DNA of 64,000 nucleotides from Parabacteroides distasonis (GTDB taxonomy: Bacteria; Bacteroidota; Bacteroidia; Bacteroidales; Tannerellaceae), in the NCBI RefSeq assembly GCF_004793765.1, contig NZ_SRYM01000012.1:1-64000 (forward strand). The letters run 5' to 3'. A program made the translations under genes and the position numbers. Shown piece after piece: positions 1 through 64,000 of the stretch. How positions within the stretch are numbered: the stretch's first letter is position 1; each line of letters starts with the position of its first letter. A model generated the notes under the pieces. That model was not told the DNA's origin, did not search any database, and worked only from the letters and a program-made list of their open reading frames with translations.

Positions 1-27
1 CTGAAAATTGCCATACCTTGAAATATC

Positions 28-48
28 AGGCTACTTGGGGAGTAGCCT
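28..48 (+). repeat. Left inverted repeat (recombination site)
   Basis: AGGCTACT, a 5-nt core TGGGG, then AGTAGCCT. The two 8-nt arms are perfectly complementary, as expected for two recombinase monomers binding around a short crossover core. It is the exact reverse complement of the repeat at 282-302. Confidence 0.85.
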
Positions 49-259
49 AAAAGGTGCGAGAACGGTTATCACCCGTCTCTACAGGAATACACACAAGTTA
101 TGAGGCATGGTGGAATGATACCGGAAAAGAGGTCATTTCACCCGCATCACCATGTCTATACGTCTAGGATAAAATAGGAAAATCAAAGAATAGAGAGAAT
201 CAAACGCCTACAATGAGTAAACAAGCACATTTGTTTGCTTGTTTTTAGTTATTTTTTAC

Positions 260-267
260 TACATTTG
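260..267 (+). promoter_or_regulatory. -7 box of the invertible promoter
   Basis: TACATTTG matches the Bacteroidetes -7 consensus TAnnTTTG exactly. A TTTG at 234-237 lies 22 nt upstream as a -33 element. Transcription would start near 273, cross the right repeat and run antisense to the recombinase gene. Confidence 0.65.
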
Positions 268-281
268 CGCCATGAAATCTT

Positions 282-302
282 AGGCTACTCCCCAAGTAGC
301 CT
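282..302 (-). repeat. Right inverted repeat, overlapping recombinase stop
   Basis: AGGCTACT, core CCCCA, AGTAGCCT: the exact reverse complement of 28-48. On the minus strand it encodes the last residues RLLGE and the TAG stop (285-287) of the adjacent recombinase, so the recombination site is part of the coding sequence. Because arms and core are regenerated by crossover between identical sites, inversion should leave the C-terminus unchanged. Confidence 0.85.
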
Positions 303-1235
303 CAACCCCACCTTTGGCATATAATTATATACATTCTCAAAGCAAGACTTATTTACCACCGTCATTTTCTCCAAGGAGAAACTTCTTAGATAAATCTGGG
401 TTGTCTTGATGGACTTATGCCCCAATAACTCGCTGATCATCTCAATGGGGACATTTTGTTCCTTCAAAGCCATGGCAAAAGAATGACGGATCGTGTAAGA
501 AGTCACATCCGAGGCTATTCCGGCAACCTCCTTCAACATCCTCAAGTTCCGGTTAAACCGGGACAAGGCCGCATTGTATTCGAGATATTCCTCATGGCCG
601 TTCTTCTTCCCACTTAAAAAGGGAAATAAATAGCCGGAGCCTCCACCCCTCTCACCTGCCAGCTCCTTATACATAACCTCCGCCGTATCCAAGACCTCCA
701 ACCGCATAGAGGTCCCAGTCTTCTGGCGATTGTAATCCAATATGCCGTTCTTGATATTACCCCTATTCAAATGGGCGAAATCAACGAACGACATCCCCCC
801 ATATTGAAACATCAAGCAAAGCGTCAGCTGTGTCTTCCTCAACTTCTCTCCTTTTACCGGGACAGTCATCAGGCGATTCAAATCACCCAGAGGCAAGGAT
901 TTCTTGCGCTGGCTTTCCACACCCGTAAAAACCCCCTTGAATAATGAAGGGATAAACGCCGCCTCGCCATTCTCCACCGCCTTGTTATAGATACAACGCA
1001 AACGGCGGATATACGTGGAGACCGTATTACGCATGCAGCCTTTCTCCAACAAATAAGCCTCGTACCGGCGAAGAGTATCCTTATTTATATATGTATATGG
1101 GATACGATCCGTCCCGCTATACCGTATAAAAGAGTTCATCGCATCCTGATAACTTTTCGCCGAGGAATACCGTCCTTCCTTTTGTAACAGACTTATATAC
1201 TCTCGCATCCCTTCCACCAAATCTTTCTCATCCAT
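285..1235 (-). CDS. Tyrosine-type site-specific recombinase
   Basis: A 316-residue tyrosine recombinase that probably inverts the promoter segment next to it. The N-terminal SAM-like DNA-binding domain (about residues 1-100) is followed by the catalytic domain. Visible catalytic elements are the beta-hairpin Lys in NRQKTGT, the IRHSFA box, the LLGHKS His, and the nucleophile Tyr in TTQIYLRS. Where Bacteroidetes recombinases usually carry the first catalytic Arg (RGMSF), this protein reads YGGMSF. The usual His before the second Arg is Tyr (SYTIRH). The 3' end overlaps the right inverted repeat. Length is slightly short for chromosomal integrases (~300-400). With no other phage or transposon genes nearby, an invertase role is preferred over an integrase of a mobile element. 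Confidence 0.9.
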   Translation of the reverse strand: MDEKDLVEGMREYISLLQKEGRYSSAKSYQDAMNSFIRYSGTDRIPYTYINKDTLRRYEAYLLEKGCMRNTVSTYIRRLRCIYNKAVENGEAAFIPSLFKGVFTGVESQRKKSLPLGDLNRLMTVPVKGEKLRKTQLTLCLMFQYGGMSFVDFAHLNRGNIKNGILDYNRQKTGTSMRLEVLDTAEVMYKELAGERGGGSGYLFPFLSGKKNGHEEYLEYNAALSRFNRNLRMLKEVAGIASDVTSYTIRHSFAMALKEQNVPIEMISELLGHKSIKTTQIYLRSFSLEKMTVVNKSCFENVYNYMPKVGLRLLGE

Positions 1236-1336
1236 ATCTCTCTATTTTAAATTCCAATTGAAAACAAACACGCAAAATTAGACATCCTGACAAATTATAT
1301 CTTTTGCGGCAAGTTGTTTTATTGACGAATAGCCAC

Positions 1337-1344
1337 TATATTTG
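1337..1344 (+). promoter_or_regulatory. Promoter (-7 box) for the DUF4494 gene
   Basis: TATATTTG is a perfect TAnnTTTG box. GTTG at 1313-1316 sits 20 nt upstream as a -33 element. It lies 46 nt before the ATG at 1391 and probably serves DUF4494, the YggS-like gene and the DHOD-like gene. On the opposite strand CAAAATTA (1273-1280) is a candidate -7 box for the recombinase. Confidence 0.6.
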
Positions 1345-1390
1345 TACGTTGTTTTAAACAGAGTACAGACTAAATTAAAAAGTAAAGCAT

Positions 1391-1894
1391 ATGCACAATT
1401 GGTTTGAATGTAAGGTCTCTTACGAGAAAATGCTGGAAAATGGCATGCAGAAAAAAGTAACCGAGCCTTACTTGGTAGACGCCCTGTCTTTTACGGAAGC
1501 GGAAGCTCGCATCATCGAGGAGATCCGCCCCTTCATCACGGGTGAATTCACGGTAACAGACATCAAACGAGCTCGTTTATCCGAATTATTCTTCAATGAG
1601 AATGGTGATCGGTTCTATAAGATCAAGGTTTATTTTATCACGTTGGACGAGAAGAGTGGAGCGGAAAAGAAAACCGCCGCACAAATGCTTGCCCAAGCCA
1701 CTACGCTGAAAGAGGCCATCGCCGTATTGGAAGATGGAATGAAAGGTACATTGGCGGATTATACCATCGCCTCGGTAACGGAAACCCAGTTGATGGATGT
1801 ATTCCCATTCGACGCGAACAGTATTCCCGGCGAGAAGAAAAGCGGCGAGGAACTGATAGCTGAACAAAAACAACAAGCTGAACAAAGAGGATAA
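1391..1894 (+). CDS. DUF4494 domain-containing protein
   Basis: A 167-residue soluble protein recognised as DUF4494, a Bacteroidetes family without known function. It opens MHNWFECKVSYEK and has the family pattern of a domain rich in beta strands and short helices (FTEAEARI, FYKIKVYF). The C-terminal tail is rich in Gln, Glu and Lys. No signal peptide or membrane segment is present. It ends 4 nt before the YggS-type gene, so the two are probably co-transcribed; that pairing is the only clue to function. Confidence 0.85.
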   Translation: MHNWFECKVSYEKMLENGMQKKVTEPYLVDALSFTEAEARIIEEIRPFITGEFTVTDIKRARLSELFFNENGDRFYKIKVYFITLDEKSGAEKKTAAQMLAQATTLKEAIAVLEDGMKGTLADYTIASVTETQLMDVFPFDANSIPGEKKSGEELIAEQKQQAEQRG

Positions 1895-1898
1895 AAAC

Positions 1899-2567
1899 AT
1901 GAGCATCGCTCAAAACATAGTACAACTGAAAACGTCGCTCCCGCAAGGGGTGACGTTGGTTGCCGTCTCTAAGTTTCACCCGGTGGAAGCTCTATGGGAG
2001 GCTTACGATGCCGGGCAGCGGGTGTTTGGCGAAAGCAGGGCACAGGAACTGAGCGCCAAGCAAAAAGTACTACCTGAGGATATCGAATGGCATTTTATCG
2101 GTCCGTTACAAAGCAATAAGGTAAAAGATATCGCTCCTTTTATTCATTTGATCCATAGCATAGACTCCTTGAAGCTTTTGGCAGAGGTGAATAAACAAGC
2201 GAAAAAAAACGACCGCACGATCCGGGTATTATTGGAGATCCATGTGGCGCAAGAGGAATCCAAGCACGGACTCAGTCCCGAGGAATGCAAGGAGTTGTTG
2301 CGTGACGAGTCCTTGGCCGAATTCCAGCATATTCGTATTTGCGGATTGATGGGCATGGCTACCAATACCGATGATACGGGGTTGATACGGGAAGAATTCC
2401 GCAAGATCCATGATTTATTTATCGAACTGAAAGAGACGCTCTGTAAAGATAATGTCGATTTCAAGGAGATATCCATGGGGATGAGCCACGATTACCCGAT
2501 CGCTATCCAAGAAGGAAGCACCTTGATACGGGTGGGTACCAGTATCTTTGGCGAACGGGAATATTAA
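1899..2567 (+). CDS. YggS-family pyridoxal phosphate homeostasis protein
   Basis: A 222-residue PLP-binding protein of the YggS/PROSC (PLPBP) family, which keeps the free pyridoxal phosphate pool and amino/keto acid metabolism in balance and has no known catalytic reaction. The PLP lysine is Lys25 in VAVSKFHP. Other family motifs are FGESRAQEL, WHFIGPLQSNK, GLMGMAT and, near the C-terminus, SMGMSHDY and LIRVGTSIFG. Length is normal. It starts 4 nt after DUF4494. A pyridoxal kinase gene lies at 23 kb but is not linked. Confidence 0.93.
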   Translation: MSIAQNIVQLKTSLPQGVTLVAVSKFHPVEALWEAYDAGQRVFGESRAQELSAKQKVLPEDIEWHFIGPLQSNKVKDIAPFIHLIHSIDSLKLLAEVNKQAKKNDRTIRVLLEIHVAQEESKHGLSPEECKELLRDESLAEFQHIRICGLMGMATNTDDTGLIREEFRKIHDLFIELKETLCKDNVDFKEISMGMSHDYPIAIQEGSTLIRVGTSIFGEREY

Positions 2568-2596
2568 AGTAATTATTAAATCTAAATATAGGCAAC

Positions 2597-3574
2597 ATGA
2601 TTGACATTAAAACCCAATACGCGGGGTTAACACTTCGCAATCCGATTATCGTAGGGAGCTCCGGACTCACCAATAAGGCGGAACGTAACAGGGATTTTGA
2701 GAAAGCAGGAGCTGGAGCTATCGTATTGAAATCTCTTTTCGAAGAGCAGATCGAAATGCAGAGCGAGGCTTTGATGCAAGACTCTGATTACCCCGAAGCG
2801 GCGGATTATATCCGTGGTTATGTAAAAGCGAATCAAGTAAATGATTATCTGGAACTGATCAAAAAGAGCAAGGAATTATGTACGATCCCTATCATAGCCA
2901 GCATCAATTGCTATAAGGCGGACGCTTGGATCGATTTCGCCCGTCAAATCGAGTTGGCGGGGGCGGACGCTCTGGAATTGAACGTGTTCTTCATGGAAAC
3001 CGAACTGACCGAAAATCTCGAGAGTATCCGGGATACGTATGTCAGTATCATCCGCAAGGTAAAAGAGACCGTATCGATTCCGGTTATTATGAAAATCGGA
3101 AAGAATTACAGCAATATTCCTTCGCTGGTTCATTTGTTGAAAGCAAACGGTGCAGACGGTGTCGTGCTATTCAACCGTTTCTATCAGCCGGACATCGATA
3201 TCAATAATATGCAGATTGTTTCGGGTAATGTATTTAGCAATCATTCCGATTTGAGCGACACGATTCGCTGGACGGCTATCGTATCCGGAAAGATCCCGGG
3301 AATCAGTATTGCTTCCTCTACCGGGGTACATGATTGGGAAGATGTCGTTAAATGTCTATTGGCCGGCGCTTCCGCCGTACAGATGTGTAGCGCTGTCTAT
3401 ACACATGGAGCGGAAATCATCTCCCAAGTATTGACTTGCGTGGAAGAGTGGATGCATCAGGCACATTACCAATCCCTTTCCCAATTCCAAGGCAAATTGA
3501 ATTACGCCAATATCCCGAACCCGGCGATGTATGAGCGTTCACAATTCATGAAATATTTCTCCAACAGAGATTAA
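2597..3574 (+). CDS. Dihydroorotate dehydrogenase-like protein
   Basis: A 325-residue TIM-barrel flavoprotein resembling class 1 dihydroorotate dehydrogenases. Visible elements are NPIIVGSSGLT near the N-terminus (phosphate/FMN loop region), ELNVFF, PVIMKIGKN and GASAVQMCSAV near the C-terminus. It belongs to the group annotated as DHOD-like, which differs from PyrD in the substrate loop, so dihydroorotate oxidation should not be assumed. It is the third gene of the 1391-3574 series, 29 nt after the YggS-like gene, and ends just before a GC-rich palindrome that may stop transcription. Confidence 0.85.
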   Translation: MIDIKTQYAGLTLRNPIIVGSSGLTNKAERNRDFEKAGAGAIVLKSLFEEQIEMQSEALMQDSDYPEAADYIRGYVKANQVNDYLELIKKSKELCTIPIIASINCYKADAWIDFARQIELAGADALELNVFFMETELTENLESIRDTYVSIIRKVKETVSIPVIMKIGKNYSNIPSLVHLLKANGADGVVLFNRFYQPDIDINNMQIVSGNVFSNHSDLSDTIRWTAIVSGKIPGISIASSTGVHDWEDVVKCLLAGASAVQMCSAVYTHGAEIISQVLTCVEEWMHQAHYQSLSQFQGKLNYANIPNPAMYERSQFMKYFSNRD

Positions 3575-3590
3575 AAGAAATACCTAGTAA

Positions 3591-3615
3591 TAGAGACGGG
3601 CACGCCCCGTCTCTA
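3591..3615. repeat. REP-like palindrome / possible terminator
   Basis: TAGAGACGGG, a 5-nt loop, CCCGTCTCTA. The perfect 10-bp stem lies 16 nt after the DHOD-like gene. A similar but longer palindrome is at 39061-39092, and a half-site CCCGTCTCTACA lies at 72-83 inside the invertible segment, so this is a dispersed repeat and not only a local terminator. Confidence 0.65.
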
Positions 3616-3642
3616 CTATAGGATAATATACAATAGTCTTAA

Positions 3643-3662
3643 TTATTTTCTACTAGAAAGTA
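3643..3662. promoter_or_regulatory. Candidate MarR operator, site 1
   Basis: The motif TTATT-n-TCTACTA-nn-AA-n-TA lies just upstream of the marR gene. It agrees at 16 of 20 positions with a site in front of the next gene (4101-4120). It also forms the left arm of a perfect 9-bp inverted repeat, TATTTTCTA (3644-3652) and TAGAAAATA (3670-3678). The position over the -33 region would suit autorepression. Confidence 0.5.
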
Positions 3663-3682
3663 TTTTTATTAGAAAATAGTTA

Positions 3683-3690
3683 TATCTTTG
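3683..3690 (+). promoter_or_regulatory. Promoter (-7 box) for marR gene
   Basis: TATCTTTG is a perfect TAnnTTTG box, 26 nt before the ATG at 3717. The right arm of the inverted repeat ends 5 nt upstream of it, so a bound regulator would block polymerase. Confidence 0.6.
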
Positions 3691-3716
3691 CATCATCAAA
3701 CAAGTTATAAAGAAAT

Positions 3717-4082
3717 ATGGAACCAATTTGCGCCATAAAGGATATCTATAAGATACTGTACCAGTTCGAGAAAAATTTCTCGGAAGTACATGCTATCACC
3801 ATTAACGAGGCCATGTTGCTTTGTTGCTTAAAGGATAATGAGGCAAAGTCTGCGGGAATGATTTGCGATTATATCGGTCTTTCAAATTCCCGGGTCTCAA
3901 AGGTGATCACCTCCGTCGAGAACAAGGGATTTATCCGCAGAAACATCAATAAAGAGGATAAGCGGCAAATGTTTTTCTCGCTCACCCCAAAAGGGAAAGA
4001 GAAAATACAACAGATGATGCAGGCCGAGCTAAACATGGACAGCTTGTTCAATCAACTCAAAGAATACATACAGAAGGGATGA
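3717..4082 (+). CDS. MarR-family transcriptional regulator
   Basis: A 121-residue MarR-type winged-helix repressor. The middle shows the recognition helix and wing: ICDYIGLSNSRVSKVITSVENKGFIRR, given here in pieces IGLSNSRVSKV and NKGFIRRNINKEDKRQMFFSL, the classic D-x-R wing. Shorter than most MarR proteins (~140-150), with a short C-terminal dimer helix. It precedes the sulfur-trafficking flavoprotein by 67 nt, and both promoters carry the same TCTACTA-containing motif. It probably represses itself and that gene in response to a thiol, sulfide or oxidant signal; the ligand is inference. Cys residues at the N-terminus (CAIKD) and in ICDY could be redox sensors. Confidence 0.88.
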   Translation: MEPICAIKDIYKILYQFEKNFSEVHAITINEAMLLCCLKDNEAKSAGMICDYIGLSNSRVSKVITSVENKGFIRRNINKEDKRQMFFSLTPKGKEKIQQMMQAELNMDSLFNQLKEYIQKG

Positions 4083-4100
4083 ATCCCTTTTTTTAACCAA

Positions 4101-4120
4101 TTATTGTCTACTAACAAATA
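4101..4120. promoter_or_regulatory. Candidate MarR operator, site 2
   Basis: A second copy of the motif at 3643-3662 (16 of 20 identical, including TCTACTA), placed 30 nt before the start of the CoA-disulfide reductase fusion. The sharing of an otherwise unrepeated motif between a regulator and its neighbour suggests a local regulon. Confidence 0.5.
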
Positions 4121-4149
4121 TGTATAATACAAATTAAATAAAAATAGAT

Positions 4150-6618
4150 ATGAAGTACTTGATTATTGGAGGTGTAGCCGGTGGAGCTACCGTAGCGGCC
4201 CGGCTGCGTAGAATGGACGAGAAAGCGGAAATCATCCTTTTCGAACGTGGGAAATATGTTTCTTACGCAAACTGTGGATTACCTTATTATATAGGAGACA
4301 CGATCAACGACCGGAATAAATTATTCGTACAAACCGTGAAAGGCTTCACGGATCGATTCCGCATCGATATCCGTACGGAGCAGGAAGTGACCCGAATCCT
4401 TCCCGAATCCAAGCAAGTGGAGGTAAAGAAACTCGGCACAGGAGAAACCTACACGGAGACTTACGATAAACTAGTGCTCTCTCCCGGTGCGGAGCCTTTG
4501 CGTCCACGCATCGAAGGAATCGAGAGTAAAAAGATATTCACGTTACGTAACGTACCGGATACGGACACGATCAAGAATTACGTGAACACGGAAAAGCCCC
4601 GTACCGCCGTTGTTGTAGGAGGTGGTTTCATCGGCTTGGAGATGGCGGAGAATTTGCATGAGCTGGGTATCCACGTCACTGTCGTGGAAATGGCTAACCA
4701 AGTGATGGCACCCCTCGACTATTCCATGGCCGCTATCGTACATCAGCAGTTGATCGGCAAGCAGGTAGGCTTGATGCTGGAAGATGGCGTATCTCGTTTC
4801 GAGGAGACCTCCGGAGGCGTGACCGTTCATTTGAAAAGTGGGAAGCAGATCCCGGCGGATATGGTTTTATTGAGTATCGGTGTCCGTCCGGAAACCCGAT
4901 TGGCCAAGGAAGCGGGACTTTCGATCGGAGCACTCGGCGGTATCGCTGTCAATGAATATATGCAGACCTCGAACCCGGATATTTATGCGTTGGGAGATGC
5001 CGTGGAAGTACGCCACCTCGTGACAGGCAAACCGGCCTTGATCCCATTGGCGGGTCCGGCGAATAAGCAAGGACGCATCGTAGCCGATAATATCGTATTC
5101 GGCAATAAGGTAACTTATGATGGGACGATGGGAACCTCTATCGCCAAGGTATTCGACTTGACGGTCGCCACGGCGGGGGCTAACGCTAAGCTGTTGAAAC
5201 GGGAAGGAATCGCTTATCAATCCTCCTATACGCATGGAGCCTCGCATGCGGGATATTACCCGGGAGCCGTGCCTTTATCGATCAAGATATTGTTCGCGCC
5301 GGAAGGCGGACGACTGTTAGGAGCGCAAATCGTAGGTTTCGGCGGCGTAGACAAACGGATCGAGATGTTAGCGCAAGTGATCCAGCGGAAAGGTACGGTC
5401 TACGACCTGGCAGAGTTAGAACATGCGTACGCTCCTCCTTATTCAGCCGCTAAAGATCCCGTAAATATGGCCGGCTTCGTAGCGGAGAACCTACTTACGG
5501 GAAAAGCGAAAGCGATTCGGTGGAGAGAGATCCAGAACTTATCGCCAGATACCGTACGTATCGATGTCCGTACCCGTGACGAGTACAGCTTAGGGACAAT
5601 CCCCGGCTTCATCAATATCCCGGTTGATGAGTTAAGAGAACATTTGGCGGAACTGCCCAAGGATACACCGATCGTAGTGACTTGCGCCGTTGGATTAAGG
5701 GGCTATTTGGCTTATCGCATCCTGACTCAAAATGGCTTCACGAATGTCCGGAACCTATCCGGTGGTTACAAGACTTGGAGTGTAGCGACAGCAAAGATCA
5801 AGAATGAGCCGGCCTGCGCACCTTGTTCGTCCGAAGCTGTTTCTGATAAGGCATCTGGTAAAAGTAGCTCTTGCAAATCGACTCCGGCAGCTACGGCGAT
5901 TAAGGTAGACGCTTGCGGATTAATGTGTCCGGGACCGATCATGCAGTTGAAAAAGAACTATGAGAACTTGCGGGAAGATGAGTCTTTGGAAATCACCGCA
6001 ACGGATCAGGCCTTCGGAAAAGATGTCTCTTCATGGTGCAAGATAACCGGGGCAGAGTTAGTCTCTCTGGAAAATAAGGGAGGTACGATCGCCGCCACGG
6101 TACGAAAAAAAAAAGCTGAATGCAAAATAGCGACAGGTGGCAACAACACCGACAACAAGACATTGATCGTTTTCAGCGATGATCTCGATAAGGCGTTGGC
6201 CTCATTCGTCATAGCGAACGGGGCCGCCTCCACCGGAAAAAAGGTGACCATGTTCTTTACCTTCTGGGGGCTTAACGTGATTAAGAAGCGGGAAAAACCT
6301 GCCGTATCTAAAGATATCTTCGGCAAGATGTTCGGCTGGATGCTTCCGGCAAATAGCGAAAAGCTGAAACTATCTAAAATGAATATGGGTGGAGCCGGAA
6401 GCTGGATGATGCGCCTTATCATGAGGAAGAAACGGATCGACAGCTTGGAAAGCCTTATGGCACAAGCCGTAGAGAATGGTATCGAGATGATCGCCTGCAC
6501 GATGAGCATGGACGTAATGGGCGTCAAAAAAGAAGAACTGATGGATAACGTTGTCCTAGGAGGCGTAGCCACCTATCTGGAACGTGCGGAAGACGCGAAC
6601 GTAAACTTATTCATCTAA
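4150..6618 (+). CDS. CoA-disulfide reductase / rhodanese / TusA / DsrE fusion protein
   Basis: An 822-residue four-domain protein. Residues 1-~450 are a FAD/NAD(P)H disulfide reductase of the CoADR/NADH-oxidase type: GGVAGGATVA dinucleotide loop, single active Cys42 in SYANCGLP, second nucleotide loop GGGFIGLEMAENL. Residues ~460-550 are a rhodanese with Cys512 in TCAVGLRG. Residues ~585-660 are TusA-like with Cys593 in the CPGP motif. The last ~160 residues match the DsrE/DsrF-like family (cytoplasmic, YeeE-type sulfur carriers). The domains together suggest reduction of CoA or protein persulfides/polysulfide and hand-over of sulfane sulfur. A Cys-rich linker (ACAPCSS) separates rhodanese and TusA. 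Substrate is inferred. Probably controlled by the upstream MarR protein. Confidence 0.92.
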   Translation: MKYLIIGGVAGGATVAARLRRMDEKAEIILFERGKYVSYANCGLPYYIGDTINDRNKLFVQTVKGFTDRFRIDIRTEQEVTRILPESKQVEVKKLGTGETYTETYDKLVLSPGAEPLRPRIEGIESKKIFTLRNVPDTDTIKNYVNTEKPRTAVVVGGGFIGLEMAENLHELGIHVTVVEMANQVMAPLDYSMAAIVHQQLIGKQVGLMLEDGVSRFEETSGGVTVHLKSGKQIPADMVLLSIGVRPETRLAKEAGLSIGALGGIAVNEYMQTSNPDIYALGDAVEVRHLVTGKPALIPLAGPANKQGRIVADNIVFGNKVTYDGTMGTSIAKVFDLTVATAGANAKLLKREGIAYQSSYTHGASHAGYYPGAVPLSIKILFAPEGGRLLGAQIVGFGGVDKRIEMLAQVIQRKGTVYDLAELEHAYAPPYSAAKDPVNMAGFVAENLLTGKAKAIRWREIQNLSPDTVRIDVRTRDEYSLGTIPGFINIPVDELREHLAELPKDTPIVVTCAVGLRGYLAYRILTQNGFTNVRNLSGGYKTWSVATAKIKNEPACAPCSSEAVSDKASGKSSSCKSTPAATAIKVDACGLMCPGPIMQLKKNYENLREDESLEITATDQAFGKDVSSWCKITGAELVSLENKGGTIAATVRKKKAECKIATGGNNTDNKTLIVFSDDLDKALASFVIANGAASTGKKVTMFFTFWGLNVIKKREKPAVSKDIFGKMFGWMLPANSEKLKLSKMNMGGAGSWMMRLIMRKKRIDSLESLMAQAVENGIEMIACTMSMDVMGVKKEELMDNVVLGGVATYLERAEDANVNLFI

Positions 6619-6631
6619 ATCATTCAAAAAA

Positions 6632-6675
6632 AAATATCCCAGCATATCCACAATAAGGACAATGCTGGGATATTT
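6632..6675. terminator. Bidirectional terminator
   Basis: AAATATCCCAGCAT (6632-6645) and its perfect complement ATGCTGGGATATTT (6662-6675) lie between two convergent genes, with an A-run on the left and T-rich sequence on the right. It can end both the fusion gene and serS. Confidence 0.8.
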
Positions 6676-6694
6676 TATATAAATGATTTGATGC

Positions 6695-7969
6695 TTATTT
6701 AATCATATCAAACCCAGTGTAAGGGATCAACGCTTTCGGGATGCGGATGCCTTCGGGGGTTTGGTTGTTTTCCAATAAGGCGGCTACGATGCGAGGCAAG
6801 GCTAAGGCACTACCATTCAAGGTATGGCAAAGTTGCGTTTTCTTATTCTCGTCACGATAGCGGCATTTCAAGCGGTTGGCTTGATACGTATCGAAGTTGG
6901 ACACGGAGCTAACTTCCAACCAACGTTGTTGTGCCTCGGAATACACCTCGAAGTCAAAGCAAAGGGCAGCCGTGAAACTCATATCGCCACCACAAAGACG
7001 AAGGATGCGATACGGCAACTCCAACTTCTGAAGTAATCCCTCCACATGATTCAACATCTCTTGGTGAGATTGCTTAGAGTGCTCCGGTTTATCGATCCGA
7101 ACCAACTCCACCTTAGAAAATTCGTGCAAACGATTCAAACCGCGTACATCCTTGCCATAAGAACCTGCCTCACGACGGAAGCATTGTGTATAAGCGCAAT
7201 TCTTGATCGGTAACTGCTTCTCATCCAGAATGACATCCCGGTAAATATTTGTCACGGGCACCTCCGCCGTCGGGATCAAATATAAATCGTCTACCTCGCA
7301 ATGATACATCTGTCCCTCCTTATCCGGAAGCTGTCCCGTACCATAACCGGAAGCCGAGTTCACCACCGTAGGCGGCATGATCTCCAAGTAACCAGCGTCA
7401 CGGGCCTCATCCAAGAAGAAGTTGATCAACGCACGTTGCAAACGAGCGCCCTGTCCTTTATAGACCGGGAAACCTGCTCCCGTGATCTTAACACCCAGAT
7501 CGAAATCAATCAAATCATATTTCTTCGCCAATTCCCAGTGCGGAAGAGCGTTCTTCGGAAGTTCCGTTTCCATACCTCCCATTTTCTCTACCACATTGTC
7601 CTCGGCGGAGGTACCCTCGGGCACCTCATCATAAGGTACGTTCGGGATCGTATAAAGTAAGTTCTGCAACTCCTCGGCAGCCTGATCCATCTCAGCCTGC
7701 AAAGCCTTGCTCACCTCCTTGATCTCGGAAACATGTTTCTTAGCGGCCTCCGCTTCTTCCTTCTTGCCCTCTTTCATTAATTGTCCGATCGACTTCGAAG
7801 TTGCGTTTACCTCCGCTAGGTTCTTATCTAATTGATTTTGTGCGATACGTCTTTTATCATTCAATTCCAACACTTTATCGATGCTTTCTTTCGCACCCTT
7901 AAAATGTTTCTTTTCCAGTCCACGGATTACGGCATCCGTGTTTTCAGTGATTAATTTGATTGTCAACAT
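6695..7969 (-). CDS. serS: Serine--tRNA ligase
   Basis: A 424-residue class II aminoacyl-tRNA synthetase charging tRNA-Ser. The N-terminal antiparallel coiled-coil arm (about residues 25-105, rich in Lys, Glu, Ala) grips the long variable arm of tRNA-Ser. The catalytic core shows motif 2 (CFRREAGSYGKDVRGLNRLHEF) in the pieces CFRREAGS and GLNRLHEF, and motif 3 near the end (ALPRIVAALLEN). The length is standard. Convergent with the sulfur protein and sharing its terminator. Confidence 0.97.
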   Translation of the reverse strand: MLTIKLITENTDAVIRGLEKKHFKGAKESIDKVLELNDKRRIAQNQLDKNLAEVNATSKSIGQLMKEGKKEEAEAAKKHVSEIKEVSKALQAEMDQAAEELQNLLYTIPNVPYDEVPEGTSAEDNVVEKMGGMETELPKNALPHWELAKKYDLIDFDLGVKITGAGFPVYKGQGARLQRALINFFLDEARDAGYLEIMPPTVVNSASGYGTGQLPDKEGQMYHCEVDDLYLIPTAEVPVTNIYRDVILDEKQLPIKNCAYTQCFRREAGSYGKDVRGLNRLHEFSKVELVRIDKPEHSKQSHQEMLNHVEGLLQKLELPYRILRLCGGDMSFTAALCFDFEVYSEAQQRWLEVSSVSNFDTYQANRLKCRYRDENKKTQLCHTLNGSALALPRIVAALLENNQTPEGIRIPKALIPYTGFDMIK

Positions 7970-8017
7970 ATTCTATTTATGTTTATATAGTTTTTCTAAA
8001 ACGCGAATTTAGTAATT

Positions 8018-8557
8018 TTATTTTACCCTACCACCCGTTAGCCAAGTTCTTGTATAATAAGGTTCGCTAAGGTTACTTACCATCACGCCACTGGAAGTGC
8101 TAGTATGGATGAAGCGCCCATTTTTCAAGTAAATCCCCACATGATTCGGAACGCCACGTTTCCCGCCACGACCCGTCTTGAAAAATACCAGATCTCCTTC
8201 CTGCAATTTGGCACGACTCACTTTCTTGCAATCATACTTCAGCATATCCGCCGAGGAACGAGCCAGCTGTTTTCCGTACACCTCCCGATAAACGATCGAT
8301 ACGAAACCGGAGCAATCCACGCCCCGCTTCGTGCTCCCTCCCAATTTATGACGTACACCCAACCAACGGGCCCCCTCGTTGTACAAGAATATATTATCTT
8401 CCGGTGTGATACGTACCCCATATAAGCGAGCCAACTCCTTCGGTCCCTTGAAATCGGCGGGCAGAGCTACTTTTTGTTGTTTCTTACTACCGCACGAGGT
8501 CAGGCATATAAGCAGGATAAAGATCCGGATAAACCCTAAAGGAATGCTATTCTTCAT
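8018..8557 (-). CDS. NlpC/P60 family peptidoglycan hydrolase, lipoprotein
   Basis: A 179-residue lipoprotein. The signal peptide has a hydrophobic core IRIFILLICL and a lipobox LTSC with the lipidated Cys at about residue 22. The NlpC/P60 cysteine peptidase domain follows: nucleophile Cys in GVDCSGFV, then the His in NHVGIYL and a polar third residue in RFIHTST. Such enzymes cleave D-Glu-(gamma)-diaminopimelate bonds in peptidoglycan stems. It is a stand-alone catalytic domain without SH3 modules. The -7 box CGAATATA (8581-8588, minus-strand TATATTCG) lies directly upstream. Confidence 0.92.
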   Translation of the reverse strand: MKNSIPLGFIRIFILLICLTSCGSKKQQKVALPADFKGPKELARLYGVRITPEDNIFLYNEGARWLGVRHKLGGSTKRGVDCSGFVSIVYREVYGKQLARSSADMLKYDCKKVSRAKLQEGDLVFFKTGRGGKRGVPNHVGIYLKNGRFIHTSTSSGVMVSNLSEPYYTRTWLTGGRVK

Positions 8558-8605
8558 ATCGTTTTCTCTTAATTAAGGCACGAATATACACATAAAGTTT
8601 AGAAT

Positions 8606-8640
8606 GCCCATTGTAGGAACCTTATAATGGGCATCCAAGT
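8606..8640. repeat. 23-nt repeat unit with partial inverted copy
   Basis: A 23-nt unit beginning GAATGCCCATTGTA and ending CCTTA is followed by TAATGGGCATCC, which is complementary to its first part. The unit shares GAATGCCCATTGTA and CCTTA with the array at 51115-51218, so both belong to one dispersed family. It can fold into a hairpin in RNA between the GH97-side remnant and the NlpC gene. Confidence 0.7.
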
Positions 8641-8739
8641 TCAAGAAGGTTGAGCAGCTTTCAGATAAGCGTTGAACGCCTCTTTGTAGGCATCCGTCAC
8701 GTGGATGAAAGCAGACGAAGAAAGGATTAACGTCTCCAG
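8641..8739 (-). pseudogene. C-terminal remnant of an unidentified protein
   Basis: In the -1 register relative to the end of GH97, the minus strand encodes a fragment ending SAFIHVTDAYKEAFNAYL and then KAAQPS, closed by TGA at 8641-8643. The composition is clearly protein-like (amphipathic helix) but no start codon or upstream domain exists: the frame runs into the GH97 gene. It looks like the tail of a gene whose body was deleted. I do not recognise the family. Confidence 0.45.
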
Positions 8740-10721
8740 ATACGAGCCACCCATCCGCCACCGGGAGCCATATGGATCCTCAACTTGCGATCCGCCGGCA
8801 CGGGGATTATCTCTTTCTTATAATCGCAGGCGGCACGATCGGCATTTATGCCATCCTTGAATAATTCCAAAATATAATCACCTTCGCCCAAGAAAGACAG
8901 GTCTAAATCCAGCTCCCTCGGCGTCCAGTTGGTCAACGCCCCGATATACCAATCATTACCATGACGGCGGGCGATCGCTACATACTCGGAGACCTTTCCA
9001 TCCAATGAGACCGTCTCATCCCAGATGGTCGGAATGTTAGAGATAAACTCCGTACATTCCTTTTCCCTCCTGTAATTAGACGGGGCATCGCACAACATAT
9101 TGAAAGGAGACTCGAAGATCACGTAAGTGGCCAACTGGCGGCAACGGGTTCCTTGGCTCATCGGCTCCGAGTTTACCGGCCGATGATTTCCTTTGGCGGC
9201 GTTTCGCATAGCACCTTGCGTATAATCCATCGGGCCGGCGATCATACGGATAAACGGGATCGTGACATCATACGTCACCATATCAAACTCCTTCTCGGAA
9301 GACCACTTCATTTGCTCCAAGCCATTCACGCCCTCATAGTTCAACACGTTCGGATAGGTCCGTTGAAGACCTGTCGGCTTGAATACGCCATGGAAATCCA
9401 CTAGCATCTTATATTTAGCGCATACCTCGGAGGCCTCATAAACAAAGTTTACCATTTCCTGATCGTCACGATCCAAGAAATCCACCTTGAAGCCTTTCAC
9501 GCCCATATCCGAATAATGCTTCACGACATTCTCCATATCACGGGCGAAAGCCCAATAACCCGCCCAAAGGATAATACCGACATTCTTGGACTTACCGTAA
9601 TCCACCAATTCTTGAAGATCGATCTCCGGTATCACTTGCATCATGTCCGCTTCCAGGTTCACGGCCCAGCCCTCATCCAAGATTACGTACTCGATACCAT
9701 GCCCGGCAGCGAAGTCTATATAATATTTATAAGTAGGATTATTGATTCCGGCACGGAAATCCACACCGTATAAATTCCAGTCGTTCCACCAATCCCAAGC
9801 CACCTTACCCGGCTTGATCCAAGAGATATCGTTTACCCGGGAGGGAGAAGCCAGACGGTAGACCATATCGCAATCGGCCAACTCCTTATCATTCCGGGAG
9901 ATTATAAACGCACGCCAAGGGAAAGAGCGGGTTCCGGATGTTTTAGCGATATAGTTCTCACGCTCTTTCACCAACATCTGTAACTGATTATGGCCGCCTT
10001 GCTCCTTCACTTTCGGATAAGGCGCATGAACCGCTTTCAAGGAAGGTTTTCCCGTCTCGTTATTCAAGAACATCCCAGGGAAATCCTCCAGATCGGCTTC
10101 CGTGATACAGATCTTGCGACCATCTCCCAGATCCACCAAAAGAGGCAGGATCTTCAGGCGTTTATCATTCAGGCTTGTGATCGTCTCGTTTACGTAGGGC
10201 TGCTCGAAGGAGTTGAAGAATTGCTCCTCGAACGTCGGCTTCGTACTATTCACGTAAGCGGTGAATGTCTTATAATCCGAGGGGAAGTTATAGATGGCCT
10301 CCTCGTCAGCAATAACGATCGGTTCCTTTCTTTTCGTCGTGAAACGGTAAGCGACTCCATCGTTATACACCCTAAAAACCAGCCCGTAGTTTCCCCGGAA
10401 CGAGATTTGCATCTCATTATAAATATCCTTTACCACGTCTTTCTTATAGAACGGAGAGGGTATTTCCTTGTCTACCGAGGTCTTCGTCACTTTCGAGACT
10501 TTCGGGTTAGCGCCAAGCACCTCACCTCCTTGTAAAGTCATAGATACGGCAGAATTCATCACTTCCGAATGATCCTGCGCAATAGTGAAAGTGACTTTAT
10601 CGGCTACCGTAACCTCCACCTTTATATCCCGGTTCGGAGACTGGACTTGATAATTCTTCTGGGCGATCGACGGGATAGCACCCATTAAAAAGAGAAAAAC
10701 AAATAAAATGTTTTTACGCAT
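8727..10721 (-). CDS. Glycoside hydrolase family 97 (alpha-galactosidase-type)
   Basis: A 664-residue secreted GH97 enzyme with a signal peptide ending around AIPSIAQK. It has an N-terminal beta-sandwich (to about residue 290), a TIM barrel and a C-terminal beta domain. Asp414 in KVDFLDRDDQ matches the nucleophile described for the retaining Bacteroides alpha-galactosidase, whereas inverting SusB-type enzymes use Glu bases, so a retaining alpha-galactosidase is preferred. Further conserved pieces are ILDEGWAV, WAGYWAF and NYEGVNG. Periplasmic location is likely. It is divergent from the SGNH esterase with interlocked promoters. The C-terminus WVARIWRR may be slightly altered, since foreign coding sequence begins directly after the stop. 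Confidence 0.92.
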   Translation of the reverse strand: MRKNILFVFLFLMGAIPSIAQKNYQVQSPNRDIKVEVTVADKVTFTIAQDHSEVMNSAVSMTLQGGEVLGANPKVSKVTKTSVDKEIPSPFYKKDVVKDIYNEMQISFRGNYGLVFRVYNDGVAYRFTTKRKEPIVIADEEAIYNFPSDYKTFTAYVNSTKPTFEEQFFNSFEQPYVNETITSLNDKRLKILPLLVDLGDGRKICITEADLEDFPGMFLNNETGKPSLKAVHAPYPKVKEQGGHNQLQMLVKERENYIAKTSGTRSFPWRAFIISRNDKELADCDMVYRLASPSRVNDISWIKPGKVAWDWWNDWNLYGVDFRAGINNPTYKYYIDFAAGHGIEYVILDEGWAVNLEADMMQVIPEIDLQELVDYGKSKNVGIILWAGYWAFARDMENVVKHYSDMGVKGFKVDFLDRDDQEMVNFVYEASEVCAKYKMLVDFHGVFKPTGLQRTYPNVLNYEGVNGLEQMKWSSEKEFDMVTYDVTIPFIRMIAGPMDYTQGAMRNAAKGNHRPVNSEPMSQGTRCRQLATYVIFESPFNMLCDAPSNYRREKECTEFISNIPTIWDETVSLDGKVSEYVAIARRHGNDWYIGALTNWTPRELDLDLSFLGEGDYILELFKDGINADRAACDYKKEIIPVPADRKLRIHMAPGGGWVARIWRR

Positions 10722-10751
10722 GGTTTATTGATTTAAGCTTGTTTATAAATA

Positions 10752-10759
10752 CAAATATA
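10752..10759 (-). promoter_or_regulatory. Promoter (-7 box) for GH97
   Basis: CAAATATA reads TATATTTG on the minus strand, a perfect match to TAnnTTTG, 30 nt before the GH97 start. It lies only 3 nt from the plus-strand -7 box at 10763-10770. Confidence 0.6.
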
Positions 10760-10762
10760 TAG

Positions 10763-10770
10763 TATCTTTG
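10763..10770 (+). promoter_or_regulatory. Promoter (-7 box) for the SGNH esterase
   Basis: TATCTTTG matches TAnnTTTG; CTTG at 10738-10741 is 21 nt upstream as a -33 element. It overlaps the core of the divergent GH97 promoter, so the two genes cannot easily initiate at the same time from one DNA molecule. Confidence 0.6.
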
Positions 10771-10797
10771 CCATATTCATAACAAAATAATACCGGA

Positions 10798-12537
10798 ATG
10801 ATGAGACTTCACAAAATCTTCTTAACACTCGTATGCCTTACGGCTCTATCCGCCCACGCACAATGGAAATGGCTCAACCCGCTCGAATGCGGATTCCCTG
10901 TCATACAAAACCAAGGATGGACCGAAGAGATCGGAAACAGCTACGTTCGGCTTCCCCAAAGAGCCGAAGGCAAGGTACGTAAACCCGTATGGGATTTATC
11001 GCGCAATTCCGCCGGTTTGGCGCTTCATTTTTTCAGCAGCGCCCCTGAACTGAAAGTACGCTATCAAGTAAGCGGGCCGCTGAATATGCCACATATGCCC
11101 ACGACAGGCGTATCCGGTGTAGATCTATATAGCATCGATAGCGATGGCCAATGGAGATTTTATTTCGGCGGCTATCCTTCCGGCGATACGCTTCAATATC
11201 ATTATACGAACATAGGCAAAGATATATATCATGACAGGGGCTATGAGTTCCGCCTCTACCTGCCTCCTTATAATACGATAAAGTGGTTGGAAATCGGCGT
11301 GCCCGAAAACGATGAGCTTACGTTTATCCCCGTATCGCCCGAGAAACCGATTCTTTTATACGGAACCTCGATCGCCCAAGGCGCATGCGCCTCCCGTCCG
11401 GGCATGACTTGGGGCACGATCTTGCAGCGTTCTCTGGGATATCCGCTTATCAACCTAGGCTTCTCCGGTAACGGACGTTTAGAGAAAGAGGTGCTGGATT
11501 TTATCTGTGAGATAGACGCACGCCTTTATATCCTTGACTGCCTGCCCAACCTCACGCCAAAAAGCAAAGATGAGATCACACAACTCGTATCGGACGCAGT
11601 CAAGCAAATACGTACCACCCACTCCTCGCCGATCTTATTGGTGGAACATGCCGGATACAGCAACGCACTCGCCGACGATACGAAATTACAAGATTATACA
11701 CGCATGAACGAAGGAGCTAAAAAGGCTTTCGAGGAATTGCAGGCACAAGGGGTAAAGGATATCTACTACCTTACACGAGAAGAGCTGGGACTGCACCCGA
11801 ACGCTTGGGTAGATTACGTCCATCCTTCCGACTGGGGCATGGAAACACAGGCGGACGCCGTAGAGCGGAAAGTACGGGAAATATTACGCATCCCCCAAGG
11901 AGACCTCTCTACCACAAAGCCTGTCACCCAACGCCGGGAACCCAATAATTACGAATGGCAAAAACGTCACCGGGATATTCTCTCGCTGAATCAAAGCAAC
12001 CCGCCTCGACGGGTGATCCTAGGTAATTCCATCACGCATTTCTGGGGAGGAGAGCCCAAAGGGCCGTCCGTGCGAGGTCTGGAAACATGGGAGAAAATCA
12101 TGCGTCCGGCCGGATTCCACAATCTCGGATATGGATGGGATAGGATCGAAAATGTACTTTGGAGAGTTTATCATGGAGAATTGGATGGATACAAGGCAGA
12201 GGAAGTGACATTGATGATCGGAACGAACAACCTAGGCATCAGCAGCGATGACGAGATCGTGGCGGGTCTTCGCTTCCTGCTTTCCGCTATCAAGCAACGG
12301 CAACCGACGGCCCGGATCAAGGTGATCGGGATCTTACCTCGTCGAGACCATGAGAATTGGGTCGTAAACATCAACCGCCGCATCCGGCAAATGGCCGAGA
12401 CCGGATGGTACACGTTCAAAGACCCGGGTACAAAATTGCTTCAAGCAGATGGCAAGATAAACGAGTCTTTATTCTCGGACGGATTACACCCGAACGAGGA
12501 AGGTTACAAACGGATCGCGGACGAGATCGCCCATTAA
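10798..12537 (+). CDS. Tandem SGNH/GDSL esterase
   Basis: A 579-residue secreted protein with a signal peptide ending near SAHAQWK. After an N-terminal beta-sandwich (about 25-180) comes a first SGNH hydrolase domain: Ser191 in YGTSIAQG, SGNG block, and DYVHPSDWG. A second SGNH domain begins near residue 400: Ser in LGNSITHF, MIGTNNLG, and SDGLHPNEEGY. Each domain keeps a Ser and an Asp-x-x-His-type pair, so both could be active deacetylases or esterases, presumably on acylated glycans. The partner GH97 gene, transcribed divergently, supports a joint role in removing side groups and galactose from a plant or host glycan (inference). Confidence 0.9.
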   Translation: MMRLHKIFLTLVCLTALSAHAQWKWLNPLECGFPVIQNQGWTEEIGNSYVRLPQRAEGKVRKPVWDLSRNSAGLALHFFSSAPELKVRYQVSGPLNMPHMPTTGVSGVDLYSIDSDGQWRFYFGGYPSGDTLQYHYTNIGKDIYHDRGYEFRLYLPPYNTIKWLEIGVPENDELTFIPVSPEKPILLYGTSIAQGACASRPGMTWGTILQRSLGYPLINLGFSGNGRLEKEVLDFICEIDARLYILDCLPNLTPKSKDEITQLVSDAVKQIRTTHSSPILLVEHAGYSNALADDTKLQDYTRMNEGAKKAFEELQAQGVKDIYYLTREELGLHPNAWVDYVHPSDWGMETQADAVERKVREILRIPQGDLSTTKPVTQRREPNNYEWQKRHRDILSLNQSNPPRRVILGNSITHFWGGEPKGPSVRGLETWEKIMRPAGFHNLGYGWDRIENVLWRVYHGELDGYKAEEVTLMIGTNNLGISSDDEIVAGLRFLLSAIKQRQPTARIKVIGILPRRDHENWVVNINRRIRQMAETGWYTFKDPGTKLLQADGKINESLFSDGLHPNEEGYKRIADEIAH

Positions 12538-12549
12538 GCGATAGTCCCT

Positions 12550-13038
12550 TTACTCACGAATCAATCCGAACAACATACGCAACGCCGCCTCCGCCGACAA
12601 GCGAATGTTCTCCCGACGAGGATTCTCCCCGAAATGATAGCACTCGGAGAGAATCCTCTCCTTATAAGCGGCGGCAATCCATACCGTTCCCACCGGTTTC
12701 GAGGGACTTCCGCCTCCCGGTCCCGCGATTCCGGAGGTAGCGACGGCACAATCACACCCCAATACCCGCATAGCCCCACGAGCCATCTGCTCCACGACCG
12801 GCTGGCTTACGGCTCCAAAAGCATTCAAGTCCGCCTCGGAGACACCGAGCACATTATGCTTCACCTCATTGCAATAGGATACCACGCCTCCGGCAAAATA
12901 CTCCGAGCTGCCCGCCATGGAGGTCATCATGCTGGCGATCTTTCCGCCTGTACAACTCTCTGCCGTACCCATCATCAGGTGTCCTGACTTGAGTACGTTC
13001 GCTACTTCTAACTCTATTGGTAAATCATCTACTTCCAT
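12550..13038 (-). CDS. CinA-type nicotinamide-nucleotide amidohydrolase (PncC-like)
   Basis: A stand-alone CinA C-terminal domain of about 162 residues. This family hydrolyses the amide of nicotinamide mononucleotide to give nicotinate mononucleotide (NAD salvage). Motifs are GTAESCTGGKIA, VSYCNEVKH, ATSGIAGPGGGSPSKPVGTVW (seen as SGIAGPGGG and KPVGTVW). The frame could start at 13077, but that stretch lies inside the repeat cluster at 13069-13152, and the ATG at 13036-13038 (MEVDDLPIE) gives the normal family length, so it is chosen here. It follows tsaD in the same direction. Confidence 0.9.
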   Translation of the reverse strand: MEVDDLPIELEVANVLKSGHLMMGTAESCTGGKIASMMTSMAGSSEYFAGGVVSYCNEVKHNVLGVSEADLNAFGAVSQPVVEQMARGAMRVLGCDCAVATSGIAGPGGGSPSKPVGTVWIAAAYKERILSECYHFGENPRRENIRLSAEAALRMLFGLIRE

Positions 13039-13068
13039 TGCTATAATGATACTAAGGGTTTCATTATG

Positions 13069-13152
13069 GGAAAACAATAGTTTCTTCCTAACGAAACTAT
13101 TGTTTTCCTACCACAAAACTTTTGTTTTCTCTATAGTAAAACTATTTTCCTA
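13069..13152. repeat. ~23-nt repeat cluster with inverted copy (tsaD-cinA gap)
   Basis: Three direct units starting AAACTATTGTTTTCC or a variant begin at 13094, 13116 and 13139, giving steps of 22 and 23 nt. An inverted copy, GGAAAACAATAGTTTC (13069-13084), is perfectly complementary to 13093-13108 across an 8-nt loop. Read with tsaD, the direct units follow the stop codon and the inverted copy closes the cluster. Its sequence is unrelated to the other clusters but the architecture is the same. Confidence 0.75.
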
Positions 13153-14169
13153 TAAGACAACCCTAGAAAAAGGAGCAGCATCCATCGGACAGAACTCCTT
13201 ATCCATATACTTATAATATCCCGTGATAGCTACCATAGCGGCGTTATCCGTGGTGAACGAGAACTTCGGGATATGCACTTTCCAGCCATAACGTTTTGCG
13301 TGATCCAAGAATGCCTCACGCAAACCGGAATTGGCCGATACACCTCCGGCGACGGCTACTTCCTTTATATGCAAATCCTTCGCCGCCTTACGCAATTTAC
13401 TCATCAAGATATCGATTACCGTAGCTTGCAAGGAAGCGCATAGGTCTCGCTTGTTCTTCTCAATAAAATCCGGATCATCTTTCAAATGATCACGCAAGGT
13501 ATATAAGAAGGAGGTCTTCAGGCCACTGAAGCTATAATCATATCCGGGGATATGCGGCTTGCTGAACGTAAAGGCATCCGGATTTCCCTCGTTCGCCAAA
13601 CGGTTCACGACGGGGCCACCGGGATAACCCAACCCCATTACCTTGGCGCATTTGTCGAAAGCTTCTCCCGCAGCGTCGTCGATCGTTTGGCCGATCACCT
13701 CCATATCATTATAAGCGTTCACCTTTATGATTTGCGAGTTACCGCCCGAAACCAACAAGCAAAGGAAAGGAAACGAGGGAGCGTGATCATCATCCGGAGT
13801 CTCCTTGATAAAATGAGCTAACACGTGAGCCTGTAAGTGATTGACCTCGATCATCGGGATATCCAAGGAAGCGGCCAAGCCCTTGGTGAACGAGGTCCCG
13901 ACTAATAAGGAACCCATCAAACCCGGCCCACGGGTAAACGCCACGGCACTCAACTCGGACTTATCGATGCCAGCACGTTTGATGGCCTCGGCTACCACCG
14001 GAATGATATTCTGTTGATGGGCACGGGAAGCCAACTCGGGGACAACCCCGCCATAGGCCTCATGAACGGCTTGACTGGCTATTACGTTGGACAGCATCAC
14101 GCCGTCACGGATCACCGAAGAGGAAGTGTCATCGCAAGAAGACTCGATTCCTAATATCGTTATACTCAT
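13150..14169 (-). CDS. tsaD: tRNA N6-threonylcarbamoyladenosine transferase TsaD
   Basis: A 339-residue ASKHA-fold protein that, with TsaB and TsaE, transfers the threonylcarbamoyl group onto A37 of ANN-decoding tRNAs. Metal-binding His residues are in the ASRAHQQN-type segment and HLQAHVLAHF. The N-terminal GIESSCDDTS and later SGGNSQI and AGGVSANS loops bind nucleotide. Its substrate is made by TsaC, whose gene is at 46.7-47.2 kb. The stop codon overlaps the last unit of a repeat cluster. Confidence 0.97.
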   Translation of the reverse strand: MSITILGIESSCDDTSSSVIRDGVMLSNVIASQAVHEAYGGVVPELASRAHQQNIIPVVAEAIKRAGIDKSELSAVAFTRGPGLMGSLLVGTSFTKGLAASLDIPMIEVNHLQAHVLAHFIKETPDDDHAPSFPFLCLLVSGGNSQIIKVNAYNDMEVIGQTIDDAAGEAFDKCAKVMGLGYPGGPVVNRLANEGNPDAFTFSKPHIPGYDYSFSGLKTSFLYTLRDHLKDDPDFIEKNKRDLCASLQATVIDILMSKLRKAAKDLHIKEVAVAGGVSANSGLREAFLDHAKRYGWKVHIPKFSFTTDNAAMVAITGYYKYMDKEFCPMDAAPFSRVVL

Positions 14170-14219
14170 ATCTTCATTCTTTTTTCCGCGAATTAACGAA
14201 ATCTATCGCGATATTGTTG

Positions 14220-14227
14220 TAGATTTG
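14220..14227 (+). promoter_or_regulatory. Promoter (-7 box) for the TamB-like gene
   Basis: TAGATTTG matches TAnnTTTG, and lies between the divergent tsaD and TamB-like genes. It predicts a transcript starting near 14233, so the true start codon must lie after that point. Confidence 0.55.
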
Positions 14228-14266
14228 CGCTAAATAAATAGAAAAGATATCAGAGGACTTAAATAC

Positions 14267-17200
14267 ATAATCATTACCCTGCTTACGTTATTCTGGATAT
14301 TCTATGCGCTGCCGGGCATCTTGCTGAGAATCCCTTACATTCAAACCCAAGTCTCGGAAGTAGCCACGACCCAATTATCCAGCCACCTCGGTGTACCCGT
14401 AAAGATCGGTAATGTGGATATCGAATGGTTCAATCGTCTGGTACTGGAAGGGCTTTACCTGGAAGACCAAGACGGGAAAGTCATGTTCGAGGCGAACCAT
14501 GTGGCGGCGGGATTCGAGATCATGCCGTTACTGGAAGGGAAGTTCGTCTTTACGACGGTACGTTTGTTCGGCTTCTCCTTCAACCTACGAAAACATACGC
14601 CTAAAAGCCCTTTAAACCTGCAATTCGTCATCGACGCTTTCGCCAGCAAGGATTCGATAAAGAAAGAGAAGAATATCGATCTCCGTTTCAACTCCATCAT
14701 GATCCGAAGAGGTAATTTCAGCTATCATGTGGATAGCGAGAAAGAGACCCCGGGAAAGTTCAACGCCAAGCATATCGATATCAAGAACCTGAGCGCCAAG
14801 ATATCCCTCAAGGCTTTTAACAAGGACAGCGTGAACGCCCATATCAAGAAGATGAGTTTCGACGAGGCGTCCGGTTTCTCCTTGAATAAGTTATCGCTGA
14901 ACGTGGTCGGGAACCGGGATAGCGCTTTCGTACAGGACTTCAAGGTACGCTTGCCGCAGACAGACTTGAAGATCGGGCGTGCCCGGATCAATTTAAGCGA
15001 GATAGACAGCCTTCCCGCTCTCTTGAACAACGCTCCGATCGACTTGAATATAACACCTTCGCAAATCTGCCTGAAAGACTTATCCCCTTTCGTCCCGGTA
15101 TTCAAGAACTTCGCCGACACGATAGAGTTATCGGCCGAGGCAAACGGCTATATCAATAATTTCAACTTGAAACGCCTCACCTTGAAATATAGTGATAAGA
15201 TGTTGTTCGTAGGCCAAATGGAACTAAAAAACATCACCCATCCCGAGGAAACGTATCTTTTAGGGAAGGTGAATAAGATGTATATCACGACAGACGGTAT
15301 CTCCAGTCTGGCCAATAACTTCAATGAACACCCAAAGACTCTCCCGGCCCCGGTCGTCAAATTAGGAACGATCAATTTCACGGGCGAGATATCAGGCTTT
15401 TTTGATAACCTAGTCGCTTTCGGAAAACTATCGTCTTCCATCGGCTCCATACAGACAGACTTGATATTCGGTAGCAACAAGGATAAGAATATAGCCGCTT
15501 ACCTACGGGGACGCATCGCCTCCAGCAACTTGCGGCTCCATGAGTTATTCGGCGAGAATAATCCTTTCGGGGAGGCTCGCTTCGACATCAATATCGATAC
15601 CCGTAGACCTGTTGGCGGAAATTTCTCCGGAAATATCCAAGCGCAAGTCAAGGAGTTCGATTATAAAGCTTATAAATACAAGGATATAAATCTTTCCGGT
15701 AATTTCAAGAAGAATAGTTTCGATGGAACCATCCATGTAAACGATCCCAATGGCGAATTATACGCCCAAGGAATATTTCAGCACCAAGCACAAAACTCCT
15801 TGTTTAATTTCACCGCCCACCTCGATCATTTCCGGCCGGACCGATTGAACCTGACGGACAAATACGAGGCTCCGAATATCTCCTTGGCTTTAAACGCGGA
15901 TTTCACCGGAGATAATATCGACAATCTGGAAGGTAGCATCACGTTGGACAGCCTTTCTTTCGAGACCGCTCCCAGCAGCTTCTTCCTTAAGAAATTCGAG
16001 GTGGTTGCCTCGGGGCATAGCCTCGACCGGCAATTAACCATAACCTCCGATATCCTGAACGGGGAGGTCACAGGGTCTTATTCATTCAACACACTAGTCC
16101 CCAGCCTTATGAATACGTTCAAGGGATATGTGCCCGCCTTGATCAACACGACCCAGAAAAAACAAATCGTGAAGGAAAATAACTTCGCTCTCCTGTTAAC
16201 GATCGAGAATACGGAAGCGCTTTCTACGACGCTGAAATTACCGTTCACGATGGTGCAACCCGGACGGATCACAGGACATTATAATAATATCTATAATAAG
16301 TTCCGTATCGAGGCGTGGCTTCCGAAGTTCAATCTTGGGAAATCCATGTTCGAATCCGGCTACTTGGTCTGCGACAATCCGAACGATAAAGTGAACCTCC
16401 AATTAAAAACGATTAATTACAACGACAAGGGACTGCGTAATTACCTTGATCTCAAGGCAGACGCTAAAGACAACTTGGTGAATACCATGATTAGCTGGGC
16501 AAATAATAAAGAGCAGTTATTTAAGGCCGACCTCTCCGCCTCTACCCTTTTCGTCGAGGAGAAAAGCGAGAAAGAACCGGCCAAGTTACGTACGGAGGTC
16601 ACGTTGAATAAAAGCCCCCTCATTATTAAAGACACGCTCTGGACCATCAATCCAGCGAATATAACGATTCGTGAGGGCAAGATCGGCATCGAGCATTTCA
16701 GGGTAGATCACGATACCCAATATTTATCGATGGAAGGGACGATCTCGAAAGATCCGGCAGATACTTTATTGGTGGACTTGAAGCAAATAGAACTGAGTTA
16801 TGTCTTCGACGTATTGAATATCCCAGTCTTGCAATTCGGAGGTGAGGCTACCGGTAAGTTCTACGTGAATGATTTATTCAATAGCCGCATGCTAAACACG
16901 GATCTGGAAGTAAAGAATTTCTCATTCAACCAAACCCCCTTGGGTCGCCTCAATCTCTTCAGCGAATGGGACGACACGCAGAAAGGTATCCTTATGCTGG
17001 GAAGCATCTACAAGAACGACAGCACTTGGACGGATGTAAACGGCTATGTATTCCCAGTCGGTCCCAATGCGGGGCTATCCTTGTATTTCGATGCCAATGA
17101 TATCAATCTAGCCTTCTTGCAGCCCTTTGTCGATACGGTCGTAAAGAACTTGCAAGGCCGGGGATTCGGAAGCATACATTTGCATGGCCCCTTTAAGGAG

Positions 17201-18772
17201 CTGAATGTCGAGGGAGATGCCTATGTCATGGATGGAGGGGTAGGCGTTGATTTCTTGGATACTTATTATACCTTTTCCGATTCTGTCCACCTTGACTCTA
17301 CATCCGTCAATTTACGGAATATCACAGTCAAGGATCAATTTGACAACACCGGAAAAGTCAGCCTTAAATTCAACCATTTGCATTTCCGGGATTATAGCTT
17401 CCTCGTAAACGTGCAGGGTAATAATATGTTGATGTATAACGCCAACCAGAAAAAGAATCCGCTGATCTATGGAACGGTATTCGCCAGCGGAACGGCGCAA
17501 ATCAAGGGCAACGATAAGTTGATCGATTTTGATATCAATATGAAAAGCGAACCAAAGACTGCCATTTATCTGGACTTCATGAATAACAACTCGGCTACGG
17601 ACTACGACTTTATCACCTTCGTCGATAAAAGCAAGTTGGCCGCTAACGTAGATTCCACGACTACGCATCCATTGCATATCACCCATGGAACAGATGAGGG
17701 GGCCGAACTACGGATGAACTTCCTCCTTGACATTACTCCTGACGCCAATATAGAGCTGATCATGGACCCGGTAGCAGGAGATCGCATCAAAGGGAACGCT
17801 AACGGAAGCCTGCAAATACAATATGGTACCAAGAGCGACCTCCGCATGTATGGCGACGTGAACATCCTACAAGGAAACTACAACTTTAGCTTACAGCAAA
17901 TCATCCATAAGGACTTTAAGATCAGAGATGGCAGTACGATTAATTTCCGCGGCGATCCCTTCAAAGCCAACATGGACATCGACGCAATCTACAATCTGAC
18001 CGCAAATATCGGAGACTTAGACCGGAGCCTCTTACTGGAAAGCTCTCGGACAAACATACCTGTCAACTGCGTCTTGAACCTTGAAGGCGCATTGCGCAGT
18101 CCGTCTATCTCCTTCGACTTGGAATTTCCAAACTCCAACGAGGAGTTAGAGCGTCAAGTCAGGTCGTTCATAGACACAGAGGACATGATGACCCGGCAAA
18201 TCGTTTATTTGCTGGTGTTAAATAAATTCTACACGCCTGAATATGCCCAAACGACTTATACGTCCAACGAGTTGAACACCGTGGCCTCATCCGCTATCTC
18301 AGCGCAATTATCCAATCTGCTAGGCAGTTTCACGGACAAAGTGCAAATAGGGACAAACATACGAGCGGGACAAGACGGTTTCAAGGAAGACACGGAATAC
18401 GAGATGATATTATCCAGCCAGTTGTTAAACAACCGCTTATTGATCAATGGTAATTTCGGCATGAGAAATACAGTCAACACAGGAAAAAATAACACCTTTA
18501 TCGGAGAGTTCGACCTAGAATATAAGTTGACCCCTTCCGGTGAGATCCGGCTAAAGGCTTATAACCATGCCAGAGATATGTATTTCGGCCTGAAGCAAGC
18601 GTTAACCATACAAGGCGTAGGAATCATGTACCGGAAAGACTTCACGAACTTCTCTGAGATTTTCAGGAGAAGAAAGAGATCTCTTTTGCCCTTGATCCCC
18701 AAAGACTCTACGAATGTCCCTCCCGCAGTCAAAGACTCAACAAATCTCTCACTGCCGACTGATAAGAAGTAA
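14267..18772 (+). CDS. TamB-like translocation/assembly module protein (start uncertain)
   Basis: About 1,500 residues, recognised as a TamB (DUF490) protein: a long periplasmic beta-groove tethered to the inner membrane, believed to move phospholipid or help outer-membrane protein assembly. A membrane anchor (ITLLTLFWIFYALPGILL) is encoded upstream of the first standard start (TTG, 14321), but no ATG, GTG or TTG occurs in frame between the stop at 14231 and 14321. AGAGGA at 14252-14257 suggests initiation at ATA 14267, ATC 14270 or ATT 14273. The long middle is repetitive beta structure; the C-terminal DUF490 domain covers roughly the last 400 residues (GDVNILQGNY, FKANMDIDAIYNL). The 3' end overlaps the convergent dus gene by 44 nt. 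Confidence 0.88.
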   Translation: MIITLLTLFWIFYALPGILLRIPYIQTQVSEVATTQLSSHLGVPVKIGNVDIEWFNRLVLEGLYLEDQDGKVMFEANHVAAGFEIMPLLEGKFVFTTVRLFGFSFNLRKHTPKSPLNLQFVIDAFASKDSIKKEKNIDLRFNSIMIRRGNFSYHVDSEKETPGKFNAKHIDIKNLSAKISLKAFNKDSVNAHIKKMSFDEASGFSLNKLSLNVVGNRDSAFVQDFKVRLPQTDLKIGRARINLSEIDSLPALLNNAPIDLNITPSQICLKDLSPFVPVFKNFADTIELSAEANGYINNFNLKRLTLKYSDKMLFVGQMELKNITHPEETYLLGKVNKMYITTDGISSLANNFNEHPKTLPAPVVKLGTINFTGEISGFFDNLVAFGKLSSSIGSIQTDLIFGSNKDKNIAAYLRGRIASSNLRLHELFGENNPFGEARFDINIDTRRPVGGNFSGNIQAQVKEFDYKAYKYKDINLSGNFKKNSFDGTIHVNDPNGELYAQGIFQHQAQNSLFNFTAHLDHFRPDRLNLTDKYEAPNISLALNADFTGDNIDNLEGSITLDSLSFETAPSSFFLKKFEVVASGHSLDRQLTITSDILNGEVTGSYSFNTLVPSLMNTFKGYVPALINTTQKKQIVKENNFALLLTIENTEALSTTLKLPFTMVQPGRITGHYNNIYNKFRIEAWLPKFNLGKSMFESGYLVCDNPNDKVNLQLKTINYNDKGLRNYLDLKADAKDNLVNTMISWANNKEQLFKADLSASTLFVEEKSEKEPAKLRTEVTLNKSPLIIKDTLWTINPANITIREGKIGIEHFRVDHDTQYLSMEGTISKDPADTLLVDLKQIELSYVFDVLNIPVLQFGGEATGKFYVNDLFNSRMLNTDLEVKNFSFNQTPLGRLNLFSEWDDTQKGILMLGSIYKNDSTWTDVNGYVFPVGPNAGLSLYFDANDINLAFLQPFVDTVVKNLQGRGFGSIHLHGPFKELNVEGDAYVMDGGVGVDFLDTYYTFSDSVHLDSTSVNLRNITVKDQFDNTGKVSLKFNHLHFRDYSFLVNVQGNNMLMYNANQKKNPLIYGTVFASGTAQIKGNDKLIDFDINMKSEPKTAIYLDFMNNNSATDYDFITFVDKSKLAANVDSTTTHPLHITHGTDEGAELRMNFLLDITPDANIELIMDPVAGDRIKGNANGSLQIQYGTKSDLRMYGDVNILQGNYNFSLQQIIHKDFKIRDGSTINFRGDPFKANMDIDAIYNLTANIGDLDRSLLLESSRTNIPVNCVLNLEGALRSPSISFDLEFPNSNEELERQVRSFIDTEDMMTRQIVYLLVLNKFYTPEYAQTTYTSNELNTVASSAISAQLSNLLGSFTDKVQIGTNIRAGQDGFKEDTEYEMILSSQLLNNRLLINGNFGMRNTVNTGKNNTFIGEFDLEYKLTPSGEIRLKAYNHARDMYFGLKQALTIQGVGIMYRKDFTNFSEIFRRRKRSLLPLIPKDSTNVPPAVKDSTNLSLPTDKK

Positions 18773-19661
18773 GGGAAGTACTTTTCGATACTTTCTTGCG
18801 AAGCCTTTTATCGGCCCCAGGCAAAAGATAATCCCAGATTGTCTTCATTTTAGATAGTAGCTGATGCTCGCCGCCTTCCAGCCGGGCAGCATATTCATCC
18901 ATCAACGACTCATGGAACAAGGCTAGTTTATCCCGCCTCTCATTCACGGTCAAGACTTGTCCGGATACAAACTCCGCAGCCAGCCAAGGAGAGGCCAATA
19001 ACCCTCGTCCCAGCATGATCCCGGCAAGCCCCGGAAAACGCTCCTTTATTCCTTGGATATCTTCCGGACCGACTAAATCCCCATTATAATATAAAGGATG
19101 TTCACATTCCTCATAAAAACGGGAGAATCCCTCCCAATCGACGGCCCCTTTATATTGCTGTACCCCTAACCGGGGATGCAAGGTTATATGCTTCAAAGGC
19201 AACTTATTTAATATGGAAAGAAGCGCGAATGACTCGGCCGCACACTCCCATCCCAAGCGCATTTTCACAGAAAAAGAAATATCCGGAAACTCCTCGATCG
19301 TACGTAATAAAGACTCGGCCTCTTCCTTGTACCGCAAAAGTCCCGAACCCCTATGGACACGAACCTGCATAGGGAAAGGACATCCTAAATTAATATCCGC
19401 TTCCCGATATCCATTCTCTTGGAATAAACGTACGATCGACCGAAACTCGTCCGGTGAGGAAGCGATCAATTGCGGTATGACATGTACCTGCCGATTTCTA
19501 TCGCAAGCGATATCTTTCAAGTCCTTATTCCGGAAACCACCTTTCTCTATCCTTACAAAAGGGGTATAATAGGTAGCTACGCCCCCGAATATGCGGGCAT
19601 GCGCCTCCCTATAAACCGAATCCGTATATCCTTGCAAAGGAGCGAAATGAATAACAGCCAT
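18729..19661 (-). CDS. tRNA-dihydrouridine synthase family protein
   Basis: A 310-residue FMN-dependent TIM-barrel enzyme reducing uridines in the D-loop of tRNA. Visible are APLQGYTDSVYR at the N-terminus, INLGCPFPMQVRVHRGSGLL (catalytic Cys in NLGCPFP), VKMRLGW, and LGRGLLASPWL. Which uridine it modifies is not clear; the sequence fits the DusB/DusC-like branch of Bacteroidetes. It follows lipB by 1 nt in the same direction and overlaps the TamB-like gene tail to tail. Confidence 0.92.
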   Translation of the reverse strand: MAVIHFAPLQGYTDSVYREAHARIFGGVATYYTPFVRIEKGGFRNKDLKDIACDRNRQVHVIPQLIASSPDEFRSIVRLFQENGYREADINLGCPFPMQVRVHRGSGLLRYKEEAESLLRTIEEFPDISFSVKMRLGWECAAESFALLSILNKLPLKHITLHPRLGVQQYKGAVDWEGFSRFYEECEHPLYYNGDLVGPEDIQGIKERFPGLAGIMLGRGLLASPWLAAEFVSGQVLTVNERRDKLALFHESLMDEYAARLEGGEHQLLSKMKTIWDYLLPGADKRLRKKVSKSTSLTSYQSAVRDLLSL

Positions 19662-19662
19662 A

Positions 19663-20328
19663 TCAAGCGAAAATTTCCAAGAAAATCGATCTCAACTGAC
19701 TTTTCGCCAACTCAAAGTCTTGACCCTCCCCCAACTCCATAGCCAAGGAAGTAACGCCTTTATCCGTAAAGCCACAAGGATTGATCAATGAGAAGTAACT
19801 CAGATCCGTATTTATATTCAAAGCGAAACCATGCATCGTAACAAACCGGCTGCTCTTCACGCCAATCGCACAAATCTTACGGGCACGTCCCGGTACCTCA
19901 GGATCTAGCCATACGCCCGTCGCCCCTTCCAAACGTGCCCCTTTCAAGTCGTAAAGCGACAGGAAACGGATGATCGTCTCTTCCAGCATATAGATATATT
20001 GTTTCAATCCCAGATTCCAATATTCGAGATCAAAGACAGGGTAACCGGTAATCTGTCCCGGTCCGTGATACGTTATATCCCCCCCTCTGTTTATGTGGTA
20101 AAACGAGACCCCCCGTTCCCGTAAAGTTTCCTCGGGAATAAGCAAATTGGAGTCTTTGCCACTTTTACCGATCGTCAAAACCGGTAAATGCTCGCAAAAG
20201 AATAATTGATTATCCTCTTTCTTTCCCGCAGCCTTCGCATCCAATAAGGCCTCAAAAGCGGCTATCTGATATTCTAACGCATCGGCATAAGCGATTCGTC
20301 CCAAGTCGTGATAACGGAAGCTCTCCAT
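19663..20328 (-). CDS. lipB: Octanoyltransferase LipB
   Basis: A 221-residue lipoyl(octanoyl) transferase moving octanoate from acyl-carrier protein to lipoyl domains. The acyl-enzyme Cys is in [13 protein letters not shown] and the Lys follows in the same segment; [11 protein letters not shown] and MHGFALNIN are family hallmarks. Its start overlaps the end of mtgA by 55 nt, which implies translational coupling; MESFRYHD is the only sensible start. Confidence 0.95.
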
Positions 20329-21074
20329 TTCTTTCTTTTTTTAACCTTTCCGGTACCCGGATCAATTTGTCCGGCACCATATCCCATTTCTACTTTTATT
20401 AGTTTTCCCATTAAGGAAATTATTTTCGCTTGTCGTTCCAGCATATAAGGCGACGGTTTAGCGGAATTAAATTTCCGGGGATTTGGAAGCGTAGCCGCAA
20501 TCAAGGCAGCCTCGTTTTTGGTCAATTGGTACGCATGCTTACCGAAATGAGCCTCCGCTACCGCCTCCGCACCATAGATACCCTCCCCCATCTCTATCGA
20601 GTTCAGATAGACTTCCATAATACGTTCCTTCCCCCACATCCATTCGATCAAGAAGGTAAAATAGACCTCGATACCTTTCCGTAAATAACTTTTCCCCGGC
20701 CAAAGAAATACATTCTTGGCGGTCTGCTGAGAAATCGTGCTGGCACCTCTCACTCTTTTGCCTTTCTCAGCCTCGGCCCGTGCCTTTTGAATTTGCTCTA
20801 TATCAAAACCATTATGCTCCATAAACAAGTTATCTTCCGACGCTATGACCGCTTGCACCAAAGGCTGGGCGATCTTGGATATAGGAACCCACGTATGATC
20901 GAGTTTCATTTTCTTCCCATCCTGATGCTGCTCATACATACGAATAAACATCAATGGCGTATAATATACGGGTACAAATTTATATACCACTACCGCTAAT
21001 ATACTGGAGACAAACAGGAAGATCAACAGATTCCTGCACCAGATCCATATCCGTTTTACCAGAGGTGTTACCAT
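20274..21074 (-). CDS. mtgA: Monofunctional peptidoglycan transglycosylase MtgA
   Basis: A 266-residue membrane-anchored GT51 enzyme polymerising lipid II into glycan strands, without a transpeptidase domain. A single N-terminal membrane segment ([17 protein letters not shown]) precedes the GT51 domain: catalytic Glu in [12 protein letters not shown], then [12 protein letters not shown] and [18 protein letters not shown] (seen as LNSIEMG and GIYGAE). The C-terminal tail is basic ([11 protein letters not shown]). First gene of the mtgA-lipB-dus group; a -7 box CAAAGGTA (21094-21101, minus-strand TACCTTTG) is upstream. Confidence 0.95.
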
Positions 21075-21093
21075 ATTCTTCTATTTGGAGAGA

Positions 21094-21101
21094 CAAAGGT
21101 A
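21094..21101 (-). promoter_or_regulatory. Promoter (-7 box) for mtgA-lipB-dus
   Basis: Minus-strand TACCTTTG, a perfect TAnnTTTG match, 20 nt before the mtgA start. Confidence 0.55.
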
Positions 21102-21154
21102 AAGAATATTTCAGTTTCCGATAGATTGAAACTTATAATTTACAGAAAAAGCAC

Positions 21155-21162
21155 TATCTTTG
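21155..21162 (+). promoter_or_regulatory. Promoter (-7 box) for acyl-CoA ligase
   Basis: TATCTTTG, a perfect TAnnTTTG match, 52 nt before the ATG at 21215. Confidence 0.55.
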
Positions 21163-21214
21163 GTTTTTGACAACTTTCCACCTTGTCATATGGTTATTTG
21201 ATAAATAAATTAGT

Positions 21215-22873
21215 ATGGAGAATCGTTTTTTAGGACTCATAGAGAATAGCATCAAGGAGCATTGGGATCTCCCAGCGTTCTCAGATTATAATGGACAAAC
21301 CTTCCATTATAAAGATGTAGCTCGTCGAATCGAGAAATTTCATATTATCCTAGAGCATGCCGGCATTAAAAAGGGGGATAAGGTGGCTTTAGTTGGACGG
21401 AATTCCTCCAACTGGGCGATCTGTTTCTTTGGGATCTTGGCTTATGGAGCCGTAGCTGTGCCTATCCTGCATGAATTCAAACCGGATAATATACATCATA
21501 TCGTAAATCATTCCGAGGCAAAGGCAGTCCTTGCCGCTTCCAGCAATTGGGAGAATATGAATGAACGCATGATGCCTGACGTGAAACTGTTCATGATGCT
21601 GGATAATTTCTCGATCATTCACAGCAAAAACAAAGAAGCCCGGGTAGTAAGAGACCGGATCAATGAATATTTCGGTAAAAAGTACCCTCGTTCATTCACA
21701 TCGAACGACGTTCGGTATCATGTGGAAAAGCCGGAAGAATTAGCGGTACTTAATTACACTTCCGGAACCACCAGTTTCTCGAAAGGAGTTATGATCCCCT
21801 TCCGGAGCTTATGGAGTAATACCCAATTCGCTTACGATAATTTACCGTTCATCCATCCGGGTGATAATATCGTATGTATGCTTCCGATGGCTCATATGTA
21901 CGGGTTAGCATTCGAGGTGTTGAATTCCGTAAATAAAGGCTGTCATGTACACTTCCTCACACGTACCCCCAGCCCGAAAATCATAGCGGAAGCTTTCACG
22001 ACAATCAAGCCGGCGTTGATCCTAGCCGTACCTCTGATTATCGAGAAAATCATCAAAAACAAGGTATTCCCTGAACTTGAGAAACCTTTGATTAAATTGC
22101 TCTTGAAAGTCCCCTATATAGATCAGAAAGTACTGGATACCATTTCCGCTAAGTTAACAGCATCTTTTGGTGGGAACTTCGGGGAGATCGTTATCGGAGG
22201 AGCTGCCATAAATAAAGAAGTGGAGACGTTTCTTCATTCCATCCATTTCCGCTATACCGTAGGCTACGGGATGACCGAATGTGGGCCACTAGTCTCCTAT
22301 GCGCAATGGGATAAATTTAAACCCGGCTCCGTAGGACGTATCGTCGACCGTATGGAAGTCCGCATCGATTCAGAAGACCCAGAAAACAAGGTGGGAGAAA
22401 TATTGGTGAAGGGTATGAACATGATGCTCGGTTATTACAAGAATCCGGAGGCTACAAAAGCCATTATGATGCCTGACGGATGGATGCGTACCGGCGATCT
22501 GGGAACCCTCGATAAAGATGGATTTTTATATATCCGCGGCCGTAGTAAAACCATGATCCTAGGTCCCAGCGGACAAAATATCTATCCGGAAGAGATCGAG
22601 GATCGCTTGAACAATATGCTATATGTAGCGGAATCGCTCATCATCTCCCAAGGAGGTAAACTAGTCGCCCTCATCTATCCCGATTGGGAACAAGTTGATA
22701 AGGCTGGTATACAACATTCTGAAATCGAGAAGTTAATGCAGACCAACATTGACCAAGTAAACGAGAAGATGCCGAATTACAGTAAAATCACTTGCTTCAA
22801 GCTATATCAAGAAGAATTCGAGAAAACACCTAAAAGAAGCATCAAGAGATATTTATACCAACCGGCCGAATAA
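21215..22873 (+). CDS. AMP-binding long-chain acyl-CoA ligase
   Basis: A 552-residue ANL-superfamily enzyme activating fatty acids via acyl-AMP. The P-loop-like motif is LNYTSGTTSFSKGV; also GYGMTECGP, the WMRTGDLG motif and the C-terminal Lys region KTPKRSIKRYLY. Long-chain acyl-CoA synthetase (FadD15-like) is the closest description, although chain length cannot be judged. Divergent from mtgA. The reading frame stays open for a further 62 codons after the TAA. Confidence 0.92.
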   Translation: MENRFLGLIENSIKEHWDLPAFSDYNGQTFHYKDVARRIEKFHIILEHAGIKKGDKVALVGRNSSNWAICFFGILAYGAVAVPILHEFKPDNIHHIVNHSEAKAVLAASSNWENMNERMMPDVKLFMMLDNFSIIHSKNKEARVVRDRINEYFGKKYPRSFTSNDVRYHVEKPEELAVLNYTSGTTSFSKGVMIPFRSLWSNTQFAYDNLPFIHPGDNIVCMLPMAHMYGLAFEVLNSVNKGCHVHFLTRTPSPKIIAEAFTTIKPALILAVPLIIEKIIKNKVFPELEKPLIKLLLKVPYIDQKVLDTISAKLTASFGGNFGEIVIGGAAINKEVETFLHSIHFRYTVGYGMTECGPLVSYAQWDKFKPGSVGRIVDRMEVRIDSEDPENKVGEILVKGMNMMLGYYKNPEATKAIMMPDGWMRTGDLGTLDKDGFLYIRGRSKTMILGPSGQNIYPEEIEDRLNNMLYVAESLIISQGGKLVALIYPDWEQVDKAGIQHSEIEKLMQTNIDQVNEKMPNYSKITCFKLYQEEFEKTPKRSIKRYLYQPAE

Positions 22874-23069
22874 AAACAGAGAAAACGCATATTACCTATC
22901 ACATACAATATCACATGGTACGAACAAAAAACGATAATCGTATTGGTCGATAATTTCGGGATCGCCAGAATAGATAGCGTAGACGAAGACATGGAACGAT
23001 TTCTAGGAAAGCAAAATAAACCTTTCTCGATCTGCTTTTGTTTTCTTACCACATTTTAATCAATTAAAG

Positions 23070-23927
23070 ATGAATAAGGAACAACAAAAAAGAGTAGCCG
23101 CCATTCATGATCTATCGGGATTCGGCAAATGTTCATTGACAGTTGCCCTTCCGATCCTCTCGGCGGCAGGAATAGAGACAAGTGCCTTACCTACGGCCAT
23201 ACTTTCTACACACACAGGAGGAATCCTCGGTTATACATATAGAGACTTGACGGAAGACATGCGTCCGTTCATGAAGCATTGGAAAGATTTGGATATCCGT
23301 TTCAACGCTGTCTACAGCGGTTTTCTCGGATCTTTCGAGCAACTGGATATCGTAAAAGAGTTCTTCTCCCTTTTCAAGCGAGAAGATAACCGGATTCTAG
23401 TCGATCCTGTCATGGGCGATAACGGAGAACTATACAAGATATTCACCCCTAAATTCGCCAAAGGAATGAGATCCCTTTGCGAAAGAGCGGATATTATCGT
23501 ACCGAATCTAACGGAAGCCGCATTATTACTAGGCGAACCCTACCAAGCAGGTCCCTATACCAAAGCTTATATCGATGGTATTTTACATAAACTAAATCAG
23601 CTAGGCCCTAAGCAAGTTGTTTTGACCGGTATCTATTTCGACGAGAAAGAACTGGGAGCCGCCACTTTTGATGCGGAACGAAATACAACAGAGTATGTTT
23701 TAACAGAGAAAATACCCGGTTATTATCATGGTACGGGAGATGTTTTCGCAAGTACTTTACTCTCCGGTTTGTTAAATAATTTCAACTTAGAGAGATCTGC
23801 GGAAATAGCCGTTCGCTTCACGACAGATAGTATTCTTCGAACATTCAAGGCGCAAACGGATTATCGCTTTGGCGTAAACTTCGAACAATCCATTCCTGAT
23901 TTACTAAAAGAACTGAAACTGATATAA
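23070..23927 (+). CDS. Pyridoxal/pyridoxamine kinase (PdxY-like)
   Basis: A 285-residue ribokinase-fold kinase phosphorylating pyridoxal (and possibly pyridoxamine) for PLP salvage. Motifs are HDLSGFGKCSL at the N-terminus, LVDPVMGDNG in the middle and the anion-hole/catalytic Asp segment HGTGDVFASTLL near the C-terminus. The length fits PdxY. It precedes panE by 44 nt, so two cofactor genes are neighbours. Confidence 0.92.
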   Translation: MNKEQQKRVAAIHDLSGFGKCSLTVALPILSAAGIETSALPTAILSTHTGGILGYTYRDLTEDMRPFMKHWKDLDIRFNAVYSGFLGSFEQLDIVKEFFSLFKREDNRILVDPVMGDNGELYKIFTPKFAKGMRSLCERADIIVPNLTEAALLLGEPYQAGPYTKAYIDGILHKLNQLGPKQVVLTGIYFDEKELGAATFDAERNTTEYVLTEKIPGYYHGTGDVFASTLLSGLLNNFNLERSAEIAVRFTTDSILRTFKAQTDYRFGVNFEQSIPDLLKELKLI

Positions 23928-23971
23928 ATGAGAGCCTTTTTTTCTCATATTTGCAAATAAAAGGAATATAT

Positions 23972-24919
23972 ATGGCTAAATTAAGAATAGCGTTTTCAGG
24001 TATCGGTGCGGTAGGTGGTTATTACGGAGGCATGATCGCCGCCCGTTATCAAGGAACAATAAAAGCGGATATCTTTTTTATCGCCCGTGGAGAAAATCTA
24101 AAGGCTATCCGTGAAAACGGTTTACAAATACAACTAGGCATCCGGACAATCCATACGGCTCCGGCACTAACCACCGATAATCCTGCCGAGATAGGACTGG
24201 TAGACTATCTTTTCTGTTGTACGAAAAGTTACGATCTGGAAGAAAACATCCAGCAGCTAAAGCCTGTTATCGGACCTAAGACTGTTATCATTCCTTTGCT
24301 AAACGGATTGGATATCGAAGAACGAATCCATAATATACTACCCGGACAAGAGGTCTGGAAAGGATGTGTTTATATCGGTTCCCGTTTGACAAAGCCCGGC
24401 GTCGTCGAGAAATTCTCTTTGAAGGAACGTATTTTCTTCGGCAATAAGGACACAGATAAGGACAAGCAAACCGAGTTGCTTAAGCTACTTATGTACGCCC
24501 GGTTAAACGCTTTTAATCCAGCGGATATAGACCTACGCATTTGGAAGAAATTCTTCATGATCTCTACGGTGGCTACGGCTACGAGTTTCTTCAACCAGCC
24601 CATTGATGAAGTACTAGCCCAACATATCGATCTATTCATCGCTTTGGGTACGGAATTAAAAAGCGTAGCGGAAGCTATGGGAGTCCGTTTACCCGATGAC
24701 ATCGTCTATACTTCCATCGAGACGCAAAAGATGATGCCAGCCGGCTCCACGACTTCCATGCATAGTGATTTTCTAGCCGGGAAAAAAACAGAGTTAGAAA
24801 CATTGACCGGATATGTGATTCATCAAGCGGAGAAGCTCGGCGTTGATGTCCCTACTTATCGATTTATGTATAACGGATTGTCTTTTTATCCCTATCCGAA
24901 GAAAACAGAAATATCATAA
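23972..24919 (+). CDS. panE: 2-dehydropantoate 2-reductase
   Basis: A 315-residue NADPH-dependent ketopantoate reductase of coenzyme A synthesis. The Rossmann motif is SGIGAVGGYYGG, followed by CTKSYDLEE and LNGLDIEERI; the C-terminal helical domain has the catalytic Lys region (LRIWKKFFMIS). The frame opens at 23951 with TTG, but ATG 23972 preceded by AAAAGGAA is a better start and gives the family N-terminus MAKLRIAFSG. It ends 2 nt before tag. Confidence 0.92.
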   Translation: MAKLRIAFSGIGAVGGYYGGMIAARYQGTIKADIFFIARGENLKAIRENGLQIQLGIRTIHTAPALTTDNPAEIGLVDYLFCCTKSYDLEENIQQLKPVIGPKTVIIPLLNGLDIEERIHNILPGQEVWKGCVYIGSRLTKPGVVEKFSLKERIFFGNKDTDKDKQTELLKLLMYARLNAFNPADIDLRIWKKFFMISTVATATSFFNQPIDEVLAQHIDLFIALGTELKSVAEAMGVRLPDDIVYTSIETQKMMPAGSTTSMHSDFLAGKKTELETLTGYVIHQAEKLGVDVPTYRFMYNGLSFYPYPKKTEIS

Positions 24920-24921
24920 TT

Positions 24922-25494
24922 ATGCAAGATCTAATAAACGGGCGTTGTGGTTGGTGCGGAACTGACGAGTTGTATATGAGATACCATGATCAAGAGTGGG
25001 GGAAGTTGGTGACTGACGATAAAACACTGTTCGAGTTTCTTGTGCTGGAAAGTTCTCAAGCCGGGTTAAGTTGGATAACTATCCTTAGGAAGCGTGAGGG
25101 ATATCGCAAGGCATTTTGTGATTTTGATATCGAGAGAGTGGCGCAAATGACCGATGAAGATGTTGAACGGTTGATGCAGTTTGAGGGAATTGTGAAAAAC
25201 CGTCAGAAAATTAAATCGACAATCACAAACGCAAGGCAGTTTCTCTCCATACAGAAAGAATTCGGTAGCTTTTATAATTACACCCTATCATTCTTTCCTA
25301 ACCAAAAACCGATTATCAACACCTTTCGGTCATTGAGTGAGATTCCGGTATCATCTCCCGAATCCGAAGCTATGAGCAAGGATATGAAGAAACGAGGATT
25401 CAAATTCTTCGGACCTACAATTTGTTACGCCCACCTACAGGCTTCTGGATTTATTAATGACCATCTGGTAGACTGCGTTTACCGAAAAGGATAA
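24922..25494 (+). CDS. tag: DNA-3-methyladenine glycosylase I
   Basis: A 190-residue base-excision glycosylase removing 3-methyladenine. Zinc ligands are visible as Cys in RCGWCG, His in YHDQEWG and the C-terminal pair in NDHLVDC. LSWITILRKRE and the FFGPTICYAHLQASG segment are typical. It is less rich in C/G-ending codons than its neighbours, a weak hint of a different origin. It starts 2 nt after panE and is followed by a bidirectional terminator. Confidence 0.95.
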   Translation: MQDLINGRCGWCGTDELYMRYHDQEWGKLVTDDKTLFEFLVLESSQAGLSWITILRKREGYRKAFCDFDIERVAQMTDEDVERLMQFEGIVKNRQKIKSTITNARQFLSIQKEFGSFYNYTLSFFPNQKPIINTFRSLSEIPVSSPESEAMSKDMKKRGFKFFGPTICYAHLQASGFINDHLVDCVYRKG

Positions 25495-25499
25495 TAAAA

Positions 25500-25526
25500 A
25501 AGGCGGAAACTTTGTACTCCCGCCTT
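25500..25526. terminator. Bidirectional terminator (tag / manA)
   Basis: AAGGCGG and CCGCCTT form a 7-bp GC-rich stem between the convergent tag and manA genes, with A and T tracts on either side. Confidence 0.7.
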
Positions 25527-25550
25527 CATTATTATTTCAGTAAACTAGTC

Positions 25551-26528
25551 TTATTGACCGATATAAGTCTCCATGAACTTAGCACCCGGAGCCGGAGAGA
25601 TGGTTACAACCTCCGTGTCAGCGGGGATCAAGACAGTTTGTCCTTGATGCACAAAGATCTCGTTTCCTTTATTGTCGCGGATAGAAGCCTTGCCTGCCAT
25701 ACAGATGTAAACAACAAAAGAATCCAATTCTGAGAAGTTACGAACCATAATCGTATCCAGATCCAAAAGGTTTGTTGTGAAATACTTGCAGTCCGCCAAC
25801 TCTACCGTGGCATTTGTATGGCCTTTGTAGTGAGTACGGTAGTCCGGATACAACGTATAATCGATTGCGTCTTTCGCTAACTCCGTATGCAACTCACGGC
25901 CGTTACCGTTCGCATCTTTACGGTTATAATCGTAAATACGATACGTGATATTGCTGGTCTGCTGGATCTCAGCAATAAAACAACCCGCTCCGATCGCATG
26001 CACACGTCCCGCCGGCAAGAAGAAGACATCACCTTCATTTACGTCGTAACGTTGAAGCACATCCATGATTGTATTGTTCTCCACCCGTTTCACATACTCC
26101 TCAGCGTCGATTTGCTCAGAGAAACCGGAATACAGGCCAGCGCCTTTCTCCGCCTTGATTACATACCACATCTCCGTCTTGCCGAAAGAGTTGTGGCGCT
26201 TTTTCGCCAGTTCATCGTCCGGGTGAACTTGAATGGATAAATTATCACGGGCATCGATAAACTTGATAAGCAACGGAAAAGTGGTCCCAAATCTCTCCAT
26301 CACCTTCTCTCCTAGCAACTCCTTACCATAGGAACGGATCAACTCATCCAAAGACTTGCCTTCCAGCTCACCATTATCGACAACCGAGTAGTTTCCCTCA
26401 ACATGAGAAAGCTCCCAGCTCTCGCCTACGCCATTCTCAACCGGAGTAATACCCTTAAACGGGCAGATATCAGAACCGCCCCAAATCACCTTCTTGAGGA
26501 TCGGTTTAAATGTAAATGGATATAACAT
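25551..26528 (-). CDS. manA: Mannose-6-phosphate isomerase, class I
   Basis: A 325-residue cupin-fold zinc enzyme interconverting mannose-6-phosphate and fructose-6-phosphate. Metal-ligand segments are QVHPDD, the Glu in KTEMWYVI and the His in GRVHAIG. The C-terminus forms a second, non-catalytic cupin (FVHQGQTVLIPAD). It lies 22 nt after glgB and was probably transcribed with it. With GH92 at the right edge it could feed mannose into glycolysis. Confidence 0.94.
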   Translation of the reverse strand: MLYPFTFKPILKKVIWGGSDICPFKGITPVENGVGESWELSHVEGNYSVVDNGELEGKSLDELIRSYGKELLGEKVMERFGTTFPLLIKFIDARDNLSIQVHPDDELAKKRHNSFGKTEMWYVIKAEKGAGLYSGFSEQIDAEEYVKRVENNTIMDVLQRYDVNEGDVFFLPAGRVHAIGAGCFIAEIQQTSNITYRIYDYNRKDANGNGRELHTELAKDAIDYTLYPDYRTHYKGHTNATVELADCKYFTTNLLDLDTIMVRNFSELDSFVVYICMAGKASIRDNKGNEIFVHQGQTVLIPADTEVVTISPAPGAKFMETYIGQ

Positions 26529-26550
26529 AACGTGTTTTGTGTATAGAATT

Positions 26551-28569
26551 TTACTTTTTGACCTTCACTTTCCTTAATACGACGGCACTACGTGCCGGAA
26601 TATAAAGTTTCAGCCATTCTTTCTTTTCTTTCTTATATAACGGGTCAAATTGCGTGAAATGCCTTATGGTATCATCGGACAAACCAAAGCCCCCGAAACG
26701 GGTAGCGTCAGTGTTCAATACGACCTCATATTCTCCCTTCGGAACCAAGAAACCGTAATCCGTGAACGATTTCGTCGGGCTAAAGTTGAACACGAAAACC
26801 AAGTCTTTACGCATATAAGCCAATATCTGATCACCATCATTATCCCAAACCTTCTGGATCGGGGTATCTTGGAAATTCTTCACCCCTCCGATCAATTCCA
26901 ACATCTCGCAGTCGAAATCGCCCAAAAAATGATACTTCAAATCCAAGTTGTCCACCAAATCCCATTGGCGACGGGCGTATTTATGAGACCATCCGTTACC
27001 CTCCCTCGGGAAGTCGATCCATTCCGGATGCCCGAACTCATTTCCCATGAAGTTCAGATAACCGCCATTAATGGTAGAAGCCGTAACCAAACGGATCATC
27101 TTATGCAAGGCGATACCTCTATCCACCATGAAATTATGATCGTCTTTTTGCATATGCCAGTACATATCGGCGTCGATCAAGCGGAAAATGATCGTCTTAT
27201 CACCCACCAAGGCTTGATCATGGCTCTCGGCATAACTGATCGTCTTCTCGTCGGCACGGCGGTTCGTCGTCTCCCACCAAATCGAAGACGGATGCCAATC
27301 CTCATCCTTCTTTTCCTTGATCGTCTTGATCCAATAGTCCGGGATATTCATAGCCATGCGATAATCAAAGCCATAACCACCATCCTCTATCTTAACCGCC
27401 AAGCCCGGCATGCCACTCACCTCCTCAGCGATCGTTATAGCACCCGGGTTCACCTCATGGATCAATTTATTAGCCAAGGTTAAATAAGCGATCGCATCGC
27501 CATCTTGATGGCCATTAAAATAATCGCCATAATTACAGAAAGCCTCGCCTAAGCCATGGCTGTAATAAAGCATGGAGGTCACCCCATCGAAACGGAAACC
27601 ATCGAACTTATACTCCTCCAGCCAAAACTTACAATTCGACAATAAAAAATGAAGCACCTCGTTCTTTCCATAATTGAAACACAAAGAATCCCATGCAGGA
27701 TGCTCACGGCGTTCGCCACTCAGGAAATATTGGTCATACGAACCGTCGAAGCGGCCTAATCCCTCCACCTCGTTCTTTACAGCATGACTATGTACGATGT
27801 CCATGATCACGGCGATACCCATCCCGTGTGCCTCGTCGATCAGTTGTTTCAACTCGTCCGGCGTACCAAAACGGGAAGAGGCGGCGAAGAAGTTACTTAC
27901 GTGATAGCCAAACGATCCATAATAAGGATGTTCCTGTATGGCCATGATCTGAATGGCGTTATAACCATCCTTCGCCACACGAGGCAATATATTTTGACGG
28001 AATTCATTATAGGTTCCTACCTTCTCCTCTTTGGTACTCATACCGATATGGCATTCATAGATCAAAAGGGGAGACCTTTTAGGTTTGAATCGTTTATTCT
28101 TAAATTTATATGGTTTCTCTGGATCCCATACTTGAGCGCTGAATATCTTAGATTGCTCATCTTGCACTACCCGGCGAATCCATGCGGGAATACGTTCTCC
28201 GCTACCGCCGTCCCACTCGACCAGCAACTTAAATAAGTCCTCATGACGCATCTGCGCATTGGTCAAAGCGATCTCCCATACGCCATTCGCCTTACGTTTA
28301 AGTTTGTATTTATTATCTTTTTGCCATTTGTTGAATGTTCCGATTAAATAAATAGCGGTGGCATTCGGCGCCCATTCACGGAACACCCAGCCTTTCGTGG
28401 TTTTGTGTAACCCAAAATAAAGATATCCGGAAGCCATCTCGGATAAGGTTAGTTTACCTTTATTTGTCAAGCTCTTTTCTTTATCAATCACGTATTGATA
28501 CCGACCTTCTATAGCCGCCTCATAAGGGGCCAGCCACGGGTCATTTTTTATCAGATTTAGAGACTCCAT
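26551..28569 (-). CDS. glgB: 1,4-alpha-glucan branching enzyme
   Basis: A 672-residue GH13 enzyme introducing alpha-1,6 branches in glycogen. Domain order is CBM48 (about residues 35-140, VFREWAPNATAIYLIG), the TIM barrel (about 170-540) and a C-terminal beta domain. The catalytic Asp is in FDGFRFDGVTSM, the acid Glu in TIAEEVSGMPG and the third Asp in YAESHDQALVGD. The N-terminal type resembles eukaryotic-like GBE found in Bacteroidetes. Upstream -7 box: CAAAGATA at 28594-28601 on the minus strand. Confidence 0.95.
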   Translation of the reverse strand: MESLNLIKNDPWLAPYEAAIEGRYQYVIDKEKSLTNKGKLTLSEMASGYLYFGLHKTTKGWVFREWAPNATAIYLIGTFNKWQKDNKYKLKRKANGVWEIALTNAQMRHEDLFKLLVEWDGGSGERIPAWIRRVVQDEQSKIFSAQVWDPEKPYKFKNKRFKPKRSPLLIYECHIGMSTKEEKVGTYNEFRQNILPRVAKDGYNAIQIMAIQEHPYYGSFGYHVSNFFAASSRFGTPDELKQLIDEAHGMGIAVIMDIVHSHAVKNEVEGLGRFDGSYDQYFLSGERREHPAWDSLCFNYGKNEVLHFLLSNCKFWLEEYKFDGFRFDGVTSMLYYSHGLGEAFCNYGDYFNGHQDGDAIAYLTLANKLIHEVNPGAITIAEEVSGMPGLAVKIEDGGYGFDYRMAMNIPDYWIKTIKEKKDEDWHPSSIWWETTNRRADEKTISYAESHDQALVGDKTIIFRLIDADMYWHMQKDDHNFMVDRGIALHKMIRLVTASTINGGYLNFMGNEFGHPEWIDFPREGNGWSHKYARRQWDLVDNLDLKYHFLGDFDCEMLELIGGVKNFQDTPIQKVWDNDGDQILAYMRKDLVFVFNFSPTKSFTDYGFLVPKGEYEVVLNTDATRFGGFGLSDDTIRHFTQFDPLYKKEKKEWLKLYIPARSAVVLRKVKVKK

Positions 28570-28593
28570 AATTTATTATAATTTGGTTCTCGG

Positions 28594-28601
28594 CAAAGAT
28601 A
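28594..28601 (-). promoter_or_regulatory. Promoter (-7 box) for glgB-manA
   Basis: Minus-strand TATCTTTG, a perfect TAnnTTTG match, 25 nt before glgB. A plus-strand box TATATTCG for the divergent antiporter is at 28643-28650. Confidence 0.55.
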
Positions 28602-28667
28602 AAAGAAAAAAACATACCCATTGATAATATTAGGATATTTCTTATATTCGCGGTAAACCGTACAAAG

Positions 28668-30956
28668 ATGAGCAAAGGAACAAAAAGTATAGCCTTTTAC
28701 CTAATGATGATCCTCATTTTCGGTTCGCTGATGTACTTTATCGCCAAAGAAGGAGAAAGTCAGCAACTGGAAAACTCGATTGCGTCCATCCAAAACGCAC
28801 CTAGTAATTTAGAAGAAGGATTTACCATATTTACCCAATTATTAGTACATAATATTGAGTCTTCCATAGGGATTCTGCTTTTACAAATCATCACGATATT
28901 GCTTACGTGCCGTTTGTTCGGTTGGTTATTCCAGAAGATCGGACAACCCACCGTCATCGGCGAGATCGTTGCCGGAATCGTATTGGGGCCGTCCGTATTA
29001 GGCAATTTATTTCCGGAGGCTTCCGTCTTCCTTTTTCCAGTGGAATCGTTGGTGAATATAAATATGCTGAGTCAATTCGGACTTATACTCTTTATGTTCG
29101 CTATCGGGATGGAACTTAATATCTCCGAGGTGAGGAAAAAGCTAAACGAAACGATTTTAATCAGTCATACCAGTACGATCGTTCCCTTCTTTTTTGGTAT
29201 GTTAACCGCCTATTTCGTATACGACAAATATGCGGATAAGACAACCCCATTCCTTTCCTTCGCCTTGTTTATAGGTATCGCTATGAGTATTACCGCCTTT
29301 CCCGTATTGGCTCGTATTATCCAAGAGAAAGGACTTACCAAGACACATCTGGGTACCATCTCGTTAGCAAGCGCAGCGAATGGGGATATAACCGCATGGT
29401 GCTTGCTGGCAGTCGTAATTGCGATCGCACAGGCGGGTTCGATGCTTAGTGCCGTCTACAACATCTTGTTCTCGGTCCTTTACATAGCGTTTATGTTTTT
29501 GGCGGTACGGCCATTCCTGCGGATGATCGGACATATCTACCACAATAAGGAGGTGATCGACAAGGGACTGGTCGCTTTCATCTTTTTGCTATTGATTACC
29601 TCGGCTTATCTGACAGAGATATTGGGATTGCATGCCTTGTTCGGCGCTTTTATCGCAGGGGTTGTGATGCCGGGAAATATCAAGTTCCGCAAGATCATGA
29701 CCGAGAAAGTAGAGGATGTATCCCTCGCACTCTTCCTCCCCTTATTTTTCGTATCTACCGGATTACGTACGGAAATTGGTCTTCTAAACAAGCCTGAGTT
29801 ATGGTGGCTATGCCTTATCTTCATTGTCGTGGCCATCGCAGGAAAGTTCGGGGGAGCGATGTTCTCCGCCCGATTCGTGGGTGAGAGCTGGAAGGATAGC
29901 CTATACATAGGGGCGCTCATGAACACCCGTGGGTTGATGGAGTTGGTCGTATTGACGATCGGGTACGAGATGGGGATATTAACGCCTTCCGTATTCGTGA
30001 TCTTAGTGCTAATGACACTGGTCACTACCTTTATGACAACACCATTGGTCTCATTCATCAAATTCTGTTATCGGGCGCATGATAAGCTGATGGAGCAAAA
30101 AGAAAGAATGCCATTGGAAGGGATATTCAAGGTACTGCTATCCTTCGGACGAGCCGGAAACGGGCAGATCATGCTGGACGTGGCCTACCAGATGTTCGCC
30201 CAAGGTAAAAACAAGTTAGAGCTGACGGCACTACACTTGACGGTTGGCTCGGACGTAAACCCGCTACACACGGATAATTTCGAGGAAATCAGCTTCGGCC
30301 CGATCCTCTACGGGGCCAAGAAGCTGGGGATTCAGATACAGACCCGCTACGAGGTATCGAACAACGCAGGAGTGGATATTTGCAGCATCGTAAACAACGA
30401 GGGGTACGATTTCCTTCTGGTCGGTTCCGGGATATCGATGAGCAACACGCCGGATGATATAGCGGCAAGCCACTACCGGACCTCTTTTTACAACCGTTAT
30501 TTCAAACGCTTCAAGGCTCCGGAATCCTGGTTTTATCCGGGAGCCTTATTGAAAGACAAGACGAAGATGTTTATCGAGCAAAGCAATTGCCCGGTAGGTG
30601 TATTCGTGAACCGGAATTTCGTCAAGGCATCGAACGTGATCGTAGTCATCGACTCCGAAGAGGATTTATTCCTGTTGGGATATGTCCAGACCTTATTGAA
30701 GTCTACACACGGCTCGGCCAGCGTACTTGATAAATCCAGCAGTACGACCCCGGGGTACGAGGCGATCAAGGAAGGAATCCAGCGGTTCACGGAAGACGTA
30801 AAGCAGACCACGCTTCTACGAGAGAATGACCTTACGCCCCATTCTTTCAACGGTTTCAACTTTATGCTGATCAGTTATAAGACATGGAATGATGTCTCCG
30901 AGCACCGAAAAGAAGCCTTGCAGAAGATGCCTTCTACATTGATATTAAGTAAATAA
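28668..30956 (+). CDS. Cation:proton antiporter (CPA2 family)
   Basis: A 762-residue monovalent cation/H+ antiporter. An N-terminal membrane segment (FYLMMILIFGSLMYFI) is followed by a transporter domain of about 12-13 segments (residues ~50-450), with PTVIGEIVAGIVLGP, ALFIGIAMSITAFPVLARI and NTRGLMELVVLTIG as typical pieces. The remaining ~290 residues are cytoplasmic and resemble tandem universal-stress-like domains. Role: Na+/H+ or K+/H+ exchange. Divergent from glgB. Confidence 0.92.
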   Translation: MSKGTKSIAFYLMMILIFGSLMYFIAKEGESQQLENSIASIQNAPSNLEEGFTIFTQLLVHNIESSIGILLLQIITILLTCRLFGWLFQKIGQPTVIGEIVAGIVLGPSVLGNLFPEASVFLFPVESLVNINMLSQFGLILFMFAIGMELNISEVRKKLNETILISHTSTIVPFFFGMLTAYFVYDKYADKTTPFLSFALFIGIAMSITAFPVLARIIQEKGLTKTHLGTISLASAANGDITAWCLLAVVIAIAQAGSMLSAVYNILFSVLYIAFMFLAVRPFLRMIGHIYHNKEVIDKGLVAFIFLLLITSAYLTEILGLHALFGAFIAGVVMPGNIKFRKIMTEKVEDVSLALFLPLFFVSTGLRTEIGLLNKPELWWLCLIFIVVAIAGKFGGAMFSARFVGESWKDSLYIGALMNTRGLMELVVLTIGYEMGILTPSVFVILVLMTLVTTFMTTPLVSFIKFCYRAHDKLMEQKERMPLEGIFKVLLSFGRAGNGQIMLDVAYQMFAQGKNKLELTALHLTVGSDVNPLHTDNFEEISFGPILYGAKKLGIQIQTRYEVSNNAGVDICSIVNNEGYDFLLVGSGISMSNTPDDIAASHYRTSFYNRYFKRFKAPESWFYPGALLKDKTKMFIEQSNCPVGVFVNRNFVKASNVIVVIDSEEDLFLLGYVQTLLKSTHGSASVLDKSSSTTPGYEAIKEGIQRFTEDVKQTTLLRENDLTPHSFNGFNFMLISYKTWNDVSEHRKEALQKMPSTLILSK

Positions 30957-30985
30957 TCTGTTATAAATCCATACAAACCCGTTTT

Positions 30986-31330
30986 ATGAGAATCTATCTT
31001 TTCTTCTTGATCACCACTTTCCTAATGAACTGTTCCTCTACGGAAAGCCAACGGCAGGAAGTGGAAAACCGGACCTTGGAAACGATACTCAATCGCAAAA
31101 GCGTACGTAAGTATAAGGATCACCCTGTAGAAAAGGAAAAGATAGACAAACTGATACGGGCCGGAATGGCCGCCCCCTCCTCCCGTGACAGACGGCCTTG
31201 GAAATTCGTTATCGTAACCGACCGAAAAGCCTTGGACACAATGGCCGAAGGCCTCCCCTTCGCCCGGATGCTGAAAGAGACTCCCAAAAACAAATACAAC
31301 GTCCAACAGATCCATCACAATGGCTGGTAA
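30986..31330 (+). pseudogene. Nitroreductase-family lipoprotein with internal deletion
   Basis: The 114-codon frame has a lipoprotein signal (LMNC, Cys16), the nitroreductase N-terminus (ILNRKSVRKYKDHPV, MAAPSSRDRRPWKFVIVTD), and then jumps at about residue 99 to a normal nitroreductase C-terminus (PKNKYNVQQIHHNGW). Family members are about 190-200 residues, so roughly 80-90 residues including most FMN contacts are missing, in frame. The frame has no stop, so a short protein could still be made, but it should not bind FMN. It ends 2 nt from the end of the convergent sbcC. Confidence 0.85.
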
Positions 31331-31332
31331 AG

Positions 31333-34314
31333 CTATATGACTTCCAGATAACTCCGTCCGTTTCCCGCCCGGCTCACCCGGATCTGTACGGGAATACGTT
31401 CCGTCATTTCCTGTACGTGCGAGATAACACCGATCTTGCGCCCTTGCGTACGCAGGCTCTCCAAGGCATCCATAGCGACCCGCAAAGTCTCCGCATCCAA
31501 AGAGCCGAAGCCCTCATCGATAAACAGGCTCTCTACCTTCATCCGGTTCGAGGAGAGCGAGGACAAGCCTAGCGCCAAGGCCAGCGAGACCAAGAATGAC
31601 TCCCCTCCGGAAAGACTATGCACGGTACGGATCTCGTCGCACATATCTTGGTCGATTACCTGCAAAGCCAAGGTATCCGGCACACGCTCCAGCCGGTAAC
31701 GCCGGGATAGTTGCCGCAATTGCACGTTCGCATAACTCAACAAGACATCCAAGGTGTAGCCTTGAGCGATCCTACGGAACTTAGCGCCGTCCGCAGAGCC
31801 TGCCAACTCATTTAGCTTCGCCCAACGCTCGCTCATCGCCCTCCGTTCCGAGAGTTCTTGCTGGAAACCGGCTATCTTCCGCTTATTCTCCTCGTGCGTA
31901 CGCAGACGAAAGCTACATTCGGACTTCTGGGAGGCCGTTTCCAACAGGGATTCCTCCAGCGTCTTGCCTTCGTAGGTCTCTTGGTAGGCGGCCAACCAGT
32001 TATCCAGTTCTTGCCGGCGTGCGGAAAGAAGGCCGGAAGTCTCCGCCAGATCCTTCTTGATCTGTTCCGTAATCCCCCGGTATTGCTCCACCTCGCCGGC
32101 GTGCCTCGTCGTGCTCTCTTGCAGCTGCTTCAAATGGCTCTTCAAGGCTTCCACCCGTTCGTGGAAGGAACGTTCCACCTGGTCGGCGGGCTGGCCTCCC
32201 AGCAGGAGATTCCGCTCCGAGCGCAGGCGGGTATAAGATTGATTCTTCTCGTCGTAGGCTTTCGCGGCGTCCTCGTATTGCTTGCGCAAGGAAGGGAGGA
32301 AAGCCTCATACGACTCCCGTTCCGCTTGATGCGCGCTTCGCTCCCGTTCCAGTTCCCGCAGGCGTTCCCCGTTGGCTTGCCACTGACGGGCGAAATCCGT
32401 CAAGGTCTCCCGGAAGCTTTCCGGGTCCTTGTTCCAGCCCGTCTGCCATGCGTCATTCCCGAACAGGGCATTAGCGGCAGATAGGGATTGGGATAGCTTC
32501 TCCTGCTGCTCCCGCTTATCCAGTTCTTCCCGGTCGATTTGCTCGGACAAGGATTGTAACTGGTTCCTTAATTCCGTCCGTGCGTTCTCGTTCGCGGCGA
32601 GTTGTTTATGCAGTTCCAATTCTTTCTGTTGCAGGGCGGCCAATTGTTTCCCGTAAGCCTCCTGCCGTTCTTTCTGATCGAGAAGCCGCTTGAGGCGCAG
32701 GGTCGCTTCCGAGATGTGATCCGCCAAGGCCAACAGACGCTCATGCGCCTCGTGAGAGGCGAAAGGATGCTCAAGGCTTCCGCAGACCGGGCAAGGCGTT
32801 CCGGCGGTCAGCTTGTCCCGCAGGCTTTTGATATCGCCAGTCGTCACGAACTGGGCTTGCTCCAACAATAAACGCTCCCGTTCCGTACGGCAGGTCTCGA
32901 TCGATCGATCCAAAGCCTCCGGTTCCAACTCTTTGAGGGCAAGCTCTACAGACTTACGCTCTTCCTCGATCTTTACCTGTCCCTTGGCATGCGTCTCCGC
33001 CTCTCGCCGCAAAGATTGTCTTTGCACCTCCAACCGCTGGATTTTCTGCCGGATGGCTAGCAAGGCCTTGTCCGACCGCTCGACCGCCCGGCGAGCCGTG
33101 AGGCAGATATCCAGATGGATCAATAAGGCCGACAGTTGCTCGGCGATCCCCTCCTTGCCCCGGTAGCGTTCACGCCACGTCGTCAGCTTGTCCCATTCCT
33201 CCAAGGCTTTCTTCCGCCGCTCCTCCACCTTCCAGAGTTTCTCTTCCGCCTCCTGCTTCCGCCGGGAGAACTCTTTCATCCGCTCATCGGCCTCGGAGCG
33301 GGCTTTCAAGGCCGATTCCAGTTGCACGTCCAGTTTCCGGGCCTGTTGCAATTCCAGTCGCAGACGCTTAGATTCCTCATCCGTCCTCGTCAATCGCACC
33401 TCTCCTTGCTCATACTCCTTCCTCGCGGTTTCCAGCGATGCCAGCGCCCGTTCCAAGAAACGGGCGTTCTCCTCCCGCTGTTTTTCCTTCGAGGCGATCT
33501 GAACCTCGGCCGCTTTCACGGCCTCCCGCAAGCTTTGCCGCTCGGCCTTCGCCTTCTCCAAACGGGCCATCTCCCCCTCCAAGACCGAAAGGCGGGTTTG
33601 GGAGGCTTCCACCTCCTCCTCCGATAGAAGCTCTATGCCTTGTACGCAGGCGTATAGCTGCTCGTAGGCCTCCTTCGCCTCGGCGTTCTTGGCGAAGATC
33701 CGGCGGGAGATCTCCGAGTATTGCTCCGTACCGGTCAGTTTCTCCAGCAAGGAGGCCTTCTCGCCCTGCTCCGCTTTCAGGAAGGTAGAGAAATCGTTCT
33801 GAGCCAAGAGCACCGAGCGGGTGAACTGATCGAAGGTCAGGCCGATCAGCTCGATGATACGGGCTTGCAGGTCCTTGTTGGTTCCCGGCTCTTCTTTCCC
33901 GGCATCTATATTATATAATGTAAGGCGGGCGGCCTGCAAACGTCCGCTCTCCTTCTCCCGGGCCCGGGATACGGACCAGCGGGCGCAATACCGACACCCG
34001 TTCAGCGCCACGAAATCCACCTCGGCATAGCCCGAGGCCGTCCCGCGGCGCAAGAGGAAGCGGGGGTCGCTTTGCGGCAACACATCCTCTTGCACGTCCC
34101 TCAGCCGCACGTTATTCTCCTTCGCCTGCTCCGTTCGCGGCGTACGGGAGAAAAGGGCGAGGCACATGGCATCCAGCAACGTGGATTTTCCCGCCCCCGT
34201 AGGCCCGGATATAGCGAAGATACCCGCCGAAGCCAAAGGCTCTTCCGTAAAATCAATGGAAAACTCTCCTTCCAGCGACGCCAGATTGCGTCCTCTGATC
34301 GCCAGCACTCTCAT
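31333..34314 (-). CDS. sbcC: Nuclease subunit SbcC (Rad50-like ATPase)
   Basis: A 993-residue SMC-type ATPase that with SbcD processes DNA hairpins and blocked ends. Walker A is GPTGAGKSTLLDAM near residue 40; long coiled coils run from about 180 to 470 and 520 to 850, broken by the zinc hook CPVCGS (about residue 480); the ABC signature is LSGGESFLVSLALALGL and Walker B LFIDEGFGSLD. The start ATG overlaps the sbcD stop by 4 nt, showing coupling. Many long antisense frames here are caused by the GC-skewed codons. Confidence 0.95.
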   Translation of the reverse strand: MRVLAIRGRNLASLEGEFSIDFTEEPLASAGIFAISGPTGAGKSTLLDAMCLALFSRTPRTEQAKENNVRLRDVQEDVLPQSDPRFLLRRGTASGYAEVDFVALNGCRYCARWSVSRAREKESGRLQAARLTLYNIDAGKEEPGTNKDLQARIIELIGLTFDQFTRSVLLAQNDFSTFLKAEQGEKASLLEKLTGTEQYSEISRRIFAKNAEAKEAYEQLYACVQGIELLSEEEVEASQTRLSVLEGEMARLEKAKAERQSLREAVKAAEVQIASKEKQREENARFLERALASLETARKEYEQGEVRLTRTDEESKRLRLELQQARKLDVQLESALKARSEADERMKEFSRRKQEAEEKLWKVEERRKKALEEWDKLTTWRERYRGKEGIAEQLSALLIHLDICLTARRAVERSDKALLAIRQKIQRLEVQRQSLRREAETHAKGQVKIEEERKSVELALKELEPEALDRSIETCRTERERLLLEQAQFVTTGDIKSLRDKLTAGTPCPVCGSLEHPFASHEAHERLLALADHISEATLRLKRLLDQKERQEAYGKQLAALQQKELELHKQLAANENARTELRNQLQSLSEQIDREELDKREQQEKLSQSLSAANALFGNDAWQTGWNKDPESFRETLTDFARQWQANGERLRELERERSAHQAERESYEAFLPSLRKQYEDAAKAYDEKNQSYTRLRSERNLLLGGQPADQVERSFHERVEALKSHLKQLQESTTRHAGEVEQYRGITEQIKKDLAETSGLLSARRQELDNWLAAYQETYEGKTLEESLLETASQKSECSFRLRTHEENKRKIAGFQQELSERRAMSERWAKLNELAGSADGAKFRRIAQGYTLDVLLSYANVQLRQLSRRYRLERVPDTLALQVIDQDMCDEIRTVHSLSGGESFLVSLALALGLSSLSSNRMKVESLFIDEGFGSLDAETLRVAMDALESLRTQGRKIGVISHVQEMTERIPVQIRVSRAGNGRSYLEVI

Positions 34315-35561
34315 AAAACAACCTCCCTCATCACCTCGTCAAACAATGTCTCTATCTCCTCGGGCAACTCGCCTCCGTATTTCACGGCAAACGTATGCCT
34401 CAGCATATCCAGCGGGGCTATCTTTTGCAAATCATTATACGATAAGGCCCTCTCCTCCGCCTCCCCTTCCCGCCGGGGATACGAAGGAACGATGGAGGTG
34501 AGGCGGACCGCCTTCCCGACCAACGCCTCCTCTACCCGATGGCGGAACGTAGGGTCCGGCTCCGTCAGCAGGACCCGTATCTCCACGTAAGGCCAGCGGC
34601 TCTCGTCCTCCCTGCCCTCCTCCGGTTCCGGAAGCCCGGCGAGGCATCGCAAGACCTCCTCCGGAGGTAACGGGCTGTCCGGTATACGCATCAAGTCCGC
34701 AACTCTTGGTATCTCGATCGCCTCGATACCAGCGACCTTCCCCTCCTCGACCGCTATGGCTATCACTTGATGCCGGTAATTCTTCTCCGAGAACGACATG
34801 GGAAGCGGGCTTCCGGCGTAACGTACCGCCTCGCGCCCGCCGATCCGTTGCGCTTTATGGATATGCCCTAGCGCCGTATAAGCGATCCCGGCGTCGAAGG
34901 TATCCGCGGATACGGACTCCAGCCCTCCCATGATCGCACGCTCGCTCCGGTCGTCGTCCGATAGTTCGGCTCCGGTGGCGTGAAGGTGTCCCAAGGCTAC
35001 GATCGCCTCGCCGGGATTCCTTTGGGCGTCGGCATAAGCATAGAGCCGCCGGTACATCCGGCCGATACCCGCCACATACGAATCAGTCCCTCCCTCGGGC
35101 GCCGCCGGGTAATCCCCTTGGCGGAGGAAAGGCACCGCCAGGCAAAGCGCCTCCCGTTCTCCCGCCCGGTTCCTCAAGGGGACGACGAGCGATCCGAGAT
35201 CGATCTCCCCGGAATCCGTCCGCCCCATGATACCTACGATCAAGGTATTCAACTCCTCCAGTAAGGGATTCGGGGCTTCCAGACGGATAGCGGAATCATG
35301 GTTACCGGCGATGATCACGATCTGCAAGCCCGGATTCCGGCGGTTCGCCTCTTTCAGGAAACGATAGAAACGACGTTGCGCCCCGGCGGAAGGGTTCGTC
35401 ACGTCGAACACATCGCCGGCGATCAGCAGGACATCCGTCTGCCGTTCCACCAAAAGATTTGTCAGAAAACCGAGAAAAGCCTCGTGCTCCGCCTCCCGGT
35501 CGTAGCCGAAAAAGGTCTGGCCCAGATGCCAGTCGGCCGTATGGATAAGTTTCAATGCCAT
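34311..35561 (-). CDS. sbcD: Exonuclease subunit SbcD
   Basis: A 416-residue Mre11-type phosphodiesterase. Metal-binding motifs are HTADWHLGQ, AGDVFD, IAGNHDSA and TALGHIHKAQ. It has the usual DNA-capping domain (~290-400). First gene of the sbcDC pair. -7 box TACCTTTG on the minus strand at 35587-35594. Confidence 0.95.
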   Translation of the reverse strand: MALKLIHTADWHLGQTFFGYDREAEHEAFLGFLTNLLVERQTDVLLIAGDVFDVTNPSAGAQRRFYRFLKEANRRNPGLQIVIIAGNHDSAIRLEAPNPLLEELNTLIVGIMGRTDSGEIDLGSLVVPLRNRAGEREALCLAVPFLRQGDYPAAPEGGTDSYVAGIGRMYRRLYAYADAQRNPGEAIVALGHLHATGAELSDDDRSERAIMGGLESVSADTFDAGIAYTALGHIHKAQRIGGREAVRYAGSPLPMSFSEKNYRHQVIAIAVEEGKVAGIEAIEIPRVADLMRIPDSPLPPEEVLRCLAGLPEPEEGREDESRWPYVEIRVLLTEPDPTFRHRVEEALVGKAVRLTSIVPSYPRREGEAEERALSYNDLQKIAPLDMLRHTFAVKYGGELPEEIETLFDEVMREVVL

Positions 35562-35586
35562 GATGGTAATCTTGTTTTAGAGAGGC

Positions 35587-35594
35587 CAAAGGTA
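35587..35594 (-). promoter_or_regulatory. Promoter (-7 box) for sbcDC
   Basis: CAAAGGTA, minus-strand TACCTTTG, a perfect TAnnTTTG match 26 nt before sbcD. Confidence 0.55.
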
Positions 35595-35658
35595 GAAAAA
35601 AATCTCAGGAAAGACCTTTAGAAAGGAGGAGAGGATGCGGGAAGGAAGCAAGTTGTCA

Positions 35659-35743
35659 TTTCCGGGTGCCGGAAACGGACGTTTCCACGTATCGGAAACG
35701 AGAGCTTCCGGGTGTCGGAAACGAGAACTTCCGACACCCGGAA
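35659..35743. repeat. 23-nt repeat cluster with inverted copy (DUF4469-sbcD gap)
   Basis: Three contiguous 23-nt units (35659-35681, 35682-35704, 35705-35727) follow the pattern TTTCC-n7-GGAAACG-n4. A closing unit has TTCCGACACCCGGAA at 35729-35743, the exact reverse complement of 35706-35720. Each unit is also a small palindrome (TTTCCGG/CCGGAAA in the first). Located just after the DUF4469 gene and ~65 nt upstream of the sbcD promoter. Direct transcripts would form strong hairpins. Confidence 0.8.
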
Positions 35744-35749
35744 TAAAAG

Positions 35750-36529
35750 TTAAACCTCATCGGGGCTTTCGCTATCTCCATCTCCTCCGCCCACGGTTAA
35801 TGGATAAGGGAAGCGATTCCGGCGTACTTCCTTCAAAAAGACTTTACTGTTGCCACTCGAGCGTGTAGCCACCTCCAAATAATAGGTGCCATCCTCCAAG
35901 GCGGGTATGATAAGCGAGAAGTTAGACGGGTCGTTGCGCAACACGGAGTTCATCGGCACGGCCACCGACGTTTGGGAGTCGTCCTTCACGAAGAAGAAGC
36001 CCACCGTGTCTCCCTCCTCGCCGGCGATCTTGACGCGCTGCCCGGTGCCGGTCAATCCTCCGCCCGGGGTCAGTTTCGTATTCACGGCACCTGACGCTAC
36101 GTCCGTCACGCTGATGATCGTAGGCAGCCCCTCCTCCACATGGCTGACGATCACGCTGATGTCCGTCAGCTTCGAACGAATCTCCGCCGTGGGCGTAGAG
36201 CGGAGCACGACCTTGTTGCGCGCCGGGTCGAACTGCGCCTTCGGACCGATGAACGAGCCTTCCATGCCCAAGCTGTTCGTCGTGAAACCGAACTCCACGG
36301 TACTACCCGAGAAAAGCTCGTCCTCGGCCACCCCCTTGATCTCACTGTAAATACCCTCGATCTCCGAGGCCGAGTATTTCGTACCGAACCGGGCGGCGGC
36401 CAGTTTGCATAAGTCGCCGATCGAGCGGCTTTGCACGTAAGTGACGTTGAACGTGAAATCGTCCGTGCGTGTCGTCAACTTGTTCTCCACCAGCTTACCG
36501 GTGATACTTCTTTTCTTAGGTTCTGCCAT
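35750..36529 (-). CDS. DUF4469 domain-containing protein with HU-like N-terminus
   Basis: A 259-residue protein found in many Bacteroidetes. The N-terminal ~120 residues look like an HU/IHF-related DNA-binding fold (SIGDLCKLAAARFGTKYSASEIEGIY in pieces, then a beta arm), and the C-terminal half is an Ig-like DUF4469 beta-sandwich with LTGTGQRVKIAGEEG. No signal peptide is seen. Function is unknown. It stands alone, convergent with nothing, with a repeat cluster directly after its stop. Confidence 0.82.
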   Translation of the reverse strand: MAEPKKRSITGKLVENKLTTRTDDFTFNVTYVQSRSIGDLCKLAAARFGTKYSASEIEGIYSEIKGVAEDELFSGSTVEFGFTTNSLGMEGSFIGPKAQFDPARNKVVLRSTPTAEIRSKLTDISVIVSHVEEGLPTIISVTDVASGAVNTKLTPGGGLTGTGQRVKIAGEEGDTVGFFFVKDDSQTSVAVPMNSVLRNDPSNFSLIIPALEDGTYYLEVATRSSGNSKVFLKEVRRNRFPYPLTVGGGDGDSESPDEV

Positions 36530-36692
36530 ACTATCATTCAGATTATGGGTCTCTCTTGGATGGAGGCCCTGATTATTAAATCTTCAAATATAACAATAAA
36601 GTCCCACTCTCGCAAGTTAAAACCGGATTACTATTCACGCTTTCTTAAAAAACTATTTGTAAGCAAAACCTAGCGAACTCATAATAATTTGT

Positions 36693-36700
36693 TACTTTCG
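36693..36700 (+). promoter_or_regulatory. Promoter (-7 box) for malic enzyme
   Basis: TACTTTCG is one base from TAnnTTTG, preceded by TTTG at 36688-36691 (too close to be its -33). It lies 43 nt before the ATG at 36743. Confidence 0.35.
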
Positions 36701-36742
36701 CGGTGGTTTTAAATAGGAACAACATAATTAATAAACATACTT

Positions 36743-39028
36743 ATGGCAAAGATTACAAAAGAGGATGCCCTTCGGTACCATGCCGAAGGCAAACCGGGTA
36801 AGATCGAGGTTATCCCGACAAAGCCTCACAGCACGCAAACGGATTTATCCCTGGCTTATTCGCCGGGCGTAGCCGAGCCGTGTCTGGAAATCGAGAAGAA
36901 TCCGCACGACGCATATGAATATACGGCGAAAGGAAACTTGGTGGCGGTGATCTCTAACGGTACCGCCGTACTCGGATTGGGCGATATAGGCCCCTTGGCC
37001 GGTAAGCCGGTGATGGAAGGCAAAGGATTGCTATTCAAGATATTCGCGGGCATCGACGTATTCGACATCGAGGTGGACGAGAAAGATCCGGAAAAGTTTA
37101 TCCAAACCGTGAAGGCGATCTCGCCTACGTTCGGAGGAATCAACCTGGAGGATATCAAGGCTCCGGAATGTTTCGAGATCGAGACTCGCTTGAAGAACGA
37201 GCTGGATATCCCCGTCATGCACGACGACCAGCACGGTACGGCTATCATCTCGGGCGCCGGGCTGATCAACGCCTTGGAGATCGCCGGCAAGAAGATCGAG
37301 GACGTGAAGATCGTGGTGAATGGCGCCGGAGCCGCCTCGATATCCTGTACGAGATTATATGTGATGCTAGGCGCGCGCAAGGAAAATATCGTCATGTGCG
37401 ACAGCAAGGGCGTTATCTCTACCAGCCGCCCGGACTTGAACGCCGCCAAGCGGGAGTTCGCTACCGACCGACCGATCAAGACCTTGCAGGAGGCCGTGGT
37501 GGGGGCCGACGTATTCTTGGGTCTCTCCGTGGCAAACGTATTGACTAAGGAGATGGTACGCGGCATGAACGAGAACCCGATCGTATTCGCCTTGGCGAAC
37601 CCGAACCCGGAGATCTCCTACGCCGACGCTATGGCTTCGCGGGACGATATCATCTTCGCTACCGGACGTTCCGACTATCCGAACCAGATCAACAACGTGC
37701 TGGGATTCCCTTATATCTTCCGCGGCGCCTTGGATACGCACGCCAAGGCGATCAACGAGGAGATGAAGCTGGCCGCCGTCTACGCCATCGCCGACCTTGC
37801 CAAGGAGCCGGTTCCCGACGTGGTGAACGCCGCCTATAAGCTGAGACGCACCACTTTCGGACGCAACTATATCCTTCCGAAAGCGCTCGATCCCCGCTTG
37901 CTGACCCGTGTGTCTTGCGCCGTGGCGAAAGCCGCTATCGACTCGGGCGTGTCTCGCAAGACGATCACCGACTGGGAGGGCTACGCCAACCACTTACGTG
38001 AGATGATGGGATACGATAACAAACTATTGCGCTCGTTCACCGATATGGCGAAAGCGAACCCGAAACGGGTGGTATTCGCCGAGGCGAACCACGTGAATAT
38101 GCTGAAAGCCGCCGCCGAGGCGAAAGCGGAAGGTATCTGTTTCCCGATCTTGCTGGGCAACGAGGAGCGTCTGGCTAAGATCGCCGCCGAGGAGAATATC
38201 AGTCTCGAAGGTATCGAGATCGTCAACCTCCGCCACGACCGCGAGACGGAACGCCGCCACCGCTACGCTCGTATCCTTTCTGATAACAAGGCACGCGAGG
38301 GCGTGACTTACTCGGAGGCTTGCGAGAAGATGGTAGACCGCAATGCGTTCGGTATGATGATGGTGGCTACCGGCGACGCTGACGCTTTCGTGACGGGCGT
38401 ATACAGCCGCTACTCGGAGGTTACCAAGATGGCGGAGCAGATCATCGGCATCCGCCCGAGTTACAAGCATTTCGGAGCCTTGAACATCCTGACTTGCAAG
38501 AAGGGTACGTTCTTTATGGCCGATACGCTGATCAACCGTCACCCGTCGGCCGAGGTATTGATCGATATCGCCCGCCTGACGCACGACGCCGTGAAGTTCT
38601 TCGCTCACGAGCCGGTGATGGCGATGTTGTCTTACTCCAATTTCGGGGCCGACAAGCAGGGCAGTCCGCTGAAAGTACACGAAGCGATCGACTTCTTGCA
38701 TAAGACATACCCGGACATGGTAGTAGACGGAGAGATGCAGGTGAACTTCGCCCTCGACAAGAAGCTGCGCGACGATATGTACCCGTTCAACAAGCTGAAA
38801 GGGCAAGACGTGAATACCTTGATCTTCCCGAACCTAAGCTCCGCCAACAGCGCATACAAGCTATTGGATACGCTGGGTATCACCGAGACGATCGGCCCGA
38901 TCCAAATGGGATTGAACAAACCGATCCACTTCACCGACGTAGAAAGCTCTACCCGTGATATCGTGAACCTGACTACCGTAGCTGTCGTAGACGCTATCGT
39001 TCAGGAGCAGATCGAGAAAGAAAGTTGA
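36743..39028 (+). CDS. maeB: NADP-dependent malic enzyme with phosphotransacetylase-like domain
   Basis: A 761-residue MaeB-type protein. The N-terminal ~420 residues are the malic enzyme (AYSPGVAEPC, KGNLVAVISNGTAVLGLGDIG in pieces, GAGAASISC nucleotide loop), converting malate to pyruvate and CO2 with NADPH. The C-terminal ~330 residues are a phosphotransacetylase-like domain, thought to be regulatory (acetyl-CoA sensing) in this family. Strong codon bias suggests high expression. Followed by a long perfect palindrome that can end transcription. Confidence 0.95.
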   Translation: MAKITKEDALRYHAEGKPGKIEVIPTKPHSTQTDLSLAYSPGVAEPCLEIEKNPHDAYEYTAKGNLVAVISNGTAVLGLGDIGPLAGKPVMEGKGLLFKIFAGIDVFDIEVDEKDPEKFIQTVKAISPTFGGINLEDIKAPECFEIETRLKNELDIPVMHDDQHGTAIISGAGLINALEIAGKKIEDVKIVVNGAGAASISCTRLYVMLGARKENIVMCDSKGVISTSRPDLNAAKREFATDRPIKTLQEAVVGADVFLGLSVANVLTKEMVRGMNENPIVFALANPNPEISYADAMASRDDIIFATGRSDYPNQINNVLGFPYIFRGALDTHAKAINEEMKLAAVYAIADLAKEPVPDVVNAAYKLRRTTFGRNYILPKALDPRLLTRVSCAVAKAAIDSGVSRKTITDWEGYANHLREMMGYDNKLLRSFTDMAKANPKRVVFAEANHVNMLKAAAEAKAEGICFPILLGNEERLAKIAAEENISLEGIEIVNLRHDRETERRHRYARILSDNKAREGVTYSEACEKMVDRNAFGMMMVATGDADAFVTGVYSRYSEVTKMAEQIIGIRPSYKHFGALNILTCKKGTFFMADTLINRHPSAEVLIDIARLTHDAVKFFAHEPVMAMLSYSNFGADKQGSPLKVHEAIDFLHKTYPDMVVDGEMQVNFALDKKLRDDMYPFNKLKGQDVNTLIFPNLSSANSAYKLLDTLGITETIGPIQMGLNKPIHFTDVESSTRDIVNLTTVAVVDAIVQEQIEKES

Positions 39029-39060
39029 TAGGGGATAAGCCCTATCAATACAGTCCCCAG

Positions 39061-39092
39061 TTGTAGAGAGGGGGCGTGCCCCCTCTCTACAA
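39061..39092. repeat. REP-like perfect palindrome / terminator
   Basis: A 15-bp arm (TTGTAGAGAGGGGGC) and its perfect complement are separated by GT. Located between the convergent maeB and 2-hydroxyacid dehydrogenase genes. Resembles 3591-3615 in sequence (TAGAGA..GGG / CCC..TCTCTA). Confidence 0.75.
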
Positions 39093-39101
39093 CTGAATAT
39101 A

Positions 39102-39995
39102 TCAATTCTGATAGCTTTCGATATTTGCTATTACCTTTTGCGACAATCGCTCCATACATTGCTCCGAGTGGCCGGAGACTTTCGGGGTATATATGACATT
39201 ATCGAACTGCGTCAAGGTATCCGCATAATTCCCGATACCCACCCCATCGCATAAGAAGAAATTCCGTTTATGGGCGCTAAGCCAACGTTGTAAATCCGGG
39301 ACACGGAAAGTCGGCCCTACCGACGTATTGATCAATATCTTCAGATTACCGAACAAACGAAACTCACCCGCCCCCAAAAGAATCGTATTACGAGGCAAGC
39401 AAGTACATAAAATATCCACCTCCGGCAGCAACTCCCGCAAAGGCAGATAAGCGATACCGATGGCCTCGGCGTCCGGCTTACGGGTACGGCTGAAATAATA
39501 AACTTCCGCCCCCAAGAAACGAAGGGCGTCAGCGATCATTCTCCCGGTGCGACCCAATCCTACGATGCCTACTTTTTGCCCGCCCAGCTCATATGCCTTA
39601 TGCTTCCACTGCTTCCCGCCGAAACCATGTAGCAGACGGACCAGCTCGCTAATGACATACTCCACGACTCCCTCATCGCCATAGTCACGGATGCCCAAAA
39701 CCGTTATCCCCCGCTCACGTGCGGCGGCGATATCCACATTTGCGCTAGACTCGCCATAGAGGGTACAGCACATCCCGATGTATTTGATATTCGGGCAAGC
39801 CTCGATCACATTCCTACGGATCTGTGTATTATAAGAGACGAGTACACAATCAGCGTCCCCGATCCGGCTCACGGTCTCCTCATCTGTTTCCGGAATGCTG
39901 GTATAAAAAATCACCTCTTTTCCAAGCGTCTTCAAACGCTCCACGCCCCATGTATTCAGCCCGGTAGAATCTACCACTACAATTTTCTCAAACAT
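39102..39995 (-). CDS. D-isomer-specific 2-hydroxyacid dehydrogenase family protein
   Basis: A 297-residue NAD(P)-dependent dehydrogenase. The Rossmann motif is GIVGLGRTGRMIADAL; catalytic His is in PKVSGHSEQ and the Arg position is degenerate (INTSVGPTFRVPD lacks the usual INxxRG). It also carries CTCLPRNTILLG. Substrate not predictable; members act on lactate, glycerate, phosphoglycerate or erythronate-type acids. About 20 residues shorter than typical. The intact start is MFEKIVVVDSTGL. Confidence 0.85.
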   Translation of the reverse strand: MFEKIVVVDSTGLNTWGVERLKTLGKEVIFYTSIPETDEETVSRIGDADCVLVSYNTQIRRNVIEACPNIKYIGMCCTLYGESSANVDIAAARERGITVLGIRDYGDEGVVEYVISELVRLLHGFGGKQWKHKAYELGGQKVGIVGLGRTGRMIADALRFLGAEVYYFSRTRKPDAEAIGIAYLPLRELLPEVDILCTCLPRNTILLGAGEFRLFGNLKILINTSVGPTFRVPDLQRWLSAHKRNFFLCDGVGIGNYADTLTQFDNVIYTPKVSGHSEQCMERLSQKVIANIESYQN

Positions 39996-40019
39996 ATCTT
40001 GCTTTATTAATTACCATCT

Positions 40020-40499
40020 TCAATTGATTATCCCTCTCACAAAACTATAAATAAAATAGCCACAAAGAGCGACTTTCAACACGACACTCAATAAAAAACC
40101 AACGAACGCCCCGAAACCAGCTTTCAACGCATCCCCGGACGCTTTGCCACCCAAAAGTTCCCCAACAAAAGCCCCCACGAAAGGACCAAGTAAGAACCCC
40201 CAAGGCGGAAACACGAATATGCCAGCCACGGTTCCCACGGCACATCCCCAATTTCCCCACTTGGACCCTCCGCTATACTTAGTCCCCAGCATGGGCGTAA
40301 CATAGTCCATCGCCTGTGCCAACACGACCAGCAATCCCCACACGACCAACTCCGTAATCGTAAATTCCTCATAGCCCGTAAAATGCAGTAGCCATAAAGC
40401 CAAATACGCCATCGGCAGCCCCGGCAGCCCCGGCAAAAAACACCCCGCCAATCCCACCAACAAACAGATAACGCCTAGTATAACCAATAAGATATCCAT
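40020..40499 (-). CDS. DUF456 domain-containing membrane protein
   Basis: About 159 residues, very hydrophobic, with 4-5 membrane segments and the DUF456 glycine-rich loops (GLAGCFLPGLPGLPMAYLAL in pieces, GAFVGELLGGK). No biochemical function known. The frame could begin at 40544, but the -7 box at 40530-40537 lies inside that extension; the ATG at 40499 (MDILLVILG) has the expected 5' leader. Confidence 0.85.
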   Translation of the reverse strand: MDILLVILGVICLLVGLAGCFLPGLPGLPMAYLALWLLHFTGYEEFTITELVVWGLLVVLAQAMDYVTPMLGTKYSGGSKWGNWGCAVGTVAGIFVFPPWGFLLGPFVGAFVGELLGGKASGDALKAGFGAFVGFLLSVVLKVALCGYFIYSFVRGIIN

Positions 40500-40529
40500 A
40501 CATTTTAGTTTTTGGAATATATAAATAGA

Positions 40530-40537
40530 CAAAGATA
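40530..40537 (-). promoter_or_regulatory. Promoter (-7 box) for DUF456 gene
   Basis: Minus-strand TATCTTTG, a perfect TAnnTTTG match. It decides the start codon of DUF456 by placing the transcript start at about 40524. Confidence 0.55.
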
Positions 40538-40561
40538 CAAACATTTCCCAACTTGGGCTAT

Positions 40562-40809
40562 TGCTATATCCGTACGCTTTTCGACGGTGAGGTTACCCGG
40601 GCCAGCCGGATTATCTATCCCCCAATATCGACCCATTGACCGGTATCGTGAACGATTCCAATGTCGTACGATATCGTCCTATTGAGGTAGGTAAACTAGT
40701 GGACAATACACTTCGCCGAGTGACCGCCGATATCAGTCCCAAAGATCCCTATGTCACCTCCACCCTGCTTAAAGTACGGGATGGTATGACTATCAAACCT
40801 ATAAAATAA
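40562..40809 (+). pseudogene. RND efflux periplasmic adaptor (AcrA-like), remnant
   Basis: The plus strand encodes LFDGEVTRASRIIYP in one frame, then after a C-run the frame shifts to NIDPLTGIVNDSNVVRYRP, EVGKLVDNTLRRV, and LLKVRDGMTIKPIK, ending TAA at 40807-40809. This is the membrane-proximal end of a membrane-fusion protein with a frameshift and an internal deletion between TGIV and NDSN, where the family has about 50 more residues. No start codon or N-terminal half remains. Confidence 0.75.
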
Positions 40810-40816
40810 GCAAGCT

Positions 40817-40907
40817 ATGGTAAAGTTCTTTATTAACAGACCGATATTCGCCACCGTACTTGCATCGTGATATCGGAAAGAAGACGGATGATATGCCTAA
40901 ACAATAG
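40817..40907 (+). pseudogene. RND efflux permease (AcrB-like), remnant
   Basis: An ATG 7 nt after the adaptor stop gives MVKFFINRPIFATVLAS, the diagnostic N-terminus of RND permeases, then TGA at 40868. A second frame continues IGKKTDDMPKQ and stops at 40905-40907, plausibly the permease C-terminus. Almost the whole ~1,040-residue pump is missing. Order adaptor-permease fits an acrAB operon. Confidence 0.8.
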
Positions 40908-40936
40908 AAAGTATCCAATCCCCAAATGAAGCGAAA

Positions 40937-40970
40937 AAGAATAGCCGTGGATTTGCCATGGCTATTCTTT
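40937..40970. terminator. Terminator after FKBP gene
   Basis: AAAGAATAGCCGTGG, loop, CCATGGCTATTCTTT: a long stem with one G-T pair, followed by T-rich sequence on both sides. Serves the minus-strand FKBP gene and ends the RND remnant. Confidence 0.7.
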
Positions 40971-41014
40971 TTTACTCCTTTTGTATACATTATTATATAC
41001 CTTATAAATAGGAA

Positions 41015-41416
41015 TTAGGCGATTCCCAATAGCTCCACCTCAAATATTAATGTTGAGAAAGCGGGGATCGGACCCGAGGTACGATTACCATAGCCTAAAT
41101 TATAAGGGATATAAATCATCCATCTATCCCCTACCCGCATTTCTTGAAGGGCCAATTGCCAGCCTTCAATCACTTGGTTCAAACGAAAGGCTTCCGGGCA
41201 ATCCCGTTTCCATGAGTTATCAAACTCCCTTCCGTTAATCAACGTCCCTTTATAATGTACGGAAACGACGCTTTCCTGACTAGGAGAAACTTTGCCTGTA
41301 CCGGCTTGTAATACCTTATATAATATACCGCACGATAATGCCTGGGCTCCCTCTTCCGAAGCAATCTCATCCAAATACAATAGATTCTTCTCTTTGTACT
41401 CCTCTTTTCTACTCAT
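41015..41416 (-). CDS. FKBP-type peptidyl-prolyl cis-trans isomerase
   Basis: A 133-residue single-domain FKBP catalysing proline isomerisation. Motifs include VVSVHYKGTLINGREFD, QVIEGWQLALQEM, IPYNLGYGNR and the C-terminal STLIFEVELLGI. No signal peptide, so cytoplasmic. -7 box for the gene: CAAATGTA (41447-41454, minus-strand TACATTTG). Confidence 0.93.
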   Translation of the reverse strand: MSRKEEYKEKNLLYLDEIASEEGAQALSCGILYKVLQAGTGKVSPSQESVVSVHYKGTLINGREFDNSWKRDCPEAFRLNQVIEGWQLALQEMRVGDRWMIYIPYNLGYGNRTSGPIPAFSTLIFEVELLGIA

Positions 41417-41446
41417 ATATATTACATTATCTTAAATTTAGCTGCG

Positions 41447-41454
41447 CAAATGTA
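41447..41454 (-). promoter_or_regulatory. Promoter (-7 box) for FKBP gene
   Basis: CAAATGTA is minus-strand TACATTTG, a perfect TAnnTTTG match 31 nt before the start. Confidence 0.55.
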
Positions 41455-41620
41455 GCAAATAGAAATAGAAATACAATGGTATGGTAACACAATAGACATG
41501 CCAAAGGTTCAAACACTATCATTATATGAATTTGATTCCCACTTTTTTATCATAGGTCAAGAAAACATAGGAATTCGCAAAAAACATGCTATAAAACATA
41601 CTGTGTATAAAATAACGCCG

Positions 41621-41628
41621 TATATTTG
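41621..41628 (+). promoter_or_regulatory. Promoter (-7 box) for a small transcript
   Basis: TATATTTG, a perfect TAnnTTTG match, 29 nt before a 26-codon ORF in a region without large genes. Together with the terminator at 42064-42100 it defines a ~450-nt transcription unit. Confidence 0.55.
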
Positions 41629-41656
41629 TGCCGTAAAACATAATTGTAAAGCAAAT

Positions 41657-41737
41657 ATGGTAAAAAGATTGTTTAAACGTTACATCGATTTGCTGGGGTT
41701 TCAACCTTGGACAATTTGGGTTTACCGCATGTGGTAA
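41657..41737 (+). CDS. Short ORF, 26 residues, Trp-rich
   Basis: ATG 41657 with the -7 box 29 nt upstream encodes MVKRLFKRYIDLLGFQPW and ends in VYRMW. It is basic at the N-terminus and has three Trp. An upstream in-frame ATG at 41498 lies before the promoter and is not used. Could be a small peptide or a leader peptide; no downstream biosynthetic gene supports attenuation. Not recognised. Confidence 0.4.
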   Translation: MVKRLFKRYIDLLGFQPWTIWVYRMW

Positions 41738-41913
41738 ACCTCACGATGAAAAAGAGAATGATTTAGGTTAAGGTTATCTGAAGTTTGGGATTAGGTTAGT
41801 AATAGGTTAAAGGTTTAGGTTTTCAATTCATTCGTTACTCGGACTTCAAAAGTTATGTGAGATTTAAAATGTGCCGAAGGGTACAAATTTATTAATTAAA
41901 AAGAAAATGAGCT

Positions 41914-42009
41914 ATGAAAAGCTTTATTAGACATTTCTTGGATAGTTGCTTGAGATCACTCGCTGCTATCGGTCAGTCAGAATTAACAAAATGGGGGTAC
42001 AATAAATAA
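41914..42009 (+). CDS. Short ORF, 31 residues
   Basis: ATG 41914 after AAAGAAAATGAGCT encodes MKSFIRHFLDSCLRSLAAI and ends WGYNK. It is predicted as an amphipathic helix with two basic ends, and it sits between the Trp-rich ORF and the terminator on the same presumed transcript. Not recognised; confidence is limited by its length. Confidence 0.4.
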   Translation: MKSFIRHFLDSCLRSLAAIGQSELTKWGYNK

Positions 42010-42063
42010 GTAACACCCCATTTTACTGGGAAGGTGAACATTTGATTTTTTTCAAATTATACT

Positions 42064-42101
42064 GCGGTTGCTTGGTATCTTTGCCAGACAACCGCTTTTT
42101 T
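42064..42101 (+). terminator. Terminator of the small transcript
   Basis: GCGGTTG (42064-42070) pairs with CAACCGC (42089-42095), followed by a T-run, with an inner TGG/CCA pair. The loop contains TATCTTTG, which resembles a -7 box, so the site might also act as a promoter. Confidence 0.6.
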
Positions 42102-42150
42102 GTATCCATACCTTCCAAGAATTTTCATTATACGAAAAACAAAAGTCTCC

Positions 42151-42525
42151 TCATCCTTTTTTAGTAGGATAAGAGAGGATATGCCATGAGACCCCGATAC
42201 TGATAAGCCCTAACAAAACTTTCACCCACCAATAGCCAACTAGCAAAAGGGAAGTGATGACCGTAGATAGCCACATGATAGCGATCGTGATAATCTTAGA
42301 GCGCAAAGGAATAGCCTTATCTTCCATAAAGCCCTTAATATGCGACCCGAAATAACGATTACTCATCACCCGATTATAAAGCTTCTCCGAGCTACGGACA
42401 TAAAACCAACAAGTCAGTAACCAAAAAGGAGTGGTCGGGAGCAAAGGGACAAAGATGCCGATCGCTCCCAATATGAGAAAAAACGTTCCTAACGTAATGT
42501 ATATGATACGTCTCGTCCCGTTCAT
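42151..42525 (-). CDS. DUF454 (YbaN-type) inner-membrane protein
   Basis: A 124-residue protein with three to four hydrophobic segments and the YbaN hallmark FVPLLPTTPFWLLTCWFYVRSSEKLYN, seen as LLPTTPFWLL and RSSEKLY. Function unknown. Its start overlaps the fmt stop by 1 nt (TGATG), so it is the last gene of the tsaC-fmt series. Confidence 0.9.
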   Translation of the reverse strand: MNGTRRIIYITLGTFFLILGAIGIFVPLLPTTPFWLLTCWFYVRSSEKLYNRVMSNRYFGSHIKGFMEDKAIPLRSKIITIAIMWLSTVITSLLLVGYWWVKVLLGLISIGVSWHILSYPTKKG

Positions 42526-43499
42526 CAGCCAACCGTATATTCTGCGATTTGCTTGAAACCATTCAGGAAGTCCGTTATATTCATCCGTTTCTTTCCGGCA
42601 AGTTGTAAGGAACGCAGGCGAAGGAAACCGTCCTTCACGGCCACGTCGATATACGATTTATGATCTGTATGGATAGAGCCGATCGGGGAGTTATGCTCCA
42701 CCTGACGTTTCTCTGCCTGATAAATCTTTAAAGCCAAACGCTTACCATCCATCGAGACCAATTCTGTCCAAGCGGCAGGATAAGGAGAAAGCCCACGGAT
42801 AAAATCATAGATCTTCTTCAACGGCTGGTTCCAGTCGATATGGCAGGTATCCTTGAATATCTTCGGGGCCGGACGCAACTCGGAAGCATCCTTATAGAAT
42901 TCCTCTTGAGGGATAGCGTCTGTTTTTCCATCCAACAGTAAGTCCACGGTCTTGGTAACCAACCCCGCTCCCATCGCCATCAAGGCATCGTGAACGGTTC
43001 CTACATCGTCGGTATCGGCGATCGGCAGATGTTTCTGACAGATGATCTTACCCGTATCGATCTCATGCGTAAGGAAGAAGGTAGTCACGCCGGTTTCCGT
43101 ATCACCATTAATAACCGCCCAATTGATCGGAGCGGCACCCCGGTATTGCGGAAGCAAGGAGGCATGCAGGTTAAACGTTCCCAGACGGGGCATATTCCAA
43201 ACCACCTCCGGCAGCATACGAAACGCCACCACGATCTGCAAATCCGCCCGCAAGGCACGCAGTTCCTCTAAAAACGACTCGTCCTTCAACTTCTCGGGCT
43301 GCAAAACCGGAAGACCTACCGATACGGCATATTGCTTCACGGCACTCGGCTGTAGCACACTACCGTGACGGCCCATCGGCTTATCAGGCATCGTAATGAC
43401 ACCTACCACATTATACCCACCTTCCACTAAGGCACGCAGGCTCTCCACGGCGAAATCGGGAGTACCCATATATACGATTCGTAAATCCTCTTTCTTCAT
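42525..43499 (-). CDS. fmt: Methionyl-tRNA formyltransferase
   Basis: A 324-residue formyltransferase acting on initiator Met-tRNA with 10-formyl-THF. Motifs: VYMGTPDFAVESL, SLLPQYRGAAPINWAV (catalytic Asn/His region), and the C-terminal OB-like tRNA-binding part. The frame opens with TTG at 43508; ATG 43499 (MKKEDLRIVY) is preferred. It follows the ClC gene by 30 nt. Confidence 0.95.
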   Translation of the reverse strand: MKKEDLRIVYMGTPDFAVESLRALVEGGYNVVGVITMPDKPMGRHGSVLQPSAVKQYAVSVGLPVLQPEKLKDESFLEELRALRADLQIVVAFRMLPEVVWNMPRLGTFNLHASLLPQYRGAAPINWAVINGDTETGVTTFFLTHEIDTGKIICQKHLPIADTDDVGTVHDALMAMGAGLVTKTVDLLLDGKTDAIPQEEFYKDASELRPAPKIFKDTCHIDWNQPLKKIYDFIRGLSPYPAAWTELVSMDGKRLALKIYQAEKRQVEHNSPIGSIHTDHKSYIDVAVKDGFLRLRSLQLAGKKRMNITDFLNGFKQIAEYTVG

Positions 43500-43529
43500 A
43501 TATAACAAATTGGATTTGTTTGTAACAAG

Positions 43530-45314
43530 TTAGTCCCCGGAAAAGTTATCGACCAAGACTTCCCGATAGGAATTAAATATCTTCGATTTCGACATAAAGC
43601 CGATATAATGACCATTCTCATCGACCACCGGAAGATTCCACGCTTTGGTATCGTCAAACGTCTGCATGATCTGGTCCATCGGCGTGTTGATTACGATCTT
43701 GGCCGGGGCGGAAACCATGAACTTCGATACATGGAAACGGTTATACAACTCCGGGCGGAACATGATATTCCGGATATTATCCAGCAAAACGATACCCAAT
43801 AAGATACCTCGATCATCCACGACCGGGAACATATTTCGTCCGCATTTTGAAATCACTTTAACCATATCCCCCAACGTCATCTCAGGAAAGACCGTTTGGA
43901 AGTCCTTCTCGATCACACTATCCGCTCGTAACAAGGTAAGCACCGCCCTATCTTTATGGTGCGTCAGCAACTCGCCTTTCTGTGCTAAGCGCATGGAGTA
44001 GATGCTATGAGGCTCAAACATAAGGATCGTGATATAGGAACTGATCGAGACGATCATCAAGGGGAGGAACAAATCATACCCACCCGTCAGCTCGGCAATC
44101 AAGAAAACACCAGTCAAAGGAGCGTGCATCACCCCGGACATAATACCTGCCATACCCAACAAAGCGAAATTCTTCTCTGAGATATACATCGTGAACGGGA
44201 AATAATTAGACGTATGCGCAAAGATAAAACCGGCGATACAGCCCAGATACAAACTAGGAGCGAAAATACCACCGCACCCCCCTCCGGCATTCGTGGCACT
44301 GGAAGCGAATACCTTCGTAAGCAAGATCAAGGTCAAGAAGATCAAGACCCCGAAATACGTATCGTTCAGATCGTAAAACAAACTCTTGTCCATGATATGC
44401 GAGAACTGCCCGTTCAGCAACGAGCCAATCGTATCATAGCCCTCCCCATATAGCGGGGGAAACAAGAATATCAAGATACTCAGCATCACGCCACCCAACA
44501 TGAACTTCTTCCAATACGTACCCAACTTCCGGTACACTCCTTCCACCTTGTTCATCACACGGGTAAAATAAAGGGATACCAGTCCGCAAAAAACACCCAG
44601 CAAGAGCACGTAAGGAATACGCTCGATCTCGAACGCTTCGGTCTGAGAGAACTTAAACATAGCCTCGATCCCGGTAAAGATATAAGACATCGTAGCCGCC
44701 GTCACCGACGAGATCAGCAAAGGAAGCACGGAAGTCATCGTAAGATCCAGCATCAATACCTCGATCACGAACACCAATCCAGCGATAGGCGCCTTGAAAA
44801 TACCGGCAATCGCTCCGGCGGCACCACATCCCACGAGCAACATCAACGTCTTCTGCTCCATCCTGAACACCCGTCCCAGATTAGAACCGATAGCCGCCCC
44901 TGTCAATACGATAGGAGCCTCCGCCCCGACTGATCCACCAAAGCCGATCGTCACGGAACTGGCTACGATAGACGTCCATGTATTATGCGGCTTGATACGG
45001 CTCTTTCGTTGAGAGATAGCATACAATATCTTCGTCACACCGTGGCTGATATCATCCCGCACAATGTATTTCACGAATAATCCGGCCAACAAGATACCGA
45101 TCACCGGATAAAGCAAATAGAGGTAATTCACGCCATCAGCATTGAAATTGCCCGTCAATAAATGCTGTATGAAATGGATCAATTGTTTCAGTATTATGGC
45201 GGCGGCGGCTGTACAAAGTCCCACGATAAAACTGATAATAAGAATGAAATGCTTCTCCTTGATACGCTTTTCCCTCCACAACAAGAATTTATAGAATAAA
45301 CCTTCGTTTGCCAT
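43530..45314 (-). CDS. ClC-family chloride channel/antiporter with CBS pair
   Basis: A 594-residue ClC protein. About 11-12 membrane helices (residues 20-440) carry the family motifs GSVGAEAPIVL and GGCGGIFAPSL, with GVMHAPLTGVF. The C-terminal ~130 residues are two CBS domains (MKVISKCGRNMFPVV, NTPMDQIMQ region) that probably bind adenine nucleotide. The gating Glu is retained in GAEAP, so it may be a H+/Cl- exchanger. Confidence 0.93.
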   Translation of the reverse strand: MANEGLFYKFLLWREKRIKEKHFILIISFIVGLCTAAAAIILKQLIHFIQHLLTGNFNADGVNYLYLLYPVIGILLAGLFVKYIVRDDISHGVTKILYAISQRKSRIKPHNTWTSIVASSVTIGFGGSVGAEAPIVLTGAAIGSNLGRVFRMEQKTLMLLVGCGAAGAIAGIFKAPIAGLVFVIEVLMLDLTMTSVLPLLISSVTAATMSYIFTGIEAMFKFSQTEAFEIERIPYVLLLGVFCGLVSLYFTRVMNKVEGVYRKLGTYWKKFMLGGVMLSILIFLFPPLYGEGYDTIGSLLNGQFSHIMDKSLFYDLNDTYFGVLIFLTLILLTKVFASSATNAGGGCGGIFAPSLYLGCIAGFIFAHTSNYFPFTMYISEKNFALLGMAGIMSGVMHAPLTGVFLIAELTGGYDLFLPLMIVSISSYITILMFEPHSIYSMRLAQKGELLTHHKDRAVLTLLRADSVIEKDFQTVFPEMTLGDMVKVISKCGRNMFPVVDDRGILLGIVLLDNIRNIMFRPELYNRFHVSKFMVSAPAKIVINTPMDQIMQTFDDTKAWNLPVVDENGHYIGFMSKSKIFNSYREVLVDNFSGD

Positions 45315-45315
45315 T

Positions 45316-46674
45316 TTAAATACCTTTACCTGTAAAAACTGTTTTAACTGTATAAATGAGAATCGTTATGTCCAGAATCAAGGACATATTCTCATAGTAT
45401 AATATATCATATTCCAAGCGCTCGATCATCTCATCCACGCTACCGGCATATCCATATTTCACCATTCCCAAAGAGGTGATTCCCGGACGGACGTTATGCA
45501 GTAAATAATAGAAGGGAGCTTTCCTCACGATCCGCTCGATGAAATATTTACGTTCCGGACGGGGACCGACTAGCGACATATCCCCTTTCAGCACGTTCCA
45601 GAACTGCGGTAACTCGTCCAAGCGATATTTCCGCATCACCCGTCCGAAGGGAGTGATACGACAATCGTCCTCGGAAGAGAGCAACGGACCTTCCTCCTCG
45701 GCGTTCGTATACATCGTGCGGAACTTATAGATCATGAAAGGTTCGCCCATGTATCCGATCCGTTCCTGACTGAAAAACACAGGACCAGGGGAATCCCTCT
45801 TCACCCGCCAAGCGATATACAGGAACAAAGGAGATAAGAGCACCAAGAAAAACAGAGACAACATCTTATCCATAAAGAGCTTTACATTCTGCTCGATGGG
45901 CAAGAAGTTATTATCCGTCACGTCCACCAGTGGAACGCCTTTTATCGCCTTGATCTTCACTTGCGATAATGAACTGGACTTATCCGCTAATATCTTGATC
46001 GGCCGTTTATAGCAATATAACGAATACAGGATATCCATCAAACGACTATTATCCACCGTCTCCAAGGCGACAACCAGCTCATCTACCTTTTTCTCCTCTA
46101 CGATCGCTGGCAAGGATTCCAAGTTGGATTCAGAGACAAAGCCGACGATATTATAACCCAACCCATACAGGTCGTCGGCAATACAGGCCGCCTTCTTCCC
46201 CGCCCCGATCATCAATACGTTCAACGCCCATTCCCTACATTTTATCTTCCGCAACCCGGCCTGCGTAATCAATAACCGGAGAACATACGTCAAGGCAAAC
46301 TGCAATCCCCATAAGGAGAAAAACATATCATAATACACATGATAGGAACGGGGCAAGTCGTTCAGCACTAAGGCAAAAAACAAGATCACGACACCAATCG
46401 ACACGCTCCCAAGAGTAGAGAATAACTCGGTAAGCCTCGACTTACCGAAGGGCTTATTATAATAACCGGAAAACCAATATAATACGAACCAGAAAAGCGG
46501 GATCAACAACTGCCCCTTCAACGAGGGGATATGCAGCAAAAAAGCCCCGACGGTATCAAACCCTTCATACACCGCCACCTCCTCATAGCGTATTAGGTTA
46601 AATAATAACCAGACTGCCGACGACGCAATAAAATCCGAGACAATATATTTTCCGGCTTGTACGCTTTTCTTCAT
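45316..46674 (-). CDS. Polyprenyl-glycosylphosphotransferase (sugar transferase)
   Basis: A 452-residue WcaJ/WbaP-type enzyme that starts polysaccharide or glycan synthesis by transferring a sugar-1-phosphate to undecaprenyl phosphate. The N-terminal part has about four membrane segments and a CoA-binding-like nucleotide fold (VLMIGAGKKAA), and the C-terminal catalytic domain has KFRTMYTNAEEEGP, RLDELPQFWNVLKGDMSLVGPRPE (as ELPQFWNVLKG and SLVGPRPE). Lies 2 nt after tsaC and 1 nt before the ClC gene. It is not next to glycosyltransferase genes, so it may serve several pathways. Confidence 0.93.
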   Translation of the reverse strand: MKKSVQAGKYIVSDFIASSAVWLLFNLIRYEEVAVYEGFDTVGAFLLHIPSLKGQLLIPLFWFVLYWFSGYYNKPFGKSRLTELFSTLGSVSIGVVILFFALVLNDLPRSYHVYYDMFFSLWGLQFALTYVLRLLITQAGLRKIKCREWALNVLMIGAGKKAACIADDLYGLGYNIVGFVSESNLESLPAIVEEKKVDELVVALETVDNSRLMDILYSLYCYKRPIKILADKSSSLSQVKIKAIKGVPLVDVTDNNFLPIEQNVKLFMDKMLSLFFLVLLSPLFLYIAWRVKRDSPGPVFFSQERIGYMGEPFMIYKFRTMYTNAEEEGPLLSSEDDCRITPFGRVMRKYRLDELPQFWNVLKGDMSLVGPRPERKYFIERIVRKAPFYYLLHNVRPGITSLGMVKYGYAGSVDEMIERLEYDILYYENMSLILDITILIYTVKTVFTGKGI

Positions 46675-46676
46675 CC

Positions 46677-47237
46677 TTATCTAATTACCTGCACAAGTCC
46701 ACCGGCTCCTAGCTTGATAATACCGGACGGAGCGACCTTGCTCATATCATCCTGACGATAACTCACAATATAATCCACACCCTCCTTGATCACCTCCGAT
46801 ACCTCGCTGAAATTAGCGGGTGCAGGCTCGCCACTAACATTGGCGGAAGTAGAGACCAAAGGTTTACGGAAGCGCTCGCACAATTTCTTGGAGAACTCCT
46901 CGTTCGTGATGCGGATACCTACGCTACCATCGGCACCCAATAGATTTGTCGCCAAATTCTTGGCACTTGAGTAAATGATGGTCAACGGCTTATCAGACAC
47001 GCTAATCAAGTCCCAAGCAATATCGGGAACATCCGACACGTACCTATCCAATTTAGCCTCGTTGTCCATTAAGACCAGCATAGCCTTATTGTCTGCCCTT
47101 CGCTTTAGCTCGTACACTCTTTGTACGGCTTTTTCATTGGTAGCGTCGCAACCAATTCCCCAGATAGTGTCTGTAGGATAAAGTATTATGCCGCCTGCAG
47201 CCATTACTTCGCAAGCTTTTTTAATATCTTCCGTCAT
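46677..47237 (-). CDS. tsaC: L-threonylcarbamoyladenylate synthase
   Basis: A 186-residue YrdC/Sua5-domain enzyme producing threonylcarbamoyl-AMP from threonine, bicarbonate and ATP; TsaD at 13.2 kb uses the product. Motifs: ILYPTDTIWGIGCDA, KRRADNKAM and STSANVSGEPA. Sua5 C-terminal domain is absent, so this is the short TsaC form. First gene of the five-gene series. Confidence 0.94.
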   Translation of the reverse strand: MTEDIKKACEVMAAGGIILYPTDTIWGIGCDATNEKAVQRVYELKRRADNKAMLVLMDNEAKLDRYVSDVPDIAWDLISVSDKPLTIIYSSAKNLATNLLGADGSVGIRITNEEFSKKLCERFRKPLVSTSANVSGEPAPANFSEVSEVIKEGVDYIVSYRQDDMSKVAPSGIIKLGAGGLVQVIR

Positions 47238-47257
47238 TGTTTTTTATAATATTTAGG

Positions 47258-47265
47258 CAAATGTA
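47258..47265 (-). promoter_or_regulatory. Promoter (-7 box) for tsaC operon
   Basis: CAAATGTA gives TACATTTG on the minus strand, a perfect TAnnTTTG match, 21 nt before tsaC. The five genes from 47237 to 42151 run the same way with gaps of 2, 1, 30 and -1 nt, so one promoter probably serves them. Confidence 0.6.
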
Positions 47266-47461
47266 CGAATCATTCTCCTACTTCAAAAAAATAATAACAA
47301 AAAAACTATTTTCTTTAAGCCATACCGGATATACCATATTTAATTTCTAACTTTACGGGATGAAATATATTGCGGAAATCTCGCCTTTGTCATACGGTAG
47401 ATTAAGGATGACAAGGTATCCGTAGTATCAGGCAAGCAAAAAAGAAAAAAAACAATATATA

Positions 47462-49186
47462 ATGATTAACAAATGGAACTTTCAAACCCCATCAGAAGAA
47501 GAGTTACATAAGAGAGACCAACTGGTGGCAGAATTGGGATTCAGCCCGGAAATCTGTCTCTTACTCGTTCAACGAGGTATCACTTCGATCGAAGAGGCGA
47601 AGAAATTCTTTAAACCCAGCTTGAACGATTTACACGATCCATTCCTTTTGCCGGATATGGATAAGGCGGTGAGACGCTTGAACAAAGCTTTGGGGAATAA
47701 AGAAAAGATTTTGATCTACGGCGATTACGATGTGGATGGAACGACGGCGGTATCGCTCGTCTTCAAGTATTTAAGACCTTACTCGTCTACCTTGGATTTC
47801 TATATCCCGGACCGGTACGACGAGGGGTACGGTATCTCTTACAAGGGCATCGATTATGCCGCCGAGAACGGCGTATCGTTGGTTATCTCGCTGGATTGCG
47901 GTATCAAGGCGATCGAGAAGATCGAATACGCCAAGGAGAAAGGTATCGACTTTATTATCTGCGACCACCATATGCCGGACGCCACTTTGCCGGACGCTGT
48001 CGCCGTGTTGGATGCCAAACGCTCGGATTCTATCTATCCGTATGAGCATTTATCGGGTTGCGGAGTGGGATTCAAGTTCATGCAGGCATTCGCCAAGAGT
48101 AATAATTTCCCGTTCTCGGATCTGGAGAAGTTGCTGGAGCTGACGGCGGTCAGTATCGCCTCGGATATCGTTCCGATTACGGGAGAGAACCGCATCCTCG
48201 CCTATTACGGGCTGAAGCAATTGAACAGCAACCCCAGCCTCGGATTGAAAGGGATTATCGATATCTGCGGATTGACCGGAAAAGAGATTACGATCAGTGA
48301 TATCGTCTTCAAGATCGGTCCCCGTATCAATGCCTCCGGCCGTATGATGAACGGGAAGGAGGCGGTGGAACTGCTACTGTCTAAGGATAGCACCAGCGCC
48401 CGGGAGAAGAGCGAGAGCATCAACCAATACAATGAGGAACGTCGGGAATTGGACAAGAAAATCACCGACGAGGCAAACGCTGTCATCGACGAAGTGGAGA
48501 ACATGGATGACCGGAAGGCGATCGTAGTGTATAACCCGGGATGGCACAAAGGCGTGATCGGTATTGTAGCGTCCCGATTGACCGAGAAGTATTACCGTCC
48601 GGCGGTCGTTCTTACCAAATCGTCCGAGTTGATCACCGGATCGGCACGTTCCGTAACGGGTTTCGATATTTACAAGGCGATAGAGAGTTGCCGGGATTTA
48701 TTGGAGAATTTCGGAGGGCATACCTACGCCGCCGGACTTTCCCTTCGGGAAGAAAACCTAGAGGCATTCACCGAGCGTTTCTTGAAAATCGCCTCCGAGG
48801 AGATCATACCGGAACAGATGATCCCACAGATCGATATCGACGCTATCTTGGATTTGAAAGAGATCAACCAGAAGTTCGTGAACGATTTGAAGAAGATGAG
48901 TCCCTTCGGACCGGATAACCAGAAACCCGTATTCTGCTCGCTTGGCGTAAAGGACTACGGCACCAGCAAGCTCGTGGGTAAGGAACTGGAGCATCTCAAG
49001 CTGGAATTGATTGACGGAAACTCAAGTACCCCTATGCACGCCATCGCTTTCGGCATGCACAGGCACAATGACCATATCAAGAGTATGAAGCCTTTCAACA
49101 TCTGCTACACGGTGGAGGAGAATACCTACAACGGAAACACATCTATCCAGCTGATGATCAAAGACATCAAACCCGACGACACATGA
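47462..49186 (+). CDS. recJ: Single-stranded-DNA-specific exonuclease RecJ
   Basis: A 574-residue 5'-3' exonuclease of the DHH superfamily. Motifs: YGDYDVDGTTA, DCGIKA, CDHHMPD, HLSGCGVGFK, and the DHHA1 SARSVTGFDI followed by GGHTYAAGLS. It acts in recombination and mismatch repair. The stop TGA at 49184 overlaps the strong ribosome binding site GAGGAGG of recQ. The upstream 47238-47461 gap has no gene. Confidence 0.95.
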   Translation: MINKWNFQTPSEEELHKRDQLVAELGFSPEICLLLVQRGITSIEEAKKFFKPSLNDLHDPFLLPDMDKAVRRLNKALGNKEKILIYGDYDVDGTTAVSLVFKYLRPYSSTLDFYIPDRYDEGYGISYKGIDYAAENGVSLVISLDCGIKAIEKIEYAKEKGIDFIICDHHMPDATLPDAVAVLDAKRSDSIYPYEHLSGCGVGFKFMQAFAKSNNFPFSDLEKLLELTAVSIASDIVPITGENRILAYYGLKQLNSNPSLGLKGIIDICGLTGKEITISDIVFKIGPRINASGRMMNGKEAVELLLSKDSTSAREKSESINQYNEERRELDKKITDEANAVIDEVENMDDRKAIVVYNPGWHKGVIGIVASRLTEKYYRPAVVLTKSSELITGSARSVTGFDIYKAIESCRDLLENFGGHTYAAGLSLREENLEAFTERFLKIASEEIIPEQMIPQIDIDAILDLKEINQKFVNDLKKMSPFGPDNQKPVFCSLGVKDYGTSKLVGKELEHLKLELIDGNSSTPMHAIAFGMHRHNDHIKSMKPFNICYTVEENTYNGNTSIQLMIKDIKPDDT

Positions 49187-49195
49187 GGAGGACAG

Positions 49196-51112
49196 GTGGA
49201 CGTCTACCATAAGATATTAGAGAAGTATTGGGGATACCCTGCTTTTCGCCCCTTACAGGAGGATATTATTCATTCCGTCTGTGCCGGAAAAGATACGCTC
49301 GGGCTGATGCCTACGGGTGGTGGTAAATCCATAACCTTCCAGGTGCCGGCCTTGGCTATGGAGGGGATTTGTATTGTTGTCACTCCCTTGATTGCCTTGA
49401 TGAAAGACCAAGTGGAGAACTTACGCCGGGTCGGTATTAAGGCTACAGCCGTTTATTCGGGCATGAGCCGGCAAGAGATTATCACGCAACTGGAGAATTG
49501 CATCTTCGGGGGGTATAAGTTCTTATATGTCTCCCCGGAGCGGCTTAGTACGGATATTTTCCGGATCAAGATGGGGTCCATGCAGGTTTGTCTGCTAGTG
49601 ATCGACGAGAGTCACTGTATCTCGCAATGGGGATACGATTTCCGTCCTTCTTACCTCAATATCGCTGAGATCCGGGACTTATTGCCGGATGTCCCTGTAT
49701 TGGCCTTAACCGCCACGGCTACCCCGGAAGTGGTAAATGACATACAAGAGCGCCTGCGGTTCAAGGAGAAGAACGTATTCCAAAAGAGCTTCGCTCGCAA
49801 GAATCTGGCTTATATTGTCCGAAAGACGGAAGATAAGTTAAATACACTCGTTTATATATTAGGAAAAGTTCCGGGTACGGCCATCGTATATGTCCGCAAC
49901 CGGAAACGCACCAAAGAGATCGCCGTCATGCTACAACAGGCGGGTATCTCCGCTGATTTCTTCCATGCCGGGTTAAACCGTGACGAGAAAGAGTTACGTC
50001 AGGCCCGCTGGAAAAACAACGAGTGCCGGGTAATCGTATCGACCAACGCTTTTGGTATGGGCATCGATAAGCCGGACGTGCGATTGGTCGTGCATATGGA
50101 TATGCCGGGATCGTTGGAAGAATATTATCAAGAGGCCGGACGCGGGGGGCGTGATGAGAAAAAAGCGTTCGCCGTGGCTCTTTGTTCCTCCACGGATAGT
50201 GCCAAGCTAAAGAAACGGCTGGCGGATGAGTTCCCGGACAAGGAGTTTATCTACCGGGTCTACGAGGCATTGGGTAATTATTACCAGATTGCCGTGGGGT
50301 ACGGGCTAGATACGGTACACGATTTCTCGTTAACGGATTTCTGTTCCGCTTATAAGTTCTCTTTATTGCAAGCGCATCATGCCTTGAAGATCCTTGGGCT
50401 ATCTGGTTATATCGAGTATACGGAGGAGATGGACAGCGCCTCCCGTCTGATGTTCACGGCTACCCGTGACGAGCTTTACAGGTACTTAAATGAGAACAAG
50501 CGTACGGATGAGGTGATCCAGACGATCTTGCGCTCTTACACCGGGCTGTTCGCAGATTATGTTTATATCGATGAGAGCGTAATCGCTACCCGTGCGAGAG
50601 TGACGCCTCACGAGGTGTATGAGATTTTGGTAGGTTTATCCAGATACCGGATCGTAAACTACATCCCGCATAAGAAAACGCCGTTGATTATCTATACCCA
50701 GACCCGGGAGGAACAGCGGTACCTATCCATACCCCGCTCGGCGTATGAGGAACGCAAGGTACGCTTCGGAAAACGGATCAAGAAGGTGCTGGAATATATT
50801 AACGAGGAACGGGTATGCCGTAGCCGCATGCTCCTATCCTATTTCGGCGAGGAAGATTCCGCCCCTTGTGGCTGTTGCGACGTATGCCTATCGAAGCATG
50901 AATCACAACTTATGAATTGGGAATTCAACGCTATCCGGGAAAGTCTCGTAAAGGTATTGGCCGGGGAATCCCCTATCCCCGTGAAAGAACTTATTGAGAA
51001 ATTACCTTTCCCTCAAGAGAAAAGCCTCACGGCCATCCGCTTTCTGGCGGATCAAGATCTCCGATTCACATTAAGCGACGGCTATCTATCGCACGAGGAT
51101 TCAGCAAAATAG
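49196..51112 (+). CDS. recQ: ATP-dependent DNA helicase RecQ
   Basis: A 638-residue superfamily 2 helicase. Walker A is MPTGGGKSITFQ, DEAH-type box IDESHCISQWG, ATGMGIDKPDVRLVV-type motif, QEAGRGGRD. The zinc-binding segment near the end is CRSRMLLSYFG and PCGCCDVC. The HRDC domain is absent; a winged helix follows the zinc site. Starts at GTG 49196, only 9 nt after recJ, preceded by a good ribosome binding site (49184-49190), so coupling with recJ is expected. Confidence 0.95.
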   Translation: MDVYHKILEKYWGYPAFRPLQEDIIHSVCAGKDTLGLMPTGGGKSITFQVPALAMEGICIVVTPLIALMKDQVENLRRVGIKATAVYSGMSRQEIITQLENCIFGGYKFLYVSPERLSTDIFRIKMGSMQVCLLVIDESHCISQWGYDFRPSYLNIAEIRDLLPDVPVLALTATATPEVVNDIQERLRFKEKNVFQKSFARKNLAYIVRKTEDKLNTLVYILGKVPGTAIVYVRNRKRTKEIAVMLQQAGISADFFHAGLNRDEKELRQARWKNNECRVIVSTNAFGMGIDKPDVRLVVHMDMPGSLEEYYQEAGRGGRDEKKAFAVALCSSTDSAKLKKRLADEFPDKEFIYRVYEALGNYYQIAVGYGLDTVHDFSLTDFCSAYKFSLLQAHHALKILGLSGYIEYTEEMDSASRLMFTATRDELYRYLNENKRTDEVIQTILRSYTGLFADYVYIDESVIATRARVTPHEVYEILVGLSRYRIVNYIPHKKTPLIIYTQTREEQRYLSIPRSAYEERKVRFGKRIKKVLEYINEERVCRSRMLLSYFGEEDSAPCGCCDVCLSKHESQLMNWEFNAIRESLVKVLAGESPIPVKELIEKLPFPQEKSLTAIRFLADQDLRFTLSDGYLSHEDSAK

Positions 51113-51114
51113 CA

Positions 51115-51218
51115 CGATGCCCATCGTAAGCTCCTTAGAATGCCCATCGTAAGCTCCTTAGAATGCCCATTGTTAGCTTGCTAGAATGCCCATCATAAGG
51201 AGCTTACAATGGGCATTC
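51115..51218. repeat. 23-nt repeat cluster with inverted copy (after recQ)
   Basis: Three contiguous 23-nt units lie at 51115-51137, 51138-51160 and 51161-51183, with consensus GAATGCCCAT-CGTAAG-CTCCTTA. A partial unit GAATGCCCATCA (51184-51195) is followed by the inverted unit at 51196-51218, an exact reverse complement of the consensus except one base. It starts 3 nt after the recQ stop. The last inverted unit would pair with an earlier unit, making a stable stem in RNA. No mobile-element gene accompanies it. Confidence 0.85.
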
Positions 51219-51232
51219 TAATAAACCAAGTA

Positions 51233-52144
51233 TCACCGCTTATAATTACTCCGATTAGATACTTGTTTTTCCGTCGGGAAATCAGCGGGAACCTTTTGGG
51301 TTACCTTGCCGGTAGCGGCCCATTCCGCACCTCTTAACAAGGTGATCTGGAAGCCGGCGCATTGCATAGCCGGGCAATTCTCTACCGTTTCCCCCGCATG
51401 CCCTAACATCGTATGGAATATACGGGCATTCCCATAATCAACCGTAAAGATCAACGGCTCTTCACGGCCGGAGCCTCCGGTCTCCTTGTCCGAATAAGCC
51501 GTATACAAGCAATCTTTTATATTTCCCGGGCCACGCATACGATCATATAACTCATCCTGCGCATGTTTCCATTTATTCGGCAGCCCCTTCATGATCGGAT
51601 GCTCATGGTTCCGGGCATTCAGCACATACTCATGTTGCTTGCCATGAGAGCCACCCACGCCCGCCGAACTATCCTTTACCAACTTTCTATCGCTCCAATA
51701 TACATAGGGGCCCGCTTTCTCATCCCGGTTCTCCCAACCGCCCAAGGCACAAATCATATTGTATTCCGGCCAGTTCACGAAGGCGTTATCAGCGGCATGA
51801 TAGACCACGACACCACCTCCTCCTCGCACATACTCCAAGAAACGACGGTTGGTTTCCTCCGGCCAAGCATCCCCATTATAATCCAGCACCACCAACTCGT
51901 AAGGACTGAAATCCAAGACAAAGCCGGACATATCCTTCCCTGCCTCCGGAGAAATAGCGAAATCCACGGAGAAACGTCCCGAGTTCTCCAATATCTGTTT
52001 AAGTACCACATGGCTCACCTGCCAATTATGGTTATTCTGTCCCGTTATTAATAACGTCTTGATCGGCTTACGGGCCGACATGCCACATACAACCAGTAAA
52101 GCGGCAAAAAGGAAAACTATCTTCCTACAACATACATGTCTCAT
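51233..52144 (-). CDS. ThuA-domain protein, secreted
   Basis: A 303-residue protein with a signal peptide (hydrophobic IVFLFAALLVVCG, cleavage near MSARKP). The remainder is a ThuA/class I glutamine-amidotransferase-like fold (LLITGQNNHNW, VLDYNGDAWPEETNRR, GGGVVVYHAADN). Proteins of this kind are linked with sugar or glycoside metabolism; the catalytic Cys of amidotransferases is not evident. It is followed, on the same strand, by the ROK kinase. Confidence 0.9.
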   Translation of the reverse strand: MRHVCCRKIVFLFAALLVVCGMSARKPIKTLLITGQNNHNWQVSHVVLKQILENSGRFSVDFAISPEAGKDMSGFVLDFSPYELVVLDYNGDAWPEETNRRFLEYVRGGGGVVVYHAADNAFVNWPEYNMICALGGWENRDEKAGPYVYWSDRKLVKDSSAGVGGSHGKQHEYVLNARNHEHPIMKGLPNKWKHAQDELYDRMRGPGNIKDCLYTAYSDKETGGSGREEPLIFTVDYGNARIFHTMLGHAGETVENCPAMQCAGFQITLLRGAEWAATGKVTQKVPADFPTEKQVSNRSNYKR

Positions 52145-52184
52145 GGTATAAATCAGATTTAAGTAAACGATAAATTATCCGTCT

Positions 52185-53042
52185 TTATTTATCATAACAA
52201 AGAGAAGCCGCACCGAATAGCCCCGGATTCTCTAACTTAGAGAAACGTATCTTCAGGTTCTTAATAGAGTTCGGATAAGCGAAATCTTTCAAGTCCTCAT
52301 ACATGCTCTCTTCAAACAACTCATGGGCGGCGGTCACCGAGCCTCCAAAGACGATCATCTCCGGATCCACCGTCAATACAACGATCTTAATAGCGGCGGC
52401 CACATGTACACCCAACCTCCGGTAAGCCTCCAGCGCCTGCTCGTCCTTCCGCATTGCACGGGTGTACATCTCCTTCCCATCCACGCCCCATACGTTCATG
52501 AAATAGGAACCGCTACAGAAATATTCCAAGATCTGTCCTTGGTAGGGAATCATGCCAAACTCTCCCGAGCCACAATTAGCGTCGGTCAGCAGCTTGCCTT
52601 TCTGGATAATTCCACCCCCCAAACCCGTACCCAAGGTGAGGCCCACGAAGTTATCAACCGTCTTTCCTTCGCCAAAGATACGCTCACCCAAAGCGAAGCA
52701 ATTCGCATCGTTATCCACATAAACCGGCACGGAGAAGCGAGCCTCCAAGATCTCCTTCAAATGTACCTCCTCCCAATGCGGGATATTCACCACGTTATAT
52801 ACGATCCCCTTCTCACGATCCACCACGCTCGGCACACCGATACCGATAGCTACCACAGTCTCGTCCCACACGGAACGGATCACCTCTATCAAAGCTTCCA
52901 ATGTCTCCCCGTAATCCGCAGCGTCCTTGGGAGTCGGGGCACTCCCCTGAGCCACTAATCGATCCCCTACGATACGGCCGGCACGCATATTCGTCCCCCC
53001 TAAATCCACTCCGATATAAGCGTTTTTCTTCTCTACACTCAT
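52185..53042 (-). CDS. ROK-family sugar kinase
   Basis: A ~285-residue ROK kinase, phosphorylating a hexose such as glucose, mannose or N-acetyl-sugar. Motifs: IGVDLGGTNMRAG, DNDANCFALGE, LGTGLGGGII, GSGEFGMIPY. The usual zinc motif CxCGxxGCxE is missing; the region reads ILEYFCSGS. ATG at 53042 is used; the frame also opens with GTG at 53051. Ahead of ThuA on the same strand. Confidence 0.88.
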   Translation of the reverse strand: MSVEKKNAYIGVDLGGTNMRAGRIVGDRLVAQGSAPTPKDAADYGETLEALIEVIRSVWDETVVAIGIGVPSVVDREKGIVYNVVNIPHWEEVHLKEILEARFSVPVYVDNDANCFALGERIFGEGKTVDNFVGLTLGTGLGGGIIQKGKLLTDANCGSGEFGMIPYQGQILEYFCSGSYFMNVWGVDGKEMYTRAMRKDEQALEAYRRLGVHVAAAIKIVVLTVDPEMIVFGGSVTAAHELFEESMYEDLKDFAYPNSIKNLKIRFSKLENPGLFGAASLCYDK

Positions 53043-53076
53043 TCTTTCCACGATATTAAATTAGATTATACTCCCA

Positions 53077-53084
53077 CAAAGCTA
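53077..53084 (-). promoter_or_regulatory. Promoter (-7 box) for ROK kinase gene
   Basis: CAAAGCTA is minus-strand TAGCTTTG, a perfect TAnnTTTG match 34 nt before the ATG. Confidence 0.55.
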
Positions 53085-53088
53085 ACAA

Positions 53089-53120
53089 AAAAGGCAATGC
53101 TACGAATAACATTGCCTTTT
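53089..53120. terminator. Terminator between ROK gene and transporter
   Basis: AAAAGGCAATG (53089-53099) and CATTGCCTTTT (53110-53120) form an 11-bp stem with a 10-nt loop and A/T tails. It ends transcription of the minus-strand transporter. Confidence 0.75.
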
Positions 53121-53160
53121 AAACTGAATAAATTTAATACATCTATGCTTTTTATTTTCG

Positions 53161-53263
53161 CCAGCGTCAACTCCATCCAGCACGTATACCAACATCGACT
53201 CATGCCTATGTTCGCATAGGCCAACGTCGATATACGTATAAGGCAGTGTCGGTATACGTGTAA
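53161..53263. repeat. Degenerate ~23-nt repeat cluster (transporter 3' side)
   Basis: Units begin with CCAGCGTC, CCAACATCGA, CCAACGTCGA and CAGTGTCGG at 53161, 53189, 53221 and 53244. Two of them (53219-53241 and 53242-53263) are 23 and 22 nt and align well. Inverted copies CACGTATACC (53181-53190) and GGTATACGTG (53251-53260) are perfect. CCTATG-TTCG-CATAGG at 53205-53220 forms a hairpin. More diverged than the other clusters. Confidence 0.6.
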
Positions 53264-53287
53264 AACGGCACCATTATAACTACCGCA

Positions 53288-54964
53288 TCAAGCGAAGAAC
53301 AAGATCAATAATTGTGCCGTAAGCACCCGCAAGAACATGGTTAACGGATATACCGTGGCGTAACCTACGGAAGGAGCGTCGTTTCCAGCCGTAGCGTTCG
53401 AGTAAGCCAAAGCGGGTGGATCCGTCGTACTACCAGCGATCAAGCCCATTAAGGTGAAATAATTGATCTTATAGAAATAGCGGCCTACACAACCTATGAT
53501 CAGCAAAGGAATCGTCGTGATAATGAAACCGTAACCGATCCAAGCGAATCCACCATTGTTCACGATCGTATCCACAAAACCATCGCCGGCACTGATACCC
53601 ACACAAGCGAGGAAGAGAGTGATACCGATCTCACGCAACATCAAGTTTGCGCTCTGGGTCGTATAGGTAACCAACTTATAGTGGTAACCAAAACGGCTAA
53701 TCAAGATCGCTACGATCAACGGACCTCCCGCCAAACCTAATTTAACTGGTTGCGGAATACCCGGGAACGTGATCGGAATACTACCCAAGACAATACCGAG
53801 AGCAATGCCAATAAAGATCGTGATCAAGTTCGGCTCGTTCAAACGTTTCATGGAGTTACCCAATACCTTCTCTACGTTAGACACGGCCGTCTCGGTACCT
53901 ACCACATTCACACGGTCGCCCACCTGTAACGTCAAACCTGGCGTAGCTACCAAGTCCACGCCCGCACGGTTGATACGGGTGATATTGATACCGTATAACT
54001 TGCGTAATTTCAATTGTCCCAGCTTCTTGCCATTCAAATCCGGTTTTGTAATCAAGATACGTCGGTTGATAAACTGGCTTTCCATACGAATCCATTGCTT
54101 ACGCTCCATGTCAATCTCCTCGCCGATGAATGTCTTTACGGAATCGGCATCTTGATCGGTCGTAATCACGAAAATCTTATCATCCTCATGCAAGATCGTA
54201 CTGGCAGAAGCGATCTCGATCTGCTTGTTATCATTACGCCATACACGGGAGATCACGAAATCCAGATGATCCATCAAACCGGATAACTCCCCTACCGTCT
54301 TACCGAAAACCGCTGGGTTCTTTACGACCAGCGAGATCGGTTTCGCCTCATTCGTATGCGAGGCATCCTCCTTATTCAAATCGTCATTCTCCTTATCGAA
54401 ATTCACACGGAATACGTAACGTACGAAAATGATCGAAAGAATAATACCGATCACGCCCAGCGGATAAGCCACGGCGTAACCCAAGGCGATCGTATTATCA
54501 GAAACCCCGTACATATCGGAATAAGCCTGCTGAGCCGCACCCAATCCCGGAGTATTCGTCACCGCACCCGATAAAATACCCACCATCGTAGGCATCGGAA
54601 TACCTGTCACGAAATGCAATACTAAAGCCGTAGCCACGCCAAGGAAGACAATTCCACAGGCAAGCATATTCAACGTGATCCCCCCCTGCTTAAACGACGA
54701 GAAGAACCCCGGCCCTACTTGCATACCTACCGAATAAACAAATAAGATCAATCCAAATTCCTTAAAGAAATGAATCACATTGTGGTTAACCGTAAACCCG
54801 AAATGCCCTAAAATAATACCAACAAACAACACCAAGGTAATCCCAAGCGAAATCCCAAATACCTTTATCTTTCCTAACTGGATGCCGGCGGCAATCACGA
54901 AAGATAGTAAAAGAATGGAGTGCCCGATACCTTCTCCCCATAATAAATCGTTTATCCAATCCAT
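53288..54964 (-). CDS. AspT/YidE-type transporter with TrkA-C domains
   Basis: About 558 residues: two blocks of 5-6 membrane segments around a central cytoplasmic region with two TrkA-C (RCK-like) domains, the layout of the putative AspT/YidE duplication family. [15 protein letters not shown] and [11 protein letters not shown] are the matching GxVTNTPG-type repeat motifs in each half. Substrate unknown; relatives exchange aspartate and alanine. The frame opens at 55018, but ATG 54964 ([12 protein letters not shown]) fits the family and the nearby -7 box at 55006-55013. Confidence 0.88.
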
Positions 54965-55072
54965 GCCAAAATCTTTAAAAATCTTATTACCTATTAATAA
55001 AGACGCGAAGTTAGGCATTTACTTTGTGTTTTACAACATAACGCCTATATTTACCTTTCAAATTAAAATTTC

Positions 55073-55882
55073 ATGAAAAAGATCTATTATATTTTATCAG
55101 CACTATTCCTATGCTTGACAGCCACCTCTGCGCAAGAAGCGGGAAAGACAATCGTGATTAAAACCAACGTAGGTACGATGAAAGCCATCCTGTACAATGA
55201 TGTGCCTAATCACACCCGTACTTTCATCGAACGGGCGAAACGGGGGGATTTCAACGGGACCTTATTCACCCGTGTCCTGCCGGAGTTTATGATCCAAGGA
55301 GGAGCCCCGGATTCCAAGAACGCTCCCGCCGGTGCCAAATGCGGCTTTGGCGATCCTTCCGCCGAGATCCCGCCCGAAATCAACAAGAAATATTTTCATA
55401 AAAAAGGAGCCTTGGCCGCTCCCCGTCAACCAGACGATATCAACCCGCAAAAGAAATCGGATATATCGCAATTCTTTATCGTGCAGGGGAAGGTCTACCG
55501 GGAAACCGAACTGGATACATTAGAGCGTACCGCCAACTACCCGACCCGGCAAAAGGCCCTGAAGGAGTTTTACACACCGGTCCGTGCGGAGCTGAATATG
55601 ATAAAGATGAGTAATAAACGGGAATACCAGAAGCGATTGAGAGTAATTAACGCACAGATAGATTCCGTTATTCAAGCGACTCCCGGACATTTGCTATTTA
55701 CGGATGAGCAACGGAAGGCTTATACCACCGTAGGCGGTTGCCATCATTTGGATGGCACCTATACGATCTTCGGAGAGCTGACAGAGGGTTTCGACATTTT
55801 GGATCAGATCGCCACCCAGCCGAAAGACCAGAATGACCGTCCGAAGAAAGACATCCGCATCCAAAGTATAACGATCGAATAA
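55073..55882 (+). CDS. Cyclophilin-type peptidyl-prolyl isomerase, secreted
   Basis: A 269-residue protein with a signal peptide (YYILSALFLCLTATSAQE). The cyclophilin domain is visible as IVIKTNVGTMKAIL, FTRVLPEFMIQGGAP, SQFFIVQG and the C-terminal FGELTEGFDILDQIA. An ~80-residue charged insertion after FFIVQG (YPTRQKALKEFY, NKREYQKRL) sits between conserved parts and is probably a helical arm. Periplasmic folding role expected. Confidence 0.92.
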   Translation: MKKIYYILSALFLCLTATSAQEAGKTIVIKTNVGTMKAILYNDVPNHTRTFIERAKRGDFNGTLFTRVLPEFMIQGGAPDSKNAPAGAKCGFGDPSAEIPPEINKKYFHKKGALAAPRQPDDINPQKKSDISQFFIVQGKVYRETELDTLERTANYPTRQKALKEFYTPVRAELNMIKMSNKREYQKRLRVINAQIDSVIQATPGHLLFTDEQRKAYTTVGGCHHLDGTYTIFGELTEGFDILDQIATQPKDQNDRPKKDIRIQSITIE

Positions 55883-55905
55883 TTCACCCTATAAACCCAT
55901 ACATT

Positions 55906-56295
55906 ATGTTAAAAAGAGACTTGATAATGGTACAGATTGAGGAACTAGGCAAGATGATCACCCAGATAGCCCTCAATCGTAACTCGAATGACGGGGCACA
56001 CAAAAATCTGGAGTTGATCCAAGCCGCTTATACGGCCTTGCGATTGAATAGAGACTTCTTGCTCACTACCTCGCTGGATGATATCCGCAGGTTTCTGGAC
56101 TGTGAGGATTCGTGTGGCTTGTATCGCATGGATATAGCGGCAAAGACCCTCATCGAGGAAAGCTATCAGCTACCAGATCCCGACAAGAAACGGGTTTTAC
56201 ATCGGGCGAAAGAACTGCTGGAATATATCCAACGCAACGACACTACGTTCTCGTTGGAACGAGTGGCGTTGCTGGAAGAGATCAATAACTATTGA
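55906..56295 (+). CDS. Hypothetical helical protein
   Basis: 129 residues, no signal peptide or membrane segment, rich in Leu, Arg, Glu and Asp, mostly alpha-helical (LGKMITQIALNRNSNDG, EELLEYIQRND). It contains DCEDSCGLYRMD with two Cys. It follows the cyclophilin by 23 nt and overlaps the end of the convergent GH43 gene by 7 nt. I do not recognise the family; conservation in related genomes cannot be judged here. Confidence 0.6.
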   Translation: MLKRDLIMVQIEELGKMITQIALNRNSNDGAHKNLELIQAAYTALRLNRDFLLTTSLDDIRRFLDCEDSCGLYRMDIAAKTLIEESYQLPDPDKKRVLHRAKELLEYIQRNDTTFSLERVALLEEINNY

Positions 56296-57425
56296 ATAGA
56301 TTGCTGCGGATCGGTGGTAGGGCCTTCCACGACTAGAAGGCCATTCTCATCAATTCGCATTTTATCGATAAATACGACCCGCTCATCCCCGGTCTTCTGA
56401 GTACGCCCGTGGTAAACGCAATACATTTGTTTTCCGTCCTTCGACCAAGTAACGCTATTATGTCCGGTACCCGTCACGATACCACCTTTTTCCACATTCT
56501 TCTCCAATACCGGATTATTAGATGCTTTCTCAAACGGTCCTAACGGATGTTCGGACACGGCATATCCCACCGCATAATTCGCCCCGCCGAAATAATTAGC
56601 GGAATACATCATATAATACAACCCGTTGTGACGTAGCATGAAAGAACCTTCCGTCCAACGACGTCCGACCTCCCCTTGGGTAACCGAGCGACTTTCCCAC
56701 TCACTTTGCGCATCATCCAATTTTACGGGTGGACGCAGCAGAAGTACGGGTTCCCCAATCACGTGCGTAAGATCCGGAGCGACTTCCACCCCGTAAATCC
56801 AACTTTCCTCAACGGAGTCGAACATGCCTTTCTTCTTTGCCTCATCGGCGATCTCGCTTTCTACCGGATGCTTATAGCAACAACGGGAATAATAGAGATA
56901 GGTACGGCCATCCTCATCCTCGATCAAGTTTCCGTCGATAACAGGATATCCCGGATCGAATAAAGGCCCATCGGCCAATTCCTTAAATGGTCCGGTCGGC
57001 TTATCCGACACAGCTACGCCGATACGGAAATTTTCCTCCTCGTGAGTCGGATTATTCCGCCAATCCGCACTGAAGAACATATAGAACTTCCCGTCACGTT
57101 CGTACACTTCCGGTGCCCAGAAATTAGCGATCGCCCAAGAATCGGGCGTATTGCCCCGATAAACTTGCCCTTCCGCTTTCCAATGGATTAAATCATCGGA
57201 AGAATAGGCGCAAAAACCGTCTATAGCACCGGCCCCCGTACCATACATATAATAACGTCCGTCCGAGGCCAACAATACGTATGGATCACCAAACTGGACT
57301 GACAAAGGGTTACTGTACGTTAATTCCAGTGCTTCCGCAGTAGACTTTTTTCCCGTACACCCCACATTCAAATACATAAGAACTCCCAGACAAAGGGATA
57401 TTCCTATTTTCATACTACTTTTCAT
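56289..57425 (-). CDS. Glycoside hydrolase family 43, lipoprotein
   Basis: A 378-residue lipoprotein with signal sequence and lipobox LNVGC (Cys23). It is a five-bladed beta-propeller GH43: base Asp in FGDPYVLL, pKa-modulating Asp in PVIDGNLIED, acid Glu in RRWTEGSFMLR. Members release arabinose or xylose from side chains of arabinans or xylans. Only 5 nt separates it from the next gene upstream (57431). Confidence 0.92.
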   Translation of the reverse strand: MKSSMKIGISLCLGVLMYLNVGCTGKKSTAEALELTYSNPLSVQFGDPYVLLASDGRYYMYGTGAGAIDGFCAYSSDDLIHWKAEGQVYRGNTPDSWAIANFWAPEVYERDGKFYMFFSADWRNNPTHEEENFRIGVAVSDKPTGPFKELADGPLFDPGYPVIDGNLIEDEDGRTYLYYSRCCYKHPVESEIADEAKKKGMFDSVEESWIYGVEVAPDLTHVIGEPVLLLRPPVKLDDAQSEWESRSVTQGEVGRRWTEGSFMLRHNGLYYMMYSANYFGGANYAVGYAVSEHPLGPFEKASNNPVLEKNVEKGGIVTGTGHNSVTWSKDGKQMYCVYHGRTQKTGDERVVFIDKMRIDENGLLVVEGPTTDPQQSIQ

Positions 57426-57430
57426 TTTTC

Positions 57431-59035
57431 TTATTTATTGGATTCAAAATTATACACTCCTTCCGCACAACGTTCCCCATCGATGGCGGCAGATACGATT
57501 CCTCCCGCATAACCGGCTCCCTCACCGCAAGGGAAAAGACCTTTTACCGTGACATGTTGATAAGTCTCCCGATCACGGAAGATACGGACCGGAGCAGATG
57601 TACGGGTCTCTACACCAATCATGGTTGCCTCGTTCGTCAAGAAGCCTCTAGAGACCTTACCGAAATAACGGAAACCTTCACGAAGGCGACTGGTCACGAA
57701 TTCCGGCATCCAAAAATGCAACGGAGAGGCCAGCAGACCCGGCGTATACGAGGAAACCGGTAAATCGAATGAGTTCTTCTTCCGCATGAAATCATCCATA
57801 CGCTGGGCGGGGGCCGTTTGCTTCATGCCTCCATTCAACCAACAGACCTCTTCCAGACGTTCCTGAAAGGCCATCAACGCTAATGGGGAATCCGCACCCA
57901 CCTTCTCGCCATTCCGAAGATAAAGCTCCTCCTGCCCTACCAGTTCGGAATAATCCTCCGGACGGATCTCTACCACCATCCCTGAGTTAGACCAGCGGGA
58001 ACCTCGGTTGGAAGGTGACATTCCATTCACTACAACCTGCTTAGGTCCGCTCGCCGCAGGAACCACGAAACCTCCCGGGCACATGCAGAAGGAATAGACG
58101 CCTCGATTATTCGCTTGCGTCACAAAGCTATACTCCGCCGCAGGAAGATATTTCCCACGACCTTCCTTCCGATGATACTGAATTTGGTCGATCAATTCCT
58201 GAGGGTGTTCCAGACGAACACCGACCGCAATACCCTTCGCCTCGATCAGTATCTGGCGTTCGTATAAATAGTTATAGACATCACGGGCGGAATGGCCAGT
58301 CGCCAAGATAACAGGCCCATAAAAATTCTTTCCCGTATTTGTCTCGATGCCAATCACCTCGTTCTTTTTCATGATAAAAGCATCCATACGGGTCTCAAAA
58401 TACACCTCACCTCCACATCGCTTGATTTGCTCCCGGATATTCTCGATCACATGCGGGAGCTTATCGGTTCCGATATGCGGATGGGCATCCGCCAAGATAG
58501 AGGAACTGGCCCCAAATTGGCAGAAGATATTCAATATCTTATCTACCGAGCCTCTTTTCTTGCTACGGGTATACAGCTTTCCATCAGAATAAGCACCGGC
58601 ACCACCCTCACCGAAACTATAATTTGACTCTCCGTCCACCTTATGCTCACGACTGATCAAGGCGATATCTTTCTTGCGTTCCCTCACGTTCTTACCTCGC
58701 TCAACGATGATAGGGCGCAAGCCTAGCTCTATCAAGCGCAAGGCAGCGAACAGACCTCCCGGACCGGCTCCTACGACGATTACAGTTTTCCCTGCCGAGA
58801 CATCTTTATACTCTATTGATTGATATTCCGGCTCGCTGGGCATCTCGTTCATAAAAACACGCAGTTTCACGTTGACAAATATCGTTCGCTGGCGTGCGTC
58901 TATCGAACGTTTCAATACACGTACGGCCCGGATATTTTTCGGTGCCTCACCTGTCTCACGGGCTACTACTTGCCTTAACGATTGCTCATTAACAGCTTCT
59001 TCCGGCAATATCCGGAGTTGTAATTCTTTTATCAT
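57431..59035 (-). CDS. FAD-dependent oxidoreductase (NAD(FAD)-utilising dehydrogenase)
   Basis: A 534-residue flavoprotein. The FAD-binding GAGPGGLFAALRLIELG is at residue ~90, followed by GEGGAGAYSDGKL and a C-terminal GEGAGYAGGIVSAAIDG. The N-terminal ~80 residues form an extra domain (RILPEEAVNEQ, QRTIFVNVKLRVF). Relatives belong to an uncharacterised dehydrogenase group annotated in most Bacteroidetes; substrate is not known. Confidence 0.88.
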   Translation of the reverse strand: MIKELQLRILPEEAVNEQSLRQVVARETGEAPKNIRAVRVLKRSIDARQRTIFVNVKLRVFMNEMPSEPEYQSIEYKDVSAGKTVIVVGAGPGGLFAALRLIELGLRPIIVERGKNVRERKKDIALISREHKVDGESNYSFGEGGAGAYSDGKLYTRSKKRGSVDKILNIFCQFGASSSILADAHPHIGTDKLPHVIENIREQIKRCGGEVYFETRMDAFIMKKNEVIGIETNTGKNFYGPVILATGHSARDVYNYLYERQILIEAKGIAVGVRLEHPQELIDQIQYHRKEGRGKYLPAAEYSFVTQANNRGVYSFCMCPGGFVVPAASGPKQVVVNGMSPSNRGSRWSNSGMVVEIRPEDYSELVGQEELYLRNGEKVGADSPLALMAFQERLEEVCWLNGGMKQTAPAQRMDDFMRKKNSFDLPVSSYTPGLLASPLHFWMPEFVTSRLREGFRYFGKVSRGFLTNEATMIGVETRTSAPVRIFRDRETYQHVTVKGLFPCGEGAGYAGGIVSAAIDGERCAEGVYNFESNK

Positions 59036-59048
59036 TGTTTATTATATA

Positions 59049-60419
59049 TTAACCGAATAGTTGCCGAAAGGCTTCCTCCACTTTCTTTACCTGTACGATT
59101 TGGATCTTGCTCTTCGCCGTATCGAAACCTTTTAGATTATTATGCGGAATGATAATCCGGGAGAAACCCAGCTTCTCCGCCTCCAAAATACGTTGCTCAA
59201 TACGGTTGACCGGACGGATCTCTCCGGACAAGCCTACCTCTCCGGCCATACAAATACCCGGCTCGATGCTGATATCCAAGCTAGAGGAAAGGATGGAACT
59301 GATTACCGCCAAATCGATAGCCGGATCATTCACTTTCAAACCTCCGGCGATATTCAGGAAAACATCTTTCTGGATCAACTTGAAACCCGCCCTTTTCTCC
59401 AATACCGCCAATAACATATTCATTCGGCGTAAATCGAATCCGGTGGCGCTACGTTGCGGCGTACCGTAAACCGCCGAGCTAACCAAGGCTTGCGTCTCGA
59501 TCAAGAAAGGACGTACCCCCTCGATAGCGGCGGCGATGGCGACACCGCTCAGTCCCTCATGATTCTGGGTTAATAATAACTCGGATGGATTGCTGACCTC
59601 ACGAAGCCCGTTCTGGCGCATCTCGTAAATCCCTAGTTCCGCCGTACTGCCGAAACGGTTCTTGATGCTCCGCAAGATACGATACATATAATGCTGATCG
59701 CCCTCAAACTGCAACACCGTATCCACGATATGCTCCAATACCTTCGGACCGGCGATACTGCCTTCCTTATTGATATGGCCGATCAATAAGACCGGGACAC
59801 CGCTTTCCTTGGCGTATTTCAAGATAGCGGCGCTACACTCGCGTACTTGGGAAACACTGCCGGGGGAAGATTCCACGACTTCCGTAAAGATAGTTTGTAT
59901 GGAATCTATGATCATCAAGTCCGGCTGGATATTGGCAGCTTGCGTAAAAATCTGTTCCAGATGTGTCTCGCATAGGATGAAACAGTTCGGATTATCATGC
60001 GACAATCGATCCGCTCGGAGTTTCAACTGGCGGCTACTCTCCTCACCCGAGACATATAGGGTTTTCAAGCCTGTCAAGCCCAACACAGTTTGCAAGACCA
60101 AAGTGGATTTACCGATTCCTGGCTCTCCACCAATCAAGACCAAAGAGCCCCTCACCAAGCCTCCGCCGAGTACCCTGTTTAATTCATCATCTTTTAAATC
60201 AATACGGGGCTCCTCTTCCGTCGTTATATCACGCAATAACACTGGACGAATCTTATTGCCCTCCATATTACCGGGAACCGGCCACTTCATGGCAGGCTCC
60301 TTTGTTACGATTTCCTCTACATAGGTGTTCCATTCCCCACAATTCGGGCATTTACCCAGCCATTTCGGGGAATCAGCACCACAATTAGAGCAGACATATA
60401 CCGTTTTTGTTTTCGCCAT
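59049..60419 (-). CDS. radA: DNA repair protein RadA
   Basis: A 456-residue RecA-like protein. The N-terminal zinc finger is CSNCGADSPKWLGKCPNCG (four Cys), Walker A GGEPGIGKSTLVL, the KNRFGST motif and the C-terminal Lon-like peptidase-dead domain (GLSGEIRPV). It promotes branch migration and processing of recombination intermediates. It follows the oxidoreductase direction and stands 13 nt from it. Confidence 0.95.
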   Translation of the reverse strand: MAKTKTVYVCSNCGADSPKWLGKCPNCGEWNTYVEEIVTKEPAMKWPVPGNMEGNKIRPVLLRDITTEEEPRIDLKDDELNRVLGGGLVRGSLVLIGGEPGIGKSTLVLQTVLGLTGLKTLYVSGEESSRQLKLRADRLSHDNPNCFILCETHLEQIFTQAANIQPDLMIIDSIQTIFTEVVESSPGSVSQVRECSAAILKYAKESGVPVLLIGHINKEGSIAGPKVLEHIVDTVLQFEGDQHYMYRILRSIKNRFGSTAELGIYEMRQNGLREVSNPSELLLTQNHEGLSGVAIAAAIEGVRPFLIETQALVSSAVYGTPQRSATGFDLRRMNMLLAVLEKRAGFKLIQKDVFLNIAGGLKVNDPAIDLAVISSILSSSLDISIEPGICMAGEVGLSGEIRPVNRIEQRILEAEKLGFSRIIIPHNNLKGFDTAKSKIQIVQVKKVEEAFRQLFG

Positions 60420-60452
60420 TCTATCCTGAATTTGGCGTAAAGATACAAAAAA

Positions 60453-61451
60453 CTACTTTTCCCCTACCACAACGATCTTCTTTCCGATACCGTAACCCTT
60501 CTTAATGTCCGGGCTCCCCTTCTCCTTATACAAGAATCCGCGGAACATACCACCACTGTTATAAGGCATGGCGATATTTCCTAGTTTATCCACGGCGATC
60601 AAGCCGCCGTTGCCGGCGTTCGTATTCAATTCCGTATGGATGATATAATCCGCCGCTTTCTCTACGCTTTCCTTAAGGTATTTATAGCGGGCACACACAT
60701 CGAACGCTACCGCATGACGGATAAAATACTCTCCATGCCCCGTACAGGAGACAGCGCAACTGTTATTATCCGCATACGTTCCCGCCCCGACCACGGGCGA
60801 ATCACCGATACGCCCCCAACGTTTCTTGAACATACCGCCGGTACTGGTCCCGGCCGTTAAGTTTCCTTGTTTATCCAGAACGACACAGCCTACCGTACCG
60901 TTCTTCTTACTTTCTTGCTTTAACTTCTCGATCCACTCCATCGTCTTGGGCGTAGCGAAATACATATTGTCTTCTACCATTTCCAAGCCTTGTTCCTTGG
61001 CGAACTCCTCAGCACCGGCTCCGCTCAGCATGACATGCGGAGATTTTGTCTTTACGGCATAGGCGGCATTGATCGGATGCTTCACGTGTTTTAGGCCAGC
61101 TACAGCGCCTGCGCTTAAATCCTTGCCTTCCATGATGGAAGCGTCCAACTCGAAAGTCCCCTCCGCCGTACAGGTAGCACCAATTCCGGCGTTAAACAAC
61201 GGATTTCCCTCGAAGTAATTAATGACGGCCATAACCGCCTCCGGTCCCTCGCCTCCCGCCGACAAAACTTTATCTCCAATCATTAAAGCGGAGTCCAATG
61301 CGGCGTAATATTGAGCCGACTTAACCGGATCTTCCTCCAATCCGGCCATCGCCCCCGCACCACCATGTACCACGATTACATACTCCCGATCTTGCGCAAA
61401 AGCAATGGATGACACCATCAAAGCCGTCAAGGCTATCATTTGTTTTAACAT
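60453..61451 (-). CDS. Isoaspartyl peptidase / type 2 asparaginase
   Basis: About 332 residues with a signal peptide (MLKQMIALTALMVSSIAFAQ). Ntn-hydrolase domain: HGGAGAM at the start of the mature protein, FNAGIGATCT, and the autoprocessing Thr in NGTVGCVVLD with GTSTGGMF. It cleaves beta-aspartyl dipeptides and asparagine in the periplasm. ATG 61469 is also in frame; 61451 leaves a better leader downstream of the -7 box (61482-61489). Confidence 0.92.
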   Translation of the reverse strand: MLKQMIALTALMVSSIAFAQDREYVIVVHGGAGAMAGLEEDPVKSAQYYAALDSALMIGDKVLSAGGEGPEAVMAVINYFEGNPLFNAGIGATCTAEGTFELDASIMEGKDLSAGAVAGLKHVKHPINAAYAVKTKSPHVMLSGAGAEEFAKEQGLEMVEDNMYFATPKTMEWIEKLKQESKKNGTVGCVVLDKQGNLTAGTSTGGMFKKRWGRIGDSPVVGAGTYADNNSCAVSCTGHGEYFIRHAVAFDVCARYKYLKESVEKAADYIIHTELNTNAGNGGLIAVDKLGNIAMPYNSGGMFRGFLYKEKGSPDIKKGYGIGKKIVVVGEK

Positions 61452-61481
61452 GCTATTATATTTAGTCATTTATACAATGTT

Positions 61482-61489
61482 CAAAAATA
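61482..61489 (-). promoter_or_regulatory. Promoter (-7 box) for isoaspartyl peptidase
   Basis: CAAAAATA gives minus-strand TATTTTTG, a perfect TAnnTTTG match. Confidence 0.45.
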
Positions 61490-61584
61490 GAACAAATATC
61501 TGAATTATCTTAGAGGCATAGGCTTATTTCCCGATTTTTATCCGTACATTTACCTCGAACGGTAATCTCTTAAATAATAACATT

Positions 61585-61719
61585 ATGGAAGAATACATCG
61601 ATTCTATCATAAGAGTGGGAAAGATATTGATCGGAAGCATAATGGTCGTGTTCGTACTCTGGTACATCGCAAAGGATATTGTCAAGGCTTATGGGAAAGA
61701 TTTGCATGAGCCGGATTAA
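61585..61719 (+). CDS. Small single-pass membrane protein (44 residues)
   Basis: ATG 61585 encodes MEEYIDSIIRVGK, a hydrophobic segment ILIGSIMVVFVLWYI and a charged tail KDIVKAYGKDLHEPD. A strong terminator stands 2 nt after the TAA, and TACATTTA near 61548 resembles a -7 box. The gene is divergent from the peptidase and convergent with GH92. The single membrane helix with acidic ends resembles small modulators of membrane complexes; function unknown. Confidence 0.65.
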   Translation: MEEYIDSIIRVGKILIGSIMVVFVLWYIAKDIVKAYGKDLHEPD

Positions 61720-61721
61720 AA

Positions 61722-61751
61722 AAGTGCCGTGGCGATATGACCACGGCACTT
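61722..61751. terminator. Bidirectional terminator
   Basis: AAGTGCCGTGG and CCACGGCACTT (11-bp perfect stem, 8-nt loop) with A-run on the left and TCTCTTC after, between the small membrane protein and the convergent GH92 gene. Confidence 0.8.
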
Positions 61752-61778
61752 CTCTTCATTATATCATAGAGAGCTGTT

Positions 61779-63998
61779 TCATTCGTTCGTATACCATACC
61801 GGTCCCGGCTGGCTGCCCATGACGAACTCCAATGTCGCCCCGCTCATGATTTGCTCGTGGGTGATATAACTCTTATCATAAGGTTGTCCGTTCAGCTTCA
61901 CGGATTGGATATAAATATTCTCCGCAGAGACCTCGGGAGCCAAAACCGTAAAGGTCTTGCCATTACCTACATGCATCTTCACTTCCGGGAACAACGGGAA
62001 GCCGATCTCATATTGGCCACTGATCGGATCAACCGGGTAGAATCCCATGGAGCTAAACACAAACCATGCGGACATCTGCCCACAGTCCTCATTACCACAA
62101 ATACCGTCCGGGGCATTCAGATACAAGTCATGTAATACCTGAGCCACGTATTTCTGGGTCTTCCAAGGCTGGCCGACCTTATTATATAAGTAGATCACAT
62201 GATGGCTCGGCTCATTTCCATGCGCATATTGACCAATCATGCCTGTACTAAAGATAGGCAATTCCTCATCCGATTTGGGGACATAGGTAAACATACTATC
62301 CAATTTCTCGGCGAAACGTTCCTTACTTCCTACCAATCCGATCAAACCGTCCAGATCTTGCGGCACGGACCAGAAATATTGCCAACCATTGCTCTCGCAA
62401 ATATCTTCCGTATAATCATCGGGGCTGAAATTAGCGGCAAAGTTTCCTTTCTCATCACGAGGCTGCATAAAGGAAGTAGCCGGATTGTACACATTATGAT
62501 AATTCTGTGAACGTTTAAAGAATTCGTCGGCGATCTCTTTCTTACCCATCTTCTCGGCCATCTTAGCGATGCAATAATCATCGTAGGCATACTCCAAGGT
62601 CTTCGATAAAGACCAGTTCTCCCATTTTTTCGGATCGCTATAAGCCGGTACGTAGCCCAACTTCTTATAATCGCCGATACCCCGATAGTCATCCCGGTTG
62701 GCTGTCGCTATACAAGCCTCCAGCGCTTTCTCGGCATTGAAATCACCGATACCTTTCAGATAAGCGTCTACGATAACGGGCACCGCATGATAACCGATCA
62801 TCATATTCGTTTCCCAGCCATAAAGGTTCCATAAAGGCAAAGCCCCGTTCTGCTCATAGAACTTCAAGAAACCCTTGATCATATCATTCGCCCGTTCCGG
62901 CTCCGTATACGTAAACAACGGATGGGAGGCACGGTAGGTATCCCATAAAGAGAAAGTAGAGTAATTCGTCCATCCGTCCGCTTTATGGATTTGCTGATCT
63001 GGGCCGTAATAAGAACCATCCACGTCGCTATAGATCGTCGGGGCGATCATGGAATGATACAAGGCCGTATAGAATTTCACCATATCGTCCGTATTCCGGC
63101 TCTTCACCTCAATCTTGGAAAGCTGTCGGTTCCAATTCGCGCTAGCCTGCGCTTGATAGTAATCGAAATCATCCTTCGGGACTTCCGCACGCAAATTCTT
63201 TCCCGCTCCCTCCATGCTGACACCAGAGATTCCGGTCGTGACAAGGATTTCCTCATCCTTCTTCGTATTGAAATCGAAACGGGCCACATAGGCCGTACCG
63301 ATCCAACCTTTTTCCTTGGTCACGATAGAAGTCGTATCCATATGACAAGCCACGAAAGGCTTAGAAAAACGGGTCTCGAAATAAACATGCTGCAAGGGAG
63401 ACCAGCCTTGGGATAGGCGGTATCCACGGATCGTCGTAGAGTCTACCACCTCGATCTTGGAATCCAAGGTAAAGTCCCAATTCATCGCCTTCTTCAAGTT
63501 CAAGAATACCGAAGCCTCGGCCTCCGGGAAGGTATACCGCTGGATACCGCAACGCTCGGTAGCCGTAAGTTCCACGTTAATGTTATAATCCTTCAGCAAT
63601 ACCCGGTAATATCCTGCGGAAGCCACCTCGTCATTATGCGAGAACGTGGAATAGATTCCTAACGGCGCCGGGGCCTCTTTATAAGGACGGGTCACGGGCA
63701 TAAAAGAGATATCGTATAAATCGCCGGCTCCCGTACCGGAAAGATGCGTATGGCTAAAGCCGGCGATTGTCGTATCCGGGTAAAAATACCCCGAGATGCG
63801 ATCCCAACCCGGCAAGCCGTTGTCCGGACTCAATTGTACCATACCAAAAGGGACTTGGGCTCCCGGGTAAGTATTGCCAGTAAAATCCGTACCGATCATG
63901 GGATTCACATACTGTGAATAATCCACCTCCTGTTTCTTTTCAGGCGTGCAGGCCACGAGTGCCAGCAAAGAGACCGCCAATATAGACATGTGCTTCAT
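61779..63998 (-). CDS. Glycoside hydrolase family 92 alpha-mannosidase, lipoprotein
   Basis: A 739-residue enzyme with lipoprotein signal (LLALVACTPEKK, Cys17). It is a calcium-dependent exo-alpha-mannosidase family: N-terminal beta-sandwich (GTDFTGNTYPGAQVPFG in pieces) and an (alpha/alpha)6 barrel with TNYSTFSLWDTYRASHPL, and the acid Glu in CGNEDCGQMSAW. It would release terminal mannose from N-glycans or mannan; manA at 25.5 kb can use the product after phosphorylation. The start codon lies 2 nt from the window edge and the gene appears complete. Confidence 0.95.
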   Translation of the reverse strand: MKHMSILAVSLLALVACTPEKKQEVDYSQYVNPMIGTDFTGNTYPGAQVPFGMVQLSPDNGLPGWDRISGYFYPDTTIAGFSHTHLSGTGAGDLYDISFMPVTRPYKEAPAPLGIYSTFSHNDEVASAGYYRVLLKDYNINVELTATERCGIQRYTFPEAEASVFLNLKKAMNWDFTLDSKIEVVDSTTIRGYRLSQGWSPLQHVYFETRFSKPFVACHMDTTSIVTKEKGWIGTAYVARFDFNTKKDEEILVTTGISGVSMEGAGKNLRAEVPKDDFDYYQAQASANWNRQLSKIEVKSRNTDDMVKFYTALYHSMIAPTIYSDVDGSYYGPDQQIHKADGWTNYSTFSLWDTYRASHPLFTYTEPERANDMIKGFLKFYEQNGALPLWNLYGWETNMMIGYHAVPVIVDAYLKGIGDFNAEKALEACIATANRDDYRGIGDYKKLGYVPAYSDPKKWENWSLSKTLEYAYDDYCIAKMAEKMGKKEIADEFFKRSQNYHNVYNPATSFMQPRDEKGNFAANFSPDDYTEDICESNGWQYFWSVPQDLDGLIGLVGSKERFAEKLDSMFTYVPKSDEELPIFSTGMIGQYAHGNEPSHHVIYLYNKVGQPWKTQKYVAQVLHDLYLNAPDGICGNEDCGQMSAWFVFSSMGFYPVDPISGQYEIGFPLFPEVKMHVGNGKTFTVLAPEVSAENIYIQSVKLNGQPYDKSYITHEQIMSGATLEFVMGSQPGPVWYTNE

Positions 63999-64000
63999 GT

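Follow-up and report, generated by a model that had tools for sequence, protein, structure and literature searches.

Introduction

Phase-variable surface loci of Bacteroides fragilis are served by tyrosine recombinases known as Tsr, and the master recombinase of that species is presumably the enzyme called Mpi. The master recombinase is of the serine type, and Parabacteroides distasonis has numerous inversion sites, as set out in the available part of the report (PMC5903667). In P. distasonis APCS2/PD the repeat GCTACTYRGNRAGTAGC stands around a promoter region of 314-345 bp in 10 of 12 capsule operons, an integrase gene precedes it, and the strains studied are said to co-exist with phages primarily through capsule switching, all according to the available portion of the source (PMC12118408). 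These capsule promoters, taken together with the inversion sites of P. distasonis, mean that the type of switch considered here is already known, as far as those portions of the two reports go. Recombination sites that lie within recombinase genes are described for other systems: in the excerpts used here, attP of Myxococcus phage Mx8 is inside int (PMC6070905), and the target site of the archaeal suicidal integrases of SSV type is within the integrase gene (PMC8371274). A literature search for a recombinase gene that overlaps its own site in an inversion switch gave only a review of archaeal integrases; absence from print is not claimed.

The locus described here lies at the left end of the window, by which we mean the whole stretch of 64,000 nucleotides of P. 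distasonis DNA that was analysed (G000:C33:1-64000; position 1 is a contig end). Judging from comparisons of sequence, we consider it a capsule-locus phase switch of Parabacteroides with its recombinase, in which the read-through of the recombinase gene into the adjacent site would be a local change, and we give this reading a probability of about 0.92.

Results

Inverted repeats and the adjoining recombinase gene

The features of the locus are collected in Table 1. Its two sites belong to an inverted repeat whose 23-nt arms, at 28-50 and 280-302, are 100% complementary. The longest exact inverted repeat in positions 1-3000 is 23 nt, compared with a maximum of 15 nt in 200 dinucleotide shuffles of the same region, and a chance origin of the repeat was rejected on this ground. 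As the initial annotation had described, each arm holds a palindromic 8-5-8 repeat, and the two are exact copies in opposite orientation. The annotation had also proposed comparing them with the sites of phase-variable loci in other Parabacteroides; this comparison gave a match to the published consensus GCTACTYRGNRAGTAGC, which is present as an inverted 17-nt repeat at C33:30-46 (plus) and 284-300 (minus). Minus-strand RNA of 265-330 and of 20-60 is predicted to form strong hairpins (z-scores of -3.3 and -4.5 relative to shuffles); with both sites folding in this way, the reading frame of the recombinase mRNA would end within a hairpin.

Table 1. Coordinates of features at the left end of the window.
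Feature	Position	Strand	Remarks
Short leader left of distal site	1-27	minus	Match of 1-75 to the leader that precedes the UpxY-like gene of L088, 93.3% over 75 nt
Distal site	28-48		AGGCTACTTGGGGAGTAGCCT in opposite orientation to 282-302; exact repeat 28-50
Presumed invertible segment	49-281		233 nt; 275 nt with sites
Terminator-like stem-loop	219-244		Overlaps first box of putative promoter motif
Bacteroidales-type promoter motif	234-267	+	TTTG-22 nt-TACATTTG; motif match, predicted
Recombinase-proximal site	282-302		21-nt 8-5-8 palindrome AGGCTACTTGGGGAGTAGCCT; exact repeat 280-302; codons RLLGE and stop inside
Tyrosine recombinase, 316 aa	285-1235	minus	Phage_int_SAM_5 (PF13102) and Phage_integrase (PF00589)
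Syntenic anchor genes	1391-3574	+	DUF4494 protein, 222-aa protein, 325-aa protein

The catalytic domain of the recombinase was matched in Pfam with E=1e-15. Recombinase matches in the window's own genome number 50, the six best of which (the window's included) are at least 55% identical; each of these six is followed directly by a site, and the sites behind the five paralogues have the same arms. R250, H273 and Y282 are invariant across the six, and two other usual positions differ in the window's protein: aligned with 4a8e, the known structure of a XerC-like recombinase, it seems to have lost the first catalytic Arg (GGMSFVDF) and the His of HxxR (TSYTIRHSF) to replacements. Similar departures at catalytic positions occur in Bacteroidales integrases. 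The possibility that the gene is a prophage or mobile-element integrase was rejected, as the best 80 of 155 viral relatives are all less than 35% identical to it and the locus shows capsule synteny instead.

The gene ends in PKVG-LRLLGE-stop, where LRLLGE is additional to the PKVG with which the five paralogues end. The open reading frame thus agrees with the initial annotation that the last five codons, RLLGE, and the stop lie within 282-302. Its further claim that inversion regenerates the coding end holds in silico as well: after a crossover placed in the spacers, the C-terminus and the 23-nt sites are as before, and the protein is left unchanged since the sites do not differ from each other over these 23 nt.

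Related loci in the genus

Among 38 genomes of the genus, the window's own included, 25 recombinases of this kind (E up to 1e-60, the window's included) were found in five, and 19 of the 25 are only 54-64% identical to that of the window. The exact consensus GCTACTYRGNRAGTAGC occurs in 43 copies in four of the 38 genomes (11, 19, 10 and 3 copies), its backward control in none of the 38, and all 43 copies adjoin one of the 25 recombinases by coordinates, one of them at 2.9 kb; in the fifth genome, G018, the site is a variant. When up to 2 mismatches were allowed, the looser pattern gave 20 matches in the window's genome and 35 for the backward control, per strand, and since it is no commoner than its control the signal rests on the strict consensus.

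Two sites within 700 nt, with one arm mismatch allowed per site, are present at 21 of the 25 loci. The loci that have no such pair are L018 (on contig C109), L069, L077 and L084, and at L069 and L077 the contig ends shortly past the site. The 5-nt spacer is equal in both copies at all 21 two-site loci, which have six spacer types between them, while shuffled pairings averaged 4.4 equal pairs and reached 12 at most; owing to the shared ancestry of related loci, the trials are not independent of one another. Differences between the two sites of a locus (n=21) fall at positions 1, 2, 20 and 21 (in 7, 8, 11 and 4 loci), once at position 3, and never at 4-19. In the first site, arm positions 3-7 and 15-19 show no variation across the 21 loci; the choice of sites, which allowed each no more than one arm mismatch, accounts for part of this constancy but has no share in that of the spacer. 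The matched spacers would fit with strand exchange that requires equal spacers, and equal spacers at each locus with variable flanking bases point to the place of that exchange. The idea that segments are exchanged only between loci of equal spacer was abandoned, since similar segments are found at different spacers too (for example L078 and L082).

With arms that hardly vary between loci, paralogous recombinases might act on one another's sites. The segment of the window could accordingly be inverted mainly by a paralogue, or the locus could be a relic that no longer inverts. We regard this as fairly unlikely, and it is for the most part compatible with a switch of the kind proposed here. The arms are constant even though most of the recombinases are so distant from the window's, C33 and C120 have the same spacer, TGGGG, and a single site was found at C109 of the same genome, all of which speak for it; against it stand the two sites, the promoter motif and the full-length recombinase gene, all intact in the window. 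The initial annotation had suggested deleting the recombinase gene and looking for loss of inversion. Given five paralogues and nearly constant arms, deletion of this gene alone may leave inversion going, and inversion in its absence would therefore not refute the switch.

The C109 locus (G000:C109:14107-14125; L018/L047) has one site, a second site and a promoter motif were not found within 700 nt of it, and the genome listing has no further exact copy of GCTACTYRGNRAGTAGC on that contig. A UpxY-like gene with a NusG domain follows its recombinase paralogue. The switch at C109 may have been lost or locked.

Three loci have unusual arrangements. The sites of L084/L093 in genome G004 (L093:4126-7051) are 2.9 kb apart and enclose two ORFs, which by inspection we take to be an IS21-type transposase pair. 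L080 (G004:C1:4423010-4423388) has three sites, its distal site being doubled with the copies 27 nt apart. At G023:C33:67571-67590, in a related genome, no more than 3 bases separate the end of the contig from the first site's core, which looks like a break of the assembly at the switch.

Orientation of the segment

The two-box motif TTTG-22-TACATTTG, which we take to be the Bacteroidales promoter type, is present in 9 of the 21 segments and its -7 box in 19, counted as motif matches only. By the same measure of motif matches, the -7 motif faces the recombinase in 14 of the 21, faces away from it in 5, and has no exact match in 2. In the window the motif faces the recombinase as assembled, and this orientation is presumed to be OFF for the capsule operon thought to lie to the left. 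A scan for sigma-70 promoters gave 1 match where 3.4 were expected; that promoter type is the wrong one for the phylum.

Some segment pairs match both ways through internal repeats, and the pairs cited here as opposite are those that have no same-orientation match. L071 and L074, both of genome G017, match in opposite orientation at 98.7% identity over 302 nt. The segment of the window is 95.7% identical to that of L078 over 208 nt in the same orientation, and 90.9% identical to that of L082 (G004) over 208 nt in the opposite one. From such pairs we infer that the window's segment inverts. The segment of the window is thus closest to L078, and its recombinase is closest to the syntenic L088/L072, a mosaic between loci. 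Start-to-start lengths in the 21 two-site loci range from 139 to 362 nt.

Left flank and capsule genes

Contig C120, on which a paralogous locus lies, starts with the same 55 bases as the window, so that the left site sits in sequence common to two contig ends. The 27 bases left of the site, sought in the window's genome with up to 3 mismatches, were found only at the starts of C33 and C120, and the start of C33 looks like an assembly break at shared sequence. The contig has nothing further left, and for this reason no capsule operon belonging to the window was found.

Locus L088 of genome G004 aligns to window positions 235-4830 at 97.7% and has the window's DUF4494 gene and its neighbours; of these, the 222-aa protein is, by inspection, presumably YggS-like and the 325-aa protein presumably dihydroorotate-dehydrogenase-like. 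Beyond the sites, L088 continues with a UpxY-like gene, a short gene and a sugar transferase (PF02397); about 6 kb past the latter, with other-strand ORFs between, lies a polysaccharide synthesis protein (PF01943). Loci on C87, C106 and C89 of the window's genome also lead into UpxY-like genes. By analogy we infer that capsule genes lie left of the window. A UpxY-like gene belonging to C33, sought in the same genome, gave matches only at C106, C89, C87 and C109, all of which have their own recombinases. The six UpxY-like proteins tested against NF033644 score 68-94 bits, below the cut-off of 100; three of four tested in Pfam have no match, and the one from C109 matches NusG. The sugar transferase of L088 has five weaker matches in the window's genome, at 36-47% identity. 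Within the window, 45325-45897 (minus) is 47% identical to the capsule-locus sugar transferase of G004 and lies within a 454-aa open frame.

The gene-site junction

The stop codon of the recombinase gene starts 0-11 nt before the site in 24 of the 25 loci, and the window alone reads into its site. Measured between the first base of the stop and that of the 21-nt site, the distance is 8 nt in nine loci, 2 nt in five, 9 nt in four, 10 nt in two, 11 nt in two, and 5, 0 and -15 nt in one each, the last being the window. A separate scan of genome contigs gave 11 loci, of which eight were analysed (L065, a partial match, and the distant L066 and L067 were left out); the stop starts 2-9 nt before the site in all eight, which were kept out of the 25 because several come from the same genomes as G017 and G023. 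Aligned with L072, its syntenic orthologue, and with L068, L069, L073 and L075, which are related, the window shows an extra base directly before the old stop; the old stop thereby falls out of frame, and six more codons (LRLLGE) are read up to a TAG in the palindrome. In a tree of the recombinases the window groups with L068, L069 and L072 (support 96/96), and those three stop at the edge of the site. The recombinases of L068 and L072, both of G004, are identical in protein sequence, which suggests recent copying or conversion.

A conserved fusion of gene and site was rejected on these findings, and they do not support the site within the gene as a design feature. What stands of the initial annotation is a recombinase beside inverted sites; by comparison, these enclose a promoter segment of the published capsule type. 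On the alignments at hand, the tight placing of gene against site is a conserved layout and the read-through is a local one-base change in the window. The simplest account of the overlap would be a change of length by one base in this strain, or an error of assembly.

An error of assembly or sequencing as the source of the extra base, with the real gene ending after PKVG, is unlikely and would in any case be compatible with the switch. The base is known from one draft assembly of 177 contigs, in which the nearest contig end is about 300 nt away, and the exact junction has 0 matches in a viral collection, which says little; against an error, the reading frame is unbroken upstream of the base, and short-read sequencing is not particularly prone to errors in short runs of G. 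Very improbable is selection for a site in the coding end that couples enzyme and substrate, for example through six extra residues that tune recombinase activity: the overlap is real in the assembly, and among the remaining 24 stop codons six touch the 21-nt site (five of them by one base, one by three), but sense codons are taken from the site in the window only (1/25 loci), and its nearest relatives in the tree stop at the edge and differ from it by the single base.

Discussion

If the locus is a capsule phase switch, the recombinase (or a paralogue) would bind the arms of both sites, and strand exchange in the spacer would invert 49-281. In the ON state the promoter would read left into a UpxY-type antiterminator gene and the capsule genes; in the OFF state, which is that of the assembly, it would read right, against the recombinase gene. 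The window's own recombinase is taken to carry out the inversion, and the putative promoter to be active. The OFF promoter would read without a gap into the recombinase gene from its 3' end and might damp the recombinase by antisense transcription in the OFF state only, a proposal we hold to be quite improbable. Under it the rates of switching to ON and to OFF could differ, with the tight junction, which 24 of 25 loci keep and the window exceeds, as the structural basis. A scan for terminator-like sites on the plus strand of 303-1400 gave none, which has weak bearing on antisense transcription.

The likeness to B. fragilis lies in the inversion of promoters at short inverted repeats that govern surface products. 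The site sequences of B. fragilis differ from those of the window, and its one master recombinase for many loci, as the partial source describes it, contrasts with one recombinase gene per locus here. Like the window, int of Mx8 has a site within the recombinase coding sequence, but according to the excerpt used recombination in Mx8 gives a new 3' end, whereas the protein of the window stays the same; integration of the SSV type, again as excerpted, splits the integrase gene, and the gene of the window remains whole on inversion in silico. Alteration or splitting of the recombinase gene by recombination, as in those two systems, was thus not found here, and the overlap of gene and site is by itself of minor importance.

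The locus agrees with the capsule switches of APCS2/PD, to the extent that the available portion of the report describes them (PMC12118408), in the site consensus GCTACTYRGNRAGTAGC, in the putative promoter between inverted copies and in the adjacent integrase gene. The NusG-type first gene given for APCS2/PD in that portion may be compared with the gene for a UpxY-like protein that L088 of G004, the syntenic locus, contains. The window differs from the published operons, as there described, in the end of its recombinase gene, which reads into the site, in that its own capsule genes were not found, and in its segment of 233 nt, below the published 314-345 bp and perhaps differently measured. 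Capsule switching shapes the encounters of gut Bacteroidales with phages, and the locus of the window adds one member to the published switch type of Parabacteroides.
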